A stretch of 63,623 bases of DNA, from assembly GCA_012839095.1 (NCBI GenBank), contig DUOA01000151.1, positions 1 through 63,623 of the forward strand, read 5' to 3'. The DNA comes from Clostridiales bacterium. Its GTDB lineage: Bacteria > Bacillota > Clostridia > Caldicoprobacterales > DTU083. Below are positions 1 through 63,623 of the stretch, one piece after another. Both the position numbers and the translations under genes were made by a program. How positions within the stretch are numbered: the first letter of the stretch is position 1; each line of letters starts with the position of its first letter. Below the pieces are notes generated by a model. It was not told the DNA's origin and searched no databases. It saw only the letters and a program-made list of their open reading frames with translations.

Positions 1-474
1 TGCCTCCGATATCAGTGCTGCTGCCGAAATTACCACCGATAAATCCGCCACTGACGCCCCCTCTGCTCCTGCAATGGCAGGCAGAACGGATACCTCTATA
101 ACTCTCGAAGAAATTGACGGTGCGGAATACAGCATGGATAACGGTGAAACCTGGCAGGACAGCCCAGTATTTTCAGGCCTGTCCCCAAATACATCCTACA
201 GCTTTGTGGCAAGAATCAAGGAAACTGAAGACTCCTATGCCTCCGATATCAGTGCTGCTGCCGAAATTACCACCGATAAATCCGCCACTGACGCCCCCTC
301 TGCTCCTGCAATGGCAGGCAGAACAGATACTTCTATAACTCTCGAAGAAATTGACGGTGCGGAATACAGCATGGATGACGGTGCAACCTGGCAGGACAGC
401 CCCGTATTTTCAGGCCTGTCCCCAAATACATCCTACAGCTTTGTGGCAAGAATCAAGGAAACAGAAAGCGCTTA
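1..474 (+). repeat. Tandem 237-bp coding repeats
   Basis: Two full units of 237 bp (1-237 and 238-474) follow each other, differing by eye at only about ten bases. The period is exactly 79 codons, so unit number can change without breaking the frame. After 474 the sequence diverges quickly. More units probably lie left of the window edge. Confidence 0.9.
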
Positions 475-655
475 TGCATCGGCAGTCAGTGCTGCCTCCA
501 AAATAACCACCTATGGTGCTTCGAATGGAAGCCCTGAAACCAGCGATACAATGCGTACATTTAGGATAGTGATTCTGATAGCACTTATGGCTGCATCCTT
601 CAGCGCACTTGTATTTGTTGTCCGAAAAAGAAAAACAATGAAATCGCCTGTTTAA
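2..655 (+). CDS. Repeat-rich membrane-anchored surface protein, C-terminal part
   Basis: The frame is open at the left edge, so this is the C-terminal part of a longer protein. It holds tandem repeats of about 79 residues, each with the core AEYSMDNGETW and the segment GLSPNTSYSFVARIKET. These resemble the fibronectin-III-like modules common in Firmicutes surface proteins. The last 35 residues form one hydrophobic helix (FRIVILIALMAASFSALVFVV) followed by RKRKTMKSPV, which fits a cell-surface domain array anchored by a single C-terminal membrane span with a short basic cytoplasmic tail. No LPXTG motif is seen. Ligand and function cannot be told from this fragment. Confidence 0.75.
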   Translation, partial: ASDISAAAEITTDKSATDAPSAPAMAGRTDTSITLEEIDGAEYSMDNGETWQDSPVFSGLSPNTSYSFVARIKETEDSYASDISAAAEITTDKSATDAPSAPAMAGRTDTSITLEEIDGAEYSMDDGATWQDSPVFSGLSPNTSYSFVARIKETESAYASAVSAASKITTYGASNGSPETSDTMRTFRIVILIALMAASFSALVFVVRKRKTMKSPV

Positions 656-683
656 AAATCAGGAACCGCATAACAGCTGAAAT

Positions 684-724
684 AGCGGGTTGGCTGCCTT
701 AGCGATTGCATTGGCAGCCCCGCT
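684..724. terminator. Hairpin between convergent genes
   Basis: AGCGG (684-688) and GGCTGCC (692-698) pair with GGCAGCC (713-719) and CCGCT (720-724), with a two-base bulge. It lies between the convergent ends of the surface protein gene and the gene at 741-1799. No long T run follows on either strand, so termination is likely but not certain. Confidence 0.5.
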
Positions 725-740
725 TGTTCTGCCTTACGGC

Positions 741-1799
741 TCATCTCCTGCCTAATTTTTCGTAGCATTCGTTATAATAGAGAGCATTTTCAACCGGTGT
801 GTTTGACGGAATATGATTGCCTACTGCCATGAAAAAACCATTACATTGTTTACCGATGTCCATGCAGCGCTTTACCTCGTTATATATGTCCTCTCTGGAC
901 CCCTGAAGGAGTATACGGGTGTCTGCATTACCTACAAAAACGTGAGTTTTGCCGTACTTTTCCGCTATATACTTCATATCCGTTGTCGGTTCCAGCACAA
1001 AGCCGTTAACACCAAGGGCCGCAACATCGTCAATATATTCGGTATAATTCCCATCGGAGGTAAACAAAACCTTTTTCCCGCTGTCAATCAGGGGAGCTAT
1101 ACATCTTTTCAGATTTGGAAAAACAAATTTTCTGTACCACTCAGGTCTGAATATGCCTCCACTGGTCCAGCAAATATCATCATGAACCATAATAACCGGG
1201 GACTTGCATTCCGCCAATGCCTCAAAATACTGCAGAATAAAATCCCCGTACCTGTTGGTCACCTGACCGAATTTCTCGGGATCATAGCCGCATGCCTCCA
1301 GCAGCAGTTCCCAGCCGAACATCTCTATGAGGCCGGAAACACAGCTGACATAGCAGCCTGTCATATTAACCGCATCAGGGAAGTTTTCCTTATTTTCATC
1401 ATAGTGGGCATTCAATGCCTCAATGACAGCTTTTTTGTCAATCTGCCCGTATTCCTCAACCGGATCAAAGTTAAGGACCTCCCGGACGTCATTAAAATGG
1501 CTGTAAATTTCAGTTGAAAAATCAAGGCCTTCGCTGGCGTATTCAGCATGGCCCATACTTGTCTTTTTTTCGCCGAAAATGTGACTGAGCACCCATACGC
1601 TCCATACAAAATCATAATTCCATCTTTTTATGAATTCGTTTCTCGCTTTGCTTTGCAGCTCACTGTTGTCAAATGCAGTAACTTTGATGTCCGTTACTGC
1701 GCTTACCAGATCCCAATGAGTTTCAGCCGAATACTCGGTTCTTGGCACTCTGTCGGTTTGTTCAAGGTTGAGAGCAGCCCATCCATCTGTAAAAGACAT
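741..1799 (-). CDS. Uroporphyrinogen decarboxylase-like family protein
   Basis: A 352-residue protein of the URO-D-like TIM-barrel superfamily, recognised from its N-terminus (ALNLEQTDRVPRTEYSAETHW), the middle 'MVHDDICWTSGGIF' stretch and the late 'KVLFTSDGNYTEYIDDVAALGVNGF' type segment. At the position where MtaA-type methyltransferases carry the zinc ligand motif His-X-Cys this protein has SDGN, so it is probably not a zinc-dependent methyl-transfer enzyme of that class. True heme HemE is unlikely without other heme genes nearby. It is separated from the upstream sugar operon by a terminator hairpin. An AAAAGGGG ribosome-binding site precedes the ATG. Substrate unknown; such genes often sit beside glycan clusters in Clostridia. 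Confidence 0.7.
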   Translation of the reverse strand: MSFTDGWAALNLEQTDRVPRTEYSAETHWDLVSAVTDIKVTAFDNSELQSKARNEFIKRWNYDFVWSVWVLSHIFGEKKTSMGHAEYASEGLDFSTEIYSHFNDVREVLNFDPVEEYGQIDKKAVIEALNAHYDENKENFPDAVNMTGCYVSCVSGLIEMFGWELLLEACGYDPEKFGQVTNRYGDFILQYFEALAECKSPVIMVHDDICWTSGGIFRPEWYRKFVFPNLKRCIAPLIDSGKKVLFTSDGNYTEYIDDVAALGVNGFVLEPTTDMKYIAEKYGKTHVFVGNADTRILLQGSREDIYNEVKRCMDIGKQCNGFFMAVGNHIPSNTPVENALYYNECYEKLGRR

Positions 1800-1970
1800 A
1801 CAACTACCCCTTTTGCAAAGTATTTGGTTGTATAAGTAATATCCTTCATAAACCGGCTATTAGTCACACGCTTTTCTTTCATATTTCATGTAATATTAGC
1901 ATACAGCCTTTCAGTGTCAACTACAAGATATCTGGCACATAAAATCAATTCAGCAAACCAACCCAAGAGA

Positions 1971-2007
1971 AACAGCCCGGGTTTTCATTTAATAAACCCG
2001 AGCTGTT
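1971..2007 (-). terminator. Terminator of the carbohydrate operon
   Basis: A 14-bp stem (1971-1984 with 1994-2007, one G-U pair in the RNA) with a 9-base loop lies 50 bp after the GH172 stop codon. It is followed on the minus strand by TCTCTT. The rest of the 257-bp gap (1800-2056) is AT-rich leader for the next gene; a single TGTGAC half-site occurs near 1864. Confidence 0.75.
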
Positions 2008-2056
2008 TTCATCTTTTGTATGCTTTTCCTATAAAGGCAGAATTATTCACTGCTGC

Positions 2057-3160
2057 TTATGGATTTGGATGTTCAAAAACCTTTTTCAGGCTTTCACCTT
2101 TAAAGGGCAGGATATCAGGCAGGGGCAGTCTCTTTTCCACGGGCAGCAAGGCATCAAACTCTTTATGCGGTTCTGCCTGATACCAATAGGCAGTGGAAGA
2201 TATATCATCGCTTCTGTGGTTATTATGTCCATGCTCCATGGTGACCTTTATGCTTTTATTGAATATTATCGGATCAAGGATATGGTACCTGTACAGGGAA
2301 ATCTTACCGCTCCAGTTGGGTCCCCCGCCCAGTATTATGCCGTGATACGGAGTGCAGACTTCCTGCTGGGGGCACCAGGCAGTATTGAAATAATCTTCAG
2401 TTCCGGTTCCATGCAGGGAGGGAGGCCATGCTTCGCCATCGATAAAGATCATGTCGTCTCCTTCGCCATACCAGTTCCACTCACGGGTTTGCCTCAAATT
2501 GTGGACATTGTAATTGCATCCCACGTAGTGTCCGCGCCCCTCTGCCTCAAGAATTACATAATTGCCTTCACCAGTGGTGTTTTTGCCGCCAAACTCGTAT
2601 ACGGCATTATCCACATTCTTATCGTCAATGCCGTCCGTAGGGCACTGACGCCTCCACTGGGCATGAAATCTCAGCTGATCTTCGCCTATTTCCGGCAGCT
2701 CTTCATAGTCAATATAGAAATAGAATTTAATGGCATGGTCTGCTTCACTTTCTACCTCGATTCTTGCACCATCGCTGTAGGGCATGGGAAAGAAACAATT
2801 GAAGGACTTTCCATCCTCGGGGCTCATTGTAAGAAGAGCAGAAGTATAGTTTTTTGTTATTCCATGTCCCAAGCCAAAGAAATCTCCTATAGGGGCTTCA
2901 ACACTGGGATTCTCTTCCCCGTCCCAATACATGCGCAGGACAATTTTTCTGGGAAGATAGTCATCCCGCAAATGATCATGCAGCGGAGCCATGGTCATCC
3001 ATATGTGCCTGATGCATCCGGCACCCTTTATATGGCAGATATCTATCCTATCCTTTGGATTAATGGTGTAATAATCCTTATTTCCTCCGCTCCTGTCATA
3101 GCTGGACACCCTTTTGGATCTCCCCTGTCTCATCTTGCTGATGCTTGTTATATCAAACAT
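2057..3160 (-). CDS. DUF2961 / GH172 family furanosidase
   Basis: A 367-residue DUF2961 protein, the family now classed as GH172. Known members hydrolyse or rearrange alpha-D-arabinofuranosides and alpha-D-fructofuranosides. Family landmarks are GCIRHIWMT near residue 48, YWDGEENPSVEAPIGDFFG near 88-108, and GTGTEDYFN near 255, whose Glu lies in a region that holds an active-site acid in characterised members. There is no signal peptide, so it should act in the cytoplasm on imported oligosaccharides. A GGAG site lies ten bases before the ATG. It is the last gene of the operon, 31 bp after the DUF6259 gene. D-arabinan or fructan fragments are the likeliest substrates; the neighbouring GH183-type gene favours D-arabinan. 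Confidence 0.85.
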   Translation of the reverse strand: MFDITSISKMRQGRSKRVSSYDRSGGNKDYYTINPKDRIDICHIKGAGCIRHIWMTMAPLHDHLRDDYLPRKIVLRMYWDGEENPSVEAPIGDFFGLGHGITKNYTSALLTMSPEDGKSFNCFFPMPYSDGARIEVESEADHAIKFYFYIDYEELPEIGEDQLRFHAQWRRQCPTDGIDDKNVDNAVYEFGGKNTTGEGNYVILEAEGRGHYVGCNYNVHNLRQTREWNWYGEGDDMIFIDGEAWPPSLHGTGTEDYFNTAWCPQQEVCTPYHGIILGGGPNWSGKISLYRYHILDPIIFNKSIKVTMEHGHNNHRSDDISSTAYWYQAEPHKEFDALLPVEKRLPLPDILPFKGESLKKVFEHPNP

Positions 3161-3191
3161 GCCATTATTGCTCCTTTCATCCTATTGTGTA

Positions 3192-5417
3192 TTATTTGTA
3201 CGCTTCAAGCATGTATACTTTTTTTGCTTCCAGTTCGATGCTTATAATTTGTTTCTCGGCCGCATCAGCTGCGCCCATGAGCTTTTCCTCCACATTGCCC
3301 TGGCTGTCAAAGCTGCTGAGCAGCCTCAAATTGAAGTCTCCTTCCAAACCATAGGACTTCAAATCAAGTTCGAAGGTTACTTTCTCCCTGCTGTCCACGG
3401 TATTGGCTATGAAAACGGCAAGGGATTTGTTTTCTTCTCCTTCAAAGAGCCAGGTGCTGGTGATTACGGCATCAACCTCAATGGATCCCCGCTCCAGGTT
3501 GGTGTTGTGGTTGTAATGATGCCAGTTCAGGCTTACTCTGGGAGACTTTATATCAACCGGCCGCTTCATGATACCGTAAGCCAGATACTTACAGCCGCAG
3601 CCGGTTCTCAGGGCTGCAAACTGGGCTAAATAGCCGGCTCTTTCCTTATCAAACTCATAGCCTCTCGGCAGGAAATTGTAGTAATGCTCCTCAGGCCTGG
3701 TCTCGACTCCGTCAATAGCTTCCATGGGGCTGTATTCATAGTTCAGTTCATAAAGTCCGCCCCATAGATAGATTTTGGCCGCTGAGTGATAGAAGAGCTC
3801 CCCGATTTCTTTCACCAGCTTACCCCATCCGTCAAGGCGGACAGGGGCATATTCATGATAAACATAGGTAAACATGGGAATCATCTCGGCCATGCCTGAC
3901 TTCATCAGTCTGCTGAAAGGCCATGTTTCCAGTGCGGAACAGGGCTGTGCCCAGGCCCGGGCCTGATAATAATCCAATACATCGATGAATACCTCGTTCA
4001 TCATTTCAGTTCCCAGAGGAATGTATTTACCGGCCGTCTCGGACAGCGCTTCCCTTGTCCTCTCATATATATCCCTGTAGGCCAGGGTAATCTCCCTGCC
4101 CGCTCCAACAGGATGCCCGTGGGATTCTGACATGCAGGTTTTTATCAGATTATTGGCCGATATATCGTAATACATGGAGTCTACTCCGGCTTCCTTCAGA
4201 ACCTGTACATCCCTTTTTATGTGCAGATCCTTTGTATAGTCCGTATACGGACAGAGCATATTGAATTTGTAGGCATCATGGCTTTTGGGAGCCTTGGGCC
4301 ATTTTGTGAGATTCTTTCTTAGGTTCTCGCCGTCGCTCTTATTTGGATCCACAAGAAAATCAAATTCAAAGGGTGCAAAGCGATCTCCCTGGCTTTTTAT
4401 CAGATCAAGGTTTTCCCTGTTGAATCTTGTCGGCACCCAGTCATCATATCCTCCGGGCACCCCCATGCCGAAGGTCTGCACATCATTTACCCAGTCCGGA
4501 CCCAAAATGTGAAATACGGGGGACTTAATTGCATCATGGTAGGCTTTCAGCCACCTGGTCCGATCATGCTTTGCATTTATGCCGAAGGTAGTCAGGCCGG
4601 TATTCTCAAGAAGCCAGACGGCCTTATCATTTTCACTCCGGCTGTACAGGGTTCCCTTCCGGGTCCATTCCTGGCGGACAGCCCATTCCTTATATATATC
4701 GGCGGCTTCATACCAGTCATCCCCCTTAATGAATTTTACAACAAAGGGATATTCCGATTTAAGGCCTTTGCCGGCACCGATATCCTCATAGCCATACATA
4801 TGGGATAATTCCAGCTTTCCGCCCGATTTATAGAAATTCAGCCATTTCTGATAGTAATCTGGGTCATAGGCCGCTGCATACAAGCCGCCCTTTCCCGCGG
4901 CATAGTATGTAAAGAACTGCATCGAAGCCCCCGAAAAACTCTCAGGGTAGGGCATAAACCTAAGGCCTCCGCCCTCATCAAAAGACTTTAGGGGATTCCT
5001 TACCAGGAAGCCAGTGACATAAGGATGGGCCAGACAGTCGTTCTCCGATATGGAATCCATATTCCCTATTACCGGATACTCCACGGCATATACCGCCTTT
5101 TCTGAAGAGTTCTCCAGCTTTGAAGTGAACACGACCTGATCCGAATCGTTGTCAAGCCGGATAAGCCCTCTAAGCACGATGCCTTTCTCTATCTCCCATG
5201 CCAGTTCATAAGCCTGTCCATTTACGTAAGATTCGTCCCTGGCATAGGAGAAGCTGCTATAGGAACAATCCAGCTCCTCTTCCAGCTCGACCCGGAAGGG
5301 AACGGTTCCTGCCCCGTTGACATACTGGATGCCTCGTTTCCGGTCTCTTAAATAAACTATGCTTCCATCAAATTTCGAAAAACCGATGGCAGCAATTCCG
5401 TTGTCCATAATAACCAT
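3192..5417 (-). CDS. DUF6259-type putative glycoside hydrolase
   Basis: A 741-residue cytoplasmic protein without signal peptide. The first ~230 residues look like a beta-rich domain, as in clan GH-D-like enzymes. The middle has a TIM-barrel character with GPDWVND near residue 305 and GVDSMYYDISANN near 415, where the YYD Asp sits like the catalytic Asp of GH36/GH31-like barrels. A C-terminal beta domain follows. I assign it to the DUF6259 group by these landmarks; no activity is established for it that I know of. It lies 99 bp after the LacI gene and 31 bp before GH172, so it probably trims the same imported oligosaccharide. The start chosen (ATG GTT ATT ATG) follows AAGG closely; the second ATG is an alternative. 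Confidence 0.6.
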   Translation of the reverse strand: MVIMDNGIAAIGFSKFDGSIVYLRDRKRGIQYVNGAGTVPFRVELEEELDCSYSSFSYARDESYVNGQAYELAWEIEKGIVLRGLIRLDNDSDQVVFTSKLENSSEKAVYAVEYPVIGNMDSISENDCLAHPYVTGFLVRNPLKSFDEGGGLRFMPYPESFSGASMQFFTYYAAGKGGLYAAAYDPDYYQKWLNFYKSGGKLELSHMYGYEDIGAGKGLKSEYPFVVKFIKGDDWYEAADIYKEWAVRQEWTRKGTLYSRSENDKAVWLLENTGLTTFGINAKHDRTRWLKAYHDAIKSPVFHILGPDWVNDVQTFGMGVPGGYDDWVPTRFNRENLDLIKSQGDRFAPFEFDFLVDPNKSDGENLRKNLTKWPKAPKSHDAYKFNMLCPYTDYTKDLHIKRDVQVLKEAGVDSMYYDISANNLIKTCMSESHGHPVGAGREITLAYRDIYERTREALSETAGKYIPLGTEMMNEVFIDVLDYYQARAWAQPCSALETWPFSRLMKSGMAEMIPMFTYVYHEYAPVRLDGWGKLVKEIGELFYHSAAKIYLWGGLYELNYEYSPMEAIDGVETRPEEHYYNFLPRGYEFDKERAGYLAQFAALRTGCGCKYLAYGIMKRPVDIKSPRVSLNWHHYNHNTNLERGSIEVDAVITSTWLFEGEENKSLAVFIANTVDSREKVTFELDLKSYGLEGDFNLRLLSSFDSQGNVEEKLMGAADAAEKQIISIELEAKKVYMLEAYK

Positions 5418-5516
5418 TCAGCCTTCACTCCCTAGAATCTAATGGAATTCATATTTTGGCCATTCCGGATGCTTCAGTGTTCCCGAAGACAGGAGTATAA
5501 GGAACGTTTGCTGCAC

Positions 5517-6521
5517 CTATTTTCCTGGTATACTGGACTCTCTCACAACGAGCTTCGGCTCTATTCTGATGGTCTTTTTACAGGTACGCCCCTCCAGTAT
5601 CCTTTCCATGAGCAGGGAGGCGGCATTCAGGCCGATTTCCTCCTGCCTCATGTTTATGGATGTAAGCCTGATTACAGTGGAAAAGTCGGTGTTGTCCATG
5701 CCTACCACGGCAAAATCCTCGGGTATTCTGATGCCGTGGTCGTCACAGTAGCGGATAAAGCCTATTGCCATAAGGTCATTGGCAGCTACGATACCGGTGG
5801 GAACGTGGCTGCTCTTAACTATTCTTTCAGCGCATGAATAGCCGCTCTCGATCGTATAATCGCCCTCATAAACCAGTTCATCATCAGGATTCAGCCCTGA
5901 TTCCACAAGCTCATCCTTCCATCCGGAATACCGCTCAAAGGATGTCTGCTCGTCCAGGCTGCCGCCTATGAAGGCAATTTTCCTGTGGCCTTGTTCCGCC
6001 AGATGGCGTGTGGCCAGCTGCACTCCCATATAGGTGTCAACGTAAACATAATCGAAATTATCATTTCCATCCGGAGAGTCGTAACGGTTGGTCAGGACTA
6101 TGGGCATTTCGCTGGCATTTACCGCACCTATGTTTTCTTCACAAAAGTGGAAGGATACGAAAATCATGCCGTCTCCGTATTTCTCCCGGAGAACATCTAT
6201 CATTTTCAGCTCCTCTTCTATGTTGTGCTTGGTATGGCACAGCAGGGTATAGTAGCCGTACTCCTCAAGCACATCATTGGCACCCTTGATCATGCCGAAA
6301 TAGAAGGGATTGTATATATCGGGTATGCAGAACAGAATCTTATTGGTCCGTTTGCTCTTTAAGGTCTTTGCAGCGTGAGTTGGGCTGTAATTCAGCTCCT
6401 TTGCCGCCTCCAGCACCTTCCTCCTGCTTTCGCTGCTGCAGTAGCCTCTGCCGCTCAGCGCCCTGGCCACGGTTGAGGGCGACAGTCCCACTTTCTCCGC
6501 TATTTCATAAATATTGCTCAC
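5517..6521 (-). CDS. LacI family transcriptional regulator
   Basis: A 334-residue LacI/GalR-type repressor. Residues 1-55 are the helix-turn-helix and hinge (IYEIAEKVGLSPSTVARALS, then SPTHAAKTLKS). The remainder is a periplasmic-binding-protein-like sensor domain (ILFCIPDIYNPFYFGMIKGA; RKIAFIGGS; DFAVVGMDNTDFS). It starts at GTG. It is encoded inside the sugar operon, between the GH183-type and DUF6259 genes, so it most likely controls that operon in response to a sugar released by it. The symmetric sequence at 11318-11335, with CG at its centre as in LacI-family operators, is the best candidate binding site. Confidence 0.93.
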   Translation of the reverse strand: MSNIYEIAEKVGLSPSTVARALSGRGYCSSESRRKVLEAAKELNYSPTHAAKTLKSKRTNKILFCIPDIYNPFYFGMIKGANDVLEEYGYYTLLCHTKHNIEEELKMIDVLREKYGDGMIFVSFHFCEENIGAVNASEMPIVLTNRYDSPDGNDNFDYVYVDTYMGVQLATRHLAEQGHRKIAFIGGSLDEQTSFERYSGWKDELVESGLNPDDELVYEGDYTIESGYSCAERIVKSSHVPTGIVAANDLMAIGFIRYCDDHGIRIPEDFAVVGMDNTDFSTVIRLTSINMRQEEIGLNAASLLMERILEGRTCKKTIRIEPKLVVRESSIPGK

Positions 6522-6570
6522 ATTAACACACCCGATTCATCTGTTATAGTTTTTTTATACAGTTTAATGC

Positions 6571-7863
6571 CTAATCCTTCTTAACAAGCTCCATTTCCAT
6601 AACAGCAACATTATATACAGGAGTCCACAGGCTCATTAAAAATCCCACCTTGCGTCCCCCGTCGGTTACATATGCGGGATGCATAAAGGCGCCGTATAAG
6701 CCGGGAAGATCCTTTTGCTCTGCGATGGTAACCACTTTTGAATATGGACCCCAGATGTTCTTCGCTACCCTCAGGACAAGATTCTCACTGTACAGGTAGG
6801 TAACCATCCATTCACCCAGGTATTCATTAAACATGATTGACATCTCGCCTACCGGCTTAGGAAGCAGATTATGAGATGTATATATATTCTCCTCTCCCTT
6901 TTCAAATATGGGAGAATCATCATCCTTAAGCCCGATAAGATATTCATAGGCATCACGGTTTTCGAAATCCTCAAGCTTTACACGCATCATCTTTGCTGAT
7001 CCGTTCCGCCCGCCTGATATGCCGGCTATATACAGGTAGTCATCCACAACCACCGGCACCATCTGGCAGAAGCAGCTGTCACCGGGCCATTGGAGATCCT
7101 CTAAAATTGTCCAGGTTTCGCCCTCGTCGGTGCTTTTGGCAAAGCCCCCGTAATTGCATATCCACTCTCCGGCTGCACCCCAGTGCTTAACAGACATAAA
7201 GGCCATGTAGTGGGTATCCCCGACATTAAAAGCACCGGTGGGGATCTTGGTAACCTCTATGTTGTCAACCTTCCTCCCTCTCAGCAATTCCTTGGCCATT
7301 CCCGGCTTTCTCTCTATCATGCCGTCAAACATAATGCCGTCGGTATAGTCCAGATCGGTGGTGTAGGCCAGCACATTGCTGCGCCATTCATCGGACTGGG
7401 GTTCGTTCAGAAAGGTATCCCCGAAGGCTATGAAGAGTTTTTCATCCGTACCCCATATGATGCCCAGATCAGTGCCTCCGACGCCATACCGGCTCTTGGT
7501 CTGATTCATGGAATACTCTCCGGTCAGCATTTCAATCATATGAACACCGGTCACCCGGTCCAGGGCATATTTGTTATCGGGATCGGAGAGAGGCTTGTAT
7601 TCAAGGCTCTTTTTCTTATGGGCCTCAATAATCTCCACGGCTTGTTTTCTGGTGCTTTTGGCGGAGTTCGGCTCCCGGGCCAGAACATCCGGCAGGGGAG
7701 TCTCATCTGCCGGCGGTTCAGTAACACCGGCAGGTGTGCCCCCAGGCTCTCTGCCTGCTCCGTTTTCCCCGGTATCCGGAGAAAAAGCACAGGAGCCCGC
7801 TGCGACTGACAGCAAAAAGAATATTACTGCCATTGTGGCTGTTCTACGAATAAATAGCTTCAT
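6571..7863 (-). CDS. DUF4185 / GH183 family lipoprotein, putative endo-D-arabinanase
   Basis: A 430-residue secreted protein. Residues 1-26 are a signal peptide ending in VAAGSC, a plausible though not ideal lipobox (Ala at -3), followed by a Gly/Pro/Glu-rich linker to about residue 60. The rest is a DUF4185 domain, recognised from GGTDLGIIWGTDEKLFIAFG, EWRSNVLAYTTDLDYTDGI, MSVKHWGAAGEW, PVGEMSIMFNEYLGEW and GLYGAFMHPAYV. DUF4185 was reclassified as GH183 after members were shown to be endo-acting D-arabinofuranases on mycobacterial arabinan. Anchored outside the cell, it would supply oligosaccharides to the transporter encoded just upstream (52-bp gap). A GGAG site precedes the ATG. Activity is inferred from the family. 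Confidence 0.8.
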   Translation of the reverse strand: MKLFIRRTATMAVIFFLLSVAAGSCAFSPDTGENGAGREPGGTPAGVTEPPADETPLPDVLAREPNSAKSTRKQAVEIIEAHKKKSLEYKPLSDPDNKYALDRVTGVHMIEMLTGEYSMNQTKSRYGVGGTDLGIIWGTDEKLFIAFGDTFLNEPQSDEWRSNVLAYTTDLDYTDGIMFDGMIERKPGMAKELLRGRKVDNIEVTKIPTGAFNVGDTHYMAFMSVKHWGAAGEWICNYGGFAKSTDEGETWTILEDLQWPGDSCFCQMVPVVVDDYLYIAGISGGRNGSAKMMRVKLEDFENRDAYEYLIGLKDDDSPIFEKGEENIYTSHNLLPKPVGEMSIMFNEYLGEWMVTYLYSENLVLRVAKNIWGPYSKVVTIAEQKDLPGLYGAFMHPAYVTDGGRKVGFLMSLWTPVYNVAVMEMELVKKD

Positions 7864-7915
7864 TTTTCTCCTCTACTTTCGCTTTTGCCTGAACTGCCTG
7901 ACAGAAAAGGTCAGA

Positions 7916-8758
7916 TTACTTCAGTCCTGACAGATATACACCTTTTACAATATACTTCTGGAATATGACAAAGAGCAGAATCGGCGGAATTACAGCAAGA
8001 CAGGTTGCCGCCATAATGCGCCCGTATTCTGCACCGTAATCGGTCTGCATGGAGCGGATCACCGGCATAATCTGATAAAGGGTCTTGTTATTGGTAATTG
8101 TGATGGAAGGCCATAGGAAGCTGTTCCAGTATCCCAGAAATACTCCGGCACCCTGTACTACCATGGGAGTGGTGGACATGGGAATAAATATCCTCCAGAA
8201 GATTCCAAAACGTCCACACCCGTCTATCCTGGCTGCATCCTCCAGGCTGTTGGGCAGATTCAGGAAAAACTGCCTGAAGAAGAAAATGGCATATCCCCCT
8301 GCCAGACCCGGTATCAGCAGCACCCAGAAGGTATTGAGCATCTGCAGCTTATGAACCACCAAAAAGGATGTTATGAGAATGGTTATGCCCGGTACATACA
8401 TGGTAGTAATGCAATAGGACCATATCAGCTTCTTTCCGTAAATCTCCATCCGGGCAAATACATAAGCGGCCATCATATTGATCAGCAATGACAAAACTAC
8501 TGCGCTGGCAGCAACAAGAAAGGTCATAAACATGGCATCCAGCAAGGGACGCTGGGGATTTTGGATTACCACTCGGAAATTACCCATCTGCCATTCTTCC
8601 GGCAGTATGCGCAGAGGTGTTGCCAAAACCTCGGCCTTTTTCTTGAAGCTGGCAAAAATCATCCACACCAGCGGAAAGAGACAGGTCAGTGATATAAGGG
8701 TACTTATTGTATAAGCAAGGGTACGCCGTATAAGATACAGTATATTCTTATGCCTCAT
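7916..8758 (-). CDS. Carbohydrate ABC transporter permease, MalG type
   Basis: A CUT1-type permease of 281 residues from the chosen start (MRHKNILYLIRRTLAYTIST). The ATG at 8758 has GAGGTGA five bases upstream and lies ten bases past the preceding gene; a longer start would overlap that gene. Six membrane spans are expected. The EAA loop that contacts the ATPase is seen as NSLEDAARIDGCGRFGIFWR near residue 190. With the partner permease and the solute-binding lipoprotein it forms the import channel. No ATP-binding subunit is encoded in the window, which is usual for CUT1 systems that share an MsmK-type ATPase. Confidence 0.93.
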   Translation of the reverse strand: MRHKNILYLIRRTLAYTISTLISLTCLFPLVWMIFASFKKKAEVLATPLRILPEEWQMGNFRVVIQNPQRPLLDAMFMTFLVAASAVVLSLLINMMAAYVFARMEIYGKKLIWSYCITTMYVPGITILITSFLVVHKLQMLNTFWVLLIPGLAGGYAIFFFRQFFLNLPNSLEDAARIDGCGRFGIFWRIFIPMSTTPMVVQGAGVFLGYWNSFLWPSITITNNKTLYQIMPVIRSMQTDYGAEYGRIMAATCLAVIPPILLFVIFQKYIVKGVYLSGLK

Positions 8759-8768
8759 GATAGTCACC

Positions 8769-9683
8769 TCAGCCTTCGATGGATTTTTCCGATTTGATAA
8801 TGGTAAACACAAACGAGTTAATAATTGCTATAATAATCATCATCAGAAGGGCACCTGATATGGTATCCCCCATATTGCCTCCTGCATTGCGGAAGCCGTT
8901 GTATATATAGAGCATGGGCGTCAGCGTGCTTTCACGCGGTGCTCCTCCCGTCATCATCATCGGGATTTCAAACATCTGCAGCGTTCCGGTAGTCATACCA
9001 ATGCATTGCAGAACGAAAATGTTGCGCATCTGAGGTATGGTAATATATATAAGCTTGTGAAATCCGCTTGCCCCGTCAATGGAGGCAGCTTCGTAGAATT
9101 CAGTGGGAATGTTAATAAGCCCCGCAAAATTGAGAATGGTACCGCCGCCAAGACCCAGCCATATAGTCGGAACAGCAATGGAAAATATGGCCCAGAACCT
9201 ATTTGTTTTGAAGGCTATGCGCTCCAAACCCATGGCTACCACCAACTGATTGATTAGTCCGCCCTTAAATTCAAAGATAAACATAAATATAATACCTGCA
9301 ATAATTCCGGCTATAGTCCCTGGTATATAAATGAGCATCTTGACCATATTGGTGAACTTGGTATTAAGGTCTCTCAGCGTATGAGCAAAGGAAAACTGAA
9401 TAATGATCTGTGTGGGAACCAGAATCAGCACAAACTTGAACGCATTTACAACTGCACGCTGAAACGACTTATTTCGAAGTATCCGGCGAAAATTCTGTAT
9501 GCCCACCCATACGTCATCCTTATAAAAATTCCATTCATAGAAGCTTTTCTGGACCGCCATTATAAACGGTATTATGACAAATATGGTTATAAGCACTACC
9601 GCAGGTAAAAGCATAAGGTAGCCCACTATCATCTCCTTGCGCTGGACGGAGGTATACTTGTAATTCTCTGTCTTTTTTGCCAT
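8769..9683 (-). CDS. Carbohydrate ABC transporter permease, MalF type
   Basis: A CUT1 permease of 304 residues from ATG 9683 (MAKKTENYKYTSVQRKEM), chosen because GGTGG lies five bases upstream; an in-frame GTG at 9692 overlaps that site. It has a typical N-terminal span (IVGYLMLLPAVVLITIFVI), the LxQSFYEW-like first loop, and an EAA-type loop (EFYEAASIDGASGFHKLIY) near residue 205. It lies 96 bp after the solute-binding protein gene and pairs with the next permease. The cargo is inferred from operon partners to be oligosaccharides of a furanoside polymer. Confidence 0.93.
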   Translation of the reverse strand: MAKKTENYKYTSVQRKEMIVGYLMLLPAVVLITIFVIIPFIMAVQKSFYEWNFYKDDVWVGIQNFRRILRNKSFQRAVVNAFKFVLILVPTQIIIQFSFAHTLRDLNTKFTNMVKMLIYIPGTIAGIIAGIIFMFIFEFKGGLINQLVVAMGLERIAFKTNRFWAIFSIAVPTIWLGLGGGTILNFAGLINIPTEFYEAASIDGASGFHKLIYITIPQMRNIFVLQCIGMTTGTLQMFEIPMMMTGGAPRESTLTPMLYIYNGFRNAGGNMGDTISGALLMMIIIAIINSFVFTIIKSEKSIEG

Positions 9684-9779
9684 AAAGACCACCCTTTGAA
9701 AAATTTAATCAAATAATATCAGCTCTTAGCCCTTGGTTAAAGTAAGGGGGGCTCCAAAAAGCCCCCCGGTATAAGGTTA

Positions 9780-11216
9780 TTACTTACGAGGATTGGTTCC
9801 CGGCAGTTCAAAGTCTTCAATTGCCTGAGCAATTTCCTCGCGAGCCATCTCCATAGCTTTGTCTATTGTCTCATAGCCCATGGCTACATTCTCAACCATT
9901 CGGTCAATTGCCATGGAAACCTCCCAAGGATATGCAGCTTCAGGCTGACCGTAAGAGGCAATCCTGTTTATAACGGCAACATAATCTGTATCATCGGGAG
10001 CCTGGCTTTCAACCCACTGAGCCACATTGGTAAAGGTAGCGGCTTTTGAGAATTGCTCTCCAATATAGTATTCACCCAGGCGTTCGGGATGTGCTTCATC
10101 CAGCAGCCATGTGAAGTAGTCGGCAACGCCCTCGGTGTTCTGTGCCTTGGCATCAAGCACATAAACCCATCCGCCTATGGTAGCGGTAGTTTTATCCTGG
10201 TTTCCGTCGTTTGTGGGCATAACTGCCATTCCTACATTGGGCCACATATCCGGATAATCATTAATCAGGAAGGCGGCACCCCAGGAACCGCAAATCTGGA
10301 ACACGTAATCTCCCTGGCCCATGGGTTTGATGTCAACATAGGCACTGAGAGGCTGTTCCGGAACAGCTCCGCTCTCGTACAGCTTCTTCCAGAATTCAAG
10401 GAATTCGCGGTAACCGTCGTCAATCCAGGGCTCATCCCAGTCATCAGTCAGAGGACCATGCCCTACATTACCATACTGCATTCCCCATGTGGACCATCCA
10501 ATTTCGCCGCCCCAGTAAGGAACGCCTATTCCGTACATTTCATCTGTTTTTAGCTCAACTGCCATTTCAATAAGCTCATCCCAGGTCTTCGGCGGCTCGG
10601 TATAACCTGCAGCTTCCAGTATGTCCTTGCGGTAGAAGAGCACCTGAGAAGGTTCTGCCAGTATCGGAATGGCATAGGTTTTTCCGTCAAAGGTAACCAT
10701 TTCACGGATTTTCTCTACCATGCGGTCCAATACTTCAGCCGGGAGATGATCGTCTACAGGTACATAGTATCCGTTTCTAATACCTGCAGGAATATGGTTG
10801 TAGGACTGAATATAAGCATCCGGTGCAGTCTGCGATGCCCTTGCGGCATTCATGCGTTCATCCCAGGCTGCTCCTGCCACGAACTCTTCCACGACGGTAT
10901 AGCCTCTGCCTTCCAGATTGTACTGGTGTACCTGCTCTGAGAAGTGGTTAACCCATACTTCGCCGAAATTCTGGCTCCACAGCATAATGGTTTCGCCTTC
11001 CGGATATTCATATCCGTAGTACTTGCTCTGTGTTACGTCTGATTCCTCGTCGGTTCCTTCATCGCCATTCTCGTCATCGGGCGTTTCGTCACCGTTCTGG
11101 GTTACGTCTCCATTATCCTTGCCCGGATCTTCGGTATTTGGAGTACATCCGCTTACAAAAATCCCCAGGATTAATGCGAGCGCAAGCAACAAAGCCAGGA
11201 CTTTAACCTTTTTCAT
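9780..11216 (-). CDS. Extracellular solute-binding lipoprotein of the sugar ABC transporter
   Basis: A 478-residue family 1 solute-binding protein. Residues 1-24 are a lipoprotein signal peptide with lipobox VSGC. A 40-residue Asp/Glu/Gly/Asn linker keeps the domain away from the membrane. The binding domain follows (TIMLWSQNFGEVWVNHF; AIPILAEPSQVLFYRKDILE; ATIGGWVYVLDAKAQNTE), with many Trp and Tyr residues as in oligosaccharide binders. It is the first gene of the operon and has a consensus promoter far upstream and a strong GGAGG site. It should capture oligosaccharides released outside the cell and pass them to the two permeases. Confidence 0.93.
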   Translation of the reverse strand: MKKVKVLALLLALALILGIFVSGCTPNTEDPGKDNGDVTQNGDETPDDENGDEGTDEESDVTQSKYYGYEYPEGETIMLWSQNFGEVWVNHFSEQVHQYNLEGRGYTVVEEFVAGAAWDERMNAARASQTAPDAYIQSYNHIPAGIRNGYYVPVDDHLPAEVLDRMVEKIREMVTFDGKTYAIPILAEPSQVLFYRKDILEAAGYTEPPKTWDELIEMAVELKTDEMYGIGVPYWGGEIGWSTWGMQYGNVGHGPLTDDWDEPWIDDGYREFLEFWKKLYESGAVPEQPLSAYVDIKPMGQGDYVFQICGSWGAAFLINDYPDMWPNVGMAVMPTNDGNQDKTTATIGGWVYVLDAKAQNTEGVADYFTWLLDEAHPERLGEYYIGEQFSKAATFTNVAQWVESQAPDDTDYVAVINRIASYGQPEAAYPWEVSMAIDRMVENVAMGYETIDKAMEMAREEIAQAIEDFELPGTNPRK

Positions 11217-11315
11217 GACTTTTCCTCCCTTTTTTATTTTTCTATTAATCTCCCTTTCGGGCAGATTACCGCTTTAGCGGGAGCAGGCAGCTGCTCCAAA
11301 ATTCAGGCTTTGCCG

Positions 11316-11346
11316 ATTGTGACACCGATGTCACATTGGTCACAAT
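11316..11346. promoter_or_regulatory. Candidate operator with three TGTGAC half-sites
   Basis: TGTGACA (11318-11324), CCGA, TGTCACA (11329-11335) is a perfect inverted repeat with CG at its centre. A third half, GGTCACAA, follows at 11338-11345, so the whole region also reads as ATTGTGAC, 15 bases, GTCACAAT. It lies in the leader of the sugar operon, about 100 bp before the first start codon. It is a plausible site for the operon's LacI-type repressor. The CRP consensus would need six bases between TGTGA and TCACA; here there are eight. Confidence 0.55.
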
Positions 11347-11455
11347 AACAGAATTGCTAAGTAATCAAATAAATATATATTAAGTTATATCAGATTTTAC
11401 ATCCTTTAACATCCACAGCAACAATAACTTACATTTATGACCAGCCTGTGCCTTA

Positions 11456-11484
11456 AGTATAAAATGCTTTATGCAATTTGTCAA
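11456..11484 (-). promoter_or_regulatory. SigA-type promoter of the sugar operon
   Basis: On the minus strand TTGACA (11484-11479) is followed after 17 bases by TATACT (11461-11456), close to the vegetative consensus. A start of transcription near 11449 gives a leader of about 230 bases, with the candidate operator inside it. The rest of the 466-bp gap (11217-11682) shows no gene. Confidence 0.7.
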
Positions 11485-11682
11485 TAACCCTGATATGTTT
11501 TTATGTATTTTTTCGGTTGTATCCACAGTAATTCTTCATAACATTTTTGGGATAATTCCAGGGGAAAACCTTCTCTGATGCGTACTACTCACTCCTGAAA
11601 TCCTGCTGGAAATCACTAAAGGAAAGGTTATTGCCCTGGGATAAAATGCCGTCATCCTATATAAATATAGCAGTGAGTTTTG

Positions 11683-12126
11683 TCAGCGTTGCATTCTTAG
11701 TTTCTCTGCGAAGCTTATAATCAAGCCTGCCGGGAACAGACGCTGATTAAATAATATTACAGCTGAAAGGACAACTTCAACTAAACCGATTATAAAAAAT
11801 ATGACATGCAAATATACAATTTCCTGAAGCATTATACATTGTACAATAATCCAGATGACCAGCGCCCAGCTAAAGACACAGCTTATATAACATTGAAACC
11901 TAAAGTCATACCACAGGGTTATTGCACTGATAATATTTCCTATTCCAATTATTGTAAATAATATGATGCCCGGAATAAGAAAATTGCTGAAAGGTGAGTT
12001 TTTCAGCGCCTCTGTTGTTACTCCCATTGGAGCATTAGGATTAGTTATTGCTGCCAGCCCTCCGGCTAAAGCGCCTATTCCGACAAAACCTTGCAGAACC
12101 AGCAGCAGCCGGCGTACTGTCTTCAA
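11683..12126 (-). CDS. Small four-span membrane protein, unknown function
   Basis: A 147-residue hydrophobic protein with about four predicted membrane spans: LLLVLQGFVGIGALAGGLAA, FLIPGIILFTIIGIGNIISA, YISCVFSWALVIWIIVQCIM and VIFFIIGLVEVVLSAVILF. The first loop holds NPNAPMGVTTEALKNSPF. I recognise no enzyme motif. Proteins of this shape are scattered in Firmicutes as uncharacterised membrane proteins. It is a single gene with flanking gaps of 466 and 133 bp. A GGGATTGAATTG stretch precedes the ATG. Confidence 0.75.
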   Translation of the reverse strand: MKTVRRLLLVLQGFVGIGALAGGLAAITNPNAPMGVTTEALKNSPFSNFLIPGIILFTIIGIGNIISAITLWYDFRFQCYISCVFSWALVIWIIVQCIMLQEIVYLHVIFFIIGLVEVVLSAVILFNQRLFPAGLIISFAEKLRMQR

Positions 12127-12259
12127 TTCAATCCCTTCTTTCTATAATTTATAATAAGTACCAAAACAGTTCAGTTCACCTTTTAATAACGGAACGAATC
12201 ACAGAATCTTACGGCACAGCATATCATGTCTATCTTGGTTTTATCTATAAAATGGATCT

Positions 12260-12727
12260 TTATCCTCCGATATACATAATCATTATTAAGCATGGATTAT
12301 CCTCTCCCCACAATTTGGGGAGACACTCAAGTGGTCTGAAGCCCGCCGCCTCATAAAACTTCCTTGTACGGGCGTAATTTTTATCAGGATGGGACTCATC
12401 TAATGTCTTAACCTGTAAAAACTCATAGCCGCGTTCCCTGCACCATTCTACAGCACTGCTGACCAGGGTCCTTCCGATACCTCTCCTGTGATAATTAGGT
12501 TCAACACCCATTACATATATCTCAGCTGTATGTTGATTGTTTTCTTTAACTGCAATAAATCCAACAGCACTTGATTCAGCATATGCTGCAAAGAAAGGCA
12601 TATAACTGCTATTATGAATATAATCCTCCATTGCCTCCGGTATACCAAACCACTCCGGTAATTGCTTCAATATATCTGTTGATATTTTAATCTTTTGCTG
12701 TGATTCATTTATTTGCTTTACTTCCAT
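12260..12727 (-). CDS. GNAT family N-acetyltransferase
   Basis: A 155-residue GNAT enzyme. The acetyl-CoA loop is visible as GVEPNYHRRGIGRTLVSSA near residues 75-93 (the Q/RxxGxG/A signature as HRRGIGRT). A following strand-helix (FLQVKTLDESHPDKNYARTR) and the terminal KFYEAAGFRPLE match the family. Substrate unknown. It is a single gene; the 133-bp gap to 12127 shows no clear terminator. Confidence 0.88.
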   Translation of the reverse strand: MEVKQINESQQKIKISTDILKQLPEWFGIPEAMEDYIHNSSYMPFFAAYAESSAVGFIAVKENNQHTAEIYVMGVEPNYHRRGIGRTLVSSAVEWCRERGYEFLQVKTLDESHPDKNYARTRKFYEAAGFRPLECLPKLWGEDNPCLIMIMYIGG

Positions 12728-12872
12728 ATCCTGCCCATTTATCTCAACTCATTGTATTCAGATTATAATGATCAAAAACTAAATCTCATACCTGTTAACT
12801 ATTGTTTTAATAGCTCTCTTTCATCTTATGCTGCAAAAGTGTCACGTAATAAAAGAAATACAAACTCTAAGG

Positions 12873-13148
12873 CTAAACCATGCTTAATCTTTCAATAGCC
12901 CGTGCTTCATCAGGCAGAAAAAATAGATAATTTATAAATTTTTGCAGCACCACTCCGGCTATCTTTGTGCTCAGGTCAAAGAACTCTTCACATATTAATG
13001 ATTTATCGATAAGCATACGACTGCATCCAGTCTCATAGTCTACTGTAGCAAGAAGATCCAGTGCCGATTGTGCATCCGATATCAATATGTCATCACTATT
13101 CACGACTGCTATTTCGATATTGTTCTTTTTTACAACACTTATTTGCAA
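12873..13148 (-). CDS. DUF4180 family protein with an internal deletion
   Basis: A protein of 91 residues from a TTG at 13148. GGAGGG (13159-13154) lies five bases before this TTG, while an upstream in-frame ATG at 13166 overlaps that site, so TTG is preferred. The first 70 residues match the DUF4180 family (NNIEIAVVNSDDILISDAQS; ALDLLATVDYETGC; EEFFDLSTKIAGVVLQKFINY), as do the last (FFLPDEARAIERLS). The family normally has about 28 more residues between KFINY and the FF strand, with an IGDFS-type segment. Their in-frame absence suggests a decayed, probably non-functional copy. The family's function is unknown. Confidence 0.7.
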   Translation of the reverse strand: MQISVVKKNNIEIAVVNSDDILISDAQSALDLLATVDYETGCSRMLIDKSLICEEFFDLSTKIAGVVLQKFINYLFFLPDEARAIERLSMV

Positions 13149-13260
13149 ATTAACCCTCCATCCCAATATTTTCTATTGCATATAAGTATAAGGACCTGGC
13201 ATAAGAAGAACTCCATTTTGCGCCAAATAAAAAGGAATAAGGATTTCTTACCCTATTCCC

Positions 13261-13860
13261 TTAAATCTCTCTCCGGCCTTCCAAAGCCTTTGACAACGTC
13301 ACCTCATCGGCATATTCCAGATCGCCGCCCACAGGAATGCCGTGAGCAATCCGGGTAACCCGGATTCCCATGGGTTTCAGCAGCCTGGCAAGATAGATGG
13401 CTGTTGCTTCACCCTCCACATCGGGATTGGTGGCAAGAATAACCTCTTTTACCTCGCCGCTGCCCAGCCTGTGAAGCAACTCTTTTATTCGGATATCATC
13501 CGGACCGATGCCTTCCATAGGCGAGATGTTGCCGTGAAGAACATGGTATACCCCGTTATAATCCCGCATCTTTTCCATGGCTATGACATCCCTGGGATCT
13601 TTAACTACACAGATAAGAGAATGATCCCTGCTGTGGCTGCTGCAGACAGCACAGACATCCCGATCCGTCATATTGCAGCAGACCTTGCAGTACTTAACCT
13701 CTTCTTTGGCCTTAATAATGGCCTTGGTCAGATCCAGCACCCTGTCCCTGGGCATATCGATAATATGAAAAGCCAGGCGCTGGGCAGTTTTTCCACCGAT
13801 GCCAGGCAGCCTGGACAGCTCGTTCATCAAGCGGGCTATAGGCTCGATATAATAATTCAT
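13261..13860 (-). CDS. recR: Recombination mediator protein RecR
   Basis: A 199-residue RecR from ATG 13860 ([20 protein letters not shown]), which matches the usual length and N-terminus. An in-frame GTG at 13872 preceded by AGGG is an alternative. It shows the helix-hairpin-helix segment [15 protein letters not shown], the zinc finger Cys set ([16 protein letters not shown]) and the Toprim segment ([20 protein letters not shown]). With RecO and RecF it loads RecA at gapped DNA. It lies 36 bp after ybaB in the conserved dnaX-ybaB-recR order. Confidence 0.97.
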
Positions 13861-13896
13861 GGGTTTCCACACCGCTTTCCCTAAATCGTTTTTTAT

Positions 13897-14238
13897 TTAA
13901 AATAATCCGGGAGGAATCCCCATTCCGCCGGTCAGTCTGGCCATTTCTCCCTGTACCATTTCATCAGCTTTTCTGACTGCTTCATTAACAGCGGCTATAA
14001 TCAAATCCTGCAGCATCTCTATATCATCCGGATCTACCACTTCGGGCTTTATATCAATTTCCAGAATTTCCTTCTTGCCATTGGCAACAACGGTAACCAT
14101 TCCCCCGCCCACAGTGGCTTCCACCGTCTTTTCCTCCAGCTCCTGCTGCATCTTCAGCATCTGCTCCTGCATTTTCTTGGCCTGCTTCATCAGGTTGTTC
14201 ATATTCCCCATGCCGCCGGGAAATCCACCTCTTGCCAT
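13897..14238 (-). CDS. YbaB/EbfC family nucleoid-associated protein
   Basis: A 113-residue YbaB/EbfC protein: Gly/Met-rich N-terminus ([20 protein letters not shown]), long helix ([20 protein letters not shown]) and the strand [20 protein letters not shown]. Members bind DNA as dimers with little sequence preference. The position between dnaX and recR is conserved across bacteria. A clear ribosome-binding site (GAGGAGGAAT) precedes the ATG, and a separate promoter lies just upstream. Confidence 0.95.
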
Positions 14239-14282
14239 ATTTTATTCCTCCTCGAAACTAAATTTCCACACAAGACAGTTTC

Positions 14283-14309
14283 ATTATACCATATTGATTA
14301 ATTAGTCAA
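14283..14309 (-). promoter_or_regulatory. Promoter of ybaB-recR
   Basis: On the minus strand TTGACT (14309-14304) and TATAAT (14288-14283) are separated by 15 bases. The -10 is extended by TG (TGGTATAAT), which can offset the short spacer. It lies about 45 bp before ybaB and lets ybaB-recR be expressed apart from dnaX. Confidence 0.55.
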
Positions 14310-14343
14310 ACCTGTAATAGTCATTTTGTTGAGAAGATATGGG

Positions 14344-16122
14344 TCATTCCTCTTCCACAACCTCAACCAGATGCTCACCGAAAACCTCTATGGCTCTTTT
14401 TACCACATAATCATCGTCAGCAGCCGCTGCCTGCTCATCCAACTGATCCTCCAGCAGGCATTTTACCCTGACCTTGGTTCCCGTAACCTTCTCCACCGTT
14501 TCTTCAATGAAGGTGCAGTTGTTTTCCTGCTCAATCAGCATAACATGAAATCCCAGAGATGGCGGGAACACCAGAGAAAGAACGCCTTTCTTGTCCGGCA
14601 GAGGCCTTGCGTCTGCCAGAATAACATGGATGGACGGCCTTTCCCGGCTGATAATCTCCAAAATGTCAGGCCAGGCCGCTATAAGGCTGCCCGTACCGGT
14701 ATTTGCAGCAGGGGCATTGGCTGCAGCCTTTTTTTCCTCAGGTTTCACCTTTTTACTGCTTTGGGATTCGGTTTTATCTGAGCTTTTTTTATCCACTTCT
14801 TCATAATACAGAGAAGACAGGTCTTCCTCTGTGCCGTTATCGTCCTGTATATCAGGCGGAACCGGCGGAAGGGAAGCATCCATTGCCGGGTCAAAAGACT
14901 GTTCTCTTGTAACAGCGTACGGAATATCATATTCCTGGGTTTTAGATAGCGATGAATCGGTTATTGCCGCTGCCCCGTTCTTCAGTCTCTTTTCCAGGTA
15001 TTCCACCCGATCCTTAAGAGCCTCCAGGGAGACTTCCTCCTCTGGCCTGCAAAGCCTGACAGCAGCAAGTTCCATCAATATCCGGGGCTGACTGCTGTAT
15101 CTCATTTCCGATTCCAATGGTGACAACACTTCAATGGAACGAATCAGCCTTGCCTCTCCGGCCCCTTCTGCTTGTTTTCGCAGCCGGTCCAGGGTAGAAC
15201 CTGCTGCATCCAGCAGGTTTTCCGGATTGCTGCAGGCTTTGACAATCAGCAGATTTCTCATATGGTGCAGCAAATCCCGCAAAAAGACGGTGAGATCCTT
15301 CCCATCGTCCAAAATCCGGCCTATTTTATGCAGCAGACCCTGAAGATTGCCGACCAGTATGTCATCAGCCGCCTGAAACAGAAAGCCCTGGTCAGCAGTC
15401 CCGAGGATGGCAAGGATCTCATCATTGGTTATATGACTGCCGCAAAAACTCATGCATTGATCCAGAAGGCTGAGTGCATCCCGCATACCGCCTTCAGCCC
15501 AGCGGGCAATGGTATGCAGACCGGATTCTTCAACGGAAATATTCATGCTGCTGCAGATGGCCTGCATTCTCTCTACCATTACTTTTTGAGGGATTCTCTT
15601 GAAATTGTATCTCTGACAGCGGGAAAGAATGGTGGCAGGCAGCTTGTGAGGCTCAGTGGTGGCTAAAATAAAGACAGCATGAGCAGGCGGTTCCTCCAAT
15701 GTTTTAAGGAGAGCATTGAAGGCTCCTATGGACAGCATGTGAACCTCGTCTATGATATATACCTTGTACCTTCCAATCGCAGGCGGGAACCGGACCTTAT
15801 CCCTCAAATCACGTATTTCATCTACGCCGTTGTTGGATGCGGCATCAATTTCAAAAATATCCATGTTGCTGTCCGAAGACAGATTGATGCAGACCTCGCA
15901 CTCCCCGCAGGGACCATGCTCCGTAGGAGACATGCAGTTGATGGCCCTTGCAAATATTTTGGCCGTGCTGGTCTTTCCCGTACCCCTTGAGCCGCAGAAC
16001 AGATAGGCATGTGCAATGCGGCCGCCGGAAAGTTGGTTTTTCAGGGTGCGTACTATGGTATCCTGGCCTACAACATCCTGAAAGGTGTCCGGACGCCATT
16101 GCCGGTACAGTGCTGTATAAAT
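14344..16122 (-). CDS. dnaX: DNA polymerase III subunit gamma/tau, apparent ATT start
   Basis: The clamp-loader ATPase. The frame runs from YTALYRQWRPDTFQDVVGQ through Walker A (GSRGTGKTS), the zinc Cys residues, SNNGVDEIRDLRDKVRFPP, Walker B (YIIDEVHML) and sensor 1 (ATTEPHKLPATILSRCQRY). A tau-like C-terminal region follows from about residue 400. The first ATG in frame (15933) lies after Walker A and cannot be the start. Between the in-frame stop and Y2 the only codons are ATC, GTC and ATT. ATT sits where the family's initiator Met is, with AGGTGA seven bases upstream. This gives 592 residues. A promoter 45 bp upstream agrees with a start here. Confidence 0.9.
   Translation of the reverse strand: MYTALYRQWRPDTFQDVVGQDTIVRTLKNQLSGGRIAHAYLFCGSRGTGKTSTAKIFARAINCMSPTEHGPCGECEVCINLSSDSNMDIFEIDAASNNGVDEIRDLRDKVRFPPAIGRYKVYIIDEVHMLSIGAFNALLKTLEEPPAHAVFILATTEPHKLPATILSRCQRYNFKRIPQKVMVERMQAICSSMNISVEESGLHTIARWAEGGMRDALSLLDQCMSFCGSHITNDEILAILGTADQGFLFQAADDILVGNLQGLLHKIGRILDDGKDLTVFLRDLLHHMRNLLIVKACSNPENLLDAAGSTLDRLRKQAEGAGEARLIRSIEVLSPLESEMRYSSQPRILMELAAVRLCRPEEEVSLEALKDRVEYLEKRLKNGAAAITDSSLSKTQEYDIPYAVTREQSFDPAMDASLPPVPPDIQDDNGTEEDLSSLYYEEVDKKSSDKTESQSSKKVKPEEKKAAANAPAANTGTGSLIAAWPDILEIISRERPSIHVILADARPLPDKKGVLSLVFPPSLGFHVMLIEQENNCTFIEETVEKVTGTKVRVKCLLEDQLDEQAAAADDDYVVKRAIEVFGEHLVEVVEEE
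14728..14734 (-). other. Candidate -1 frameshift heptamer A-AAA-AAG in dnaX
   Basis: In the dnaX frame GAA AAA AAG contains the heptamer A-AAA-AAG, the same slippery sequence used in E. coli dnaX. A -1 shift would add about 20 residues and stop at a TGA, giving a gamma-like product of roughly 485 residues that keeps the ATPase domains. GGCTGC right after the site can pair with GCAGCC about 30 bases later. GAGG precedes the run. Confidence 0.4.
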
Positions 16123-16166
16123 GACGATTCACCTGCTTTCCCTTGCATTGTGCTTCTTTTCACATC

Positions 16167-16172
16167 ATTATA
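16167..16172 (-). promoter_or_regulatory. Extended -10 promoter of dnaX
   Basis: TATAAT on the minus strand with TGA directly before it (extended -10, TGATATAAT). No good -35 is seen. A start near 16160 gives a leader of about 38 bases to the ATT codon of dnaX. Confidence 0.6.
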
Positions 16173-16238
16173 TCATAAAGAAAGGTTGAATGTTAGCCAA
16201 AATTAGCATAAGCCCTTACCATTTGGAAGTAAGGATTG

Positions 16239-17327
16239 CTATATAACCTTTCGGATCTTCCCAACTGCAAGCAGCACAGCGGGCATGATAAAACATACAA
16301 ATATGTTGATTGGCAAGCCTATGTAATTTGAGAACTGTTCCAGCTCCAGTCTGTTTATGCCCAGATAAAAGGCAAAAACAAATGCAAATAAGGCAGCCGG
16401 GCTTGTAAAATACTTTACTTCTGAAAGGGAAAAAAGAGATTTTATGACACTGACAGACAGATAAAGGAAGAAACTGATAACCGCAAAATCAATAAAGACC
16501 CAGAATGCCAGGGCTGCCGACTCAATCCGCTCAATAGTTTCCAGCAGGGATATGCTTTTTATAGACACAAAATAAGGCAGTGGAATCCGCCTTATCACAG
16601 TATGGCCATAAACACCAATAGTCTGTATCAATACCATCATTCCTGTAATTGTGAGTAATAAGGCTGCCTGCAGACCAAACCTGCGAATGTGCTCCTTGTC
16701 GTTTATTTTATCCCCAAAAAAGAATATCAGGGAAAAGTACCCCCATATGCCTAAAAAGGGTTTAATTGTCCTGGTCAAAGGTATGATGTCAAAATGTGTT
16801 ACCGGAAGCAAATTGATTATCTGCACATTCGGCAGGCTGACCAGGAATAATGATATATAAACAACCAGGAACAAATAAAAAAGAAATTCAACCGTTCTGG
16901 CTATATTTACTATCCCGCCTCTGACAGCAAAAAAAACAGCAGCAAGCATGGTTATATAGAAAAATGTAGGTGTAGTATTGGGCAGAAGGGATGACAATAT
17001 CCTTTCCGTAAAATACCTTGTATACAAGCCCATCAGTATCATGAACCATACAAGACAAAAGGCCAATATTGCTCTTCCTGCAATATTACCAAAAACCTTT
17101 ATATAAAGTTCCCCAAGACCGGCATCCCTTTGATTTTTAAACAAAGATTGCATTATGTAAACCAAGCAGATAAATGGCAGCACAGAAAACAAGGGAGCCA
17201 GCCATCCTGCCCGCCCTACCGCTTCTGAAGCATATTTAGGCAGGATCCGTATGACTGCAGAGCCTTGGGCAGCAATAAAAAAAATAACAGCCTGCCGCGT
17301 AGAAATTTTATCTGTAGATGCCAGCAC
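16239..17327 (-). CDS. gerAB: Spore germination permease, GerAB family
   Basis: A 362-residue GerAB/YndE-type germinant receptor subunit of the amino acid-polyamine-organocation fold. About ten hydrophobic spans are visible, from AVIFFIAAQGSAVIRILPKYAS at the start to IYVFCFIMPAVLLAVG-like sequence at the end. In the forespore inner membrane this subunit is thought to hold the germinant-binding pocket and form part of the channel. It is the last gene of the operon, eight bases after a small membrane gene. The germinant cannot be told from the sequence. Confidence 0.9.
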   Translation of the reverse strand: MLASTDKISTRQAVIFFIAAQGSAVIRILPKYASEAVGRAGWLAPLFSVLPFICLVYIMQSLFKNQRDAGLGELYIKVFGNIAGRAILAFCLVWFMILMGLYTRYFTERILSSLLPNTTPTFFYITMLAAVFFAVRGGIVNIARTVEFLFYLFLVVYISLFLVSLPNVQIINLLPVTHFDIIPLTRTIKPFLGIWGYFSLIFFFGDKINDKEHIRRFGLQAALLLTITGMMVLIQTIGVYGHTVIRRIPLPYFVSIKSISLLETIERIESAALAFWVFIDFAVISFFLYLSVSVIKSLFSLSEVKYFTSPAALFAFVFAFYLGINRLELEQFSNYIGLPINIFVCFIMPAVLLAVGKIRKVI

Positions 17328-17335
17328 TTAAATCA

Positions 17336-17533
17336 CTACTTTCTGCCGGTTATTGTAAGTATAAGCTTTGAAAAGCTTGTACGTTCCGGGTCTGCAAAAT
17401 AGAATATGCCAAATAGTCCAGCAAGCAGCATAAGTATTATATAAACGACTGTTTCCTTCTTCTGCTTCTTTGCTTTCATCTGAAGAATATCATAAGTGCC
17501 CAGCCCGGCCATTACAAGAATAAAGTAAACCAT
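17336..17533 (-). CDS. Small two-span membrane protein of the gerA operon
   Basis: A 65-residue protein with two spans (MVYFILVMAGLGTYDILQM and VVYIILMLLAGLFGIFYFAD) separated by KAKKQKKE. It sits between gerAC and gerAB with gaps of one and eight bases, so it is certainly co-translated with the receptor. Some gerA operons carry an extra small membrane subunit (GerD-independent 'gerAD/gerKD'-like); this is a reasonable comparison of position and shape, not of proven homology. Confidence 0.75.
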   Translation of the reverse strand: MVYFILVMAGLGTYDILQMKAKKQKKETVVYIILMLLAGLFGIFYFADPERTSFSKLILTITGRK

Positions 17534-17534
17534 C

Positions 17535-18755
17535 TTATTTCTTTCCTTTTAATCCGCTTGGTTCATCCAGTTCATAGCTTTTTTTTATATGGGACTCAAC
17601 CACTACGTGAGTTTTCAAATATTGCATTATATTAATCCATTGATCTTCTATCTTATGCCATTTCACAGGGTTTTTCAGCCTAATCATATCGCATATGCTA
17701 AGACAATCCGACTCCGCCTCCCTGACCACTCCCAGTACCCTTTTAATTTCATTTTCCAGAATGGATGATTGCTGGGCTTCCATGTATTCGATATTCTCCT
17801 CATATATGGATGGCACCTGGGATTGAATCTCCCCCAGATTGCTTACCACTGTAGTTTTAAGGGTGATTTCCTCCAGGACATCGCCGGCAAAATGAGGTAT
17901 GGCCTCAGTATTGCTGAAAATGAGCTCAAGGGTAACATCTTCTCCAGTTAAGTCCTTTACCGTGACTATGGATGAATCTATTTTATTAGCTATCAGATTA
18001 ACCCCCCGTGATATATCTCTTCCAATATAGCTGACCAGATTCAGATCTGCGGCAATTGCATATCCATCACTCTCTATATCAGGGGCTTTTTGCCCCTGAC
18101 TGCTTTCCCGATTAACAAGCTGGATACAGGGGATGCGGGCGCTGCCAAAATGTATGTCGAAAAAGCGCATCAGTTCCACCAGTTCCAGTTCTTCTGATGT
18201 ACCAAGCAGCTTGTAGCTCCGTCCCAAGCTTTCCAGCTTGTCTGCTATATAGAATTCCGACTGATTGAACTTCATCATAAGTTCTTTGGCAGTTGTCCCC
18301 TTAACGACATAAACTCTGCAGTTTAACTGAAACTCATGGTCCCGGGAAGCAAAATCAATGTATTTGGCAATATTATCACGTGCTGCTTCTTCTCCAATAA
18401 GCAAATACTTGGTATGAGCCCAAAACAAGCTTTTATCAGTATTGTTTTGTATGTTCCGCACCGCATCAAAAAGCGTTTTTCCTTGAGTCGTGGTAATCAA
18501 TGCTTTGCCGCCCGGGCTGACTTTTCCTTCTTCCCCGCTGCCATCCTGCTGGGTTTGTCCTCCTTCTGACTGTTCCAGTATTCTGCTGGCTATAGTGATA
18601 ATATGATTGCCGGCCCCATCATTGGATTTGTCAAGGCCCAGCACCTCTACCAAGAGCAGGTCATCAATCTCCCTCCGCATTGGCAGTGCGGTAAAGCTGC
18701 ATCCCGGAGTGCTCAGAACAAGAATTAAAATCAAGGATATAATTAGTTTTTTCAC
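17535..18755 (-). CDS. gerAC: Spore germination lipoprotein, GerAC family
   Basis: A 406-residue Ger(x)C protein. The N-terminus is a lipoprotein signal with lipobox STPGC at residues 15-19, followed by the family's start of the mature part, REIDDLLLVEVLGLDKS. Later landmarks are GKTLFDAVRNIQNNTDKSLF and WAHTKYLLIGEEAARDNI. It sits on the outer face of the inner spore membrane and is needed for receptor function. It begins 14 bp after gerAA. Confidence 0.93.
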   Translation of the reverse strand: MKKLIISLILILVLSTPGCSFTALPMRREIDDLLLVEVLGLDKSNDGAGNHIITIASRILEQSEGGQTQQDGSGEEGKVSPGGKALITTTQGKTLFDAVRNIQNNTDKSLFWAHTKYLLIGEEAARDNIAKYIDFASRDHEFQLNCRVYVVKGTTAKELMMKFNQSEFYIADKLESLGRSYKLLGTSEELELVELMRFFDIHFGSARIPCIQLVNRESSQGQKAPDIESDGYAIAADLNLVSYIGRDISRGVNLIANKIDSSIVTVKDLTGEDVTLELIFSNTEAIPHFAGDVLEEITLKTTVVSNLGEIQSQVPSIYEENIEYMEAQQSSILENEIKRVLGVVREAESDCLSICDMIRLKNPVKWHKIEDQWINIMQYLKTHVVVESHIKKSYELDEPSGLKGKK

Positions 18756-18769
18756 TTCATCACCACCTG

Positions 18770-20299
18770 CTAACGACGTTTTTTGTTAATAATCTTCAGG
18801 GTTTGAGGTCTTTTCTTCATAAACGGCAGCGGCATCCGGATCAGTGTATCATAAGCAATCTGCTTAACCTCACTGGGAGCGAAAGGGGAAAGGTAGGGTA
18901 CTCCAAAGGTTTCTATGGTGCTCAAATGATATACCAGCATGATAAAGGCCAGGGAAAGCCCGTATAATCCGGCAATGGAAGCACACAGCACTAAAATCAT
19001 GCGTAAAAGCCGAATCCCGTTGTTTAGATCCTGGTTGGGTATAATGAACCCGGCTATACCGGTAACCGCTATAATTATTACTGCCACAGGTGAGATTAGC
19101 TTGGCTTGAACGGCTGCCTGCCCTACCACCAATGCCCCGATAATGGAAACAGCCTGACCGATAGCCCTGGGAAGCCTGATACCGGCTTCAAGCAGCATTT
19201 CAAAAGCAATCAGCATCCCGATAATGGATGTAACGGTAGGAAAAGGAACCTCAATTTTGCTTCTTATGATGGTGATAGCCAGTACCGTGGGTATCATCTC
19301 CTGGTGAAATGTGGTCACTGCAACATAAAAGGCAGGCAGGAAGAGGGCAATGAAAGTAGAAAAATAACGAAGCAGCCGATCCACGGAACTGATTATGTAG
19401 TGATAAGCATAATCATCGGGCGTTTGAAAAAACAGGGTTATAGAGGCAGGAACAATATACGCAACGGGCATACCGTCAATAAGGATCCCCACCCTGCCCT
19501 CTACAATGTTGGCACAAAATTTATCTGCCCTTTCCGTGCTCAGCACCTGGGGAAAAGGAGAACTTCTTTTATCAACAATATACTCTTCGATGAAGCCGGC
19601 AGCCGCTACCGCATCTTCATCAATCTTGTCAAGACGATCGATTACCTCCCTGACAATATTCTCATTTGTCAGGTTTTCAATATATACCACGGCTACCGGT
19701 GTCCTGCTTTGTCGTCCTACTATGGTTTCCCTTATACGAAGATAAGGTGTACGAATTCTCCGGCGCACCAAAGATGTGTTCACCCTCAGGACTTCAACAA
19801 AAGCATCCTTGGGTCCCTTTATTGCATTTTCGGTGGTGGGCTCGGTGATATTTCTTTTTTCAAATCCCTTGGCATCAAATGTAACAGCCCGTTTTTCCTT
19901 ATCAAATATCAAAGCAACCGAACCATTCAGAATGTCGCTTAATACATCTCCCAGACTGGTTTGTATTTTTCGGGAGGCGTGATATACCGTTCCATGTTCA
20001 ATAAGTTCAATTAAATCATCGAATACCTTTACCTTCCCCAGGTCCTTTTCCTGGGTTAAAGGCTTTAAAATATTATCACTGACCAGTTTTACATCAATCA
20101 TACCGTCCACATAAACAACCGTGACCGGAAAATTTCGGTCTCCGTTTATATAATGCTCCTGATAGATGATATCGCTGCTGTCAGCTAAAATTGCTTTCGC
20201 ATTGGCTGTCGTTACGTCTTTATTATTGTCAATAAATTCATCCAGCAAGTATTCTTCATCAGGGCCGGCCGGTTTCTTCCTTGTCCAGAAATGTTTCAA
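18770..20299 (-). CDS. gerAA: Spore germination protein, GerAA family
   Basis: A 509-residue GerAA subunit: a soluble N-terminal half with FPVTVVYVDGMIDVKLVSDN and RRRIRTPYLRIRETIVGRQS, then the conserved VEGRVGILIDGMPVAYIVPA and PDDYAYHY, and four to five membrane spans from about residue 320. It starts at TTG (MKHFWTRKKP) behind GGAGGGGG. It is the first gene of the operon and lies 167 bp from the SRP RNA, reading the same way. A SigG promoter would be expected; a weak match (TGTAAA, 16 bases, CGTATTA) is present near 20365-20395 but I do not rely on it. Confidence 0.95.
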   Translation of the reverse strand: MKHFWTRKKPAGPDEEYLLDEFIDNNKDVTTANAKAILADSSDIIYQEHYINGDRNFPVTVVYVDGMIDVKLVSDNILKPLTQEKDLGKVKVFDDLIELIEHGTVYHASRKIQTSLGDVLSDILNGSVALIFDKEKRAVTFDAKGFEKRNITEPTTENAIKGPKDAFVEVLRVNTSLVRRRIRTPYLRIRETIVGRQSRTPVAVVYIENLTNENIVREVIDRLDKIDEDAVAAAGFIEEYIVDKRSSPFPQVLSTERADKFCANIVEGRVGILIDGMPVAYIVPASITLFFQTPDDYAYHYIISSVDRLLRYFSTFIALFLPAFYVAVTTFHQEMIPTVLAITIIRSKIEVPFPTVTSIIGMLIAFEMLLEAGIRLPRAIGQAVSIIGALVVGQAAVQAKLISPVAVIIIAVTGIAGFIIPNQDLNNGIRLLRMILVLCASIAGLYGLSLAFIMLVYHLSTIETFGVPYLSPFAPSEVKQIAYDTLIRMPLPFMKKRPQTLKIINKKRR

Positions 20300-20410
20300 C
20301 AGTCAGCTCCCCCTCCGTAACATAGGTTATATGTGGTAGTTTTACACCTCCTTGCCGGTTTAATACGCACATGCTCTCATATGTTTACATAATAGAGATA
20401 GCTGATACAG

Positions 20411-20454
20411 CCAAAAATAAAAACAAGCCATGAACAACATGGATCATGGCTTGC
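20411..20454 (-). terminator. Terminator of the SRP RNA
   Basis: A ten-base perfect stem (20424-20433 with 20444-20453) followed on the minus strand by TTTTTATTTTT. It lies directly after the 3' end of the SRP RNA. Confidence 0.9.
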
Positions 20455-20466
20455 ATAAAAATTAAA

Positions 20467-20734
20467 GCTGTGCACCTGTCTCCGATTTGCACCCATAAGC
20501 GGGAACCGGGCAGTTAACTCCTACCAGGCTTCCCTGCGGCACACAAAGGGGTCCACTTACTGCTGCTTCCTTCCGGACCTGACAGGGTTCATGGATCTCT
20601 GTTGCGCAGGACCCGGTCATCATCGCCACTTACACGGGCCGGACCTTACAGACAACAAACCTCGGACAGGAATTCAACCCCGCTATAGCGGGTTGCGGGT
20701 TACAGGGCACCGCTACCTCCCCGTCTAGCACAGC
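20467..20734 (-). ncRNA. ffs: Signal recognition particle RNA, long Bacillus type
   Basis: The minus strand holds the universal helix 8 core GTCAGGTCCGGAAGGAAGCA near 20560-20585 and the opposite strand of that helix. Upstream lies GTGCTAGACGGGGAGGTAGC, typical of the 5' end of long Firmicutes SRP RNA with its Alu part. GCTGTGC at the 5' end (20734-20728) pairs with GCACAGC at the 3' end (20473-20467), which fixes both ends and gives about 268 nt. It partners with Ffh in co-translational targeting. In many Clostridia this gene is beside dnaX; here the germinant receptor operon lies between them. Confidence 0.95.
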
Positions 20735-20919
20735 AAACTTGATAGCTTGTTTTTAAGCAGTACTATTATAACATGGAAGTATTGAAATATCCATGAGAAT
20801 TACTGGTACTTTTCAGAAAAAAGCTGTGGACAGAAAAAACTGAAATGCTATGATAGGATAAGAAGCTGATTATTATAATGCAGGATAAGAATAATAGGGA
20901 AGAAAGAGGCATTTTGTTT

Positions 20920-22149
20920 ATGAATGAAAGGAAAGTTGTCGTGATCGGCGGCGGGCCTGCGGGAATCATGGCTGCAGCCACAACAGGCAGCCGAGGATGG
21001 CAGGTAACCCTGCTGGAGACAAATGAGAAACTGGGCAGGAAGCTTTATCTGACAGGCAAGGGGCGCTGCAATATCACCAACAATGCAGACATGGAGGAAT
21101 TTATTGCAAATGTGCCCACCAATGCAAAGTTTCTGTACAGTGCATTCTACACCTTTACAAATCAGGATTTGCTGGCCCTCCTCGGCAGACTGGGACTGAA
21201 AACAAAGGTGGAGCGGGGAAACCGGGTATTTCCCGCCTCCGATAAATCTTCAGATGTTATCAAGGCTTTGGAAAAGCATCTTAACAGCAATAATGTGAAG
21301 CGGCTGACCGGCGAAGCAGACGGCATAATGGCCGAAAATAATAAGGTTGCCGCAGTACGGCTGAAGGACGGCAGGCTCCTCCCCTGCCAAGGCGCTGTCG
21401 TGGCAACAGGAGGCCTGTCCTATCCGGCTACCGGATCTACAGGTGACGGCTATCGTTTTGCCAAAGAACTGGGGCACACCATCATACCTCCCGCTCCTTC
21501 GCTGGTTCCCCTGGAGACCGTGGAAGACTGGCCGGCACAGGCTCAGGGTCTGTCTCTCAGGAACATTTCAATCAGCGTTCTGGATAAGAAAAGCAGAAAA
21601 ATATTTGAGGATTTTGGAGAGATGGTCTTTACCCATTATGGTCTTTCAGGACCGGTAATACTGTCCGCCAGCTCCTACATGAGGAAAATGGAGTCCGGCA
21701 AATACCGAATCAGGCTGGATCTTAAGCCCGCCTTGACACAGGAACAGCTGGATGCCCGGATACAACGGGATTTCGAAAAATATGCCCGAAAGATTTTCTC
21801 CAACAGCCTGAATGAGCTGCTGCCTAAAAAATTGATACCGGTTATCATCCGCCTGTCAGGAATTCCGGCAGATAAACCTGTTCATCAGATAACCAGGGAA
21901 GAACGGCTTTCCCTGGTGTCATTGTTAAAAAGCCTGACCTTAACCATAAAAGGATACCGCCCTGTAAGTGAAGCCATAATTACTTCGGGAGGTGTTTCAG
22001 TAAAGGAAATAGATCCGGGCACAATGGAATCCAAACTGGTGCAGGGCCTGTTTTTTGCAGGCGAGGTTATAGATGTGGATGCCTATACCGGCGGTTTCAA
22101 CCTGCAAATTGCCTTTTCTACCGGATACCTTGCAGGCATGAATTGCTGA
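20920..22149 (+). CDS. BaiN/HI0933-type FAD-dependent oxidoreductase
   Basis: A 409-residue flavoprotein from ATG 20920 (MNERKVVVIGGGPAGIMAAA). GAGG lies ten bases upstream; an ATG at 20878 has no good ribosome-binding site. The dinucleotide motif GGGPAGIMAA is at residue 9. GRKLYLTGKGRCNITN near 45-60 is the signature of the HI0933/YhiN family. The second nucleotide region is GAVVATGGLSYPATGSTGDGY, and the C-terminus has GLFFAGEVIDVDAYTGGFNL. Family members reduce flavin-type substrates; BaiN acts on bile-acid intermediates, but most homologues have unknown substrates. A single gene with its own terminator. Confidence 0.9.
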   Translation: MNERKVVVIGGGPAGIMAAATTGSRGWQVTLLETNEKLGRKLYLTGKGRCNITNNADMEEFIANVPTNAKFLYSAFYTFTNQDLLALLGRLGLKTKVERGNRVFPASDKSSDVIKALEKHLNSNNVKRLTGEADGIMAENNKVAAVRLKDGRLLPCQGAVVATGGLSYPATGSTGDGYRFAKELGHTIIPPAPSLVPLETVEDWPAQAQGLSLRNISISVLDKKSRKIFEDFGEMVFTHYGLSGPVILSASSYMRKMESGKYRIRLDLKPALTQEQLDARIQRDFEKYARKIFSNSLNELLPKKLIPVIIRLSGIPADKPVHQITREERLSLVSLLKSLTLTIKGYRPVSEAIITSGGVSVKEIDPGTMESKLVQGLFFAGEVIDVDAYTGGFNLQIAFSTGYLAGMNC

Positions 22150-22162
22150 CAGTTTTATGATA

Positions 22163-22191
22163 GAAAAGACCGGTTTAAGTCCGGTCTTTTC
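22163..22191. terminator. Bidirectional terminator
   Basis: An 11-base perfect stem (22163-22173 with 22181-22191) with a T run on the plus strand after it (TTTTCTTTTT). It ends the flavoprotein gene and probably also the sigI-DUF5667 operon from the other side. Confidence 0.85.
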
Positions 22192-22230
22192 TTTTTGGCT
22201 CCCTTTTGCTGCATTTTCCTCAGTTGGGTC

Positions 22231-23784
22231 TTATTTTCCCTTTTCATATTTCTTGTACCAGCTGCTTAAATTTTTACAGTTGTTTTTCTTATGGTTCTTA
22301 CCGTTATTGCCCTTACTCAGATTAACAATTTTATTCCAGTTGATGCCCTTACACCGGTCGTTTCCTCTGCTCCATGTAATTTTCTTATTCTTGTTGTTTC
22401 CCTTATTGCTCTTATTGCCCTTATTCTTTTTATCAGCTTTATTGCTGTTATTTTTCTTCCCGCTGTTGTTTTTCCTCTTGTTATTCTTTTTGTTGTCCTT
22501 CTCCTCGTCGTCATCTGACGATTTTTCATCATCCTTGTCCTTCGCTTCCGGGTCATCATTGTCTTTGTCCTGATTGTCTTCGCCGCCATCGCCTTTATCT
22601 TGGCCGTATTCGTCTTCATCGTCTCTGCCGGCATTATTTTTGTCATCCTCGCCTGCATCATCTTTTTCTTCCCCGGCTTCCAAGTCATCAACATCATCCT
22701 GATCGTCATCTTTTACATCGCTGTCTTCCGGGTCTTTGATGTCTTCCTGATCGTCATCAGTGGATACGGTGTCTTCCTCATCATTAAGATTTTCGCCCGC
22801 CTTTAAATCCTGCCTGGCCATGGCAAAGGCAGCCTTGATATCACGCTTTATGCCCTTAAATACCTCCTTGATTCCCTTGAGGGCTGCTCTTGGTTCCAGC
22901 TGCAATGCTTTTGCCGTTACGCCGATACCCCTTCCGTTTTCCAGGAATATGTCCAATACCTCTTCGAAACTCTTATCTGTTTGCTCTGCCAAAGAAGATA
23001 CAACCAGAAGCTGTCTGAGATTCAGTTCACCCAATGCATACAGCTTTGCTGCATCTTCCCCCAGTTTATCAGTTAACACCCCCACTGTAACCAGTTTCTT
23101 CAGGGGCAGCAGCAATTGCTTATCTTCTTCTGCATCGCTCTCATCTTCGTCTTCTTCCTTTGTATCAGTGTCATCCTCATCACTGCTTTCCTCTGTCTCA
23201 GTTTCTGTATCCTCACTGTCTTCTTCCGTGTCAGCATCCTCATTGGAAGCATCATCTTCCATAACAGTATCATCATCTTCCTGCTCTGTTTCCTCAGCGG
23301 ACTGCTCTCCATCATTATCGCTTTCTTCGCCGATATTCACTTCGTCTTCCTCATCGGCTTCCAGGTCAGTTACAATAATGGTTACTTCCAAATCACCAAT
23401 TGTTCCGGTAACGATTTCTTCAATTTCAGTTCGAATTTCTTCCGGCATTTCCTCCAGTATGGTATCAACAAGCTCCTGCCGTGTCAGGAGGCTGTCCTTG
23501 AACTTGCTCAGAACCTCATCAATATCCCAGCCGCTTAGTATGGCTTCATCAAGCACATCGATTGCCCTTTCAAGAGCAGCCTTATATGCCTTCATGGCAA
23601 CCAAACCATATTCGTGTTTGTTTTCTTTCACCATATCTCTTGCTTCTGCCAGCCGTTCCCCCGATATATCATCCAGTAAGCCGGCTTTGGCAGCTGCATC
23701 AAATGTGACCAGCAGGCGGAGTTCCTTCAGGAAATTATCAAGTCCATACAACCAGCTGTCTGGTGTAATACCCGCTTGGGGCAC
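22231..23784 (-). CDS. DUF5667-domain protein with long acidic and basic tails, lacking its signal peptide
   Basis: A 517-residue protein from a GTG whose first base is the last base of the sigI stop (TAGTG). Residues 1-60 are a DUF5667-type domain (GITPDSWLYGLDNFLKELRL; SGERLAEARDMVKENK), normally found in secreted proteins. Two Asp/Glu-dominated stretches follow (about 150-220 and 330-430), with a second helical domain between them. The last 90 residues are Lys/Asn-rich. No signal peptide is present from the GTG. Yet the same frame upstream, with no start codon, reads FSLPVAGLAAQNEETGENS, much like the end of a signal peptide. A deletion probably removed the true start. Function unknown. 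Confidence 0.65.
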   Translation of the reverse strand: MPQAGITPDSWLYGLDNFLKELRLLVTFDAAAKAGLLDDISGERLAEARDMVKENKHEYGLVAMKAYKAALERAIDVLDEAILSGWDIDEVLSKFKDSLLTRQELVDTILEEMPEEIRTEIEEIVTGTIGDLEVTIIVTDLEADEEDEVNIGEESDNDGEQSAEETEQEDDDTVMEDDASNEDADTEEDSEDTETETEESSDEDDTDTKEEDEDESDAEEDKQLLLPLKKLVTVGVLTDKLGEDAAKLYALGELNLRQLLVVSSLAEQTDKSFEEVLDIFLENGRGIGVTAKALQLEPRAALKGIKEVFKGIKRDIKAAFAMARQDLKAGENLNDEEDTVSTDDDQEDIKDPEDSDVKDDDQDDVDDLEAGEEKDDAGEDDKNNAGRDDEDEYGQDKGDGGEDNQDKDNDDPEAKDKDDEKSSDDDEEKDNKKNNKRKNNSGKKNNSNKADKKNKGNKSNKGNNKNKKITWSRGNDRCKGINWNKIVNLSKGNNGKNHKKNNCKNLSSWYKKYEKGK

Positions 23785-24563
23785 TATGCTGTTTTCCCCT
23801 GTCTCTTCATTTTGGGCTGCCAGGCCTGCAACGGGCAGGGAGAATCCAGATCACTGTTGATTAATATAAAGTTAGCCAGAATATATTTGCGGTGGCGTTC
23901 CAGGGTTTTCCTGCTGAAGTCTGCCCTGCCTTCAATTTCCTTAAGCGGCAGGGCCTTTCGTTTTATGATATAGGCGCTGGCAGAGGAATCCTCTGAGAGT
24001 TTTTTTGCCAGCTGTATCATTCTGCGCCTGGCGGCAGCTTGTTTCGGGGAAGCAGAAACCAACGAATCAAAATCGATGGAATACTCCATTAAAAGCGTCC
24101 TGTATATGGTGATTTCCTGCCGAAGGTTAAACCGCTCCTCCTGAAAGGATATGGTTTTCTCCACATCCTCCGGTATCCTGAGTCCGCTGTTCCTGCTGCC
24201 GTCTTCCTCTTCCACAAGCTGGCTGACGCTAATTTCACGAATGGCGCTGTTCTTTTTATACAGGTCTATAATGTCCCTTTTAATCAACAGTCCGGCAAAG
24301 GTAAAAAACGATGCTCCCTTATCCGCATCATAGCAGTCAATGGCACGGTTGAAGGCGCTGAGAGCAATGGGATATTCCTCGTCATTTTCAATATGGATAT
24401 ATCTTCCTTTTACTCGGCTGGCCGTACTCAGTATGTAGTTGGAATACTTTTCGATGAACTGGCTGCGGAGTGCCTTGTTACCCTCTCTGATTGCCCTAAT
24501 GTCATCTAAAACTGCGTCCCGGCCTCTGTCTTTCAAAGCCGCTCTGAAGGGAAACACTCTCAA
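23784..24563 (-). CDS. sigI: RNA polymerase sigma factor SigI family
   Basis: A 259-residue SigI from a TTG at 24563, ten bases after GGTGG and about 18 bases after the expected transcription start. Landmarks: region 2 (GRYIHIENDEEYPIALSAFN; KGASFFTFAGLLIKRDIIDL) and the C-terminal DNA-binding part (LPLKEIEGRADFSRKTLERH). In B. subtilis SigI serves heat and cell-wall stress; in cellulolytic clostridia its paralogues respond to polysaccharides through membrane RsgI anti-sigma factors. Here the next gene is not a recognisable rsgI. The last 20 residues (SPCPLQAWQPKMKRQGKTA) do not look like a SigI end and overlap the signal-peptide-like frame of the next gene. Confidence 0.88.
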   Translation of the reverse strand: MRVFPFRAALKDRGRDAVLDDIRAIREGNKALRSQFIEKYSNYILSTASRVKGRYIHIENDEEYPIALSAFNRAIDCYDADKGASFFTFAGLLIKRDIIDLYKKNSAIREISVSQLVEEEDGSRNSGLRIPEDVEKTISFQEERFNLRQEITIYRTLLMEYSIDFDSLVSASPKQAAARRRMIQLAKKLSEDSSASAYIIKRKALPLKEIEGRADFSRKTLERHRKYILANFILINSDLDSPCPLQAWQPKMKRQGKTA

Positions 24564-24588
24564 GGAAGAATCACCACCTGATATAAGA

Positions 24589-24617
24589 TACGAAAGACCT
24601 CCGGTTTTTTTGGGGGT
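24589..24617 (-). promoter_or_regulatory. SigI-type autoregulatory promoter
   Basis: On the minus strand ACCCCCAAAAAAA (24617-24605) is followed after 12 bases by CGTA (24592-24589). SigI promoters are described with an ACCCCC plus A-tract -35 and a CGWA -10. It lies directly before sigI, as expected for self-activation. Confidence 0.75.
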
Positions 24618-24743
24618 AGGAGTAAAATAATTATAATATTTTCTTAATACTTTCTTAATATTTAGTTTATACTGATTCGAATTCTGTGTGCAACGGTAAT
24701 TATTGGAACACTGGATTTGCAAAAATAGGAACATGCCATGCTA

Positions 24744-24772
24744 TTGTATAATTCAGAAGGAAGTGGTATACT
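24744..24772 (+). promoter_or_regulatory. SigA promoter of the LexA-box gene
   Basis: TTGTAT (24744-24749), 17 bases, TATACT (24767-24772). Transcription should start near 24779, right at the LexA box. Confidence 0.7.
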
Positions 24773-24783
24773 AAGTTATGTAC

Positions 24784-24797
24784 AGAACAAATGTTCG
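24784..24797. promoter_or_regulatory. LexA (SOS) box
   Basis: GAAC-AAAT-GTTC at 24785-24796 fits the Firmicutes LexA consensus CGAACRNRYGTTYC at 12 of 14 positions, with only the outermost bases off. It covers the start of transcription of the promoter at 24744-24772, an ideal place for repression. Confidence 0.75.
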
Positions 24798-24839
24798 TAT
24801 GAGTAAAAGGAAAGGAGAGACCGGCATTCTGCCGCTGCT

Positions 24840-25103
24840 ATGAAGATCTTAATGAAACCCATCAAAATGATTGCCTGGTTTAATGAAGACGGAACGCTTC
24901 ATCCTGTCCGTTTTAACATGAAACAGAAGGATGAATCCCATATAACCATTCGCATTGACCGGGTCATTAAGAAACGGGAAGAAAAATTGGCAGGCAACCC
25001 TATGCTGGTTTATACCTGCCAAAGCATAATCAACAATATTGAAAGAATCTACGAAATCAAGTATGAGCTCAGAACCTGTAAATGGTATCTTTTCAAAATG
25101 TAA
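24840..25103 (+). CDS. Small conserved protein under LexA control
   Basis: An 87-residue protein with no membrane span or signal peptide. It reads IKMIAWFNEDGTLHPVRFNM, then IRIDRVIKKREEKLAGNPML, and ends YELRTCKWYLFKM. I know similar small proteins from Clostridia, several near SOS or translesion polymerase genes, but no function. The gene has a good SigA promoter and a LexA box at the start of transcription, so it is probably induced by DNA damage. A 14-codon frame (24799-24843) ends in TGA overlapping this ATG. The AAGGAG site is 22 bases away, but a small hairpin between them brings it to about eight. Confidence 0.75.
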   Translation: MKILMKPIKMIAWFNEDGTLHPVRFNMKQKDESHITIRIDRVIKKREEKLAGNPMLVYTCQSIINNIERIYEIKYELRTCKWYLFKM

Positions 25104-25121
25104 GGCTCACTTTCAGACCCC

Positions 25122-26336
25122 TTACTTTACCAGTTTTTCCACCATGGGGGCTCTAAGCCTTGCTGCAACAGGCAGGTCGGAGCCCATCAGCGGCCTGACA
25201 TAGGCACGGAATGCTTCCGTTACATGATTGCCCTCTTCATTTATGAATTCATCGGGCATGAGCTTGGTCAATGCCGCAATCTCTTTAATGTCGGTCAGCT
25301 TGTAATCCACTGCATAATTTCCTACCCTGTGGATAGTTACGGAACCTTCAAGATTATGGAGAATTGCATATTGTGCAGCCCTTTCTCCTACCTCTCTTGC
25401 TTCAATCTGGTCTGTGTCTGATACGCATCCCATGAAGGAACGCTGCAGATAACCAAAGGTATCGGCACGAACCCGTTTAATATTCAGGTTGTCCCTGATA
25501 TGCTTGGACAGCACGTCTCCCAGTGCACCGGAGCCGGACAACTGAACATTTCCATGGGCATCCTTTTCCACCTTGTCTGCGAATTTGGTTATAATGGGAA
25601 CACCGTCTTCATCCTGTACGCCTTCAGATATGGCGATAACACAGCGGCCATATTTATCATACACACTTTTCACATCTGCCAGGAACTTGTCTGTGTCGAA
25701 GCAGCGCTCGGGCAGATATATGAGATGGGGACCGTCATCGGGGAATTGCTGGGCCATTGCTGAAGCCGCTGTTAAAAAGCCTGCGTGTCTGCCCATAACG
25801 ACTCCTATATATACGCCGGGCAGGGCACGGTTGTCCAGGTTAACTCCCATAAAAGCCTGTGCCACGAATCTGGCAGCTGAACCAAAACCCGGTGTGTGGT
25901 CATTGACCATCAGATCGTTGTCAATGGTTTTTGGAATATGAACAGCCCTTAACTCGTATCCTTCTCTCTTTGCATGCTCACTTACAATGCGAACAGTGTC
26001 AGAGGAATCATTTCCGCCGATATAGAAAAAGTAACGGATGTCATGAGCACGCATAACCTCAAACATCTTCCTGCAGTATTCAGCATCGGGCTTGTCCCTT
26101 GTGGACAAGAGAGCGGAAGAAGGAGTGTTGGCCACCATTTCCAGGTTATGTTCGGTTTCCTGCGTTAAATCCAGGAACTGCTCGTTGATGACACCGGATA
26201 CACCGTTTAAGGCACCGTAAATCCGGGTTACCTGGGGGTATTTTCTCGCTTCCAGAACAGCACCCACCAGGGATTGATTAATGACGGCAGTAGGGCCGCC
26301 GCCTTGTGCTATCAGTACTTTGCCTTGCAATTTCAT
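25122..26336 (-). CDS. pfp: Pyrophosphate-dependent 6-phosphofructokinase
   Basis: A 404-residue phosphofructokinase. The start GKVLIAQGGGPTAVINQSL is typical of the PPi-type. YFFYIGGNDSSDT near residue 100 has Asp where ATP-dependent enzymes have Gly, the residue that favours pyrophosphate. PKTIDNDLMVNDHTPGFGSA is the catalytic segment with the base Asp, and GVVMGRHAGFLTAASAM follows. The enzyme interconverts fructose 6-phosphate and fructose 1,6-bisphosphate with PPi/Pi, common in anaerobic Clostridia. A single gene, converging on the LexA-box gene. Confidence 0.95.
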   Translation of the reverse strand: MKLQGKVLIAQGGGPTAVINQSLVGAVLEARKYPQVTRIYGALNGVSGVINEQFLDLTQETEHNLEMVANTPSSALLSTRDKPDAEYCRKMFEVMRAHDIRYFFYIGGNDSSDTVRIVSEHAKREGYELRAVHIPKTIDNDLMVNDHTPGFGSAARFVAQAFMGVNLDNRALPGVYIGVVMGRHAGFLTAASAMAQQFPDDGPHLIYLPERCFDTDKFLADVKSVYDKYGRCVIAISEGVQDEDGVPIITKFADKVEKDAHGNVQLSGSGALGDVLSKHIRDNLNIKRVRADTFGYLQRSFMGCVSDTDQIEAREVGERAAQYAILHNLEGSVTIHRVGNYAVDYKLTDIKEIAALTKLMPDEFINEEGNHVTEAFRAYVRPLMGSDLPVAARLRAPMVEKLVK

Positions 26337-26467
26337 GATTGCCCTCCTTATGTAAAATATGAAATTATTAATGCTATCTTTTCCGTATAAGGCAGCATTA
26401 TTTCGCTGCCATGGTTCATCTTATATTTTTTGTCTGAAAAAGTCAAGGATTCAGGCCCTTTCCAGGC

Positions 26468-27319
26468 TTATCTGCCCCACAAACCATTCAGCCACTCCAC
26501 ACACAGGGAAAACCAGGTTGCAGCATGGGGATTAATCCATTCCGCCGCCTCTCCATAGCCGCCGGCAGTCTCCTTATCGCAAAGGGACAGTCCGTGCACG
26601 CCCTCCGGATAGATATGGAGTTCAAAGGGAACGCCCTGCTGCCTTAAGGCATTGGCAATCAGGAGGGAGTTTTCCACCGGTACGGCTTGGTCATTAAAGG
26701 TATGCCACAGAAATGTGGGCGGCGTCTCCTTGTTGACATGATGCTCCAGGGACATGCTTTTCAGCATTTCTTCCGAAGCATCCCCGCCCAGCAGGTTTTC
26801 AAACGAGCCTCTGTGAGCATGCTGTCCGGAAGTAATGACAGGATAGCTCAAAATCTGTGCATTGGGTCTGTTCATTCCATGGGGCATGCCGATGGCTTCC
26901 CTGATCCAGTCCTGCTGCCAGAACACCCCCAGGCTTCCTGCCAGGTGGCCTCCTGCAGAAAAACCGCATACCGCAATCCTGTCCGGATCCAGATGCCATT
27001 TGCCGGCGTTTTCCCGGATAATCCACATGGCACGGGAAAGATCCAGCAAGGGTGCGGGATGCCTGGAGGGGGAAGTCCGGTACCTTAACACAAAGGCATG
27101 AAAGCCGGCTGCAGCAAACCGTATGGCTATGGGTTCCGCCTCCCTGTCGGAGGTAAACTGATATCCGCCGCCGGGGCAGATTAGCACTGCGGGCCTTTTA
27201 TCATGATGAGCCATTTCCGGGCTGTAGTCCGGCACATAAGTGGTCAGAGTCGATTTTAACTCATGGTCCTCCGGTTTATAGGAGCAATTATCCCAAATTT
27301 CTATGGTTTTATGATACAT
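26468..27319 (-). CDS. Alpha/beta-hydrolase, probable carbohydrate esterase
   Basis: A 283-residue hydrolase of the esterase/lipase group related to acetyl-xylan esterases and BD-FAE. The oxyanion segment is ICPGGGYQFTSDREAEP near residue 47. The nucleophile elbow is GFSAGGH near 118. Asp and His of the triad lie in FNDQAVPVENSL and GVHGLSL. No signal peptide, so it acts inside on imported sugar esters. A single gene with 131- and 98-bp flanks. Confidence 0.88.
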   Translation of the reverse strand: MYHKTIEIWDNCSYKPEDHELKSTLTTYVPDYSPEMAHHDKRPAVLICPGGGYQFTSDREAEPIAIRFAAAGFHAFVLRYRTSPSRHPAPLLDLSRAMWIIRENAGKWHLDPDRIAVCGFSAGGHLAGSLGVFWQQDWIREAIGMPHGMNRPNAQILSYPVITSGQHAHRGSFENLLGGDASEEMLKSMSLEHHVNKETPPTFLWHTFNDQAVPVENSLLIANALRQQGVPFELHIYPEGVHGLSLCDKETAGGYGEAAEWINPHAATWFSLCVEWLNGLWGR

Positions 27320-27417
27320 GTTTATCCTCCCGTTTATCCGTTTACTGAACTAATTCTGAAATCAGATAAGATAACCTGACTGACTGGACATGTATGAATG
27401 TTTCCCTGAACAATAGA

Positions 27418-28011
27418 TTATTCTCTGTTCAGTGCCATCTTCTCCTCATCATAGGGCCGAATCAGAGATTTCAGCAGGGGTATATCCTGAACAGAGGGAT
27501 CCAACCATACATCCTCCTGCTCTCTGGGAAGTATGACCGGCATTCTGTCATGAACAAGGGCTACCAATGGATTGGGCTGAATGGTCAGAATGGAAAATGC
27601 CCTGTAGGCCTTTCCTTCCTGATCCCTGAAATCTTCATATATGCCTGCCATGGAAAACAAGGAGGTCTGCTTCATGTAAACACGGTACTTGGTTTTGTCC
27701 TTCCCCGCCCTGCTCCACTCAAAGAAGGCGGTAGCCGGCACAAGACAGCGCTTCTGACGAAAGGCCCGGCGGAACATGGGTTTGGAGTCCACGGTTTCAC
27801 CCCGGGAGTTTATAATTAAACCCTTTCTGTATGGTGAGGCAAAGCCCCACTTCATGGGAACCAGCTGCCTTCCGGGATCCTGAATCACTATGGGCACCTC
27901 ATGGGAGGGAAATACCTCCGGGGCCCATACATCCCTTATCCATCCTTTTGCAATGCCATAATACCGTAAAATTTCCTCCACATCCGCATGCAGCATATAT
28001 CTTCCGCACAT
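27418..28011 (-). CDS. SOS response-associated peptidase, SRAP/YedK/HMCES family
   Basis: A 197-residue SRAP protein from ATG 28011, chosen because the family requires Cys at position 2 (MCGRYMLH), which crosslinks to abasic sites in single-stranded DNA. Other active residues are in place: Asn in NSRGETVDSKP, Glu in FFEWSRAGKDK and His in VHDRMPVIL. GAGGAG lies 11 bases upstream. It protects abasic sites from nucleases and error-prone bypass. No LexA box was found directly upstream. Confidence 0.93.
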   Translation of the reverse strand: MCGRYMLHADVEEILRYYGIAKGWIRDVWAPEVFPSHEVPIVIQDPGRQLVPMKWGFASPYRKGLIINSRGETVDSKPMFRRAFRQKRCLVPATAFFEWSRAGKDKTKYRVYMKQTSLFSMAGIYEDFRDQEGKAYRAFSILTIQPNPLVALVHDRMPVILPREQEDVWLDPSVQDIPLLKSLIRPYDEEKMALNRE

Positions 28012-28222
28012 CTTTGAGTTCACTCCTCGTATATTCCAATACGCCCCGGTGCCGGTGTCAAAAGTCATTTCTCCTTTTCAGTTATACTCCCTGTAATTTA
28101 TATAATACCACATAATCCGTGCATCTCCAGTTATTTGTAGAATATTTTTACAGTTGATTTTGAATAAATTAAGAGTTTTCGTCAAAATAATAGAGTAAGA
28201 TTGAGAAGGGAGGCAGCATAGT

Positions 28223-28723
28223 ATGAGCAATATTATGAAACCGGATGAGTTAAGACGGCATATCAAGAACTTCTTATCAGGCAACCGCTATGGTTCCCTG
28301 GGAACCTGCATGAACGATATACCTCGTTCAAGCCCGGTGCAATACTTTCTGGGCAGGGATCTGGAAATATATATTCTGTCAGCAGGAGGAAGCAAGTTCC
28401 AGTACATAGGACACAATCCCAATGTATGCCTGCTGGTCAATACCGACTATATCAACTACACCAGAATTGAGGGAGTGCAGGTGTTTGGCAGGGCCGTCAC
28501 CAGCGAACAGGAACCCGAACTGCTTCAGGAAGCTTTGGAGTTCTGCCCGGACTTGCATGCCGTAAGGTCACAGAAAGATTCCATAAAGGCCATCAAAATC
28601 ATACCCGATGAGATAGTTTATCTGAATTCCAGGGAAACCGGGGACAGAACCAAGCAAATATTAACCAGCGGGCAAATAGTCAGGCATAAAGCGCAGTCAG
28701 CCGGAGAGCTGGCCTTCCGATAG
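28223..28723 (+). CDS. Pyridoxamine 5'-phosphate oxidase-like flavin-binding protein
   Basis: A 166-residue split-barrel protein of the PNPOx-like superfamily: LSGNRYGSLGTCMNDIPRSS, PVQYFLGRDLEIYILSAGGS and VCLLVNTDYINYTRIEGVQV. The residues that bind pyridoxine in true PdxH are not apparent, so it probably binds FMN or F420-like flavin with another substrate. GGGAGG precedes the ATG. It converges with the DUF188 gene after only four bases. Confidence 0.85.
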   Translation: MSNIMKPDELRRHIKNFLSGNRYGSLGTCMNDIPRSSPVQYFLGRDLEIYILSAGGSKFQYIGHNPNVCLLVNTDYINYTRIEGVQVFGRAVTSEQEPELLQEALEFCPDLHAVRSQKDSIKAIKIIPDEIVYLNSRETGDRTKQILTSGQIVRHKAQSAGELAFR

Positions 28724-28727
28724 CTCT

Positions 28728-29183
28728 TCACTCAACAAGACACAAGCCTTCAAAAGCTCTTTCAAAGCGGATATTGTCCGACTGATTCCGTCTGCGGGGC
28801 CCGGCATGCCTGCCGCCTGCCCTGCGGATTTTTGCGTTCAGGTGCCGTTCAAACAGCAAACGATCCAGGTTATCCCTGGTGTAAATCAAACCGCTGGGAT
28901 GAATGGCCCTGGCACCTCTGGCACATACCATGGCTGCCAGGCCGTAGTCCTGGGTTACAACGATGTCTCCCTTGTGTGTGCGGTTAATCAGGGCAAAGTC
29001 CACTGCATCCCTGCCCCTGCCTATAACAACCACTTCCGCATAGTCATCCTCCAGAATATGACTGGTATCAACAAACAGAAGCACCTTAAGTCCATGTCTT
29101 TTTGCAGTCTCAGTGATTATCCCCCTGACAGGACAGGCATCAGCATCCACCAGTATTTTTCGTTGATCCTCTTTGTCTGTCAT
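28728..29183 (-). CDS. YaiI/YqxD family (DUF188) protein
   Basis: A 151-residue DUF188 protein with a PIN-like fold: ILVDADACPVRGIITETAKR at the N-terminus, the Asp-containing VVTQDYGLAAMVCARGARAI and HPSGLIYTRDNLD. Family members are predicted nucleases; the role is not established. The 111-bp gap to the DegV gene holds the DegV terminator. Confidence 0.92.
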   Translation of the reverse strand: MTDKEDQRKILVDADACPVRGIITETAKRHGLKVLLFVDTSHILEDDYAEVVVIGRGRDAVDFALINRTHKGDIVVTQDYGLAAMVCARGARAIHPSGLIYTRDNLDRLLFERHLNAKIRRAGGRHAGPRRRNQSDNIRFERAFEGLCLVE

Positions 29184-29236
29184 TCATATCCCCATCTTTC
29201 CTATATTAGATTATAGTCTACCCGGTTACAGGCGTC

Positions 29237-29270
29237 AAAAACAAAAAAAGAGAACCTGAATATCAGGTTC
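29237..29270 (-). terminator. Terminator after degV
   Basis: Eight-base perfect stem (29252-29259 with 29263-29270), loop of three, followed on the minus strand by TCTTTTTTTGTTTTT. It ends the degV transcript. Confidence 0.88.
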
Positions 29271-29294
29271 AATGAAGGAGTTATATTATGAAAA

Positions 29295-30122
29295 TCACCA
29301 CTTGCTGCAAACCCCGACGCCTCCGGGCCCCAGATGGGATCCAATCACCGGGCCGATTTCATCAATTTCAATATTTATATGCGGAAACCTTTCCTGCAGT
29401 TTTTGCTGTACCAGGCGGGCTTCTTCAGGACACAGTATATGCAGCACTGCAATATTTGCCGCATCATCCGGAACGCTGTCAATAATGTATTCCAAAGCCT
29501 TTGCCCTGCCCCGCACCTTGGCTACGGCCTTCAGGCTGCCGTCCACCAGTCCCAGGACGGGCTTTACGCTTAGGAGCGATCCAATGGCGGCCTGTGCAGC
29601 GGAAAGACGCCCTCCTTTTTTAAGATACTCCAGTGTGTCGGCAGACAGGTGGACCTGCATCCGCTTCTTTTCCCTTTCTATGGCTTCCGTAATTTCCTCC
29701 CTGCTTCTGCCTTCTTCCGCCATGCTGCAGGCAATTTTAACCAGAAGCTTTAAGTTCGATACGGTGGTCTCTGAATCGATAACCGATATTTTATCGGGTG
29801 CTGTCATAGCTGCCGCAGCGGAGGCACTGTTAAATGTCCCGCTTACCTTCTCCGATATCACTATCGTTACAATTTCGCAGCCTTCAGCCAGAATTTCTTT
29901 ATAAGCAGTAGCAAAGGCATCAATTGACGGCTGGGATGTGGTGGGAAAATCCCTGGAAGTTTCCAGCTGCCGGTAGAAGTCTTCAAATTCACCGGGAAAA
30001 CCCTCGTCTCCGGTCACTCCGGAAAATGTAACGGACAAGGGCACAATCCGTATTTTATGCTGTCTGGCATATTCTCTTGTAAGATAAGCCGTGCTGTCGG
30101 TTACTATTCTTACTTTGGACAC
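29295..30122 (-). CDS. DegV family fatty-acid-binding protein
   Basis: A 275-residue DegV protein from GTG 30122 (MSKVRIVTDSTAYLTREYA), behind AAGGGG with nine bases between; an ATG at 30152 has no ribosome-binding site. Family marks are TDSTAYL, RDFPTTSQPSIDAFATAY and the lipid-contacting VIDSETTVSN. DegV/FakB proteins carry a fatty acid to the FakA kinase; no fakA is in the window. Confidence 0.93.
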   Translation of the reverse strand: MSKVRIVTDSTAYLTREYARQHKIRIVPLSVTFSGVTGDEGFPGEFEDFYRQLETSRDFPTTSQPSIDAFATAYKEILAEGCEIVTIVISEKVSGTFNSASAAAAMTAPDKISVIDSETTVSNLKLLVKIACSMAEEGRSREEITEAIEREKKRMQVHLSADTLEYLKKGGRLSAAQAAIGSLLSVKPVLGLVDGSLKAVAKVRGRAKALEYIIDSVPDDAANIAVLHILCPEEARLVQQKLQERFPHINIEIDEIGPVIGSHLGPGGVGVCSKW

Positions 30123-30254
30123 TGATGAAATCCCCTTTCTTATTTCCTTCATAACTTAATGTTTTGATAATATGCTTTACTTTATTCTTCTTCAGTGCTG
30201 CTCTTAATATATGATGATAATACCAGGTACTAATACCAAAGTCAATAGTATTAG

Positions 30255-30290
30255 AAAAAAAAACTGCGCAGCCAAAATGCTGCGCAGTTT
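30255..30290 (-). terminator. Terminator of ileS
   Basis: A 12-base perfect stem (30261-30272 with 30279-30290) followed on the minus strand by a run of nine T residues. It ends ileS, 60 bp after its stop. Confidence 0.92.
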
Positions 30291-30350
30291 ATTAGCTTAA
30301 AATCACTGTCTTCTTCTGTATTCTGCCAATTGCCTGTATCTTCAGTCTGC

Positions 30351-33300
30351 TTAACCGGCAGTTGTAATCCTTTCCAGCCGGATGCCCGTCTTATGATCAT
30401 TCAGATTGACCTCTTCCAGGGAATCCTCTGATGTCATTACCAGCTCCAGTGCCAGGGTTTCAGTTTTTATATAATCCTCAAAATGTTCCACGGCCCTGCT
30501 GACTGCATCATCTGCATTAAGGAAAATCCGGATGTTGTCAGTCACTTCGTAACCGTTGTTCTTACGCATCTGCTGAACCCTGGAAACCAGTTCCCTGGCC
30601 AGCCCCTCGTCTACCAATTCCTGGGTCAGAGTGGTGTCCAGGATAACAAAAAGATTGTTTTCTGCGGCCACATTGAAGCCTTCCCTGGCGCTGATGGTAA
30701 TGAGAACATTTTCCTTGCTGATCTCATAGGGCTCCCCATCCAGATCAATTGTCAGGGTTTCCCCATTTTCCAGCCTGGGAGCCGCATCCGACGCATCCAG
30801 CCCGGCCAGTGCCCTGGCAAAGAGCTTTATTTTGGAACCAAGCACAGGACCGGCAACCCTGAAGTTGGGCTTGAGCTGGAAATCCATAAATTCATGGAGC
30901 GACTTGGCAAAGACCACTTCTTTCACATTCAGCTCTTCCTGAATCAGGGGGATCAGATGGCTTATTTTTTCTTCATACTTCCCGTCAATCAGCACCTCAC
31001 TGATTGGCTGTCTTACCTTAATGCGGGCCGACTCCCTGGCGGCACGGCCAAGGGTAACCAGACTCCGGACCAGATCCATTGTTTCTTCCAGCCCAGGATC
31101 AATGAGTTCCCTGTCGGCAGTGGGATAATCGCTCAGGTGCACTGAAAGCTCTCCCGTCAGATTCCTGTATATCTCCTCTGAAAGGAAGGGAGCAAAGGGC
31201 GCAAACATCTGGGCAAAGCCAACCAGGATTTCATAGGTGGTATTGTATACCGCTTTCTTGTCGTCGGTAGGTTCTGCTGCCCAGAATCTTCTTCTGGAGC
31301 GGCGGATATACCAATTGGACATGTCCTCATTGATAAAATCCTGCATGCGGCGGATCGCCCGGGTCATGTCATATACCTCCAGATCCTCCTCAACTGCAGC
31401 CTTCAGGCTGTTGAATTTGGACAAAATCCAGCGATCCAGCTCCGACCTATGATGGTAGGGCACAAAGAATTCCCTGGGATCCATATTATCGGTGTTGGCA
31501 TAAAGGGTAAAGAAATGGTAGACATTCTTTACCGTGCCAAAAAACTTGCTCTGCACCTCACGCAGCCCATCGATATCGAACCGGGTTGGGTTCCAGGGCG
31601 GTGATACATAGAGAAGATACCAGCGCAGGGTGTCCGCACCGTACTCATCAAAGAGTTCAAAGGGATCAACGGTATTTCCTCTGGACTTGGACATTTTGAT
31701 TCCTTCCTTATCCAGAATCAGATCATTGACCAGGACGGATTTATAGGGCGACTTCCCTGTGACAAAGGTGGATATGGCCAGCAGTGAATAGAACCAGCCC
31801 CGGGTTTGGTCGATGCCCTCACAGATAAAGTCAGCGGGAAAGAGTTCGTTAAAGTTCTCCTTGTTTTCAAAGGGATAGTGATGCTGGGCAAAGGGCATGG
31901 CACCGCTGTCAAACCAGCAGTCGATGACATCCTTTACCCGGGTCATTACCCCGCCGCACTTCTCGCATTTTATATGAACTTCATCAACATAGGGCCTGTG
32001 AAGATCTATGTTTTCATCGATGGGCTCCAGGGCACGTTCCACCAGCTCTCTGCGGGAGCCGATACTGTCGGTATGACCGCAGTCACAGCGCCAGATATTA
32101 AGCGGCGTACCCCAGTAGCGGGAGCGGGATATTGCCCAGTCCTTCAGATTTTCCAGCCAGTTGCCAAAGCGCTTCTGCCCTACAAACTCAGGATACCAGG
32201 ATACATTGTTGTTGTTTTCAATAAGCTTGTCCTTCAGCCTGGTCATGGCAATATACCAGCTGGGCTTTGCATAGTAGAGCAAGGGGGTCTTGCATCTCCA
32301 GCAATGAGGATAATTGTGTACTACCTTTTCCCTTCTGAACAGCTTGTCATTTTCCGCCAGCCACCGGATGATCTCCGGGTCTGCATCCATAACAAACATG
32401 TCCTTCCAGGGAGTGGCAATATAACGGCCGTTTTCATCCACCGGCTGGAGAACCGGCAGGTTATATCTTGTCCCGGTCAGATAGTCATCCTCACCAAAAG
32501 CAGGAGCGGTATGCACAATACCGGTACCGTCCTCGGTGGTGACATAGTCGGCCAGGGTAACAAAGAAGGCCTTCTTATCCGCCTTGGTAAAGGGCATCAG
32601 CTGCTCATACTCCATATACTCCAGTTCACTGCCCTTCAGCTCGGCCAGAACTTCATATTCGCCGCCCAGCACTTTGGAAGCAAGGGTTTTTTCCACATAA
32701 TAGACGGTATCCTCAAATTTTACCCTCAGATAGGTCTCATCCGGGTGGACGGTAAGTGCCACATTGGAAGCCAGGGTCCAGGGCGTGGTTGTCCATACAA
32801 GGAAGTATTCATCCTTGTCCTTGCGCTTGAATTTTACATAGACCGTAGTTGTCTTAATCTCCTGGTAGCCCAGGGCCACTTCATGGGAAGCCAGGCCCGT
32901 TCCGCAGCGGGGGCAGTAGGGAAGGATCTTATGCCCTTCGTAGAGCATGCCTTCCCGATTCATCCTGTCCAGAATCCACCAGGCGGTTTCTATATAATCG
33001 TTGTCCAGGGTGATATAAGGGTTGTCCATGTCAATCTCATAACCCATCCGCCTGGTCATCTCGCGCCATTCTCTTTCATAGCGGAAGACCGACTCCCGGC
33101 ACTTCTGATTGAACTCGGCGATGCCGTACTCCTCTATATCCTGCTTGCTTTTGAGATTCAGGTTCTTTTCCACTTCAATCTCAACCGGAAGGCCGTGGGT
33201 ATCCCATCCGGCCTTGCGCTTTACCTGATATCCCTTCATGGTTTTGTAGCGGCAGACCGAATCCTTGAGGGTTCTGGAAATAACATGGTGAATGCCGGGG

Positions 33301-33461
33301 TGCCCGTTGGCAGTGGGAGGCCCCTCATAGAAGATAAAGGATTTGCTGCCTTCCCTGATGGCTATGCTCTTATCCAGAATCCGGATTTCATCCCAAAATG
33401 CAGATATGCCTTTCTCATTTTCATTTACAGGCCGGTCGGATAAAGCCTTAAACTCTTGCAT
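30351..33461 (-). CDS. ileS: Isoleucyl-tRNA synthetase
   Basis: A 1036-residue class I synthetase of the longer, eukaryote-like (mupirocin-tolerant) type. It has the HIGH-type motif GHPGIHH near residue 55, the KMSKS loop (GIKMSKSRGNTVDPFELFDE) near 600, a CP1 editing domain (TTTPWTLASNVALTV) and an anticodon-binding C-terminal part (LVSRVQQMRKNNGYEVTDNI). Charging tRNA-Ile with proofreading is its role. The ATG at 33461 has GGAAGG ten bases upstream; an ATG at 33470 is too close to it. Expression is controlled by the T-box leader upstream. Confidence 0.97.
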   Translation of the reverse strand: MQEFKALSDRPVNENEKGISAFWDEIRILDKSIAIREGSKSFIFYEGPPTANGHPGIHHVISRTLKDSVCRYKTMKGYQVKRKAGWDTHGLPVEIEVEKNLNLKSKQDIEEYGIAEFNQKCRESVFRYEREWREMTRRMGYEIDMDNPYITLDNDYIETAWWILDRMNREGMLYEGHKILPYCPRCGTGLASHEVALGYQEIKTTTVYVKFKRKDKDEYFLVWTTTPWTLASNVALTVHPDETYLRVKFEDTVYYVEKTLASKVLGGEYEVLAELKGSELEYMEYEQLMPFTKADKKAFFVTLADYVTTEDGTGIVHTAPAFGEDDYLTGTRYNLPVLQPVDENGRYIATPWKDMFVMDADPEIIRWLAENDKLFRREKVVHNYPHCWRCKTPLLYYAKPSWYIAMTRLKDKLIENNNNVSWYPEFVGQKRFGNWLENLKDWAISRSRYWGTPLNIWRCDCGHTDSIGSRRELVERALEPIDENIDLHRPYVDEVHIKCEKCGGVMTRVKDVIDCWFDSGAMPFAQHHYPFENKENFNELFPADFICEGIDQTRGWFYSLLAISTFVTGKSPYKSVLVNDLILDKEGIKMSKSRGNTVDPFELFDEYGADTLRWYLLYVSPPWNPTRFDIDGLREVQSKFFGTVKNVYHFFTLYANTDNMDPREFFVPYHHRSELDRWILSKFNSLKAAVEEDLEVYDMTRAIRRMQDFINEDMSNWYIRRSRRRFWAAEPTDDKKAVYNTTYEILVGFAQMFAPFAPFLSEEIYRNLTGELSVHLSDYPTADRELIDPGLEETMDLVRSLVTLGRAARESARIKVRQPISEVLIDGKYEEKISHLIPLIQEELNVKEVVFAKSLHEFMDFQLKPNFRVAGPVLGSKIKLFARALAGLDASDAAPRLENGETLTIDLDGEPYEISKENVLITISAREGFNVAAENNLFVILDTTLTQELVDEGLARELVSRVQQMRKNNGYEVTDNIRIFLNADDAVSRAVEHFEDYIKTETLALELVMTSEDSLEEVNLNDHKTGIRLERITTAG

Positions 33462-33544
33462 AAAATTCATTCCTTCCTATATTTCCGTCTGTTCTTTATT
33501 CTATTGATACTGCAGGTTCTAATCTCAGTCAAATCAAGTGCTGC

Positions 33545-33820
33545 AAAATAAAAATCCCCTGACATATGTCAAGGGACGGAATATTCCGCGGTACCACCCG
33601 ATTTACAGGGCCATTCCTTCCGGGAAAATGCCCTGTCTCTCTTTCCAATAACGCTTTGATGCGGGGAAGCCTAGTTTGAACAAGGTCATTTCAGCCTCCG
33701 GCTCCAAGGTGATCTTCGTATCAGGGCATCATCACGTGCTTCCACCCAAGGCATCGTGTCTCTGTAAATCCGACCCTGTACTACTGTCCTTTTCGCAGCC
33801 TTTATATTAATTCAGTTTGC
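33545..33820 (-). promoter_or_regulatory. T-box leader of ileS
   Basis: The minus strand carries the antiterminator T-box GGGTGGTACCGCG (33599-33587). A terminator stem of CCCTTGACA with TGTCAGGGG and a following TTTTTATTTT (33575-33545) comes after it. Upstream is stem I material with AGAGA-like elements. An ATC triplet at 33713-33711 is a plausible isoleucine specifier, though I did not fold the stem fully. Uncharged tRNA-Ile would stabilise the antiterminator and allow ileS transcription. Confidence 0.92.
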
Positions 33821-33825
33821 AATTT

Positions 33826-33854
33826 ATGATACTTGATAATATAATATTTGTCAA
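33826..33854 (-). promoter_or_regulatory. SigA promoter of the ileS T-box transcript
   Basis: TTGACA (33854-33849), 17 bases, TATCAT (33831-33826) on the minus strand. Transcription should start near 33819, giving a leader of about 360 bases. Confidence 0.8.
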
Positions 33855-33940
33855 GATGCAGGCACTCCGGTTTTGCACCATGCTGCACCGTCCCAGCCCG
33901 GTAAGCCGGCAGCTACCCAGTTGACGAGGATGTGATAGGA

Positions 33941-34606
33941 TTGAAATGGATAAATAAATTGGAAATAAAGTACAGACGCTATGCCATCCGTGATCTGATG
34001 GCCTATATTGTCATCCTGAATGCAGTGGTTTTCCTGCTTTACATGTTGATACCCCAAAGCAGGCTGTTTCAAAAATTATCCCTTGACCCGGCTGCAGTCC
34101 TGAGAGGGGAGGTCTGGCGGCTGGTAACCTTCCTTTTCCTTCCCCCCACAACCAGTCCCTTCTGGATTATATTCACCCTCTATTTCTACTATATGGTGGG
34201 CAGCAACCTGGAAAGCCAGTGGGGAAGCTTCAGGTTCAACCTGTATTACCTGGTGGGTGTATTAAGCACCATCGCAGCTTCCTTTTTAAGCTTTGGCACC
34301 GTCTCCAATGAGCATCTGAATCTATCCCTCTTTTTGGCCTTTGCCTACTTATTCCCCAATTTTGAGGTTCTCATATTCTTTATACTGCCCGTAAAGATTA
34401 AGTATCTGGCCTGGCTGAACTGGGCCTTCATTGCCTATTCCCTACTGTTCGGCCCCCTGCCCCGTAAGCTGGCGGCAATTGCTTCAGTGGTAAACTTTTT
34501 CCTCTTCTTCGGACCGGACCTTAAGACCACCATAAAGCTTCGCTGGCAGACCTACAAAAACCGAAAGCGGTTCAGGAACGCCTTTAAGAACAACAATCGC
34601 TGGTAA
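33941..34606 (+). CDS. Rhomboid-fold membrane protein without catalytic residues
   Basis: A 221-residue membrane protein from TTG 33941 (MKWINKLEIKYRRYAIRDLM), with GAGGA ten bases upstream; a GTG at 33932 is the alternative. Six hydrophobic spans follow. The segment LYFYYMVGSNLESQWGSFRF resembles the rhomboid 'W-R/GSxRF' region. The catalytic GxSG of span 4 and the AHxxG of span 6 are absent (that region reads NEHLNLSLFLAFAYLFPNFE). It is likely a non-proteolytic rhomboid relative. Role unknown. Confidence 0.75.
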   Translation: MKWINKLEIKYRRYAIRDLMAYIVILNAVVFLLYMLIPQSRLFQKLSLDPAAVLRGEVWRLVTFLFLPPTTSPFWIIFTLYFYYMVGSNLESQWGSFRFNLYYLVGVLSTIAASFLSFGTVSNEHLNLSLFLAFAYLFPNFEVLIFFILPVKIKYLAWLNWAFIAYSLLFGPLPRKLAAIASVVNFFLFFGPDLKTTIKLRWQTYKNRKRFRNAFKNNNRW

Positions 34607-34640
34607 AGTTATAGAATTATAAGAATCTGTCCGGATTCGA

Positions 34641-35471
34641 TCAGAACAGCATCAGGCTGACTGCCATCACAATCATGCCTGCTACCAGGCCGTAGATGCT
34701 CAGATGATGCTCCCCGTATTCCCGGGCTGTTGGCAGCAGCTGATCAAAGGAAATGAAGACCATGATTCCGCCCACGGCGGCGAAAATAATGCCGAACATA
34801 GCCTCTGTCATGAATTTGGAAAGAATCAGATAACCGACAACGGCTCCCAGGGGCTCTGATATTCCTGATAAAAAGGAATAGAGAAAGGCCTTTTTGCGGC
34901 TGTTTGTAGCATAATATACCGGCATGGAAACTGCTATTCCCTCCGGGATATTGTGAATGGCAATAGCAATGGCAATTCCAATACCCAGACTGGGATCCCT
35001 CAGGGAGGCCATAAAGGTTGCAAATCCTTCCGGAAAGTTATGAATGGCTACAACCAGGGCAGTAAGCAATCCGGTTCGAAGCAGTCTGCCTTTGTTTATC
35101 TGTATCATGTGTTCCGGCAGATCTTCCGGCGCGTCACCGGCCAAGTCCTCCACCTTTCGGGCCTCATGGGGGTTTTCATATTCCGGCACCAGGTTGTCAA
35201 TAAGAGCAATGATGAACATTCCTGCAAAAAAGGCCAGAATGGTAACCCAGGAACCTGTCTTCCATCCCAGTTCCGCTGTCAGAGTTTTTCGGGCTTCAGC
35301 AAAGATTTCCACAAAAGAAATATACACCATCACGCCGGCAGAAAAGCCCAGGGCAACGGACAAAAATTTTGTATTGGTCTTCTTTGTGAAAAATGCAATG
35401 GCACCGCCGATTCCTGTGGAAAGGCCGGCAAACAAGGTCAGACTTAAGGCATACCATACATTAGCATCCAT
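34641..35471 (-). CDS. zupT: ZIP family divalent metal transporter
   Basis: A 276-residue ZIP transporter resembling ZupT. Eight spans are visible. The metal-binding span 4 reads VVAIHNFPEGFATFMAS and span 5 reads AIAIAIHNIPEGIAVSM, the HNxPEG pair that defines the ZupT branch. A hydrophilic loop with DLVPEYENPHEARKVEDL-like sequence lies between spans 3 and 4. It imports zinc, iron or manganese into the cytoplasm. A single gene. Confidence 0.93.
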   Translation of the reverse strand: MDANVWYALSLTLFAGLSTGIGGAIAFFTKKTNTKFLSVALGFSAGVMVYISFVEIFAEARKTLTAELGWKTGSWVTILAFFAGMFIIALIDNLVPEYENPHEARKVEDLAGDAPEDLPEHMIQINKGRLLRTGLLTALVVAIHNFPEGFATFMASLRDPSLGIGIAIAIAIHNIPEGIAVSMPVYYATNSRKKAFLYSFLSGISEPLGAVVGYLILSKFMTEAMFGIIFAAVGGIMVFISFDQLLPTAREYGEHHLSIYGLVAGMIVMAVSLMLF

Positions 35472-35575
35472 ATTTGCATATCCCCCTGATTATTGTACTT
35501 GTTCGATGCTTGCTTGATTTATCTATATGATTATTGATAAACAATTCACTAAAGCAATTAACACAAACCCGCCTG

Positions 35576-36694
<1,119 letters not shown>

Positions 36695-36907
36695 TCAGCC
36701 TTTCTCTCCATTTCATCACTGTTTTTTATCTATGGCCCATATATGGCCTTGATTTCAGAAACATCATCCTTATTTTTTCAGATACCGTCAGTTTCGTCAA
36801 GTAATTTTATAAGCCGGGCTGTTATTCCCCAGCCAACTCTATATATTAATACTATTGAAATTTGTTATCAATTAATAATTATTATTATTTATTTTTTTCC
36901 AGCATTG

Positions 36908-36916
36908 TGTTATACT
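36908..36916 (+). promoter_or_regulatory. Extended -10 promoter of rpsD
   Basis: TGTTATACT is an extended -10 with a T/A-rich upstream region and no clear -35. The 310-bp gap between mnmA and rpsD (36689-36999) is AT-rich up to this point. The ~75-base leader after it may include the site where S4 controls its own mRNA. Confidence 0.5.
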
Positions 36917-36999
36917 AATTTAAGGCTTGCTGGCACGGAAGAAACGAACATGCCCGGATAATGACATGACCGGGAAAGAATAAACGGAGGGATTATTAA

Positions 37000-37581
37000 T
37001 TGGCAAGAAAAAAAGGTCCGCGATTTAAAGTTGCGAGGCGCCTGGGTGAAAATGTATACGGTCACCCAAAAGCCCTGAAAAGAGGCATAAAGAATCACAG
37101 AAAGCTGTCGGAATACGGAATGCAGCTTATGGAAAAGCAAAAACTGAAGGAATATTACGGAGTGCTGGAAAAGCAGATGACCCGCTATGTGGAAAAAGCC
37201 CTGCGCTCTGCGGGCAATACAGGCGACAATCTGGTGCAGTCCCTGGAGTGCAGGCTGGATAATATGGTCTACCGACTGGGATTTGCCTCCAGCCTTAGGC
37301 AGGCCCGTCAGATGGTGGTACACGGGCATATAAGGCTGAACGGAAACAAGGCAGATCGGCCTTCCATGGAGGTCAGACCCGGGGATACAATCTCCCTGAA
37401 AGAGAAGTCTCAGAGCATAGCCTTGTTCCGGGATGCCTTCCTCTCCCATACCCTCAATGTACCCTACCTGGAAAAGGATGAGGAAAGATTTACAGGAGTA
37501 CTCATAAGAAAACCGCTGCGGGAAGAAATTCCGGTTAATGTAAAGGATTCTCTTGTAGTTGAATTTTATTCAAGAAGATAA
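37000..37581 (+). CDS. rpsD: Ribosomal protein S4, zinc-free type
   Basis: A 193-residue S4 starting at TTG behind GGAGGG. The first 45 residues have no Cys, so the zinc knuckle of C+ S4 is absent. The S4 RNA-binding domain is clear (LECRLDNMVYRLGFASSLRQ; ARQMVVHGHIRLNGNK). It is away from the alpha operon where the main rpsD of Clostridia usually lies, so it may be a second, zinc-independent copy used when zinc is low. This cannot be proven without the rest of the genome. Confidence 0.95.
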   Translation: MARKKGPRFKVARRLGENVYGHPKALKRGIKNHRKLSEYGMQLMEKQKLKEYYGVLEKQMTRYVEKALRSAGNTGDNLVQSLECRLDNMVYRLGFASSLRQARQMVVHGHIRLNGNKADRPSMEVRPGDTISLKEKSQSIALFRDAFLSHTLNVPYLEKDEERFTGVLIRKPLREEIPVNVKDSLVVEFYSRR

Positions 37582-37700
37582 AGCTTCAGCCTTTAGCTCA
37601 GCTTGCTGTTTCAGCTTACCTTGTGCGGGGTAATAATTAGTTACAAAAATAGTATATTTTTGTCCGATACCACTCACACTATTAAAAAGGAGGCTGGAGC

Positions 37701-37868
37701 ATGGCTAAGAATATTGAAAGAGCAAAAAGCCAGAAAAAACCGATTGAAAAGCATGATACCGCCGCCTGGGCAAACATCGAGAGCCTGAAACCCGTCTCCC
37801 GTGTTCATCTGCCCAGTGAAGAAGAAGTAAGAAATGCAAAGGATTATGTAGACTCTAACCAGAAATAA
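37701..37868 (+). CDS. DUF3787 family small protein
   Basis: A 55-residue protein that starts at ATG behind AAGGAGG. The segment PIEKHDTAAWANIESLKPVS and the end VRNAKDYVDSNQK match the DUF3787 family of short clostridial proteins with unknown function. It is hydrophilic without signal or membrane span. It lies 119 bp after rpsD and ends at a strong terminator. Confidence 0.85.
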   Translation: MAKNIERAKSQKKPIEKHDTAAWANIESLKPVSRVHLPSEEEVRNAKDYVDSNQK

Positions 37869-37951
37869 TTGATCAGGGATAAACCTGCTTTATGCCAATG
37901 AACGGTGAAACAGTTTTGATAAACATGCAGTAATGAATAATAAAGCCGGTG

Positions 37952-37987
37952 AACAGCAAAAGGACGCGGATGCGTCCTTTTGCTGTT
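37952..37987. terminator. Strong bidirectional terminator
   Basis: A 16-base perfect stem (37952-37967 with 37972-37987) with a four-base loop, between the convergent DUF3787 and flavodiiron genes. T-rich sequence follows on the plus strand. Confidence 0.92.
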
Positions 37988-38006
37988 TTACTGTTTTCCT
38001 CAGGTA

Positions 38007-39206
38007 TCACTCAGTTTTTGAAACGGCAGCCGCTGCCTGCTTTCCATATTCCACGCACTTGGCAATGCTGTCTGCATCCGGATTCCACATAACCCTGATG
38101 CCGTCATCAATGAGCTCCATGCCGCATTCCTTCAGGAGCCCGGTTATCATCTTCACCGATTCCCCGCTCCAGCCGTAGCTTCCGAAAGCTGCTGCCTTTT
38201 TATTCTTAAACTCCAGCCCCCGGATTTCTTCCAGGATGGCGGCAACGGCAGTCAGAATCCCCTTGTTTATGGTGGGTGAACCCACCAATACGGCCTTGGA
38301 TTTGAAAACCTCGGTAATGACATCATTTTTGTCAGAACGGCCTATATTGCAAAGCTTTACGGTTACTTCAGGATCGGCTGCCCGGATGCCGGATGCAATG
38401 GCTTCCGCCATCCGCCTGGTACCGTTCCACATGGTATCGTAGATCAGAGTTATTTGGTTTTCCTGATAATCCCCGGCCCATTCCATATACTTCTCCACAA
38501 TCTGTAAAGGATTGTCCCTCCACAAAATACCGTGACTGGTGCAAATCATGGACAAGGGCAGATTGAGGCTTACAAACTCATTGATTTTTTTCTCTACAAA
38601 GGAGCTGAATGGTGTCAGAATGTTGGCATAATACTTAATTGCCTCCTGATACAGCTCGGCCTGGTCCACCTGATCATTGAACATGAATTCTGTAGCATAG
38701 TGCTGACCGAAGGCATCGTTGCTGAACAGAATCTGTTCTTCTGTCAGATAACAGAACATGGAATCCGGCCAATGCAGCATCCGGGCCTCGATGAAAATCA
38801 GTTCTTTCTTTCCAAGGCTTAACCTATCCCCGGTCTTTACCTCAACAAAGTTCCAGTCCTGATGATAATGACCCTTAAGAGAACGCACTCCGTTCCGGGT
38901 GCAATAAATCGGAGTATCCGGGATCTCCTTCATCAGTTCGGGAAGGGCTCCGCTGTGGTCCACCTCAGCGTGGTTGGCTATGATATAATCAATTTCACTT
39001 AAGTCAATTTCCTTTTTCAGATTCTTCACAAACTCATCGGCAAAGGGCAGCCATACGGTGTCAATCAATGCCACCTTCTCATCCCTTACCAGGTAGGAGT
39101 TGTAGGAAGAACCCCTGTGAGTGGAATATTCCATGCCGTGAAACTCCCGGAGCTCCCAATCCTTCTTCCCAACCCAGGTTACACTCGGACTTAATTTGAT
39201 GCTCAT
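38007..39206 (-). CDS. A-type flavodiiron protein, FprA family
   Basis: A 399-residue protein from ATG 39206 (MSIKLSPSVTWVGKKDWELR), with GGAGGA upstream. The metallo-beta-lactamase-like diiron domain has NHAEVDHSGALPEL near residue 80 with the H-x-E-x-D ligand set. The C-terminal flavodoxin domain begins at ITLIYDTMWNGTRRMAEAI near 255. Flavodiiron proteins reduce O2 to water or NO to N2O with electrons from rubredoxin or ferredoxin, protecting anaerobes. It sits beside nifJ, reading the same way but behind a terminator. Confidence 0.95.
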   Translation of the reverse strand: MSIKLSPSVTWVGKKDWELREFHGMEYSTHRGSSYNSYLVRDEKVALIDTVWLPFADEFVKNLKKEIDLSEIDYIIANHAEVDHSGALPELMKEIPDTPIYCTRNGVRSLKGHYHQDWNFVEVKTGDRLSLGKKELIFIEARMLHWPDSMFCYLTEEQILFSNDAFGQHYATEFMFNDQVDQAELYQEAIKYYANILTPFSSFVEKKINEFVSLNLPLSMICTSHGILWRDNPLQIVEKYMEWAGDYQENQITLIYDTMWNGTRRMAEAIASGIRAADPEVTVKLCNIGRSDKNDVITEVFKSKAVLVGSPTINKGILTAVAAILEEIRGLEFKNKKAAAFGSYGWSGESVKMITGLLKECGMELIDDGIRVMWNPDADSIAKCVEYGKQAAAAVSKTE

Positions 39207-39300
39207 ACCATTCCTCCTCCGTTTTTGTGATTGTTCGGACCCTGTTATGGGTACAGTATAGTATAATTTTGCCAAATATTCAATAAAAGATGACAAAAGA

Positions 39301-39330
39301 GGCTGACGCACAGAAAGTGTGTGCGCAGCC
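39301..39330 (-). terminator. Terminator after nifJ
   Basis: GGCTGACGCACA (39301-39312) can pair with TGTGTGCGCAGCC (39318-39330) with small bulges. TCTTTTGTCATCTTTT follows on the minus strand. Confidence 0.75.
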
Positions 39331-39390
39331 CCTTCAGACTGACAAAATATCAGGAGCATCAATTATAGCAATGCTCTTTTTTACTGAAAA

Positions 39391-42300
39391 TTATTCCTTG
39401 GAATAATCCATCTCTGCCATTCTCTTGTAGTTGGCATATCTTTCCCTGGCATGTTCTTCAGCCAGAGAGAACATCTCATCCGCAATATCCGGGAAGGTGT
39501 TCTTCAGTGAGGTATATCGAACCTCGGAACTTATGAACTTCTGGAAGTCTTCCTTGGGCTCCCTGGAATCCAGCTGGAAGGGGTTCTTGCCCTCTTCCTT
39601 GAGTTCGGGGTTATACCGGTACAGATGCCAGTAGCCGGTGTCAACCGCAAACTTCTCCTGGTTCATGCTGGTGCCCATTCCGGTCCTGATACCGTGGTTA
39701 ATGCAGGGTGAATAAGCAATTATCAGGGAAGGTCCTTTGTAGTTTTCAGCTTCACTGATAGTACGGACGGTGTGGTTCATATTGGCTCCCATGGCAATCT
39801 GGGCTACATAAACATAACCGTAGCTCATAGCCATAGCACCCAGGTCCTTCTTCCTAATCTTCTTGCCGGCAGCTGCAAATTTGGCAACGGCAGCGGTAGG
39901 CGTTGATTTGGAGGATTGCCCGCCGGTGTTGGAGTAAACTTCTGTATCCAGCACCAGTATATTCACGTCATCTCCGGAGGCCAGAACCTGATCCAAACCG
40001 CCGAAGCCGATATCATAAGCCCAGCCGTCTCCTCCGATTATCCATTGGGAGGGCTTGATCAGATAGTCTTTCTTCTCCAGGATTTCCGTTATAATGGGAT
40101 TATTCTTGTCAGCTTCCTTTTCGATGGCATCCAGAACTGCCTTGGAAGCCGCTTTACTCTTTTCACCGTCATTGAAAGCATCCAGCCAGCCCTGGAAGGC
40201 TTCCTTGATGCCCTGGCTGAAATCAGCCTCCAGGGCTTCCTTCATCAGATCGGCAATTTTTTCACGGATTTGCCTTACTCCCAGGAACATGCCGTAACCG
40301 AATTCGGCATTGTCTTCAAAGAGGGAGTTTGCCCAGGTGGGTCCCTTACCCTCACGGTTTACGGTATAGGGAATGGAAGGTGCGCTGGCTCCATAAATGG
40401 AGGAGCAGCCTGTGGCATTGGCAATCATCATTCTGTCGCCAAAGAGCTGGGTCAGCAGTTTGATATAAGGGGTCTCACCGCATCCGGGGCAGGCACCGTG
40501 GAACTCAAACAAGGGAGTTACAAACTGGCTGCCCTTCAGGGTGTTCTTAGCCATTACGCCTTCCTTATCTGTGACAGTGGTTGCAAATTCAGCGTTGTCA
40601 AATTGTAATTCAATCTGCTCTTCAGCATCCTTCATAATGAGGGCCTTCTCCCTGGCAGGGCAGATATCGGCACAGTTGCCGCAGCCTGTGCAGTCCAGGG
40701 GACTGACCTGAATACGGTAATGCAGACCATCCATGCCTCTTCCGACAGGCTTCTTGGTCTCAAAGGTTTCAGGTGCCCTTTGCAGTTCTTCATCATTTAG
40801 CAGGTAAGGCCTGATAACCGCATGGGGGCATACCAGTGAACACTGGTTGCACTGAATACAGTTGTCAATCTGCCATTCAGGCACATTAACGGCAATACCG
40901 CGTTTTTCATAGGCAGTGGTACCCATTGGGAATGTGCCGTCTTCCATCTTAGCTTCCGTAAAGGTGCTGACAGGCAGTTCATCACCTTCAAGTCTGGCCA
41001 TGGGGCGTTGAATTCTGCTTACGAATTCGGGCTCATCCTCCAAAACTGCCGGGGAATCAAGCTGTACGTCCGCCCATTCACCGGGAACATCCACCTTGTG
41101 CAGGGCGTCCAGGCTCATGTCAACGGCCTTGTGGTTCATCTCAACAACCCTGCGGCCCTTTCTGCCATAGGTCTCCTCAATGGAATCCTTCAGGTATTTT
41201 ATTGCATCTTCCAAGGGAATAACCTCTGCCAGTTTGAAGAAAACAGTCTGCATAACCATGTTAATGCGATTTCCCAAACCTACTTCAGAAGCAATTTTAA
41301 TGGCATCTATAACATAGAAGTCCAGTTCCTTTTCAGCAATATCCTTCTTAATCTGAGCAGGCAGCTTTTCATCCAGCTCTTCCACACTCCAGGGACAGTT
41401 CAGAACGAAGGTGCCGCCTTTTTTGATGCCCTTCAGTACATCGGTCTGATGCAGGAAGGAGCGGTTATGACAGGCTATGTAGTCTGCCGAGTATACCAGG
41501 TAGGTGGACTTAATGGGTTTGGTACCGAAACGCAGGTGGGAAACAGTTGTACCGCCGGACTTCTTGCTGTCATAGGAGAAGTACCCTTGAGCAAACAAAT
41601 CTGTATTATCACCGATGATTCGTATGGCTGCCTTATTGGCACCCACCGTGCCGTCCGAGCCAAGACCCCAGAATTTACAGCTGATGGTTCCTTCAGGAGT
41701 GGTATCGACGTATTCAGCTTCCGGCAGGGAAGTATTGGTCACGTCATCCACAATGCCGATGGTGAAGTTGTCCCTGGGCTCATCCTGCATCAGATTGCGG
41801 AAAACGGACAGAATCTGGGAAGGAGTGGTATCCTTGGAGCCCAGGCCGTAGCGTCCGCCCACGATAACAGGCTTCTTCTCCTGCTTGTAGAACACATGCA
41901 GGACATCCTGATAGAGGGGTTCACCAAGGGAACCGGGTTCCTTGGTCCTGTCAAGAACGGCAATCTTTTTGACTGTTTCCGGCAGAACCTTCAGGAAATG
42001 CTCTGCTGAGAAGGGACGATACAGACGAACACGGATGGTGCCCACCTTTTCCCCTCTGGCCAGGAGATAGTCGATGGTCTCATCAATGGTTTCACACACG
42101 GAACCCATTGCAACGACAACGTATTCGGCATCCGGAGCACCGTAATAATCAAAGAGCTGGTAATTGCGCCCTGTTATCCTGGAGATTTCCTCCATATAGC
42201 GTGAGACCACTTCCGGTACTGCCTGGAAGTACTTGTTGGCAGCTTCGCGGCCCTGGAAGTAGATATCCGGATTCTGAGCGGTTCCTCTTACAACCGGCCG

Positions 42301-42933
42301 GTTGGGATTGAGAGCCCGCTGGCGGAATTCATGAATAGCCTGATAGTCTACCAGAGACTTAAGATCCTCATAATCGATGACCTCGATTTTCTGTTCCTCG
42401 TGGGAAGTGCGGAAGCCATCGAAGAAGTGCAGGAAGGGCACTCTGGAGTTTATGGCAGACAAATGAGCAACAGCAGCCAGATCCATTGCCTCCTGCACAC
42501 TGGCGGATGCCAATAGTGCGAAGCCTGTCTGACGGCAGGCCATAACGTCCTGATGATCGCCGAAGATAGACAGGGCATGTGCTGCAATTGCCCTTGCACT
42601 TACGTGAAAGACCGCCGGCAGCAGCTCGCCTGCCATTTTGTACATATTGGGAATCATCAGCAGTAATCCCTGTGAAGCTGTATATGTTGTAGTTAAGGCA
42701 CCGGCAGTAAGAGAACCGTGTACCGCTCCCGCTGCCCCCGCTTCGGACTGCATCTCAACTACCTTAACCTCTTGTCCGAAGATATTCTTTTTCCCATGGG
42801 CGGACCATGCATCAACTTCTTCTGCCATTGTGGAAGAAGGAGTGATGGGATAAATGGCAGCAACATCGGTGAAAGCATATGAAATGTACGCCGCAGCCTG
42901 GTTGCCGTCCATGGTTTTAACCTGTTTCGCCAT
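39391..42933 (-). CDS. nifJ: Pyruvate:ferredoxin (flavodoxin) oxidoreductase
   Basis: A 1180-residue single-chain PFOR. Domain order: the pyrimidine domain (AAAYISYAFTDVAAIYPITP), transketolase C-like domain, gamma domain (GLGSDGTVGANKAAIRIIGD), two 4Fe-4S clusters (CIQCNQCSLVCPHAV; CTGCGNCADICPARE) and the TPP-binding domain (GCPGCGETPYIKLLTQLFGD, then GGDGWAYDIGFGGLDQV). It oxidises pyruvate to acetyl-CoA and CO2 and reduces ferredoxin, the central step of clostridial fermentation. GAGGAGG precedes the ATG. A candidate Rex site lies 46 bp upstream. Confidence 0.98.
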   Translation of the reverse strand: MAKQVKTMDGNQAAAYISYAFTDVAAIYPITPSSTMAEEVDAWSAHGKKNIFGQEVKVVEMQSEAGAAGAVHGSLTAGALTTTYTASQGLLLMIPNMYKMAGELLPAVFHVSARAIAAHALSIFGDHQDVMACRQTGFALLASASVQEAMDLAAVAHLSAINSRVPFLHFFDGFRTSHEEQKIEVIDYEDLKSLVDYQAIHEFRQRALNPNRPVVRGTAQNPDIYFQGREAANKYFQAVPEVVSRYMEEISRITGRNYQLFDYYGAPDAEYVVVAMGSVCETIDETIDYLLARGEKVGTIRVRLYRPFSAEHFLKVLPETVKKIAVLDRTKEPGSLGEPLYQDVLHVFYKQEKKPVIVGGRYGLGSKDTTPSQILSVFRNLMQDEPRDNFTIGIVDDVTNTSLPEAEYVDTTPEGTISCKFWGLGSDGTVGANKAAIRIIGDNTDLFAQGYFSYDSKKSGGTTVSHLRFGTKPIKSTYLVYSADYIACHNRSFLHQTDVLKGIKKGGTFVLNCPWSVEELDEKLPAQIKKDIAEKELDFYVIDAIKIASEVGLGNRINMVMQTVFFKLAEVIPLEDAIKYLKDSIEETYGRKGRRVVEMNHKAVDMSLDALHKVDVPGEWADVQLDSPAVLEDEPEFVSRIQRPMARLEGDELPVSTFTEAKMEDGTFPMGTTAYEKRGIAVNVPEWQIDNCIQCNQCSLVCPHAVIRPYLLNDEELQRAPETFETKKPVGRGMDGLHYRIQVSPLDCTGCGNCADICPAREKALIMKDAEEQIELQFDNAEFATTVTDKEGVMAKNTLKGSQFVTPLFEFHGACPGCGETPYIKLLTQLFGDRMMIANATGCSSIYGASAPSIPYTVNREGKGPTWANSLFEDNAEFGYGMFLGVRQIREKIADLMKEALEADFSQGIKEAFQGWLDAFNDGEKSKAASKAVLDAIEKEADKNNPIITEILEKKDYLIKPSQWIIGGDGWAYDIGFGGLDQVLASGDDVNILVLDTEVYSNTGGQSSKSTPTAAVAKFAAAGKKIRKKDLGAMAMSYGYVYVAQIAMGANMNHTVRTISEAENYKGPSLIIAYSPCINHGIRTGMGTSMNQEKFAVDTGYWHLYRYNPELKEEGKNPFQLDSREPKEDFQKFISSEVRYTSLKNTFPDIADEMFSLAEEHARERYANYKRMAEMDYSKE

Positions 42934-42978
42934 AGCGATTCCTCCTCTTGTAATTTAAGTACTGGATCACATATTAAT

Positions 42979-42996
42979 TTGTGAAATGTTTAACCG
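42979..42996. promoter_or_regulatory. Candidate Rex (redox) operator upstream of nifJ
   Basis: TTGTGAA-ATGT-TTAACCG compared with the Firmicutes Rex consensus TTGTTAA-N4-TTAACAA: one mismatch left, two right. TTAAC-C-GTTAA overlaps its right half. The rest of the 308-bp gap (42934-43241) shows no gene or clear RNA. Confidence 0.4.
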
Positions 42997-43241
42997 TTAA
43001 GCTTGCAAAAGCCCCATATCCTATCGCTCTTACCAGACTCTGATTTTAATTTGGACCCGCCGGATGCTTAAAAGGCCCTTACTGCATCCTGATCGGCAGT
43101 TCCTATATTATCTGTTATGACAGGATTATTCATGCATAGGGCATGACAAACAAGACCTATGCAAAGAGGCTCGTAACTATTCTATCATTTTTTGTACCAT
43201 ATGTATAGGTGAAAATGTAAAAAGCAGTATAACAGGAGAAT

Positions 43242-44123
43242 CTATTCCCCGTATACCCGGTCCACAAAGCTTCTCAGATTTTCCAGCCCTATGGCAATGC
43301 CCTCCAGGGGTTCCTCCATGCCCTCAAATTCTATGGAAAGAATACCGTCATAATTCTTGCCCTTCATTATCTTCAGGCATTGGACAATGGGCACATCTCC
43401 ATGACCAATGACGGCTCCTCTCAGATAGTTGCCGCCCCGGCTGCTGAACCATCCCCTGCCGGGATTGGGCTGATTGCCGGATTTGACATGAAAATCCTTG
43501 GCATGGACATGGAATGCATAGGGCATGAGCCGGCCTACTGCCTTCTCAGGTTCCTCATCCACACAAAGGAAGTTGCCCATGTCAACCAGAAGACCAAAGT
43601 TAGGATGATCCACTGCTGTTACCAGTTTTTCCATCCGCTCGCTGTCCTGGGCAAAGAATCCATGATTCTCCACCATGGTTTTAATACCAAGCTCCGCTGC
43701 ATATTCCGTAACTGCACGACAGCCCTTTGCCAGCCTGGGCAGGACAGCATCAAAGCTTTGAACGCCTTTATAATCGGAAGGGAATCCCCATGCTGCGTCA
43801 TGACGCATGCCGGGGCTGTTCAAAATCCGGGCTACCCGGACCTCTTCCTTCAGCCTCTCAATTTCGGCATCCAAGTCTCCGCCGCACCCGCTTATAAAGT
43901 CTCCTGCTATGGTATAATTGGCAACCTCAATCCCTACCCGCTCACATTCCTCCCTTACCTTTGGCGCAAAGGTGAGAGGCGTCTCCCCTTCCGGCAGGGC
44001 AAAGGTAGAGAATTCAATCACATCAAAACCCATTTCCCTGGCCTTGGATATTACATCCAGCTGTGACATTCTTCCACTGTGCACCAGCTTGCTGAAACTG
44101 TATGAACTGACTCCTATTTTCAT
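43242..44123 (-). CDS. Sugar phosphate isomerase/epimerase family protein
   Basis: A 293-residue xylose-isomerase-like TIM barrel: KIGVSSYSFSKLVHSGRMSQ at the start, KTMVENHGFFAQDSERMEKL, LLVDMGNFLCVDEEPEKAVG and YAFHVHAKDFHVKSG, where Glu, Asp, His and Glu (LSIEFEGMEEPLE) form the metal site. Such enzymes isomerise or epimerise sugars and inositol derivatives; the substrate cannot be told. GAGGAGG precedes the ATG. A promoter (TTTACG, 17 bases, TATATT on the minus strand) lies at 44186-44214, next to the Fur-like box. Confidence 0.88.
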   Translation of the reverse strand: MKIGVSSYSFSKLVHSGRMSQLDVISKAREMGFDVIEFSTFALPEGETPLTFAPKVREECERVGIEVANYTIAGDFISGCGGDLDAEIERLKEEVRVARILNSPGMRHDAAWGFPSDYKGVQSFDAVLPRLAKGCRAVTEYAAELGIKTMVENHGFFAQDSERMEKLVTAVDHPNFGLLVDMGNFLCVDEEPEKAVGRLMPYAFHVHAKDFHVKSGNQPNPGRGWFSSRGGNYLRGAVIGHGDVPIVQCLKIMKGKNYDGILSIEFEGMEEPLEGIAIGLENLRSFVDRVYGE

Positions 44124-44218
44124 GCAAACTACCTCCTCGACTTACTGTCAGATTCAGGTTACACCAGCCAAAGACAGGTGTCAATATATCCTGCCCATAA
44201 AAGCCCGTAAAAAATAAT

Positions 44219-44233
44219 TGAAAATAATTCTCA
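44219..44233. promoter_or_regulatory. Fur-like box
   Basis: TGAAAAT-A-ATTCTCA is a 7-1-7 inverted repeat with one mismatch between halves. It agrees with the Fur consensus TGATAATNATTATCA at 12 of the 14 fixed positions. It lies just upstream of the minus-strand promoter of the sugar isomerase gene and directly before a structured region on the plus strand. The AT-rich sequence means chance cannot be excluded. Confidence 0.45.
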
Positions 44234-44240
44234 ATAAACT

Positions 44241-44406
44241 GTTTCACATCCCCACAGGCGGTTATCTATATATTGCTCGAACAAAGAGCATGTTTGATAA
44301 CCGTTCTCAACCCGTGTGAGAGATGAAAGCCTCACATGAAACCCCCTTATTCATACCTGTTAGCTTGCATTTTATCCTCCGCTGACCCCGGAGGACTTTT
44401 TTTGCC
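44241..44406 (+). ncRNA. Possible structured small RNA of unknown class
   Basis: Plus-strand pairings form an apparent multi-branch fold. Closing stem: GTTTCA (44241-44246) with TGAAAC (44337-44342). Arm one: CGGTTATC (44259-44266) with GATAACCG (44296-44303), capped by TGCTC/GAGCA (44274-44278, 44286-44290). Arm two: TGTGAG (44315-44320) with CTCACA (44331-44336). An intrinsic terminator follows, TCCTCCG/CGGAGGA plus seven T (44375-44403). No open frame lies inside and I match no riboswitch class. No gene follows closely on this strand, so a free sRNA is more likely than a leader. Confidence 0.45.
44375..44403 (+). terminator. Intrinsic terminator of the possible small RNA
   Basis: TCCTCCG (44375-44381), loop, CGGAGGA (44389-44395), then CTTTTTTT. 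The orientation is plus; no plus-strand gene ends here, so it implies an unannotated transcript. Confidence 0.8.
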
Positions 44407-44522
44407 TTTTTTCAGGCCGGCCTCCCCTGCAGATCAATTTCATAGAGCAGAATGGATGCCATGAGCCGGCCGGGCAGGCAGTCCGGTTACACCTGCCCTT
44501 CCGGCATTCAGTGTGCCTTTAC

Positions 44523-45431
44523 TCATAACAGCAGAAATATCAGCGGCATGGTAAGGATGGAAAGAATGGTGGAAATGCTTATTACTCTGGAGGAAAGAGA
44601 TGCATCTCCCCCGAATCTTTCTGCAAAAATGGCGGTATTGGCTGCAGCAGGCATGGCGGAAAGAATGACACAGACCTGAAAAACATCCTGGGGCAGCCTG
44701 ATGAGCCGCAGCAGACCGTATACCAAAAGGGGCAGAATTATCAGCCGGATTGCACTGCCCACATAGACTTCGCTGCCCCGGAACATTTCCCGCATGGGTA
44801 TGGCCGCCAGGAGTGAGCCCACTATCAGCATGGACAGAGGAGAAGTCATGGAGCCTATCATGGATACTGCCCTGGCAATGGGTCCCGGCAGCGATATATT
44901 AAAGAGAAACAAAAGCATCCCGATGCCAACGGATATAATAACAGGATGGGTCAGAATCTTCTTTATGGTATCTTTGTCGCTTTTCCCGGAAAATATCATG
45001 GCACCGTAGGACAAGGCCAGGACATTAAAGGGTATGACATACAGGGCACCATAAAATACCCCCCTGCTGCCAAAGATGCTTTCCAGTACCGGAAAGCCCA
45101 TAAAACCACAGTTGGAAAATACCGCTGCAAACTGAAGGACCGAGCGGATCCGCCGGGGATAACGCACAAAAAGAAATTTTGCAGTCAGCATGAAAAAAAG
45201 ATGGATACAGAAGGACATTACCAGCACTAAAACAGCATTCCTCAGCATCTCTCCGGAAAATTCAAAATTAAATGAAGAAATAATAAGCATGGGCTGGGTG
45301 ATCTGAAGCAGCATTACAGACAGCTTCCCCGTCATGTCCCCGGTAATAATATTGCGCTTCCTGGCATAAAACCCGGCCAGAATTATCAGAAACAGCATGA
45401 TAACCTGATTAACTATTATATTGATTTCCAT
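44523..45431 (-). CDS. AEC family transporter (auxin efflux carrier fold)
   Basis: A 302-residue, about ten-span transporter of the AEC family: NQVIMLFLIILAGFYARKRN at the start, FSNCGFMGFPVLESIFG near residue 110 (the family's NxGfxGxP motif), and ILSAMPAAANTAIFAERFGG near 255. Bacterial members export or take up organic acids such as malate or amino acids; cargo unknown. A single gene. Confidence 0.9.
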   Translation of the reverse strand: MEINIIVNQVIMLFLIILAGFYARKRNIITGDMTGKLSVMLLQITQPMLIISSFNFEFSGEMLRNAVLVLVMSFCIHLFFMLTAKFLFVRYPRRIRSVLQFAAVFSNCGFMGFPVLESIFGSRGVFYGALYVIPFNVLALSYGAMIFSGKSDKDTIKKILTHPVIISVGIGMLLFLFNISLPGPIARAVSMIGSMTSPLSMLIVGSLLAAIPMREMFRGSEVYVGSAIRLIILPLLVYGLLRLIRLPQDVFQVCVILSAMPAAANTAIFAERFGGDASLSSRVISISTILSILTMPLIFLLL

Positions 45432-45518
45432 AATACCCTCAACATTCCCTTATTTTGAAGAAATCGAGCGCGGCAAAACACTCGTTTTTCCATTATAGCA
45501 CAGAAATCGAGTAAATTC

Positions 45519-46466
45519 TTACTCCAGCAAAAAGGAAAGGGCCAAAAAGAGTATCATGGAACCGTTCATCAGAAGGAAATTCTGAATTGCAACAGGGAAG
45601 GTATCCTCTTTACTCTGCCTTCCCAAAAATGCCCGTATGTTTTTTCTGACCGGTATTATGGTTAGCAGCACCGGTATAGCTGCCAAGGGCAGTATGCCAA
45701 GAATCAGGAGCAGAAGAATGTCTGTAAAGCCAATATAATAGAGACTCTGAAACAGCCTTAATGCCCTTTCTTTGCCTATATACAGCGGCAGAGTGTAGCG
45801 GCGGTTTTCCAGATCCTCATCCATATCGCAAATATTGTTGGCCAGCATCAGATTGGCAATTCCCAGTACTGCCGGCAGGGACACAAGAAAGATGACCAGG
45901 AGTTCCGTCAGGTTGAGTGAAATGGTAATCAAACTGCCCTCAAAGCTCAGCTGAATGAGGCTGCCGTCTACTGCATGAATGTATACGGAAAGCAGTAAGA
46001 TAACAAAGCCCATGAAAAAGCCGGAAAAGATTTCACCAAGGGGCATCCGGGATATGGGTATGGGACCAAAGGTATACAAAATGCCCACTGCAAAGGAAAC
46101 CATGCCTAAAAGCAAAACGATGAGGGAAGTATTGAGATACAACAGTATCCCGAAGCCGACTGCCAGGGCCAGTAAAATAAATATGACTGTCAGAACGGAT
46201 GAAACCTTTAAATTATCACGGACGATGGCATTGTGCTTCCGATAACCAAATCCATCTTTTAGTCTTGCTTTCCTGAAATCCAGATAGTTGTTGATTGCCG
46301 TTGTGGCCATATCAAAACACAGCAGGGAAAGAAGCATAAGCAAGAAATTCTTCCAGCTGAACTGCCTGTAACGATAAAAGGCCAGGAGGGACCCCAGCAG
46401 CAAAGGCGTCACACTGGCAGCCTTGGTCTTAATCTCCACCAGCTTGAGAAAGCTCATAAAACCCAT
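45519..46466 (-). CDS. UbiA family prenyltransferase, MenA-like
   Basis: A 315-residue integral membrane prenyltransferase. The two Asp-rich motifs are NNYLDFRKARLKDG near residue 60 and NNICDMDEDLENRRYTL near 210. Around nine spans are visible. The arrangement resembles 1,4-dihydroxy-2-naphthoate polyprenyltransferase (MenA), but no other menaquinone gene is in the window, and Clostridia often lack menaquinone. It could prenylate another aromatic acceptor. Confidence 0.85.
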   Translation of the reverse strand: MGFMSFLKLVEIKTKAASVTPLLLGSLLAFYRYRQFSWKNFLLMLLSLLCFDMATTAINNYLDFRKARLKDGFGYRKHNAIVRDNLKVSSVLTVIFILLALAVGFGILLYLNTSLIVLLLGMVSFAVGILYTFGPIPISRMPLGEIFSGFFMGFVILLLSVYIHAVDGSLIQLSFEGSLITISLNLTELLVIFLVSLPAVLGIANLMLANNICDMDEDLENRRYTLPLYIGKERALRLFQSLYYIGFTDILLLLILGILPLAAIPVLLTIIPVRKNIRAFLGRQSKEDTFPVAIQNFLLMNGSMILFLALSFLLE

Positions 46467-46549
46467 TTCGAATACGCCTTCTTCCTAATATTCTTTCTTA
46501 GTCTTAAGTATTTCCAGAACATTCTATCAGAAACCCCAGACTGCTGACA

Positions 46550-46626
46550 ATAAGAAATCCTCCTCTTTTTGCATCAGCATGGACTTCAATAATAGTCTTA
46601 CAACGCAAAAGCAGGAGGATTCTTAT
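46550..46626. repeat. Long inverted repeat in the mtaA-like/ubiA gap
   Basis: Left arm 46550-46572 and right arm 46605-46626 are near-perfect reverse complements over about 22 bases (one mismatch and one single-base bulge), with a 32-base spacer. It lies 60 bp after the stop of the MtaA-like gene. It may act as a terminator or be a remnant of a small mobile repeat; no flanking target duplication was evident. Confidence 0.7.
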
Positions 46627-46685
46627 ATATCAGTTTTCCTTGAATATCAGTTTTCTGCAGTTATCATCAGGATCCGGCAGCTATA

Positions 46686-47753
46686 TTACCTGTCATATCT
46701 GCCGTAGGTTTTTGCTTCATCAATGATTATCTCCGCTGCACGCCAGTCGGCATTGGCAGGATATTCGCAGCCGGTGGCCAGGATAAATCCGCCGTCCTTC
46801 TTATATACATCAATCTGAGCCCGGCATTCCCTGCGAATCTCTTCCTCCGGGGCATTGATGACCCAGGTGGGATCCACATGGCCTATTAAGGTTGTAATGC
46901 TGCCGTACTTCTCCTTCAGCTCCTCCCTGGTTCTGCAGTCGTCCGGCAGGTGCAGGAAGGATATGGCTTCCGGCTTCATGGCTTCAATCTGGACATCAAA
47001 ATAAATGCCGTTGCCGCAGTTATGAATCATCACCATGCAGCCCTGATCATGAATATGCTGTGCCAGCTCCTTAACATAGACCCCTTCAAATTCCTTCCAC
47101 ATTCCCTTGCTCATTATGGACTGGCTGCTGAACAGGGTGTCAATCATAATGGCATTTACCCCGGTGGATATCAGGGCATTCACGTAATCCTTCAGGGTTT
47201 CGTTTATAGCCTTCACGGCTCTCTTTACAGCGTCCGGATCATCCAGTATATCCATAAAAATATTGGCCTGGCCCCGCAGCATGCTGAGGATGCCCAGCGG
47301 CCCAAAGACAAAGGCCACAACCGGATATTCCTTTCCTTTTGCCTTAACCAGTTTGTCACAGAGCTTAACATGCTCCATCATCCTGGCACCCTTTTTGATA
47401 TCAAGAGGTTCAACCTTTGCATAATCCTCCACTGATTGAAGCAGGTATTGGCTGAAGTCCGGGTGAGCGGCTTCATTCTCCGGGAAGACAAGCTTCTGTC
47501 CAAAATCTCCTGCTTCCACCGACAAATCCGTCAGAGTCACTATGACATCCAGGCCAAACCTTTCAGTAACCCTGCAGTATGCCTCTGCAGTAACATCGGC
47601 ATTAAGGGCCCATTCCTTATAACTTGCATTAACCAGTTTTCTTGATATCCCGTTAAGCAGGGGATAAACCGGTATTCGATCTGCTTCCTTGTGCTGCAGT
47701 GTCAGTGCTACTCTTTCCAATGCTGTCAATTCTTCGGATCGTCTTGTACTCAT
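46686..47753 (-). CDS. MtaA/CmuA-type uroporphyrinogen decarboxylase-family methyltransferase
   Basis: A 355-residue protein from ATG 47753 (MSTRRSEELTALERVALTLQ), with GGAGGG upstream; a longer start lacks a site. It has the URO-D fold and the zinc ligand motif MVMIHNCGNGIYFDVQIEAM (His-X-Cys), characteristic of methylcobamide:CoM methyltransferase-like proteins. GHVDPTWVINAPEEEIRREC and GGFILATGCEYPANADWRAA complete the match. In non-methanogens such proteins move methyl groups from corrinoid proteins. No corrinoid protein gene is nearby. Confidence 0.85.
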   Translation of the reverse strand: MSTRRSEELTALERVALTLQHKEADRIPVYPLLNGISRKLVNASYKEWALNADVTAEAYCRVTERFGLDVIVTLTDLSVEAGDFGQKLVFPENEAAHPDFSQYLLQSVEDYAKVEPLDIKKGARMMEHVKLCDKLVKAKGKEYPVVAFVFGPLGILSMLRGQANIFMDILDDPDAVKRAVKAINETLKDYVNALISTGVNAIMIDTLFSSQSIMSKGMWKEFEGVYVKELAQHIHDQGCMVMIHNCGNGIYFDVQIEAMKPEAISFLHLPDDCRTREELKEKYGSITTLIGHVDPTWVINAPEEEIRRECRAQIDVYKKDGGFILATGCEYPANADWRAAEIIIDEAKTYGRYDR

Positions 47754-48105
47754 ATTTTCCCTCCATTTTAGCTCTATTGCTGCAGTCATCACTGACTCTG
47801 TTATATTATAAGAAAACATAGGGAAATGAAACAAGACTTTTCAGGCAGGGAGACAAGATAATACCTCACAACCACAAATAACTCCTATTTTTGCATGTAT
47901 TTTTATTAATACCGGCGGTTTTGCAGGAATAAGGGTGCTAATAATAGAAATATATCCAACAAATGTAATAATATGGGCGCAAAGCAGGCATTGCTCCCTC
48001 CCTGATATTTACAAATGTGCGTTAAAATTATAACAATTAATCCTGTATCAGCACTATATTGATTAAAAGTGTAAAATCTTGCATCGCCGGATTGCAGGCA
48101 GGCAA

Positions 48106-49335
48106 TTACAGGGCAAAGTTTCCCTTTCTGAAAACGGTTACTGTCTGCCCGTCAGCGGTCATTCCCTCTATCTCCAGATCTTCCGTGCCGAACATGAAGT
48201 CCACATGTATCAGGGAATCATTGATGCCGGCATTTTCAAGTTCCTCTTTGTTCATGGAATCGCCGCCCTTAAGACATACAGGATAGGCCTTGCCCAGGGC
48301 CAGATGGCAGGAAGCATTCTCATCAAACAGGGTGTTATAGAAGAGGATATTCATATTTGAAATGGGAGAATCATAGGGCACCAGGGCAATCTCCCCCAGG
48401 CAGCGGGCGCCTTCATCCGTATCTGTCAGCTGCTTCAAAGTCTCATAGCCCTTTTCTGCCTGTATGTCAACGACCTCACCGTCTCTGAAGGTTAGGGAAA
48501 AACCTTCAATAAGATTGCCGTTGTAGTTTAGGGGCATGGAGCTGACTACCCTGCCGTTAACGCCTTTCCGGTGAGGGGCCGTAAATATTTCTTCCGTAGG
48601 CATATTGGCAATAAACTCCACCCCGTCCGCCGACAGCTCTGAACCGCCAAGCCAGTTATGCCCTGATGGAAGTTCTACTTTTAAATCCGTTCCCAGCCGG
48701 TTTTTCATATGTATCCACTTAAGCTGCATCCGGTTCAGTTTCTCCATATTCTCCTTCAGCGTCTGCTTGTGCTGATTCCAGGATTCCACCGGATCCGGCA
48801 AATCGGCACGTACAGCCTGGAGAATAGCCTGCCACAGCTTATCCACCGCCTGCTTCCCGGGAATTTGGGGAAATACTTTGGAGGCCCATGCCTCAGTGGG
48901 AACGGATACAACACACCAGGTGTTCCGGTTGCTCATCAGCCGTTCGGAGTAATCCTTCAGTGCCGTCCGGGATGCCTTGTTGGCCCTGGCTATCCGGCCG
49001 GGATCAACATCTTTCATCAATTCCGGGTCGGATGCGGATATGCTGATAAACGCAGCTCCCTTTTCAGCATAGGAAAGGTAGAATTCCCTGCGCCACTCGG
49101 GAAATTCATCGAACAAATCATCCGGAGCGTACAAATAGCGGGCTTTGGCGGTGATTTCATCACCCCAGTTCATGACCACTTCTCTGGCCCCTTCTTCATA
49201 GGCAGTCTGCACAATGATCCTGGCAAAGTCCGCACAGTCTACAGGAGAAGTGACTACCAGGGTCTGACCCGGCTGAATGTTTACTCCTGTTTTCACCACA
49301 AGTCTGGCATATTTCTTCATCATGTCTTTTTCCAT
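48106..49335 (-). CDS. M29 family aminopeptidase
   Basis: A 409-residue AmpS/PepS/AmpT-type metallo-aminopeptidase. Landmarks: YARLVVKTGVNIQPGQTLVV at the start, ALAKARY-like region, the metal-binding Glu segments (FIANMPTEEIFTAPHRKGVN) near residue 250, and C-terminal NESIHVDFM-type sequence as NDSLIHVDFMFGTEDLEIEG. It removes N-terminal residues from peptides in the cytoplasm. GAGGGTG precedes the ATG. The 270-bp gap after it (47835-48105) is AT-rich; I see no gene or clear terminator. Confidence 0.93.
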   Translation of the reverse strand: MEKDMMKKYARLVVKTGVNIQPGQTLVVTSPVDCADFARIIVQTAYEEGAREVVMNWGDEITAKARYLYAPDDLFDEFPEWRREFYLSYAEKGAAFISISASDPELMKDVDPGRIARANKASRTALKDYSERLMSNRNTWCVVSVPTEAWASKVFPQIPGKQAVDKLWQAILQAVRADLPDPVESWNQHKQTLKENMEKLNRMQLKWIHMKNRLGTDLKVELPSGHNWLGGSELSADGVEFIANMPTEEIFTAPHRKGVNGRVVSSMPLNYNGNLIEGFSLTFRDGEVVDIQAEKGYETLKQLTDTDEGARCLGEIALVPYDSPISNMNILFYNTLFDENASCHLALGKAYPVCLKGGDSMNKEELENAGINDSLIHVDFMFGTEDLEIEGMTADGQTVTVFRKGNFAL

Positions 49336-49387
49336 AATTTAACACCCTCCTGACTTTGTTACTCATTTTTTACTCTTAATGTTTATT

Positions 49388-50827
49388 TTATCCTTCCGCT
49401 GACTCATCTCCGTTTGCGGGCGGCTGCTCCGGATTCACCACCGGCCTTTCTTTTACTCCGACATAGACAATTCCGGCTATGGGCCGATAGTAATGATCAT
49501 CCAGTAATTCTGTTTCCACCACCTTATCTCCTTCCAGATATTCGCGATACACCCTTACCTTATATCCCTGCCTGGACGGTACATGGACATATTTCTCATC
49601 CTTATAGGTTACATATCTGCCTTCCTGGTCCTGGCGGATTTCATCCGGAGGAGCGGGTACGGTTTCATACTCTTCTGTCCTGATACGGATGGTGCGCCCG
49701 TCCGGCAGAGGTTCACCATAAATTTCAAAGTATATCTTTTGATCGGCATAGTAGGTTCTAAAGTATACCGGAGAATCCTTTGTATTTTTAACCTTGATGT
49801 CAATTTCCGGTGCCGGCAGATTGACCGTGGTATCCAGCCCCTTTTCAATATATGAAACAGGGAAGGAATGCCTGCGAAACTCTATTACATCCAGCCCGGC
49901 ACGGATGGCTGCATTGTACAGGGTGGTGGACGCCTGGGATACCCCGCCGCCGATGGCATTCTGAAGGCTCTTGTCGGCTACAATCATTGGGGCGCTTCTG
50001 TAGCCTTTCTCAGCCGTCCTCTCTCCTACCAGCCGGTTAAAGGAAAGGATTTCCCCCGGCTCAAGTATTATTCCGTTAAACTGGGAAGCCGCCGTCCTTA
50101 TATTATGGGTACGATCCGGAGCGCTTTTGGAAAGGTCGGTGCCGAAGGTGATGAGCTTCTCCGTTTTGCCTGCAAAGTCCCGTGCGGTAACCCGGGCTTC
50201 CTTTGTTTCAAAGGACAAGGGCAGTGAAAAATTAAACTCTCCCCTGGCCAGTGCAGCTTCGATCTGCCCCAAAACCGCCTCTGTCTGCAGCGTCCTTCCC
50301 GGCTCTTCCCGGGTAATCTGAAACATTTCCTCTGCATCCGGATCAAAGGACAAAACAGCATCCACCGGTTCCAAATTCATATCCTCTGCTATTTCTCTGA
50401 GTCTTTTTTCCAGGGCATCGGTCTTATAAGTTGTCTGGGAGACAAAATAAAGCGGATTGTCTTTACGGCCGGCTATTTCCTTAATACGGGCAAACAAGCC
50501 GCCCTCCCGGCCTGTTAAGTAGGCCTTCTCCACCAGCTCCGGCAGATTGGTGGTCAGGCTGATGTCCTCATGATCAAATATCCAATCCCGATCCTCATGG
50601 AACAAGCGGATGGAAACCTCTTCCAGCCTGCTTTGCCAGGCCTCTCCCAATTGTTCCAGGGCTTCTTCCCTGGTTAAGCCCTCCACCGGAAAGCCGTCGA
50701 TATAGATGTTCCCGTAAAAGACATCATGATTAAACCGGGTCTCATATATGTTAACTGCTCCAAAAAACAGAAGTGCTGCAGCTATCAGAATCACAAAATA
50801 ATAAGCAAAACTTTTCTTCCCCCTCAT
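49388..50827 (-). CDS. VanW family protein
   Basis: A 479-residue protein with one N-terminal span (SFAYYFVILIAAALLFFGAV). A YoaR-type putative peptidoglycan-binding region follows (residues 30-210, with YIDGFPVEGLTREEALEQLG). Then comes the VanW domain (LITFGTDLSKSAPDRTHNIR; AIGGGVSQASTTLYNAAIRA; HSFPVSYIEKGLDTTVN), and a C-terminal G5-like beta region. It faces the cell exterior. VanW is named from vancomycin clusters but is widespread in Clostridia with no proven function; no van regulators are here. Confidence 0.92.
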   Translation of the reverse strand: MRGKKSFAYYFVILIAAALLFFGAVNIYETRFNHDVFYGNIYIDGFPVEGLTREEALEQLGEAWQSRLEEVSIRLFHEDRDWIFDHEDISLTTNLPELVEKAYLTGREGGLFARIKEIAGRKDNPLYFVSQTTYKTDALEKRLREIAEDMNLEPVDAVLSFDPDAEEMFQITREEPGRTLQTEAVLGQIEAALARGEFNFSLPLSFETKEARVTARDFAGKTEKLITFGTDLSKSAPDRTHNIRTAASQFNGIILEPGEILSFNRLVGERTAEKGYRSAPMIVADKSLQNAIGGGVSQASTTLYNAAIRAGLDVIEFRRHSFPVSYIEKGLDTTVNLPAPEIDIKVKNTKDSPVYFRTYYADQKIYFEIYGEPLPDGRTIRIRTEEYETVPAPPDEIRQDQEGRYVTYKDEKYVHVPSRQGYKVRVYREYLEGDKVVETELLDDHYYRPIAGIVYVGVKERPVVNPEQPPANGDESAEG

Positions 50828-51014
50828 ACCGGTAACCTCCCTTTTCTGTCTAAATTTTATCTACCCCTGTTTTTTGGCCTTGACACAGGAATCTTACAGG
50901 CTGTTTTCCTCAGCTTTTCTTGCTTTTTTATGATCTATGCTATATAATTTTACCAAAGTGTGCAATATTTATATGAGACGGTTATCGATAAACATTTGGC
51001 AGGAGGTTAATAAA

Positions 51015-51842
51015 ATGGCTTTTTCTGTAGCCTTGCAGATTTATTCGGTCAGAGATTATGCCGAAAAGGATTTTAAAGCAACATTACAGAAGGTAAAGGA
51101 ACTAGGGTATGACGGGGTTGAATTTGCCGGTCTGTACGGATATCCACCTGCAGAGGTAAAGAGTATGGTGGAGGAAATAGGCCTGATTCCCATTTCCGCC
51201 CATGTGCCTTTGGCGGAACTTCTTTCAGATCCCGACAGGGTTGTTTCCGATTATGCGGAAATAGGTTGTAAATACATAGCTGTTCCCTACCTGGAAGAAG
51301 ACCGCAGGCCCGGTACCGACGGCTTCATGCAAACCATTCAGGATATCGAAGCCCTGGGAAACATTGCAAAAAAACATGGCATCCAGCTGCTTTACCATAA
51401 CCATGATTTCGAATTCGAGAAGATAAACGGTGAGTATGCCCTGGATGTTTTATATCAGTCAGTTCCTTCCGAACTTTTGCAGACTGAAATTGATACCTGC
51501 TGGGTCAATGTGGCAGGTGTGAACCCCGCCGACTACATAAGGCAATATTCGGGCAGAGCCCCCATTGTTCATCTCAAGGATTTTGTCATGGGCAGCGGGG
51601 AAAAGCCTGAACAGTTGTACGAGCTGATTGGTGTCGAGTCCGAAGAGTCGGCAGAACAGACTGAGTCCTTCGGATTCCGGCCGTTAGGCTATGGTGTCCA
51701 GAATTTCCCGGCCATTCTTACTGCATCGGAGGAAGCCGGCGCTGAATGGATAATTGTAGAACAGGACAGCCCCTCCATGGGAAAGACCTCCATGGAATGT
51801 GCCGAAATGAGCCGGAAGTATCTGAAAAGCCTGGGCATCTGA
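51015..51842 (+). CDS. Sugar phosphate isomerase/epimerase family protein
   Basis: A 275-residue TIM-barrel protein from ATG 51015 (MAFSVALQIYSVRDYAEKDF), eight bases after GGAGG. The metal site is formed by HNHDFEFEKINGEYALDVLY, EIDTCWVNVAGVNPADYI and VHLKDFVMG, ending with EWIIVEQDSPSMGKTSMECA. It is of the IolE/hydroxypyruvate-isomerase-like superfamily; substrate unknown. A single gene with its own terminator. Confidence 0.9.
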   Translation: MAFSVALQIYSVRDYAEKDFKATLQKVKELGYDGVEFAGLYGYPPAEVKSMVEEIGLIPISAHVPLAELLSDPDRVVSDYAEIGCKYIAVPYLEEDRRPGTDGFMQTIQDIEALGNIAKKHGIQLLYHNHDFEFEKINGEYALDVLYQSVPSELLQTEIDTCWVNVAGVNPADYIRQYSGRAPIVHLKDFVMGSGEKPEQLYELIGVESEESAEQTESFGFRPLGYGVQNFPAILTASEEAGAEWIIVEQDSPSMGKTSMECAEMSRKYLKSLGI

Positions 51843-51879
51843 ATCAGCCTTAAATCATCCATGAACATGAATGATCCTG

Positions 51880-51912
51880 AACGGTTTCCAATTCTTTGGA
51901 AACCGTTTTTGC
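51880..51912 (+). terminator. Terminator of the sugar isomerase gene
   Basis: AACGGTTTCCA (51880-51890) pairs with TGGAAACCGTT (51897-51907), followed by a T run. Confidence 0.9.
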
Positions 51913-51980
51913 TTCCTTCTATGTATTGACAGTTCCGTGCCATGTTACCCTTTTACTCATATGATTCCAGTTGTTTGCTT

Positions 51981-52610
51981 TTAAGCAAATACCAGGGTTC
52001 CGAATTTTTCCGGCATATGATAGTTAATTTTTCCTGTAGGCTGCCAGGCAGTGTATTCATCAGAGCCGTCCAAAGGCCGATCTATGCGGTAAAGGTTCAT
52101 CAGCCACTTGTCTCCTTTTTTGGGAGGACTGTTTGGAGCAGTCAAAAATTCCATGAAGGGAATTGCCAGCTCAGCTGTCCAGATATTCTGTTCCCGGTCA
52201 TCCCGAACAGCACTGATAATGGTTTTCTCCACCCTGGCAAAGGCAATTTTGGTACCCCTGAGATCATTATGCATGCTGTAATGAAGAAGGGTATTTAATG
52301 GACTCAGCTCAATTTCGATATAGGTCTTCAGGTCACAATTATCGTCCAGGAAAATTTCCACCACTTCTTCCTCGTAAATTTTATCGTTGTAGCCCGTGAG
52401 GCCGGCATTGATATAATCATCCTCACAGTAAAATGCCGCATATAAAAAGTCTTCATCCCAAAGGAGCTTGCACCAGGTTTTCTGTCTGGGAGGCTGCCCT
52501 GTAACAGTATCCACCAGAAATACCTTTTCAGCCTGTTCCCATTTCGGCTTTTTTACGTCTCCATCTATGTTCAGGGGATATTGAGTTTTTCTGCAATAAT
52601 ATTGATTCAT
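51981..52610 (-). CDS. CBM9-like carbohydrate-binding protein
   Basis: A 209-residue beta-sandwich protein of the carbohydrate-binding module family 9-like (DOMON-related) group: LNIDGDVKKPKWEQAEKVFL, TWCKLLWDEDFLYAAFYCED, DDYINAGLTGYNDKIYEEEV-type segment, VEIFLDDNCDLKTYIEIELS and the ending NYHMPEKFGTLVF. There is no signal peptide, so it acts inside the cell, unlike most CBM9 modules in secreted enzymes. It may bind a sugar as a chaperone or enzyme partner; no function is known for such single-domain proteins. It shares no operon with the window's glycosidases. Confidence 0.8.
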   Translation of the reverse strand: MNQYYCRKTQYPLNIDGDVKKPKWEQAEKVFLVDTVTGQPPRQKTWCKLLWDEDFLYAAFYCEDDYINAGLTGYNDKIYEEEVVEIFLDDNCDLKTYIEIELSPLNTLLHYSMHNDLRGTKIAFARVEKTIISAVRDDREQNIWTAELAIPFMEFLTAPNSPPKKGDKWLMNLYRIDRPLDGSDEYTAWQPTGKINYHMPEKFGTLVFA

Positions 52611-52731
52611 CCTGCCGTCACCTTTCTATCCTTATTCTGCCCCTCGTGCAGTTGTTTTCTGCCATATATGAGTAATTCGACCAGAGGCCTTATTATCCTT
52701 CCACTAAACGGGATTTGTAAAAGGGAACCGC

Positions 52732-52760
52732 TTGCCATACAGAAGGTAAAATGCTATACT
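52732..52760 (+). promoter_or_regulatory. SigA promoter of thiT
   Basis: TTGCCA (52732-52737), 17 bases, TATACT (52755-52760). A start near 52767 places the riboswitch at the very 5' end of the transcript. Confidence 0.8.
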
Positions 52761-52770
52761 GTAAAAAAAG

Positions 52771-52862
52771 CATAGAAAGCTGGGGGAGCTGCGGCTGAGA
52801 GGGTTTCCTTTGAAATCCGACCCTTTGAACCTGTAGGATAATGCCTGCGTAGGGAAGCATAC
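52771..52862 (+). promoter_or_regulatory. TPP riboswitch (THI element)
   Basis: The conserved parts are all present: GCGGCTGAGAGGG near 52790, GACCCTTTGAACCTG near 52820 and GGATAATGCCTGCGTAGGGA near 52835-52855. Bound thiamine pyrophosphate would favour the terminator just downstream and stop thiT transcription. Confidence 0.95.
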
Positions 52863-52894
52863 CATCAAACAGAACAGACAGTATCTGATTCCAA

Positions 52895-52922
52895 ACATGA
52901 AAGCTTCCTTTCATGTTTTTTG
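52895..52922 (+). terminator. Riboswitch-controlled terminator
   Basis: ACATGAAAG (52895-52903) pairs with CTTTCATGT (52908-52916), followed by a T run. It is the expression platform of the TPP riboswitch. Confidence 0.9.
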
Positions 52923-52994
52923 TTTTCCCGATTCTTCTCTATTCTGCATTTCTTCCCGCTTATATGCATGATTAAGATTCAGGAGGGATTTTAT

Positions 52995-53645
52995 ATGATG
53001 TTGCTTTTTTCCGATATCTTCGGCAAATTTGCAGACCTGACCCCCAGTACCATTGCCATCCTGGTCCTTTTGTCAGTGGCAGGTCTTGGCGGTATAATTC
53101 TGATACAAAAAAGCAGACAGGTCCGTTTTACCACCAGGATGCTGGTATACGCCAGCGTCTCCGTTGCCTTGTCATTTGTGCTGTCCTACATCCGGCTCTT
53201 TCGCATGCCTCAGGGTGGAAGCATAACTCCCGGCAGCATGCTGCCCATGATTATCTATGCCTATATATTCGGACCCGTTCCCGGCATCATTACGGGAATG
53301 GCTTATGGTATGCTCCAGTATATTCAGGATCCTTATATAGTCCATTGGGCCCAGTTTCTCTTTGACTATCCCGTTGCTTTCGGGATGCTTGGCCTTGCCG
53401 GCTTTTTCAGGAAAAACCTGCTGCTGGGCAGTTTTGTTGCCATCCTGGGCAGGTTTTCAATGCATTTTCTGACGGGTATCCTGTTTTTTGCAGAATATGC
53501 AGGCGATCAGCATGCCGCCTTATATTCCCTGAGCTATAACGGCTCCTATCTGGGTGTGGAATTTGTGATCTGCGCTGTCATTGTCATGCTGCCCCAGATG
53601 AGAAATATGATAAACCGGCTTCAAAGCACCTATAGCAATAAGTAA
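52995..53645 (+). CDS. thiT: ThiT family thiamine transporter, ECF S component
   Basis: A 216-residue membrane protein from ATG 52995 (GGAGGG seven bases upstream). The C-terminal 170 residues are ThiT: TRMLVYASVSVALSFVLSYI, RLFRMPQGGSITPGSMLPMI (the thiamine-contact loop) and VPGIITGMAYGMLQYIQDPY, ending with VEFVICAVIVMLP. An extra N-terminal span (TIAILVLLSVAGLGGIILI) precedes it. It is the substrate-binding subunit of an energy-coupling-factor importer whose shared EcfAA'T module lies elsewhere. The TPP riboswitch upstream agrees with the substrate. Confidence 0.95.
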   Translation: MMLLFSDIFGKFADLTPSTIAILVLLSVAGLGGIILIQKSRQVRFTTRMLVYASVSVALSFVLSYIRLFRMPQGGSITPGSMLPMIIYAYIFGPVPGIITGMAYGMLQYIQDPYIVHWAQFLFDYPVAFGMLGLAGFFRKNLLLGSFVAILGRFSMHFLTGILFFAEYAGDQHAALYSLSYNGSYLGVEFVICAVIVMLPQMRNMINRLQSTYSNK

Positions 53646-53784
53646 ATAAAGATTGATTGCATTTTTTATTTTACTTATGACCATGAAAAGTGTATATTAC
53701 TATTGTGAGATCCGATTCTTCACGCAAAAAATCAGACAACAGGTTTGAGCCGGTTTATGCCGGCCGGTCAAAGGAGAGGGTATT

Positions 53785-54978
53785 ATGGTAAGGATGGTAG
53801 GAACCGTTGTAAGGGGAATTCGTACTCCAATTATCAACAAAGGGGATAACCTGGAGCAGATTGTGCCTGATTGTATATTGAAGGCCGCTCAGTCAGAGGG
53901 CTTTACCATACAGGACAGGGATATCATTGCTGTTACTGAGTCTGTTGTAGGCCGTGCTCAAGGCAATTATGCATCTGTTGATGCCATTGCAGAGGACATT
54001 AGTGAAAAGTTTGGCGGAGATACCATTGGCCTGGTATTCCCCATACTCAGCCGCAACCGGTTTGGAATCTGCCTGCGGGGCATTGCAAGGGGAGCATCCA
54101 AAAAAATTGTGCTTATGCTCAGCTACCCCTCAGATGAGGTAGGAAACCACCTGGTCAACCTGGATCAATTGGACGAAAAGGGTGTCAATCCCTGGTCCCA
54201 TGTGTTCACCGAAAAACAATTCAGGGAAATGTTCGGCAGCACCAGGCACACCTTCACCGGCGTTGATTACGTTGAGTATTACCGTTCCCTTGTGGAAGAG
54301 GAAGGCAGGGAATGTGAAATAGTTTTCTCCAATAATCCCCTGACCATACTGCAGTATACAAAGAGCGTTCTTACCTGCGATATCCATACAAGAGCCAGAA
54401 CCCGGCGCATCCTGACAGCCAATGGAGTCGAAAAGGTATACGGACTGGAAGATATTCTGACCCGGCCTATCGGCAGCAACGGATATAATGAGGAATACGG
54501 GCTGTTAGGCGCCAATAAGGCAACAGAGGATGAAGTTAAGCTTTTCCCCAGGGACAGTCAACTGCTGGTTGAAAGAATACAGGCTGTCATGAAGGAGAAA
54601 ACCGGAAAAAACGTAGAGGTAATGGTATACGGAGACGGCGCCTTCAGGGATCCCGTGGGCAAAATTTGGGAGTTGGCGGATCCGGTGGTCTCTCCCGGCT
54701 ATACAAAAGGTTTGGAAGGCACCCCCAGTGAGCTGAAGCTTAAATATCTGGCAGATAACTTCTTTTCCCATTTGAAGGGGGAAGAGCAGAGAAAAGCCAT
54801 TGCCGAATATATAAAAAACAAGCAATCCGATTTGGTGGGAGATATGCTGTCCCAGGGTACCACCCCCAGACGGCTGACTGATTTAATCGGCTCCCTCTGT
54901 GATCTTACCTCGGGCAGCGGCGATAAGGGTACACCTGTGGTATATGTGCAGGGCTACTTCGACGATTTTACCAAATAA
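53785..54978 (+). CDS. CofE-like (F420-0:gamma-glutamyl ligase family) protein
   Basis: A 397-residue protein whose N-terminal half matches the CofE fold: [40 protein letters not shown], and the later [16 protein letters not shown] and [20 protein letters not shown], rich in Asp as expected for metal and nucleotide binding. CofE adds glutamate to coenzyme F420-0. Clostridia generally do not make F420 and no other cof gene is in the window. This longer homologue may therefore be a gamma-glutamyl ligase for another compound. It lies 139 bp after thiT, outside any obvious shared operon. AAAGGAGAGG precedes the ATG. Confidence 0.75.
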
Positions 54979-55003
54979 CAGTTATTATATTGCCTCAAAA
55001 TCC

Positions 55004-55048
55004 AATCCGCTGCAGTCGGGCTGAAACCTGTTGCAGCGGATTTGCTTT
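55004..55048 (+). terminator. Terminator of the CofE-like gene
   Basis: AATCCGCTGCA (55004-55014) pairs perfectly with TGCAGCGGATT (55032-55042), followed by TGCTTTT. It also lies at the end of gatB from the other side. Confidence 0.8.
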
Positions 55049-55077
55049 TACCGGTACCTGTTTTCATAAATCTGTTA

Positions 55078-56526
55078 CTATCCTTTAAGCCTTTCCTCAA
55101 GTATTTTTCCGGCAATATTGGGATTCACCCTGCCCCTGCCGGCTTTCATAATCTGCCCCATCAGAAAGCCGAACACTTTGCTTTTACCCGCCTTATATTC
55201 CTGAACTGCGTCTGTGTTATCAGCCATCACAGCTTCCACCAGTTCCGCAATTTCATCCTGCCCGCTTACCTGGATCAAATTCTTTTGCATGATGATATCC
55301 ATGGGCTCCCTGCCTGCGGCATGCATATCATTCAATACTTCCTTGGCCGCATTTCTGCTGATCCTTCCCTCATCAATCAGCCGAATCAGCTGAGCCAGTG
55401 ACCGGCTTCTCACAGGGCTGCCCCGGTCTTCCGATGGTTTCCACAGCCTCAGCAGCTCTGTGATAATCCAATTGGAGGCATCCCCGGGCCGGACGCCGTA
55501 AGCTGTCACCTCTTCAAAATAATCTGCCAGGGCCCTGCTGCCCGTCAATATGCCTGCCTCGTAGCTGCTGAGCCCGTATTGTTTTACAAACCGCTCTCTT
55601 TTCTGCCCGGGCAGCTCGGGAAGATTTTCCTCCAGCCAGGAAAGAGTCCGGCTGCTTCTGAGATCAATCGGGGGCAGATCCGGCTCAGGGAAGAACCGGT
55701 AATGGCGGCCTTCGTCTTTGAAACGCATGGGCTTTGTGATGCCCTGCCGGCTGTCCCACATTCTGGTTTCGCTGATAATCTCATGGGACCTGTTTGACAA
55801 AAACAGCTTCTTCTGCCGCTCCTGCTCATACTCCAGGGCTTTTTGAATTTCCCTGAAGGAATTCATGTTCTTGATCTCAACCTTTGTACCCGGCTTCCTG
55901 CTGCCGGTTTTCCTGACTGAGATATTGACATCACAGCGGAGAGAACCCTGCTCCATTCTGCAGTCCGATACACCCAAATATTCCAATATGGCTTTCAGCT
56001 CTTTCAGAAAGGCAGCCGCGTCTTCAGGAGATGTCAGCTCCGGACGGGTGACAATTTCAATAAGGGGTATTCCTGCCCGATTGTAGTCAACAAGAGTAAC
56101 CGGCCGGTCCTCCGGATGAATCAGTTTGGCAGCATCCTCTTCCAGATGGATTCTTTCAATGGCAATGCGCCTATATAGGCCCTTTTCCGGCGAATTGTCC
56201 GGATCCTCCAGATCCAGATACCCGCCCTCACATATGGGTATTTGATGCTGGGTAATTTGATAGGACTTGGGAAGATCGGGATAGAAATAGCTTTTCCTGT
56301 CAAAGCTGCTGACAGGATTGATTCTGCATGACAAAGCCCTGCCTGCCCGTATTGCCAGCCTGACCGCCTCTTCATTCAATGCCGGCAGTGCACCCGGCAT
56401 GCCTGCGCAGACAGGACAGATATTGTGATTGGGCGGATCACCGAATCCGGTTGAGCAGCCGCAGAAGAGCTTGGTTCTGGTTTTCAGCTCCACATGGATT
56501 TCCAGGCCGATGATGGTTTCAAACAA
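55078..56526 (-). CDS. gatB: Asp/Glu-tRNA amidotransferase subunit GatB
   Basis: A 482-residue GatB. It has IGLEIHVELKTRTKLFCGCS, the zinc Cys set (FCGCST and NICPVCAGMPGALPALN), the active-site SFDRKSYFYPDLPKSYQITQ and HLEEDAAKLIH-type segment with the ATP-contact Glu/Asp residues, plus the C-terminal YqeY-like tail domain (QDEIAELVEAVMADNTDAVQ). GatB phosphorylates and then amidates Glu- or Asp-tRNA bound to it, using ammonia normally produced by GatA. All its key residues seem in place. It overlaps the gatA end by eight bases. Confidence 0.95.
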   Translation of the reverse strand: MFETIIGLEIHVELKTRTKLFCGCSTGFGDPPNHNICPVCAGMPGALPALNEEAVRLAIRAGRALSCRINPVSSFDRKSYFYPDLPKSYQITQHQIPICEGGYLDLEDPDNSPEKGLYRRIAIERIHLEEDAAKLIHPEDRPVTLVDYNRAGIPLIEIVTRPELTSPEDAAAFLKELKAILEYLGVSDCRMEQGSLRCDVNISVRKTGSRKPGTKVEIKNMNSFREIQKALEYEQERQKKLFLSNRSHEIISETRMWDSRQGITKPMRFKDEGRHYRFFPEPDLPPIDLRSSRTLSWLEENLPELPGQKRERFVKQYGLSSYEAGILTGSRALADYFEEVTAYGVRPGDASNWIITELLRLWKPSEDRGSPVRSRSLAQLIRLIDEGRISRNAAKEVLNDMHAAGREPMDIIMQKNLIQVSGQDEIAELVEAVMADNTDAVQEYKAGKSKVFGFLMGQIMKAGRGRVNPNIAGKILEERLKG

Positions 56527-57976
56527 ACCGATCTGCCTCCTTCCATACAGGCCTAAATCCGGTTAATGCCAGCTCCTGCTCCAGACTGTATGCAGCCCGA
56601 AGCAGCCTTCCTTCCTTATAGTGGTCTGCTGCCAGCTGAAGGCCTATAGGCAAAGCGGAAGAGCTGAAGCCACAGGGTACGGTAACAGCAGGGATTCCCG
56701 CCATGTCCATCATCATGGCATAACCATCCGTTACAGAAAAGCCATTTGAATCCGATAAGACAGGCAGAAGCATTAAATCACAGTGCCGGAAGGCTTCCTT
56801 CCAGGCATTCTGAACTCTCCTTCTCACCTGAACCGCCTTTCGCAAACAGGCAGCACCATGCTCTGTGGAAAGCACATAAGTTCCAAGTATAATACAGCGC
56901 TTTACTTCCATCCCAAAGCTTTCCGTCCTGCTTCTTATTATCATCTCATTTAGGTTATGTTCTGCTTCATCCGGCGGCATATCTGAACAGTACCCGTAAT
57001 GCATCCCGTCATATCTGGCCAGGTTGGAACCAGCCTCAGCAGATGCTATAATCTCATAGGCAGACAGGCAGCCGTCAGCCGGGGGCAGGGACATTTCCCC
57101 TACTTCAGCACCCAGCCTTTCATAAATCCTTATCGCCTTATGAATCGCAGCTGCTAGCTCCTGATTCTGCTCCCGGATACATTCCGTCAATTCCTTGGGT
57201 ATGCCTATCCTTAGGCCCTCTACTCCCTTACTTAATTCTTCTGTATCAGATGTATTGACATTATTCCGGATAATTTGAAATGCCAGAGCACAGTCCCTGG
57301 TATCCCGTGCCATAAGTCCGATTTGATCCAAAGTGGAGGTAAAAGGGATCAATCCATATCTGGAAACAGCCCCGCAGGTGGGTTTGAGCCCCACCAGACC
57401 ATAAAAGGCGGCAGACAGGGTTACAGCACCCCTTGTGCCGGAACTTAAGGCCAGAGGAGCGAAACCTGCTGCCAAAGCCGCAGCCGAGCCGCAGGTTAAA
57501 TCGCCATTTGCCCTGCTGCCCTTTCGTAAGTTGCCGAAGAAGCATGCTGCCTGATGGGCTGTACCTTCAGTGCTTGCCCCGATGGCAAATTCATTCAGAC
57601 CGGTCTTGCCGATTATTAGGGCCCCTGCAGCCTTAAGCCTTTCCACCGCCGCCGCATCATAAGACGGAACAAAGTCTTCCAGTGCCCTGGAAGCACAGGT
57701 TGTCCTGATACCCCTGGTACAGATATTATCGGCAACAACCAGGGGAATGCCGCCCAGCAGCCCGATATCACCGCCTCTGCTCAACCCTTCATCCAGCTTT
57801 TCAGCTTCCCTGAGGGCAGTTTCCTTGCAGACGGTAATGAATGTGCCAAGGCCTTCATCCAGTTTGGCAATCCGTTCCAAATAGTGCCGGACGGTTTCCC
57901 TGATGGAAAAATGCCTGTACCGGTATCCCTCTGCCAGCTCTGAAATTGTCATTTCACCGACATTATTACTCATCAT
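56519..57976 (-). CDS. gatA: GatA homologue lacking the amidase catalytic triad
   Basis: A 485-residue amidase-signature protein from ATG 57976, which overlaps gatC by 11 bases; starts at 58006 and 57952 are possible. The frame is intact and matches GatA throughout (SLDQIG-type as STLDQIGLMARDTRDCALAF; SNLARYDGMHYGYCSDMPPD; MAGIPAVTVPCGFSSSALPI). However, each residue of the Lys-cisSer-Ser triad differs. The VKDNI Lys is Ala (VVADNI, residue 82). The first Ser of GGSSGGS is Leu (NGDLTCGS, residue 160). The nucleophile Ser of TGGSIRQPA is Ala (TRGAVTLSA, residue 184). It should not hydrolyse glutamine. It may still be the structural partner of GatB, with ammonia from another source. Confidence 0.88.
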   Translation of the reverse strand: MMSNNVGEMTISELAEGYRYRHFSIRETVRHYLERIAKLDEGLGTFITVCKETALREAEKLDEGLSRGGDIGLLGGIPLVVADNICTRGIRTTCASRALEDFVPSYDAAAVERLKAAGALIIGKTGLNEFAIGASTEGTAHQAACFFGNLRKGSRANGDLTCGSAAALAAGFAPLALSSGTRGAVTLSAAFYGLVGLKPTCGAVSRYGLIPFTSTLDQIGLMARDTRDCALAFQIIRNNVNTSDTEELSKGVEGLRIGIPKELTECIREQNQELAAAIHKAIRIYERLGAEVGEMSLPPADGCLSAYEIIASAEAGSNLARYDGMHYGYCSDMPPDEAEHNLNEMIIRSRTESFGMEVKRCIILGTYVLSTEHGAACLRKAVQVRRRVQNAWKEAFRHCDLMLLPVLSDSNGFSVTDGYAMMMDMAGIPAVTVPCGFSSSALPIGLQLAADHYKEGRLLRAAYSLEQELALTGFRPVWKEADRFV

Positions 57977-58310
57977 GTTTTGACTCTTCACTGTCCCATC
58001 CCCCATCCGGATTCAGGGCCCTTGGCATAACTGCATAGTCATCCCTGATATGCTTCATGCTTTGGAGAAGTTCAGTCCGATAGGGAAACTTATCCGGCTC
58101 ATCCTTGCGCAAGGCACAGCCTTCAAGCTGAGCTATATCGAGTTTCTGTGCCGTCGTTTCACACTGTCCCGTAGTCTCATCAAGACGGATATTATTCAGC
58201 TCTGCAAAAAGAGAACTCAAATCTTCCGCCAGTGCAGCTGCCTCCTGATCGGTCAATTTAAGTTTAGCCAGCCGGGCCATATGCTTAACGGTGTTCACAT
58301 CTGTTTTCAC
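57966..58310 (-). CDS. gatC: Asp/Glu-tRNA amidotransferase subunit GatC
   Basis: A 114-residue GatC, the small belt-like subunit that wraps GatA and GatB: VNTVKHMARLAKLKLTDQEA at the start, ALAEDLSSLFAELNNIRLDE, and the late LRKDEPDKFPYRTELLQSM with its usual acidic-hydrophobic pattern. It is the first gene of gatCAB and its stop overlaps the start of gatA. The tail (NPDGGWDSEESKHDE) is longer than usual. Confidence 0.93.
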   Translation of the reverse strand: MKTDVNTVKHMARLAKLKLTDQEAAALAEDLSSLFAELNNIRLDETTGQCETTAQKLDIAQLEGCALRKDEPDKFPYRTELLQSMKHIRDDYAVMPRALNPDGGWDSEESKHDE

Positions 58311-58362
58311 TGTATCTTCCTCCCATCAGAAAGATATAGGAGCAGGTGCTGTGGACTTGCAG

Positions 58363-58731
58363 CTATCTCGGACGCTTTTCAGGATGAGTTTCTGAATCAG
58401 CTCGTTTTTCATATTCACCAATTTCCCAATGCAGTACAAATGTCAGACCTACTCTTATGGCTGCTATGCCTCCAAGGACAATCAGGTTTGGAATTGTCTT
58501 GGTTACTATACTTAAGGACAGCTCCGCAGCCAGTAAGAAGCCCAGGCTCATGTTCATACCCTCTGCCATGGTCAGGGATACCAGGTGGTTGTGAAACCGC
58601 ATCTTCCCCTTGACAAAGTAGTATAAGGCTTTCACCCCTGAGGCAACAATTATAGCAATTCCTACAATCTCCATAGTGTAGGCCGTATAATATACCAATG
58701 TCTCCAGAATTTTATTCAAGCTTCCGTTCAA
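58363..58731 (-). CDS. DUF1622 family membrane protein
   Basis: A 122-residue protein from TTG 58731, five bases after AGGAG; a longer frame lacks a site. Three spans are visible: YYTAYTMEIVGIAIIVASGV, MAEGMNMSLGFLLAAELSLS and IPNLIVLGGIAAIRVGLTFV. It matches DUF1622, a small membrane family of unknown function. It lies 52 bp before gatC on the same strand and may be co-transcribed with gatCAB. Confidence 0.85.
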   Translation of the reverse strand: MNGSLNKILETLVYYTAYTMEIVGIAIIVASGVKALYYFVKGKMRFHNHLVSLTMAEGMNMSLGFLLAAELSLSIVTKTIPNLIVLGGIAAIRVGLTFVLHWEIGEYEKRADSETHPEKRPR

Positions 58732-58812
58732 AATTGCTCCTCCCCCTGAATTAGTGCTGAAAATTTTATAATGCTGAAAATACAATATCTTATTATATAG
58801 ATATGGAGCGGT

Positions 58813-59736
58813 TTAGTCCAGACCCACATCCAACAATGGATAGTTTTTGGCATCCAGATCATCGAAATGCCACCACTCGGTTCTGATGCCCCTAAAACCG
58901 CAGCTGACCATGACCTGGGTTAAATAATCCATATTTTTCTTCGCCTCCGGGGAATGATCGGCATAATCCCTGGCAGCCTTCTCTGTGAAATCATCAAATC
59001 CGGTGGGCATTTCCAGTTCATTGCCCTCCTGATCCATCAGGGTAATGTCTACCGCTGCCCCCCGATTGTGATTGGAACCCTTGTCCGGATGGGCAAGAAA
59101 GCCGGGCAGGGGCGAATGCTCCCACATAATCCGCTGAACAGACAAAGGACGGTAGGCATCCCATATCTTAATGGTATAACCATCCTTTTTGAATATCTCA
59201 CTGGCCTGTATCAGCTTAACTGCTGTTTCCCTTCTGAGATAGGCCCTGCTGTTGTCCGGATAGAGCTGCCGTCCTGTAAAATTGTCTTCAGTCGCATAGC
59301 GGAGATCCACCACTATAGAGGAATCCAATGCCTGAATATCAACTAACCCGTTCAATACCTCCTTGCGGTAGGACGATTCCCTTTGCTGCATTTGCTGTCT
59401 AAGCAGGAGAATGTCTGCTTCCAGCCCGGCATTATCCTTCTCCAGCCGGTTAACCTTTTCCTGCAGATCTAAATTCTCCTCTTTCAGACTTGTGTTTGCC
59501 TCTTCCAAAGCCTGGTTTTTCTCTTCCAGCTGCCGGGCAGAGGTCTTAAGCACCTGTATATGCTCTTCCAGATGGCCGTTTTGCTCCAGGGCATGCTCCC
59601 ATTTTTCCCGAAGGCTGCCTGTCCCAGACAAGGTCCCTAAAAATAATGTGAGTGAAACAAGAGCCAAAATGGAAATAATAATAAGGACTTTCGAGTGATG
59701 CCTTCCACGGACGGTTTTTGTTCTTCTGCCTTTCAC
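58813..59736 (-). CDS. VanX-type D-Ala-D-Ala dipeptidase (M15) with coiled-coil anchor
   Basis: A 307-residue protein starting at GTG behind GGAGG. Residues 17-37 are one membrane span (VLIIISILALVSLTLFLGTL). Residues 45-125 form a long coiled coil (LEEKNQALEEANTSLKEENL). From about 130 the M15D peptidase domain follows: IVVDLRYATEDNFTGRQLYP, IKIWDAYRPLSVQRIM, the zinc ligands in SNHNRGAAVDITLMD and the terminal RTEWWHFDDL. VanX cleaves D-Ala-D-Ala; in this surface-anchored form it more likely trims peptidoglycan-derived dipeptides than gives vancomycin resistance, since no vanH or vanA is nearby. Confidence 0.9.
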   Translation of the reverse strand: MKGRRTKTVRGRHHSKVLIIISILALVSLTLFLGTLSGTGSLREKWEHALEQNGHLEEHIQVLKTSARQLEEKNQALEEANTSLKEENLDLQEKVNRLEKDNAGLEADILLLRQQMQQRESSYRKEVLNGLVDIQALDSSIVVDLRYATEDNFTGRQLYPDNSRAYLRRETAVKLIQASEIFKKDGYTIKIWDAYRPLSVQRIMWEHSPLPGFLAHPDKGSNHNRGAAVDITLMDQEGNELEMPTGFDDFTEKAARDYADHSPEAKKNMDYLTQVMVSCGFRGIRTEWWHFDDLDAKNYPLLDVGLD

Positions 59737-59940
59737 GGTTAATCCTCCCTGCAGATTCCTTTATCCTGCTTCCGATATTCTGATTATATGGTAAAATAAT
59801 ACCATAGAAAGCACTGCCTGGGTGAGTAAAATTGCTTTGATTGAGGGCTTGGCATTCAGTTGATAAATAAAGCTGGCAGTGCTGCATCTATTAACTTGCT
59901 TTACATCTTATATTTTAATGCAAACAAGAGAGGAGATCCT

Positions 59941-60921
59941 ATGGACAGAGTATTTGATTACGAAGATGTACAGCTTATTCCCAATAAGTGTATTGTAAAC
60001 AGCCGGAGTGAGTGTGACACATCCATCAAGTTCGGACCCGGGAGATTCCGGCTGCCGGTGGTACCATCCAATATGCAGACTATTATTGATGAAAGTATAG
60101 CTGTTTTTCTTGCGGAAAACAATTACTTTTATATCATGCACCGGTTTAAGCCGGAAACGCGCCTGGAGTTTATACAGGATATGCGGGCAAGAGGTTTGTA
60201 TGCCTCTGTAAGCGTGGGAATTAAAGAGGAGGAATATGACTTTATTGACCAGCTGGTGCAGAATGGACTGGTGCCGGAATATATCACCATAGACGTTGCC
60301 CACGGTCATTCCGATGCTGTTATACGCATGATTCGTTATATCAAACAACACCTGCCGGACAGCTTCCTGATAGCAGGCAATGTAGGTACGCCTGCAGCGG
60401 TCAGGGATTTGGAAAACGCAGGAGCAGATGCCACCAAGGTGGGAATCGGACCGGGCAAGGTCTGCATCACCAAGTTAAAAACCGGGTTTGGAACCGGGGG
60501 CTGGCAGCTGGCTGCCCTCCGCTGGTGTTCCAAGGCAGCCAGCAAGCCCATAATTGCCGACGGCGGCATCAGAACCCATGGCGATATTGCTAAATCCATC
60601 CGATTCGGAGCATCCATGGTGATGATTGGATCCCTCTTTGCCGGTCATGAGGAATCTCCGGGGATTACCATTGAAAAGGACGGAAAGCTTTATAAGGAGT
60701 ATTTTGGTTCAGCCTCGGAATTTCAGAAAGGTGAAAGAAAGAATGTAGAGGGTAAGAAGATGTTTGTCGAGTACAGGGGATCCCTGAAGGATACCTTAAT
60801 CGAAATGGAACAGGATCTGCAATCCTCCATTTCCTATGCCGGAGGAAACAAGCTGGAAGCTATTCGAAACGTGGATTATGTGATCGTAAAGAATTCCATA
60901 TTTAACGGTGACATATATTAG
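59941..60921 (+). CDS. guaC: GMP reductase / IMP dehydrogenase family
   Basis: A 326-residue enzyme from ATG 59941 ([20 protein letters not shown]), with AGAGGAGA upstream. [20 protein letters not shown], the catalytic loop [20 protein letters not shown] with the active Cys, and [20 protein letters not shown] match GuaC of Clostridia; no CBS domains are present and the length equals GuaC. It deaminates GMP to IMP with NADPH, a purine salvage step. Confidence 0.93.
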
Positions 60922-60976
60922 CAAGTATTATCAAGGCCTAAGTTGGCAGCCAGGGGTTCATCAGGGGGTGCGGTGT

Positions 60977-61951
60977 ATGGAGGGCACAAGGGTTCTGCTT
61001 AAGGAATCCCTCAGTCACAAAGACTATGCGGAAATTAAGGAACTGGAACAGATCTGCCTGCAAAAGGATTCAGGGATATATCTGAAGCTGGAGCTTGATT
61101 TCAAAATCCGCATGGCGGAGCTTCAGAATAAAGCGGCTGCACTGCCTTCCAGGGAAACAAACGAATTTTTCTGCTATTACAATGACCAATTGATCGGATA
61201 TCTGGGCTTGTTCAATCTGGGAGGCAGAACTGCAGAGATGACGGGCATGGTGCACCCCAAGCATCGCAGAAGAGGTGTCTTTACAAAGTTGTATCAACTG
61301 GCACTCAATGAGTGCAGGAAAAGAAGCCTTTCGGAAGTGTGGCTGGTTTGTGACAGCCGCTCCGCCTCCGGTCGGGCTTTTCTTCGTCATATACAGACAA
61401 AACCTTCTTTTTCTGAATTTTTAATGGTACATGCTCTTACTGAAAGCGGCAAGCCAGGTATGAACCGGACAGCCGGCCAGGAGACAGAAAAAGGCAAATT
61501 AAGGCTGCGTAAAGCTGCCGAATCCGATGTTTTGGCTATTATGGACATGAACTGGAAGTGTTTTGACGTAACCGGATTTATTGGAATGATGCCGGAGGAA
61601 GAAGAAAAAATCAACCGCATTACCTATCTGATTGAAATGGAACAACAGGATTCATGCAATGCACCGGGTTTTCAGGAATCTCAGGATTCCCGGAATTCTC
61701 AGCTCATAGGTAAGATCCGGGTGGAGCAGTACGATGACAGCTGCACATTAGGCGGCTTCTGCATCCTGCCCCTGTACAGGGGCAGGGGATATGGAAGCCG
61801 GGCCCTCATGGCTGTCATCAGAAATCTGACCCAGCAGGGCATAAGGCATATCCAGCTCTATGTGGATACCGGAAATCAAAGCGCCATACGCACCTATCAA
61901 AAATGCGGCTTTACTCAGCAAACCACACTGGAATACTACAGAGTAAACTGA
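60977..61951 (+). CDS. Tandem GNAT N-acetyltransferase
   Basis: A 324-residue protein from ATG 60977 with AGGGGG upstream, 55 bp after guaC. It holds two GNAT domains. The first has GMVHPKHRRRGVFTKLYQLA near residue 95 and the second GGFCILPLYRGRGYGSRALM near 265, each with the R-x-x-G-x-G/A CoA loop. A Gln/Ser/Asn-rich loop (EQQDSCNAPGFQESQDSRNS) interrupts the second domain. Tandem GNATs of this kind include mycothiol synthase-like enzymes; substrate unknown. Confidence 0.85.
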   Translation: MEGTRVLLKESLSHKDYAEIKELEQICLQKDSGIYLKLELDFKIRMAELQNKAAALPSRETNEFFCYYNDQLIGYLGLFNLGGRTAEMTGMVHPKHRRRGVFTKLYQLALNECRKRSLSEVWLVCDSRSASGRAFLRHIQTKPSFSEFLMVHALTESGKPGMNRTAGQETEKGKLRLRKAAESDVLAIMDMNWKCFDVTGFIGMMPEEEEKINRITYLIEMEQQDSCNAPGFQESQDSRNSQLIGKIRVEQYDDSCTLGGFCILPLYRGRGYGSRALMAVIRNLTQQGIRHIQLYVDTGNQSAIRTYQKCGFTQQTTLEYYRVN

Positions 61952-61967
61952 GAGAGCCGAAGCAGTC

Positions 61968-63623
61968 CTATAAACCCCTTACCTGCAAAGCCCTCAGGGA
62001 ATTTAATACAGCCAGGACTGTTACGCCTACATCCGCAAATATTGCCGCCCACAATGCAGTAATACCGGCAGCACTAAGAATCAAGACTGCAAATTTGACT
62101 GCAAGAGCCAGATAAATATTCTGCCGAGCTATACCCAGTGTTTTCTTAGCGATACGGATTGCCGTTGCTATTTTGGAGGGTTCATCGGTCATTATCACCA
62201 CATCGGCGGCTTCAATGGCTGCATCGGCACCCAGCCCGCCCATGGCAATGCCGACATCTGCACGGGCAAGCACCGGCGCGTCATTAATGCCGTCTCCCAC
62301 AAAGGCCAGGCTGCTTTGGGAAGTAGATTCCTTAATAAGCTCTTCCAGCTTTTCCACCTTATCAGCCGGCAGAAGTCCGGCATAGAACTTATCCATACCC
62401 AGCTCATCAGCCACCTTCGCAGCTGCCGCTTCGTTATCCCCTGTAAGCATCACAGTCTGCCGGATTCCTGAATCTTTCAGCTTCCTGATTCCCTTATGTG
62501 CATCCTCTTTGATTTCATCGGCTATGAGGATATATCCGGCATATTCACCGCCTACGGCTGTGTGAACTACCGTGCCGGGCAGTTCTTCCCGGTCATGGGA
62601 AATTCCGTTTGCAGTCATCAGCTTGTCATTTCCCGCCAATACTGCCTTTCCGTCCACTGTTGCCCGGACGCCATGGCCCGATATCTCCTCCATATCTGAG
62701 ATTCGGGATGCATTTATTTCCTTTCCATAGGCCTGCTTCAAGGAAAGGGATATGGGATGATTGGAGAAATGCTCTGCATAAGCTGTCAGTTCCAACAGTT
62801 CTTCCTCTGTCATTTTCTCAGTCATTATTGTGTATTCCGGTTTATCTTCAAGCTGCTCCCTTTGCCCGGAGTCCTCATGATTCCAGGGGCGAATTTCCTG
62901 GACACGGAACACGCCCTTTGTTAATGTACCGGTTTTATCGAATACAATACGATCGGTTTTGGCTAAAGCCTCCAAATAGTTGCCGCCCTTAACAAGGATT
63001 CCCCTGGAGGATGCCCCGCCGATGCCTCCGAAGAAGCTGAGGGGAACGGAAATGACCAGGGCGCAGGGGCAGGACACAACCAAAAAGGACAGGGAACGAT
63101 AAATCCAGTCGGAGAAGGAAGCACCTTTTATTAGAAGGGGAGGCAGCACGGCAAGCAACAGGGCAACAAAAACAACCGCCGGGGTGTAGTAACGGGCAAA
63201 GCGGGTAATGAATCTTTCCGAAGCAGACTTTTTGTTAGTGGCATTTTCCACCAAATCCAAAATTCTGCTGACAGTGGAATCCTCATATTCCCTTGTTACT
63301 TCTACCGCTATTGTTCCGCTCAGGTTGATGCAGCCGCTCAGGATCTCACTGCCCGGCTGTATTTCCCGGGGAATCGGCTCTCCTGTCAGGGCTGAGGTAT
63401 CCAAAAGGGAGCTTCCCTCCAGTACTCTTCCGTCCAGCGGAACCCTTTCCCCAGCCTTTATCACTATGATATCACCAGGCCTGACCTCATCAGGATCCAT
63501 TTGCACCAGCTCATCTCCATGCCTGACATTGGCGAAATCCGGTCGGATGTCCATCAGGCCGGCTATGGATTTTCTGGATTTATCCACCGCATAATCCTGA
63601 AACAATTCTCCTATCTGATAAAA
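61968..63623 (-). CDS. Heavy-metal P1B-type ATPase (Zn/Cd/Pb export), 5' end outside window
   Basis: The C-terminal ~551 residues of a P-type ATPase; the frame stays open to the window edge, so the N-terminus is missing. It has the actuator motif LTGEPIP, the metal site SCPCALVISVPLSFFGG, the phosphorylation motif VFDKTGTLTKG, the HP motif FSNHPISLSL, GDNEAAAAKVADELGMDKF and the hinge FVGDGINDAPVLARAD. The CPC site and C-terminal region fit the ZntA/CadA group that exports zinc, cadmium or lead. An Asp/Glu-containing insert (NHEDSGQREQLEDKPEY) follows the phosphorylation site. It converges with the tandem GNAT gene. Confidence 0.95.
   Translation of the reverse strand, partial: FYQIGELFQDYAVDKSRKSIAGLMDIRPDFANVRHGDELVQMDPDEVRPGDIIVIKAGERVPLDGRVLEGSSLLDTSALTGEPIPREIQPGSEILSGCINLSGTIAVEVTREYEDSTVSRILDLVENATNKKSASERFITRFARYYTPAVVFVALLLAVLPPLLIKGASFSDWIYRSLSFLVVSCPCALVISVPLSFFGGIGGASSRGILVKGGNYLEALAKTDRIVFDKTGTLTKGVFRVQEIRPWNHEDSGQREQLEDKPEYTIMTEKMTEEELLELTAYAEHFSNHPISLSLKQAYGKEINASRISDMEEISGHGVRATVDGKAVLAGNDKLMTANGISHDREELPGTVVHTAVGGEYAGYILIADEIKEDAHKGIRKLKDSGIRQTVMLTGDNEAAAAKVADELGMDKFYAGLLPADKVEKLEELIKESTSQSSLAFVGDGINDAPVLARADVGIAMGGLGADAAIEAADVVIMTDEPSKIATAIRIAKKTLGIARQNIYLALAVKFAVLILSAAGITALWAAIFADVGVTVLAVLNSLRALQVRGL

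Follow-up and report, generated by a model that had tools for sequence, protein, structure and literature searches.

D-Arabinan, an unusual sugar polymer known above all from mycobacterial walls, is an essential wall component in mycobacteria and related bacteria. Genes for endo- and exo-D-arabinanases were identified only in 2023, in Actinobacteria, Bacteroidetes, Myxococcus, phage and a predator. The D-arabinan locus of Microbacterium arabinogalactanolyticum encodes the GH183 enzymes EndoMA1/2, the GH172 enzyme ExoMA1, the GH116 enzyme ExoMA2 and an ABC importer, an arrangement called seemingly typical for Gram-positive bacteria by its authors (PMC10509167). PUL42 of Dysgonomonas gadei combines GH183 (DgGH4185a/b) with GH172 (DgGH172a-c), and Ca. 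Mycosynbacter amalyticus has a lipoprotein GH183 and a cytoplasmic GH172 (PMC10115798). The alphaFFase1 locus of Bifidobacterium dentium, comprising GH172, an ABC importer and GH32, acts on alpha-D-fructofuranosides (PMC8605356). The term 'Firmicutes' is absent from the main text of both PMC10509167 and PMC10115798, and no open-licence paper was found that links DUF4185 (GH183) with Clostridia and arabinofuranosides; a clostridial D-arabinan system has apparently not been described before.

The seven-gene operon analyzed here lies in a 63,623-nucleotide stretch of DNA from a spore-forming clostridial anaerobe (the window; its genome is denoted G000, and C numbers refer to contigs of this genome), and very probably encodes D-arabinan utilisation of the Gram-positive type, with cutting outside the cell, import and cytoplasmic digestion. 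New are the clostridial setting and the presence of a DUF6259 protein; the strategy itself is known, and no new principle is involved. As in Microbacterium, a secreted GH183, an SBP_bac_8-type ABC importer and a cytoplasmic GH172 occur together, and an ExoMA2-like GH116 is present in the genome. The original prediction that the arrangement differs from actinobacterial settings was thus mostly wrong, given that the Microbacterium locus has the same three components as well as a cytoplasmic GH116. The window locus does differ from it in belonging to the class Clostridia, in encoding one GH183 instead of four, in containing DUF6259, and in having a GH172 of the DgGH172c/BACUNI type, not the ExoMA1 type. 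Moreover, the ExoMA2-type GH116 and the D-arabinose catabolic genes are unlinked: no GH116, isomerase or kinase gene was found within the operon itself. The operon shares GH183 and GH172 with PUL42, its GH172 being close to DgGH172c, but it has an ABC importer and a cytoplasmic GH172 instead of Bacteroidetes-type uptake, and no linked fucose isomerase. Its division into a lipoprotein GH183 and a cytoplasmic GH172 resembles that of Ca. Mycosynbacter amalyticus. A cytoplasmic GH172 adjoining an ABC importer is also found in the alphaFFase1 locus, which is distinguished from the window by its substrate, by Gly299 in its GH172, by a linked GH32 and by the lack of GH183.

All seven open reading frames of the predicted single minus-strand operon were found at the expected boundaries, with neighboring frames separated by -44 to 99 bp. 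The first gene encodes the solute-binding lipoprotein of a CUT1 importer (9780-11216; 478 aa, lipobox VSGC) and is followed by an intercistronic hairpin, GGGGGGCTTTTTGGAGCCCCCC (9746-9767), and by the two permease genes (8769-9692 and 7916-8812), which overlap by 44 bp. Next come the genes for the GH183 protein (6571-7863), a LacI-family regulator (5517-6521; LacI/Peripla_BP in Pfam), the DUF6259 protein (3192-5417) and the GH172 protein (2057-3160). A terminator-like hairpin 3' of the GH172 gene (1970-2008, minus strand), with a folding energy of -26.8 kcal/mol compared to -10.1 ± 2.35 kcal/mol for shuffled sequences (z -7.1), closes the operon. The possibility that the URO-D/MtaA-like gene beyond it (741-1799, minus strand) forms an eighth member was rejected, since this hairpin and a separate promoter-like site intervene and the gene is absent from the related locus in genome G338. 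Its product resembles MtaA/CmuA methyltransferases (67 bits, below the cut-off) and is one of two URO-D superfamily proteins encoded in the window, the other at 46686-47834 (minus strand); proteins of similar appearance also adjoin sugar genes elsewhere in G000 (L012, L032) and in G338 (L033).

The genes recR and dnaX are located a few kb upstream of the operon on the same contig, and the GC content of the operon (0.476) matches that of its surroundings (0.470), so that the operon is no obvious foreign fragment or binning artefact. The label 'clostridium' fits at class level, the closest named relative being a Clostridiales metagenome-assembled genome (MAG), and gerA-type spore germination genes are present in the window. 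The window additionally encodes an F420-0:gamma-glutamyl ligase family protein (53785-54978, plus strand; PF01996, 194 bits), here in a clostridial genome, and the C-terminal end of a surface-type protein built from tandem repeats, each about 80 residues long and nearly identical to the others, with a terminal membrane anchor (2-655, plus strand).

The importer assignment is supported by an SBP_bac_8 match of the solute-binding protein (88 bits, cut-off 27) and a BPD_transp_1 match of the 7916-8812 permease (65 bits, cut-off 26.4). The permease encoded at 8769-9692 scores just below the same cut-off (22.5) and matches GlcT/UgpA permease models (E about 1e-22). With an unlinked UgpC/MsmX-type ATPase (G000:C113; 496 bits, cut-off 432), the CUT1 set is complete, and this ATPase would presumably pair with the operon importer.

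The identification of the DUF4185 protein as GH183 was borne out by profile, structure and active-site comparisons. The PF13810 match (277 bits, gathering cut-off 39.5) covers model positions 2-308 of 309, and the best PDB matches are structures of the endo-D-arabinanase EndoMA1 (8hhv, E=5e-50). The EndoMA1 residues D33, D51 and E243, which supply the nucleophile, the acid/base and a further essential carboxylate (PMC10509167), correspond to D132, D149 and E340, all conserved. Of five other ligand contacts, W138, R198, L292 and Y293 are kept, and P141 is replaced by Ala. By inspection, the signal sequence ends in Cys, indicating a secreted and probably lipid-anchored protein, and the GH172 and DUF6259 proteins carry no signal sequence; this fits the GH183/GH172 part of the predicted order of outside cutting, import and cytoplasmic finishing. 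The protein is a candidate endo-D-arabinofuranase, although it shares only about 40% identity with its nearest relatives found apart from the sister locus.

For the GH172 protein, the family assignment of DUF2961 likewise survived each of these comparisons (PF11175, 292 bits, cut-off 27). The PDB matches are 4kq7 (E=3e-90), DgGH172c (8ah3, E=6e-83) and alphaFFase1 (7v1v, E=4e-78); both catalytic glutamates are kept, E233/E255 aligning with E270/E291, and Asp256 is also conserved. The presence of alphaFFase1 among the best matches, together with the abundance of alphaFFase1 homologues in gut Clostridia (PMC8605356), would be compatible with an operon for alpha-D-fructofuranosides such as difructose anhydride or a caramel sugar, in which the GH172 acts like alphaFFase1. 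The residue that separates the two sugars makes this reading highly improbable: alphaFFase1 can accept fructose owing to Gly299, fructose is blocked by Asn253 in ExoMA1 (PMC10509167), and Cys263 of the window protein occupies the Gly299 position. In the PDB match alignments, BACUNI_00161 and DgGH172c also have Cys there, and Cys304 of BACUNI_00161, presumably this same residue, was reported to clash with fructose (PMC8605356). Among the GH172 genes compared, the GH183-linked copies in the five clusters described below carry Cys or Asn at this position, never Gly, which was seen in just one, unlinked, copy. Furthermore, GH183 is no fructan family and the operon lacks GH32. The window GH172 is thus a candidate exo-alpha-D-arabinofuranosidase.

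The remaining enzyme gene encodes a DUF6259 protein (PF19773, 91 bits, cut-off 28.7), a family found in 62 of the 391 class genomes in varied neighborhoods and for which no open-licence paper was found. A search with the single DUF6259 sequence gave no match; similarity to GH129 structures appears only with a family profile of 18 members (5opq/8rzg, E=1e-12; 5wzn, E=1.5e-5). GH129 includes the alpha-N-acetylgalactosaminidase NagBb and the 3,6-anhydro-D-galactosidase ZgGH129. D418 and E471 are invariant in all 18 members and align with D435/E478 of NagBb, which we take to be its catalytic pair. DUF6259 thus appears to be a distant relative of GH129, set in a different operon context, and is probably a retaining alpha-glycosidase. 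An AlphaFold model computed from two sequences had a mean pLDDT of 35 and was discarded. The simplest guess is that the protein removes a cap or branch here. More specifically, but tentatively, DUF6259 may be a new GH129-like family that trims imported D-arabino-oligosaccharides by taking off alpha-linked caps or side sugars such as galactosamine, mannose or glucose; if so, it would let anaerobic clostridia consume decorated actinobacterial wall arabinan. Among the neighborhoods listed, neither GH172 nor GH183 was seen near DUF6259 genes outside the two sister operons, so DUF6259 in general is not bound to D-arabinan.

The distribution of the gene set was analyzed in 391 class genomes and a 398-genome phylum sample, which partly overlap (about 790 genomes). 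GH172 is present in 63 class genomes (16%), and full-length GH183 in only three, with two more strong examples in the phylum sample. Each of the five distinct loci with a strong, full-length GH183 match adjoins GH172, two sugar permeases, a solute-binding protein and LacI. The count leaves out a partial, below-cut-off match in G000 itself (C125, 33.8 bits), partial matches in G037, G065 and G298, and a more distant GH183 in G565 (146 bits), which is located close to the end of a contig and is not accompanied by the other genes. Two of the partial matches, in G065 (L081:1037-2737) and G037 (L007), are proteins of about 570-590 aa with borderline DUF4185 similarity that possibly form a distant GH183-like group; the G065 gene is flanked by two sugar permease genes.

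The proposed search of genomes for the same gene set recovered the identical seven-gene order in G338 (DUSN01000091.1, Clostridiales MAG AS04akNAM_22), a member of a different genus of the same family, with 83-92% identity (solute-binding protein 84%, permease 1 92%, permease 2 89%) and different flanks. In G221, from another family, the orthologous solute-binding protein, permease 1 and permease 2 are 42%, 52% and 54% identical and the GH183 40%. The G221 cluster adds two GH172 genes, GH3, GH116, a ribokinase and a protein of the KpsF/KdsD arabinose-5-phosphate isomerase type, its GH116 being ExoMA2-like (8ic6, E=1e-159, versus 1e-22 for the best beta-glucosidase-type match). This fuller D-arabinan-type cluster (L010:4390-19415), in a clostridial genome consisting of a single 1.8 Mb contig, is arguably a better model than the window locus. 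G697 and G689, which share the phylum of the window but not its class, combine GH183, LacI, a solute-binding protein and permeases with a GH172 that is 67-68% identical to that of the window, and in G697 the 68%-identical GH172 gene lies beside a FucI-family isomerase gene. Both kinds of D-arabinose catabolic genes found in related clusters point to D-arabinose, not fructose, as the product, arguing further against a fructofuranoside operon. The recurrence of the set also bears on whether the secreted GH183 serves to open or remodel actinobacterial walls, in antagonism or predation, instead of feeding. GH183 is known from actinophage lysis cassettes and from an epibiotic predator (PMC10115798), but wall attack is a very unlikely purpose for an operon that joins an importer, a cytoplasmic exo-enzyme and a sugar-type repressor, in a set found in five lineages.

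The likely operon promoter and best promoter-like site of the region, TTGACA-17-TATACT (11484-11456, minus strand), matches 11 of 12 consensus positions upstream of the solute-binding protein gene, and identical hexamers occupy the corresponding position in G338. The 5' leader contains, some 120 bp downstream of this site, a LacI-type operator candidate, the palindrome TGTGACATCGGTGTCACA (11318-11335, minus strand), which is kept as TGTGACATCGATGTCATA within the otherwise diverged leader of G338; in G221, TATGGGATCGATTCCATA lies ahead of the LacI gene. The LacI orthologues of these two genomes are 86% and 44% identical, respectively, to the window protein. With up to two mismatches, the operator motif was found at one place in G000 and one in G338, with no copies elsewhere in either genome and none of the reversed control pattern; 0.07 occurrences were expected in the window. 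The operator position downstream of the promoter suggests that LacI may repress by blocking elongation.

Further steps of the pathway are encoded elsewhere in G000. An orphan GH116 (C41), with a relative in G338 (L040), aligns with ExoMA2 along almost all of its length (731 bits, against 87 for the next match) and keeps the equivalents of E431, D557, H446 and R483 in the alignment (PDB chain numbering is offset by 4), that is, of the ExoMA2 nucleophile and acid/base and of the specificity residues H446 and R483 (PMC10509167). As no second operator copy was found in G000 or G338, the unlinked GH116 is not visibly part of the operon's regulon. A FucI protein scoring over the cut-off is encoded on C40 beside GHL6/fucosidase-like genes and may primarily serve fucose. 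Several further GH172 and GH116 genes are present in G000, indicating that both families also serve other substrates there. One such GH116-GH172 pair (L037:6372-9951 on C33), in which the GH172 is of the Asn type and the GH116 is less closely related to the G221/ExoMA2-like one, possibly represents another furanoside system.

The genes, families, catalytic residues, gene set and operator-like site are present and conserved; for the activities, substrates, role of DUF6259 and regulatory logic of the operon we infer the following scheme. The surface GH183 would cleave alpha-D-arabinofuranan chains outside the cell, and the solute-binding protein and two permeases would import the oligosaccharides, powered by the ATPase encoded elsewhere. 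In the cytoplasm, GH172 would take off terminal alpha-D-Araf and the unlinked GH116 beta-D-Araf ends, with DUF6259 probably removing an alpha-linked cap or side sugar. The released D-arabinose would enter metabolism, most simply via the genome's L-fucose/D-arabinose isomerase, and LacI would repress from the leader operator until bound by an imported product.

In a variant of this scheme, the alpha-D-Araf would come not from a mycobacterial-type wall but from short linear D-Araf chains on glycosylated pilins or in LPS O-antigens. D-Araf oligosaccharides from the pilins of P. aeruginosa PA7 can serve as substrates of GH183 and GH172 enzymes (PMC10115798), D-Araf is found in some LPS (PMC10115798; PMC8605356), and no gene of the operon addresses a galactofuranan backbone. 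An endo-type GH183 and an ExoMA2-type exo-beta GH116 in the genome better fit the long, beta-capped arabinan of arabinogalactan and lipoarabinomannan, leaving the variant conceivable but rather unlikely. Relatives from the series of the sister MAG come from biogas reactors (PMC7355431, PMC10215811), which does not settle the source polymer; mycolata walls, LPS and pilin glycans are all candidates.

The occurrence of complete systems in Clostridia and related lineages would mean that D-arabinan is recycled by anaerobic Gram-positive bacteria too. Such systems would yield new enzymes for the analysis of arabinogalactan and lipoarabinomannan, and the uncharacterized DUF6259 family would gain a concrete pathway in which its function can be tested.
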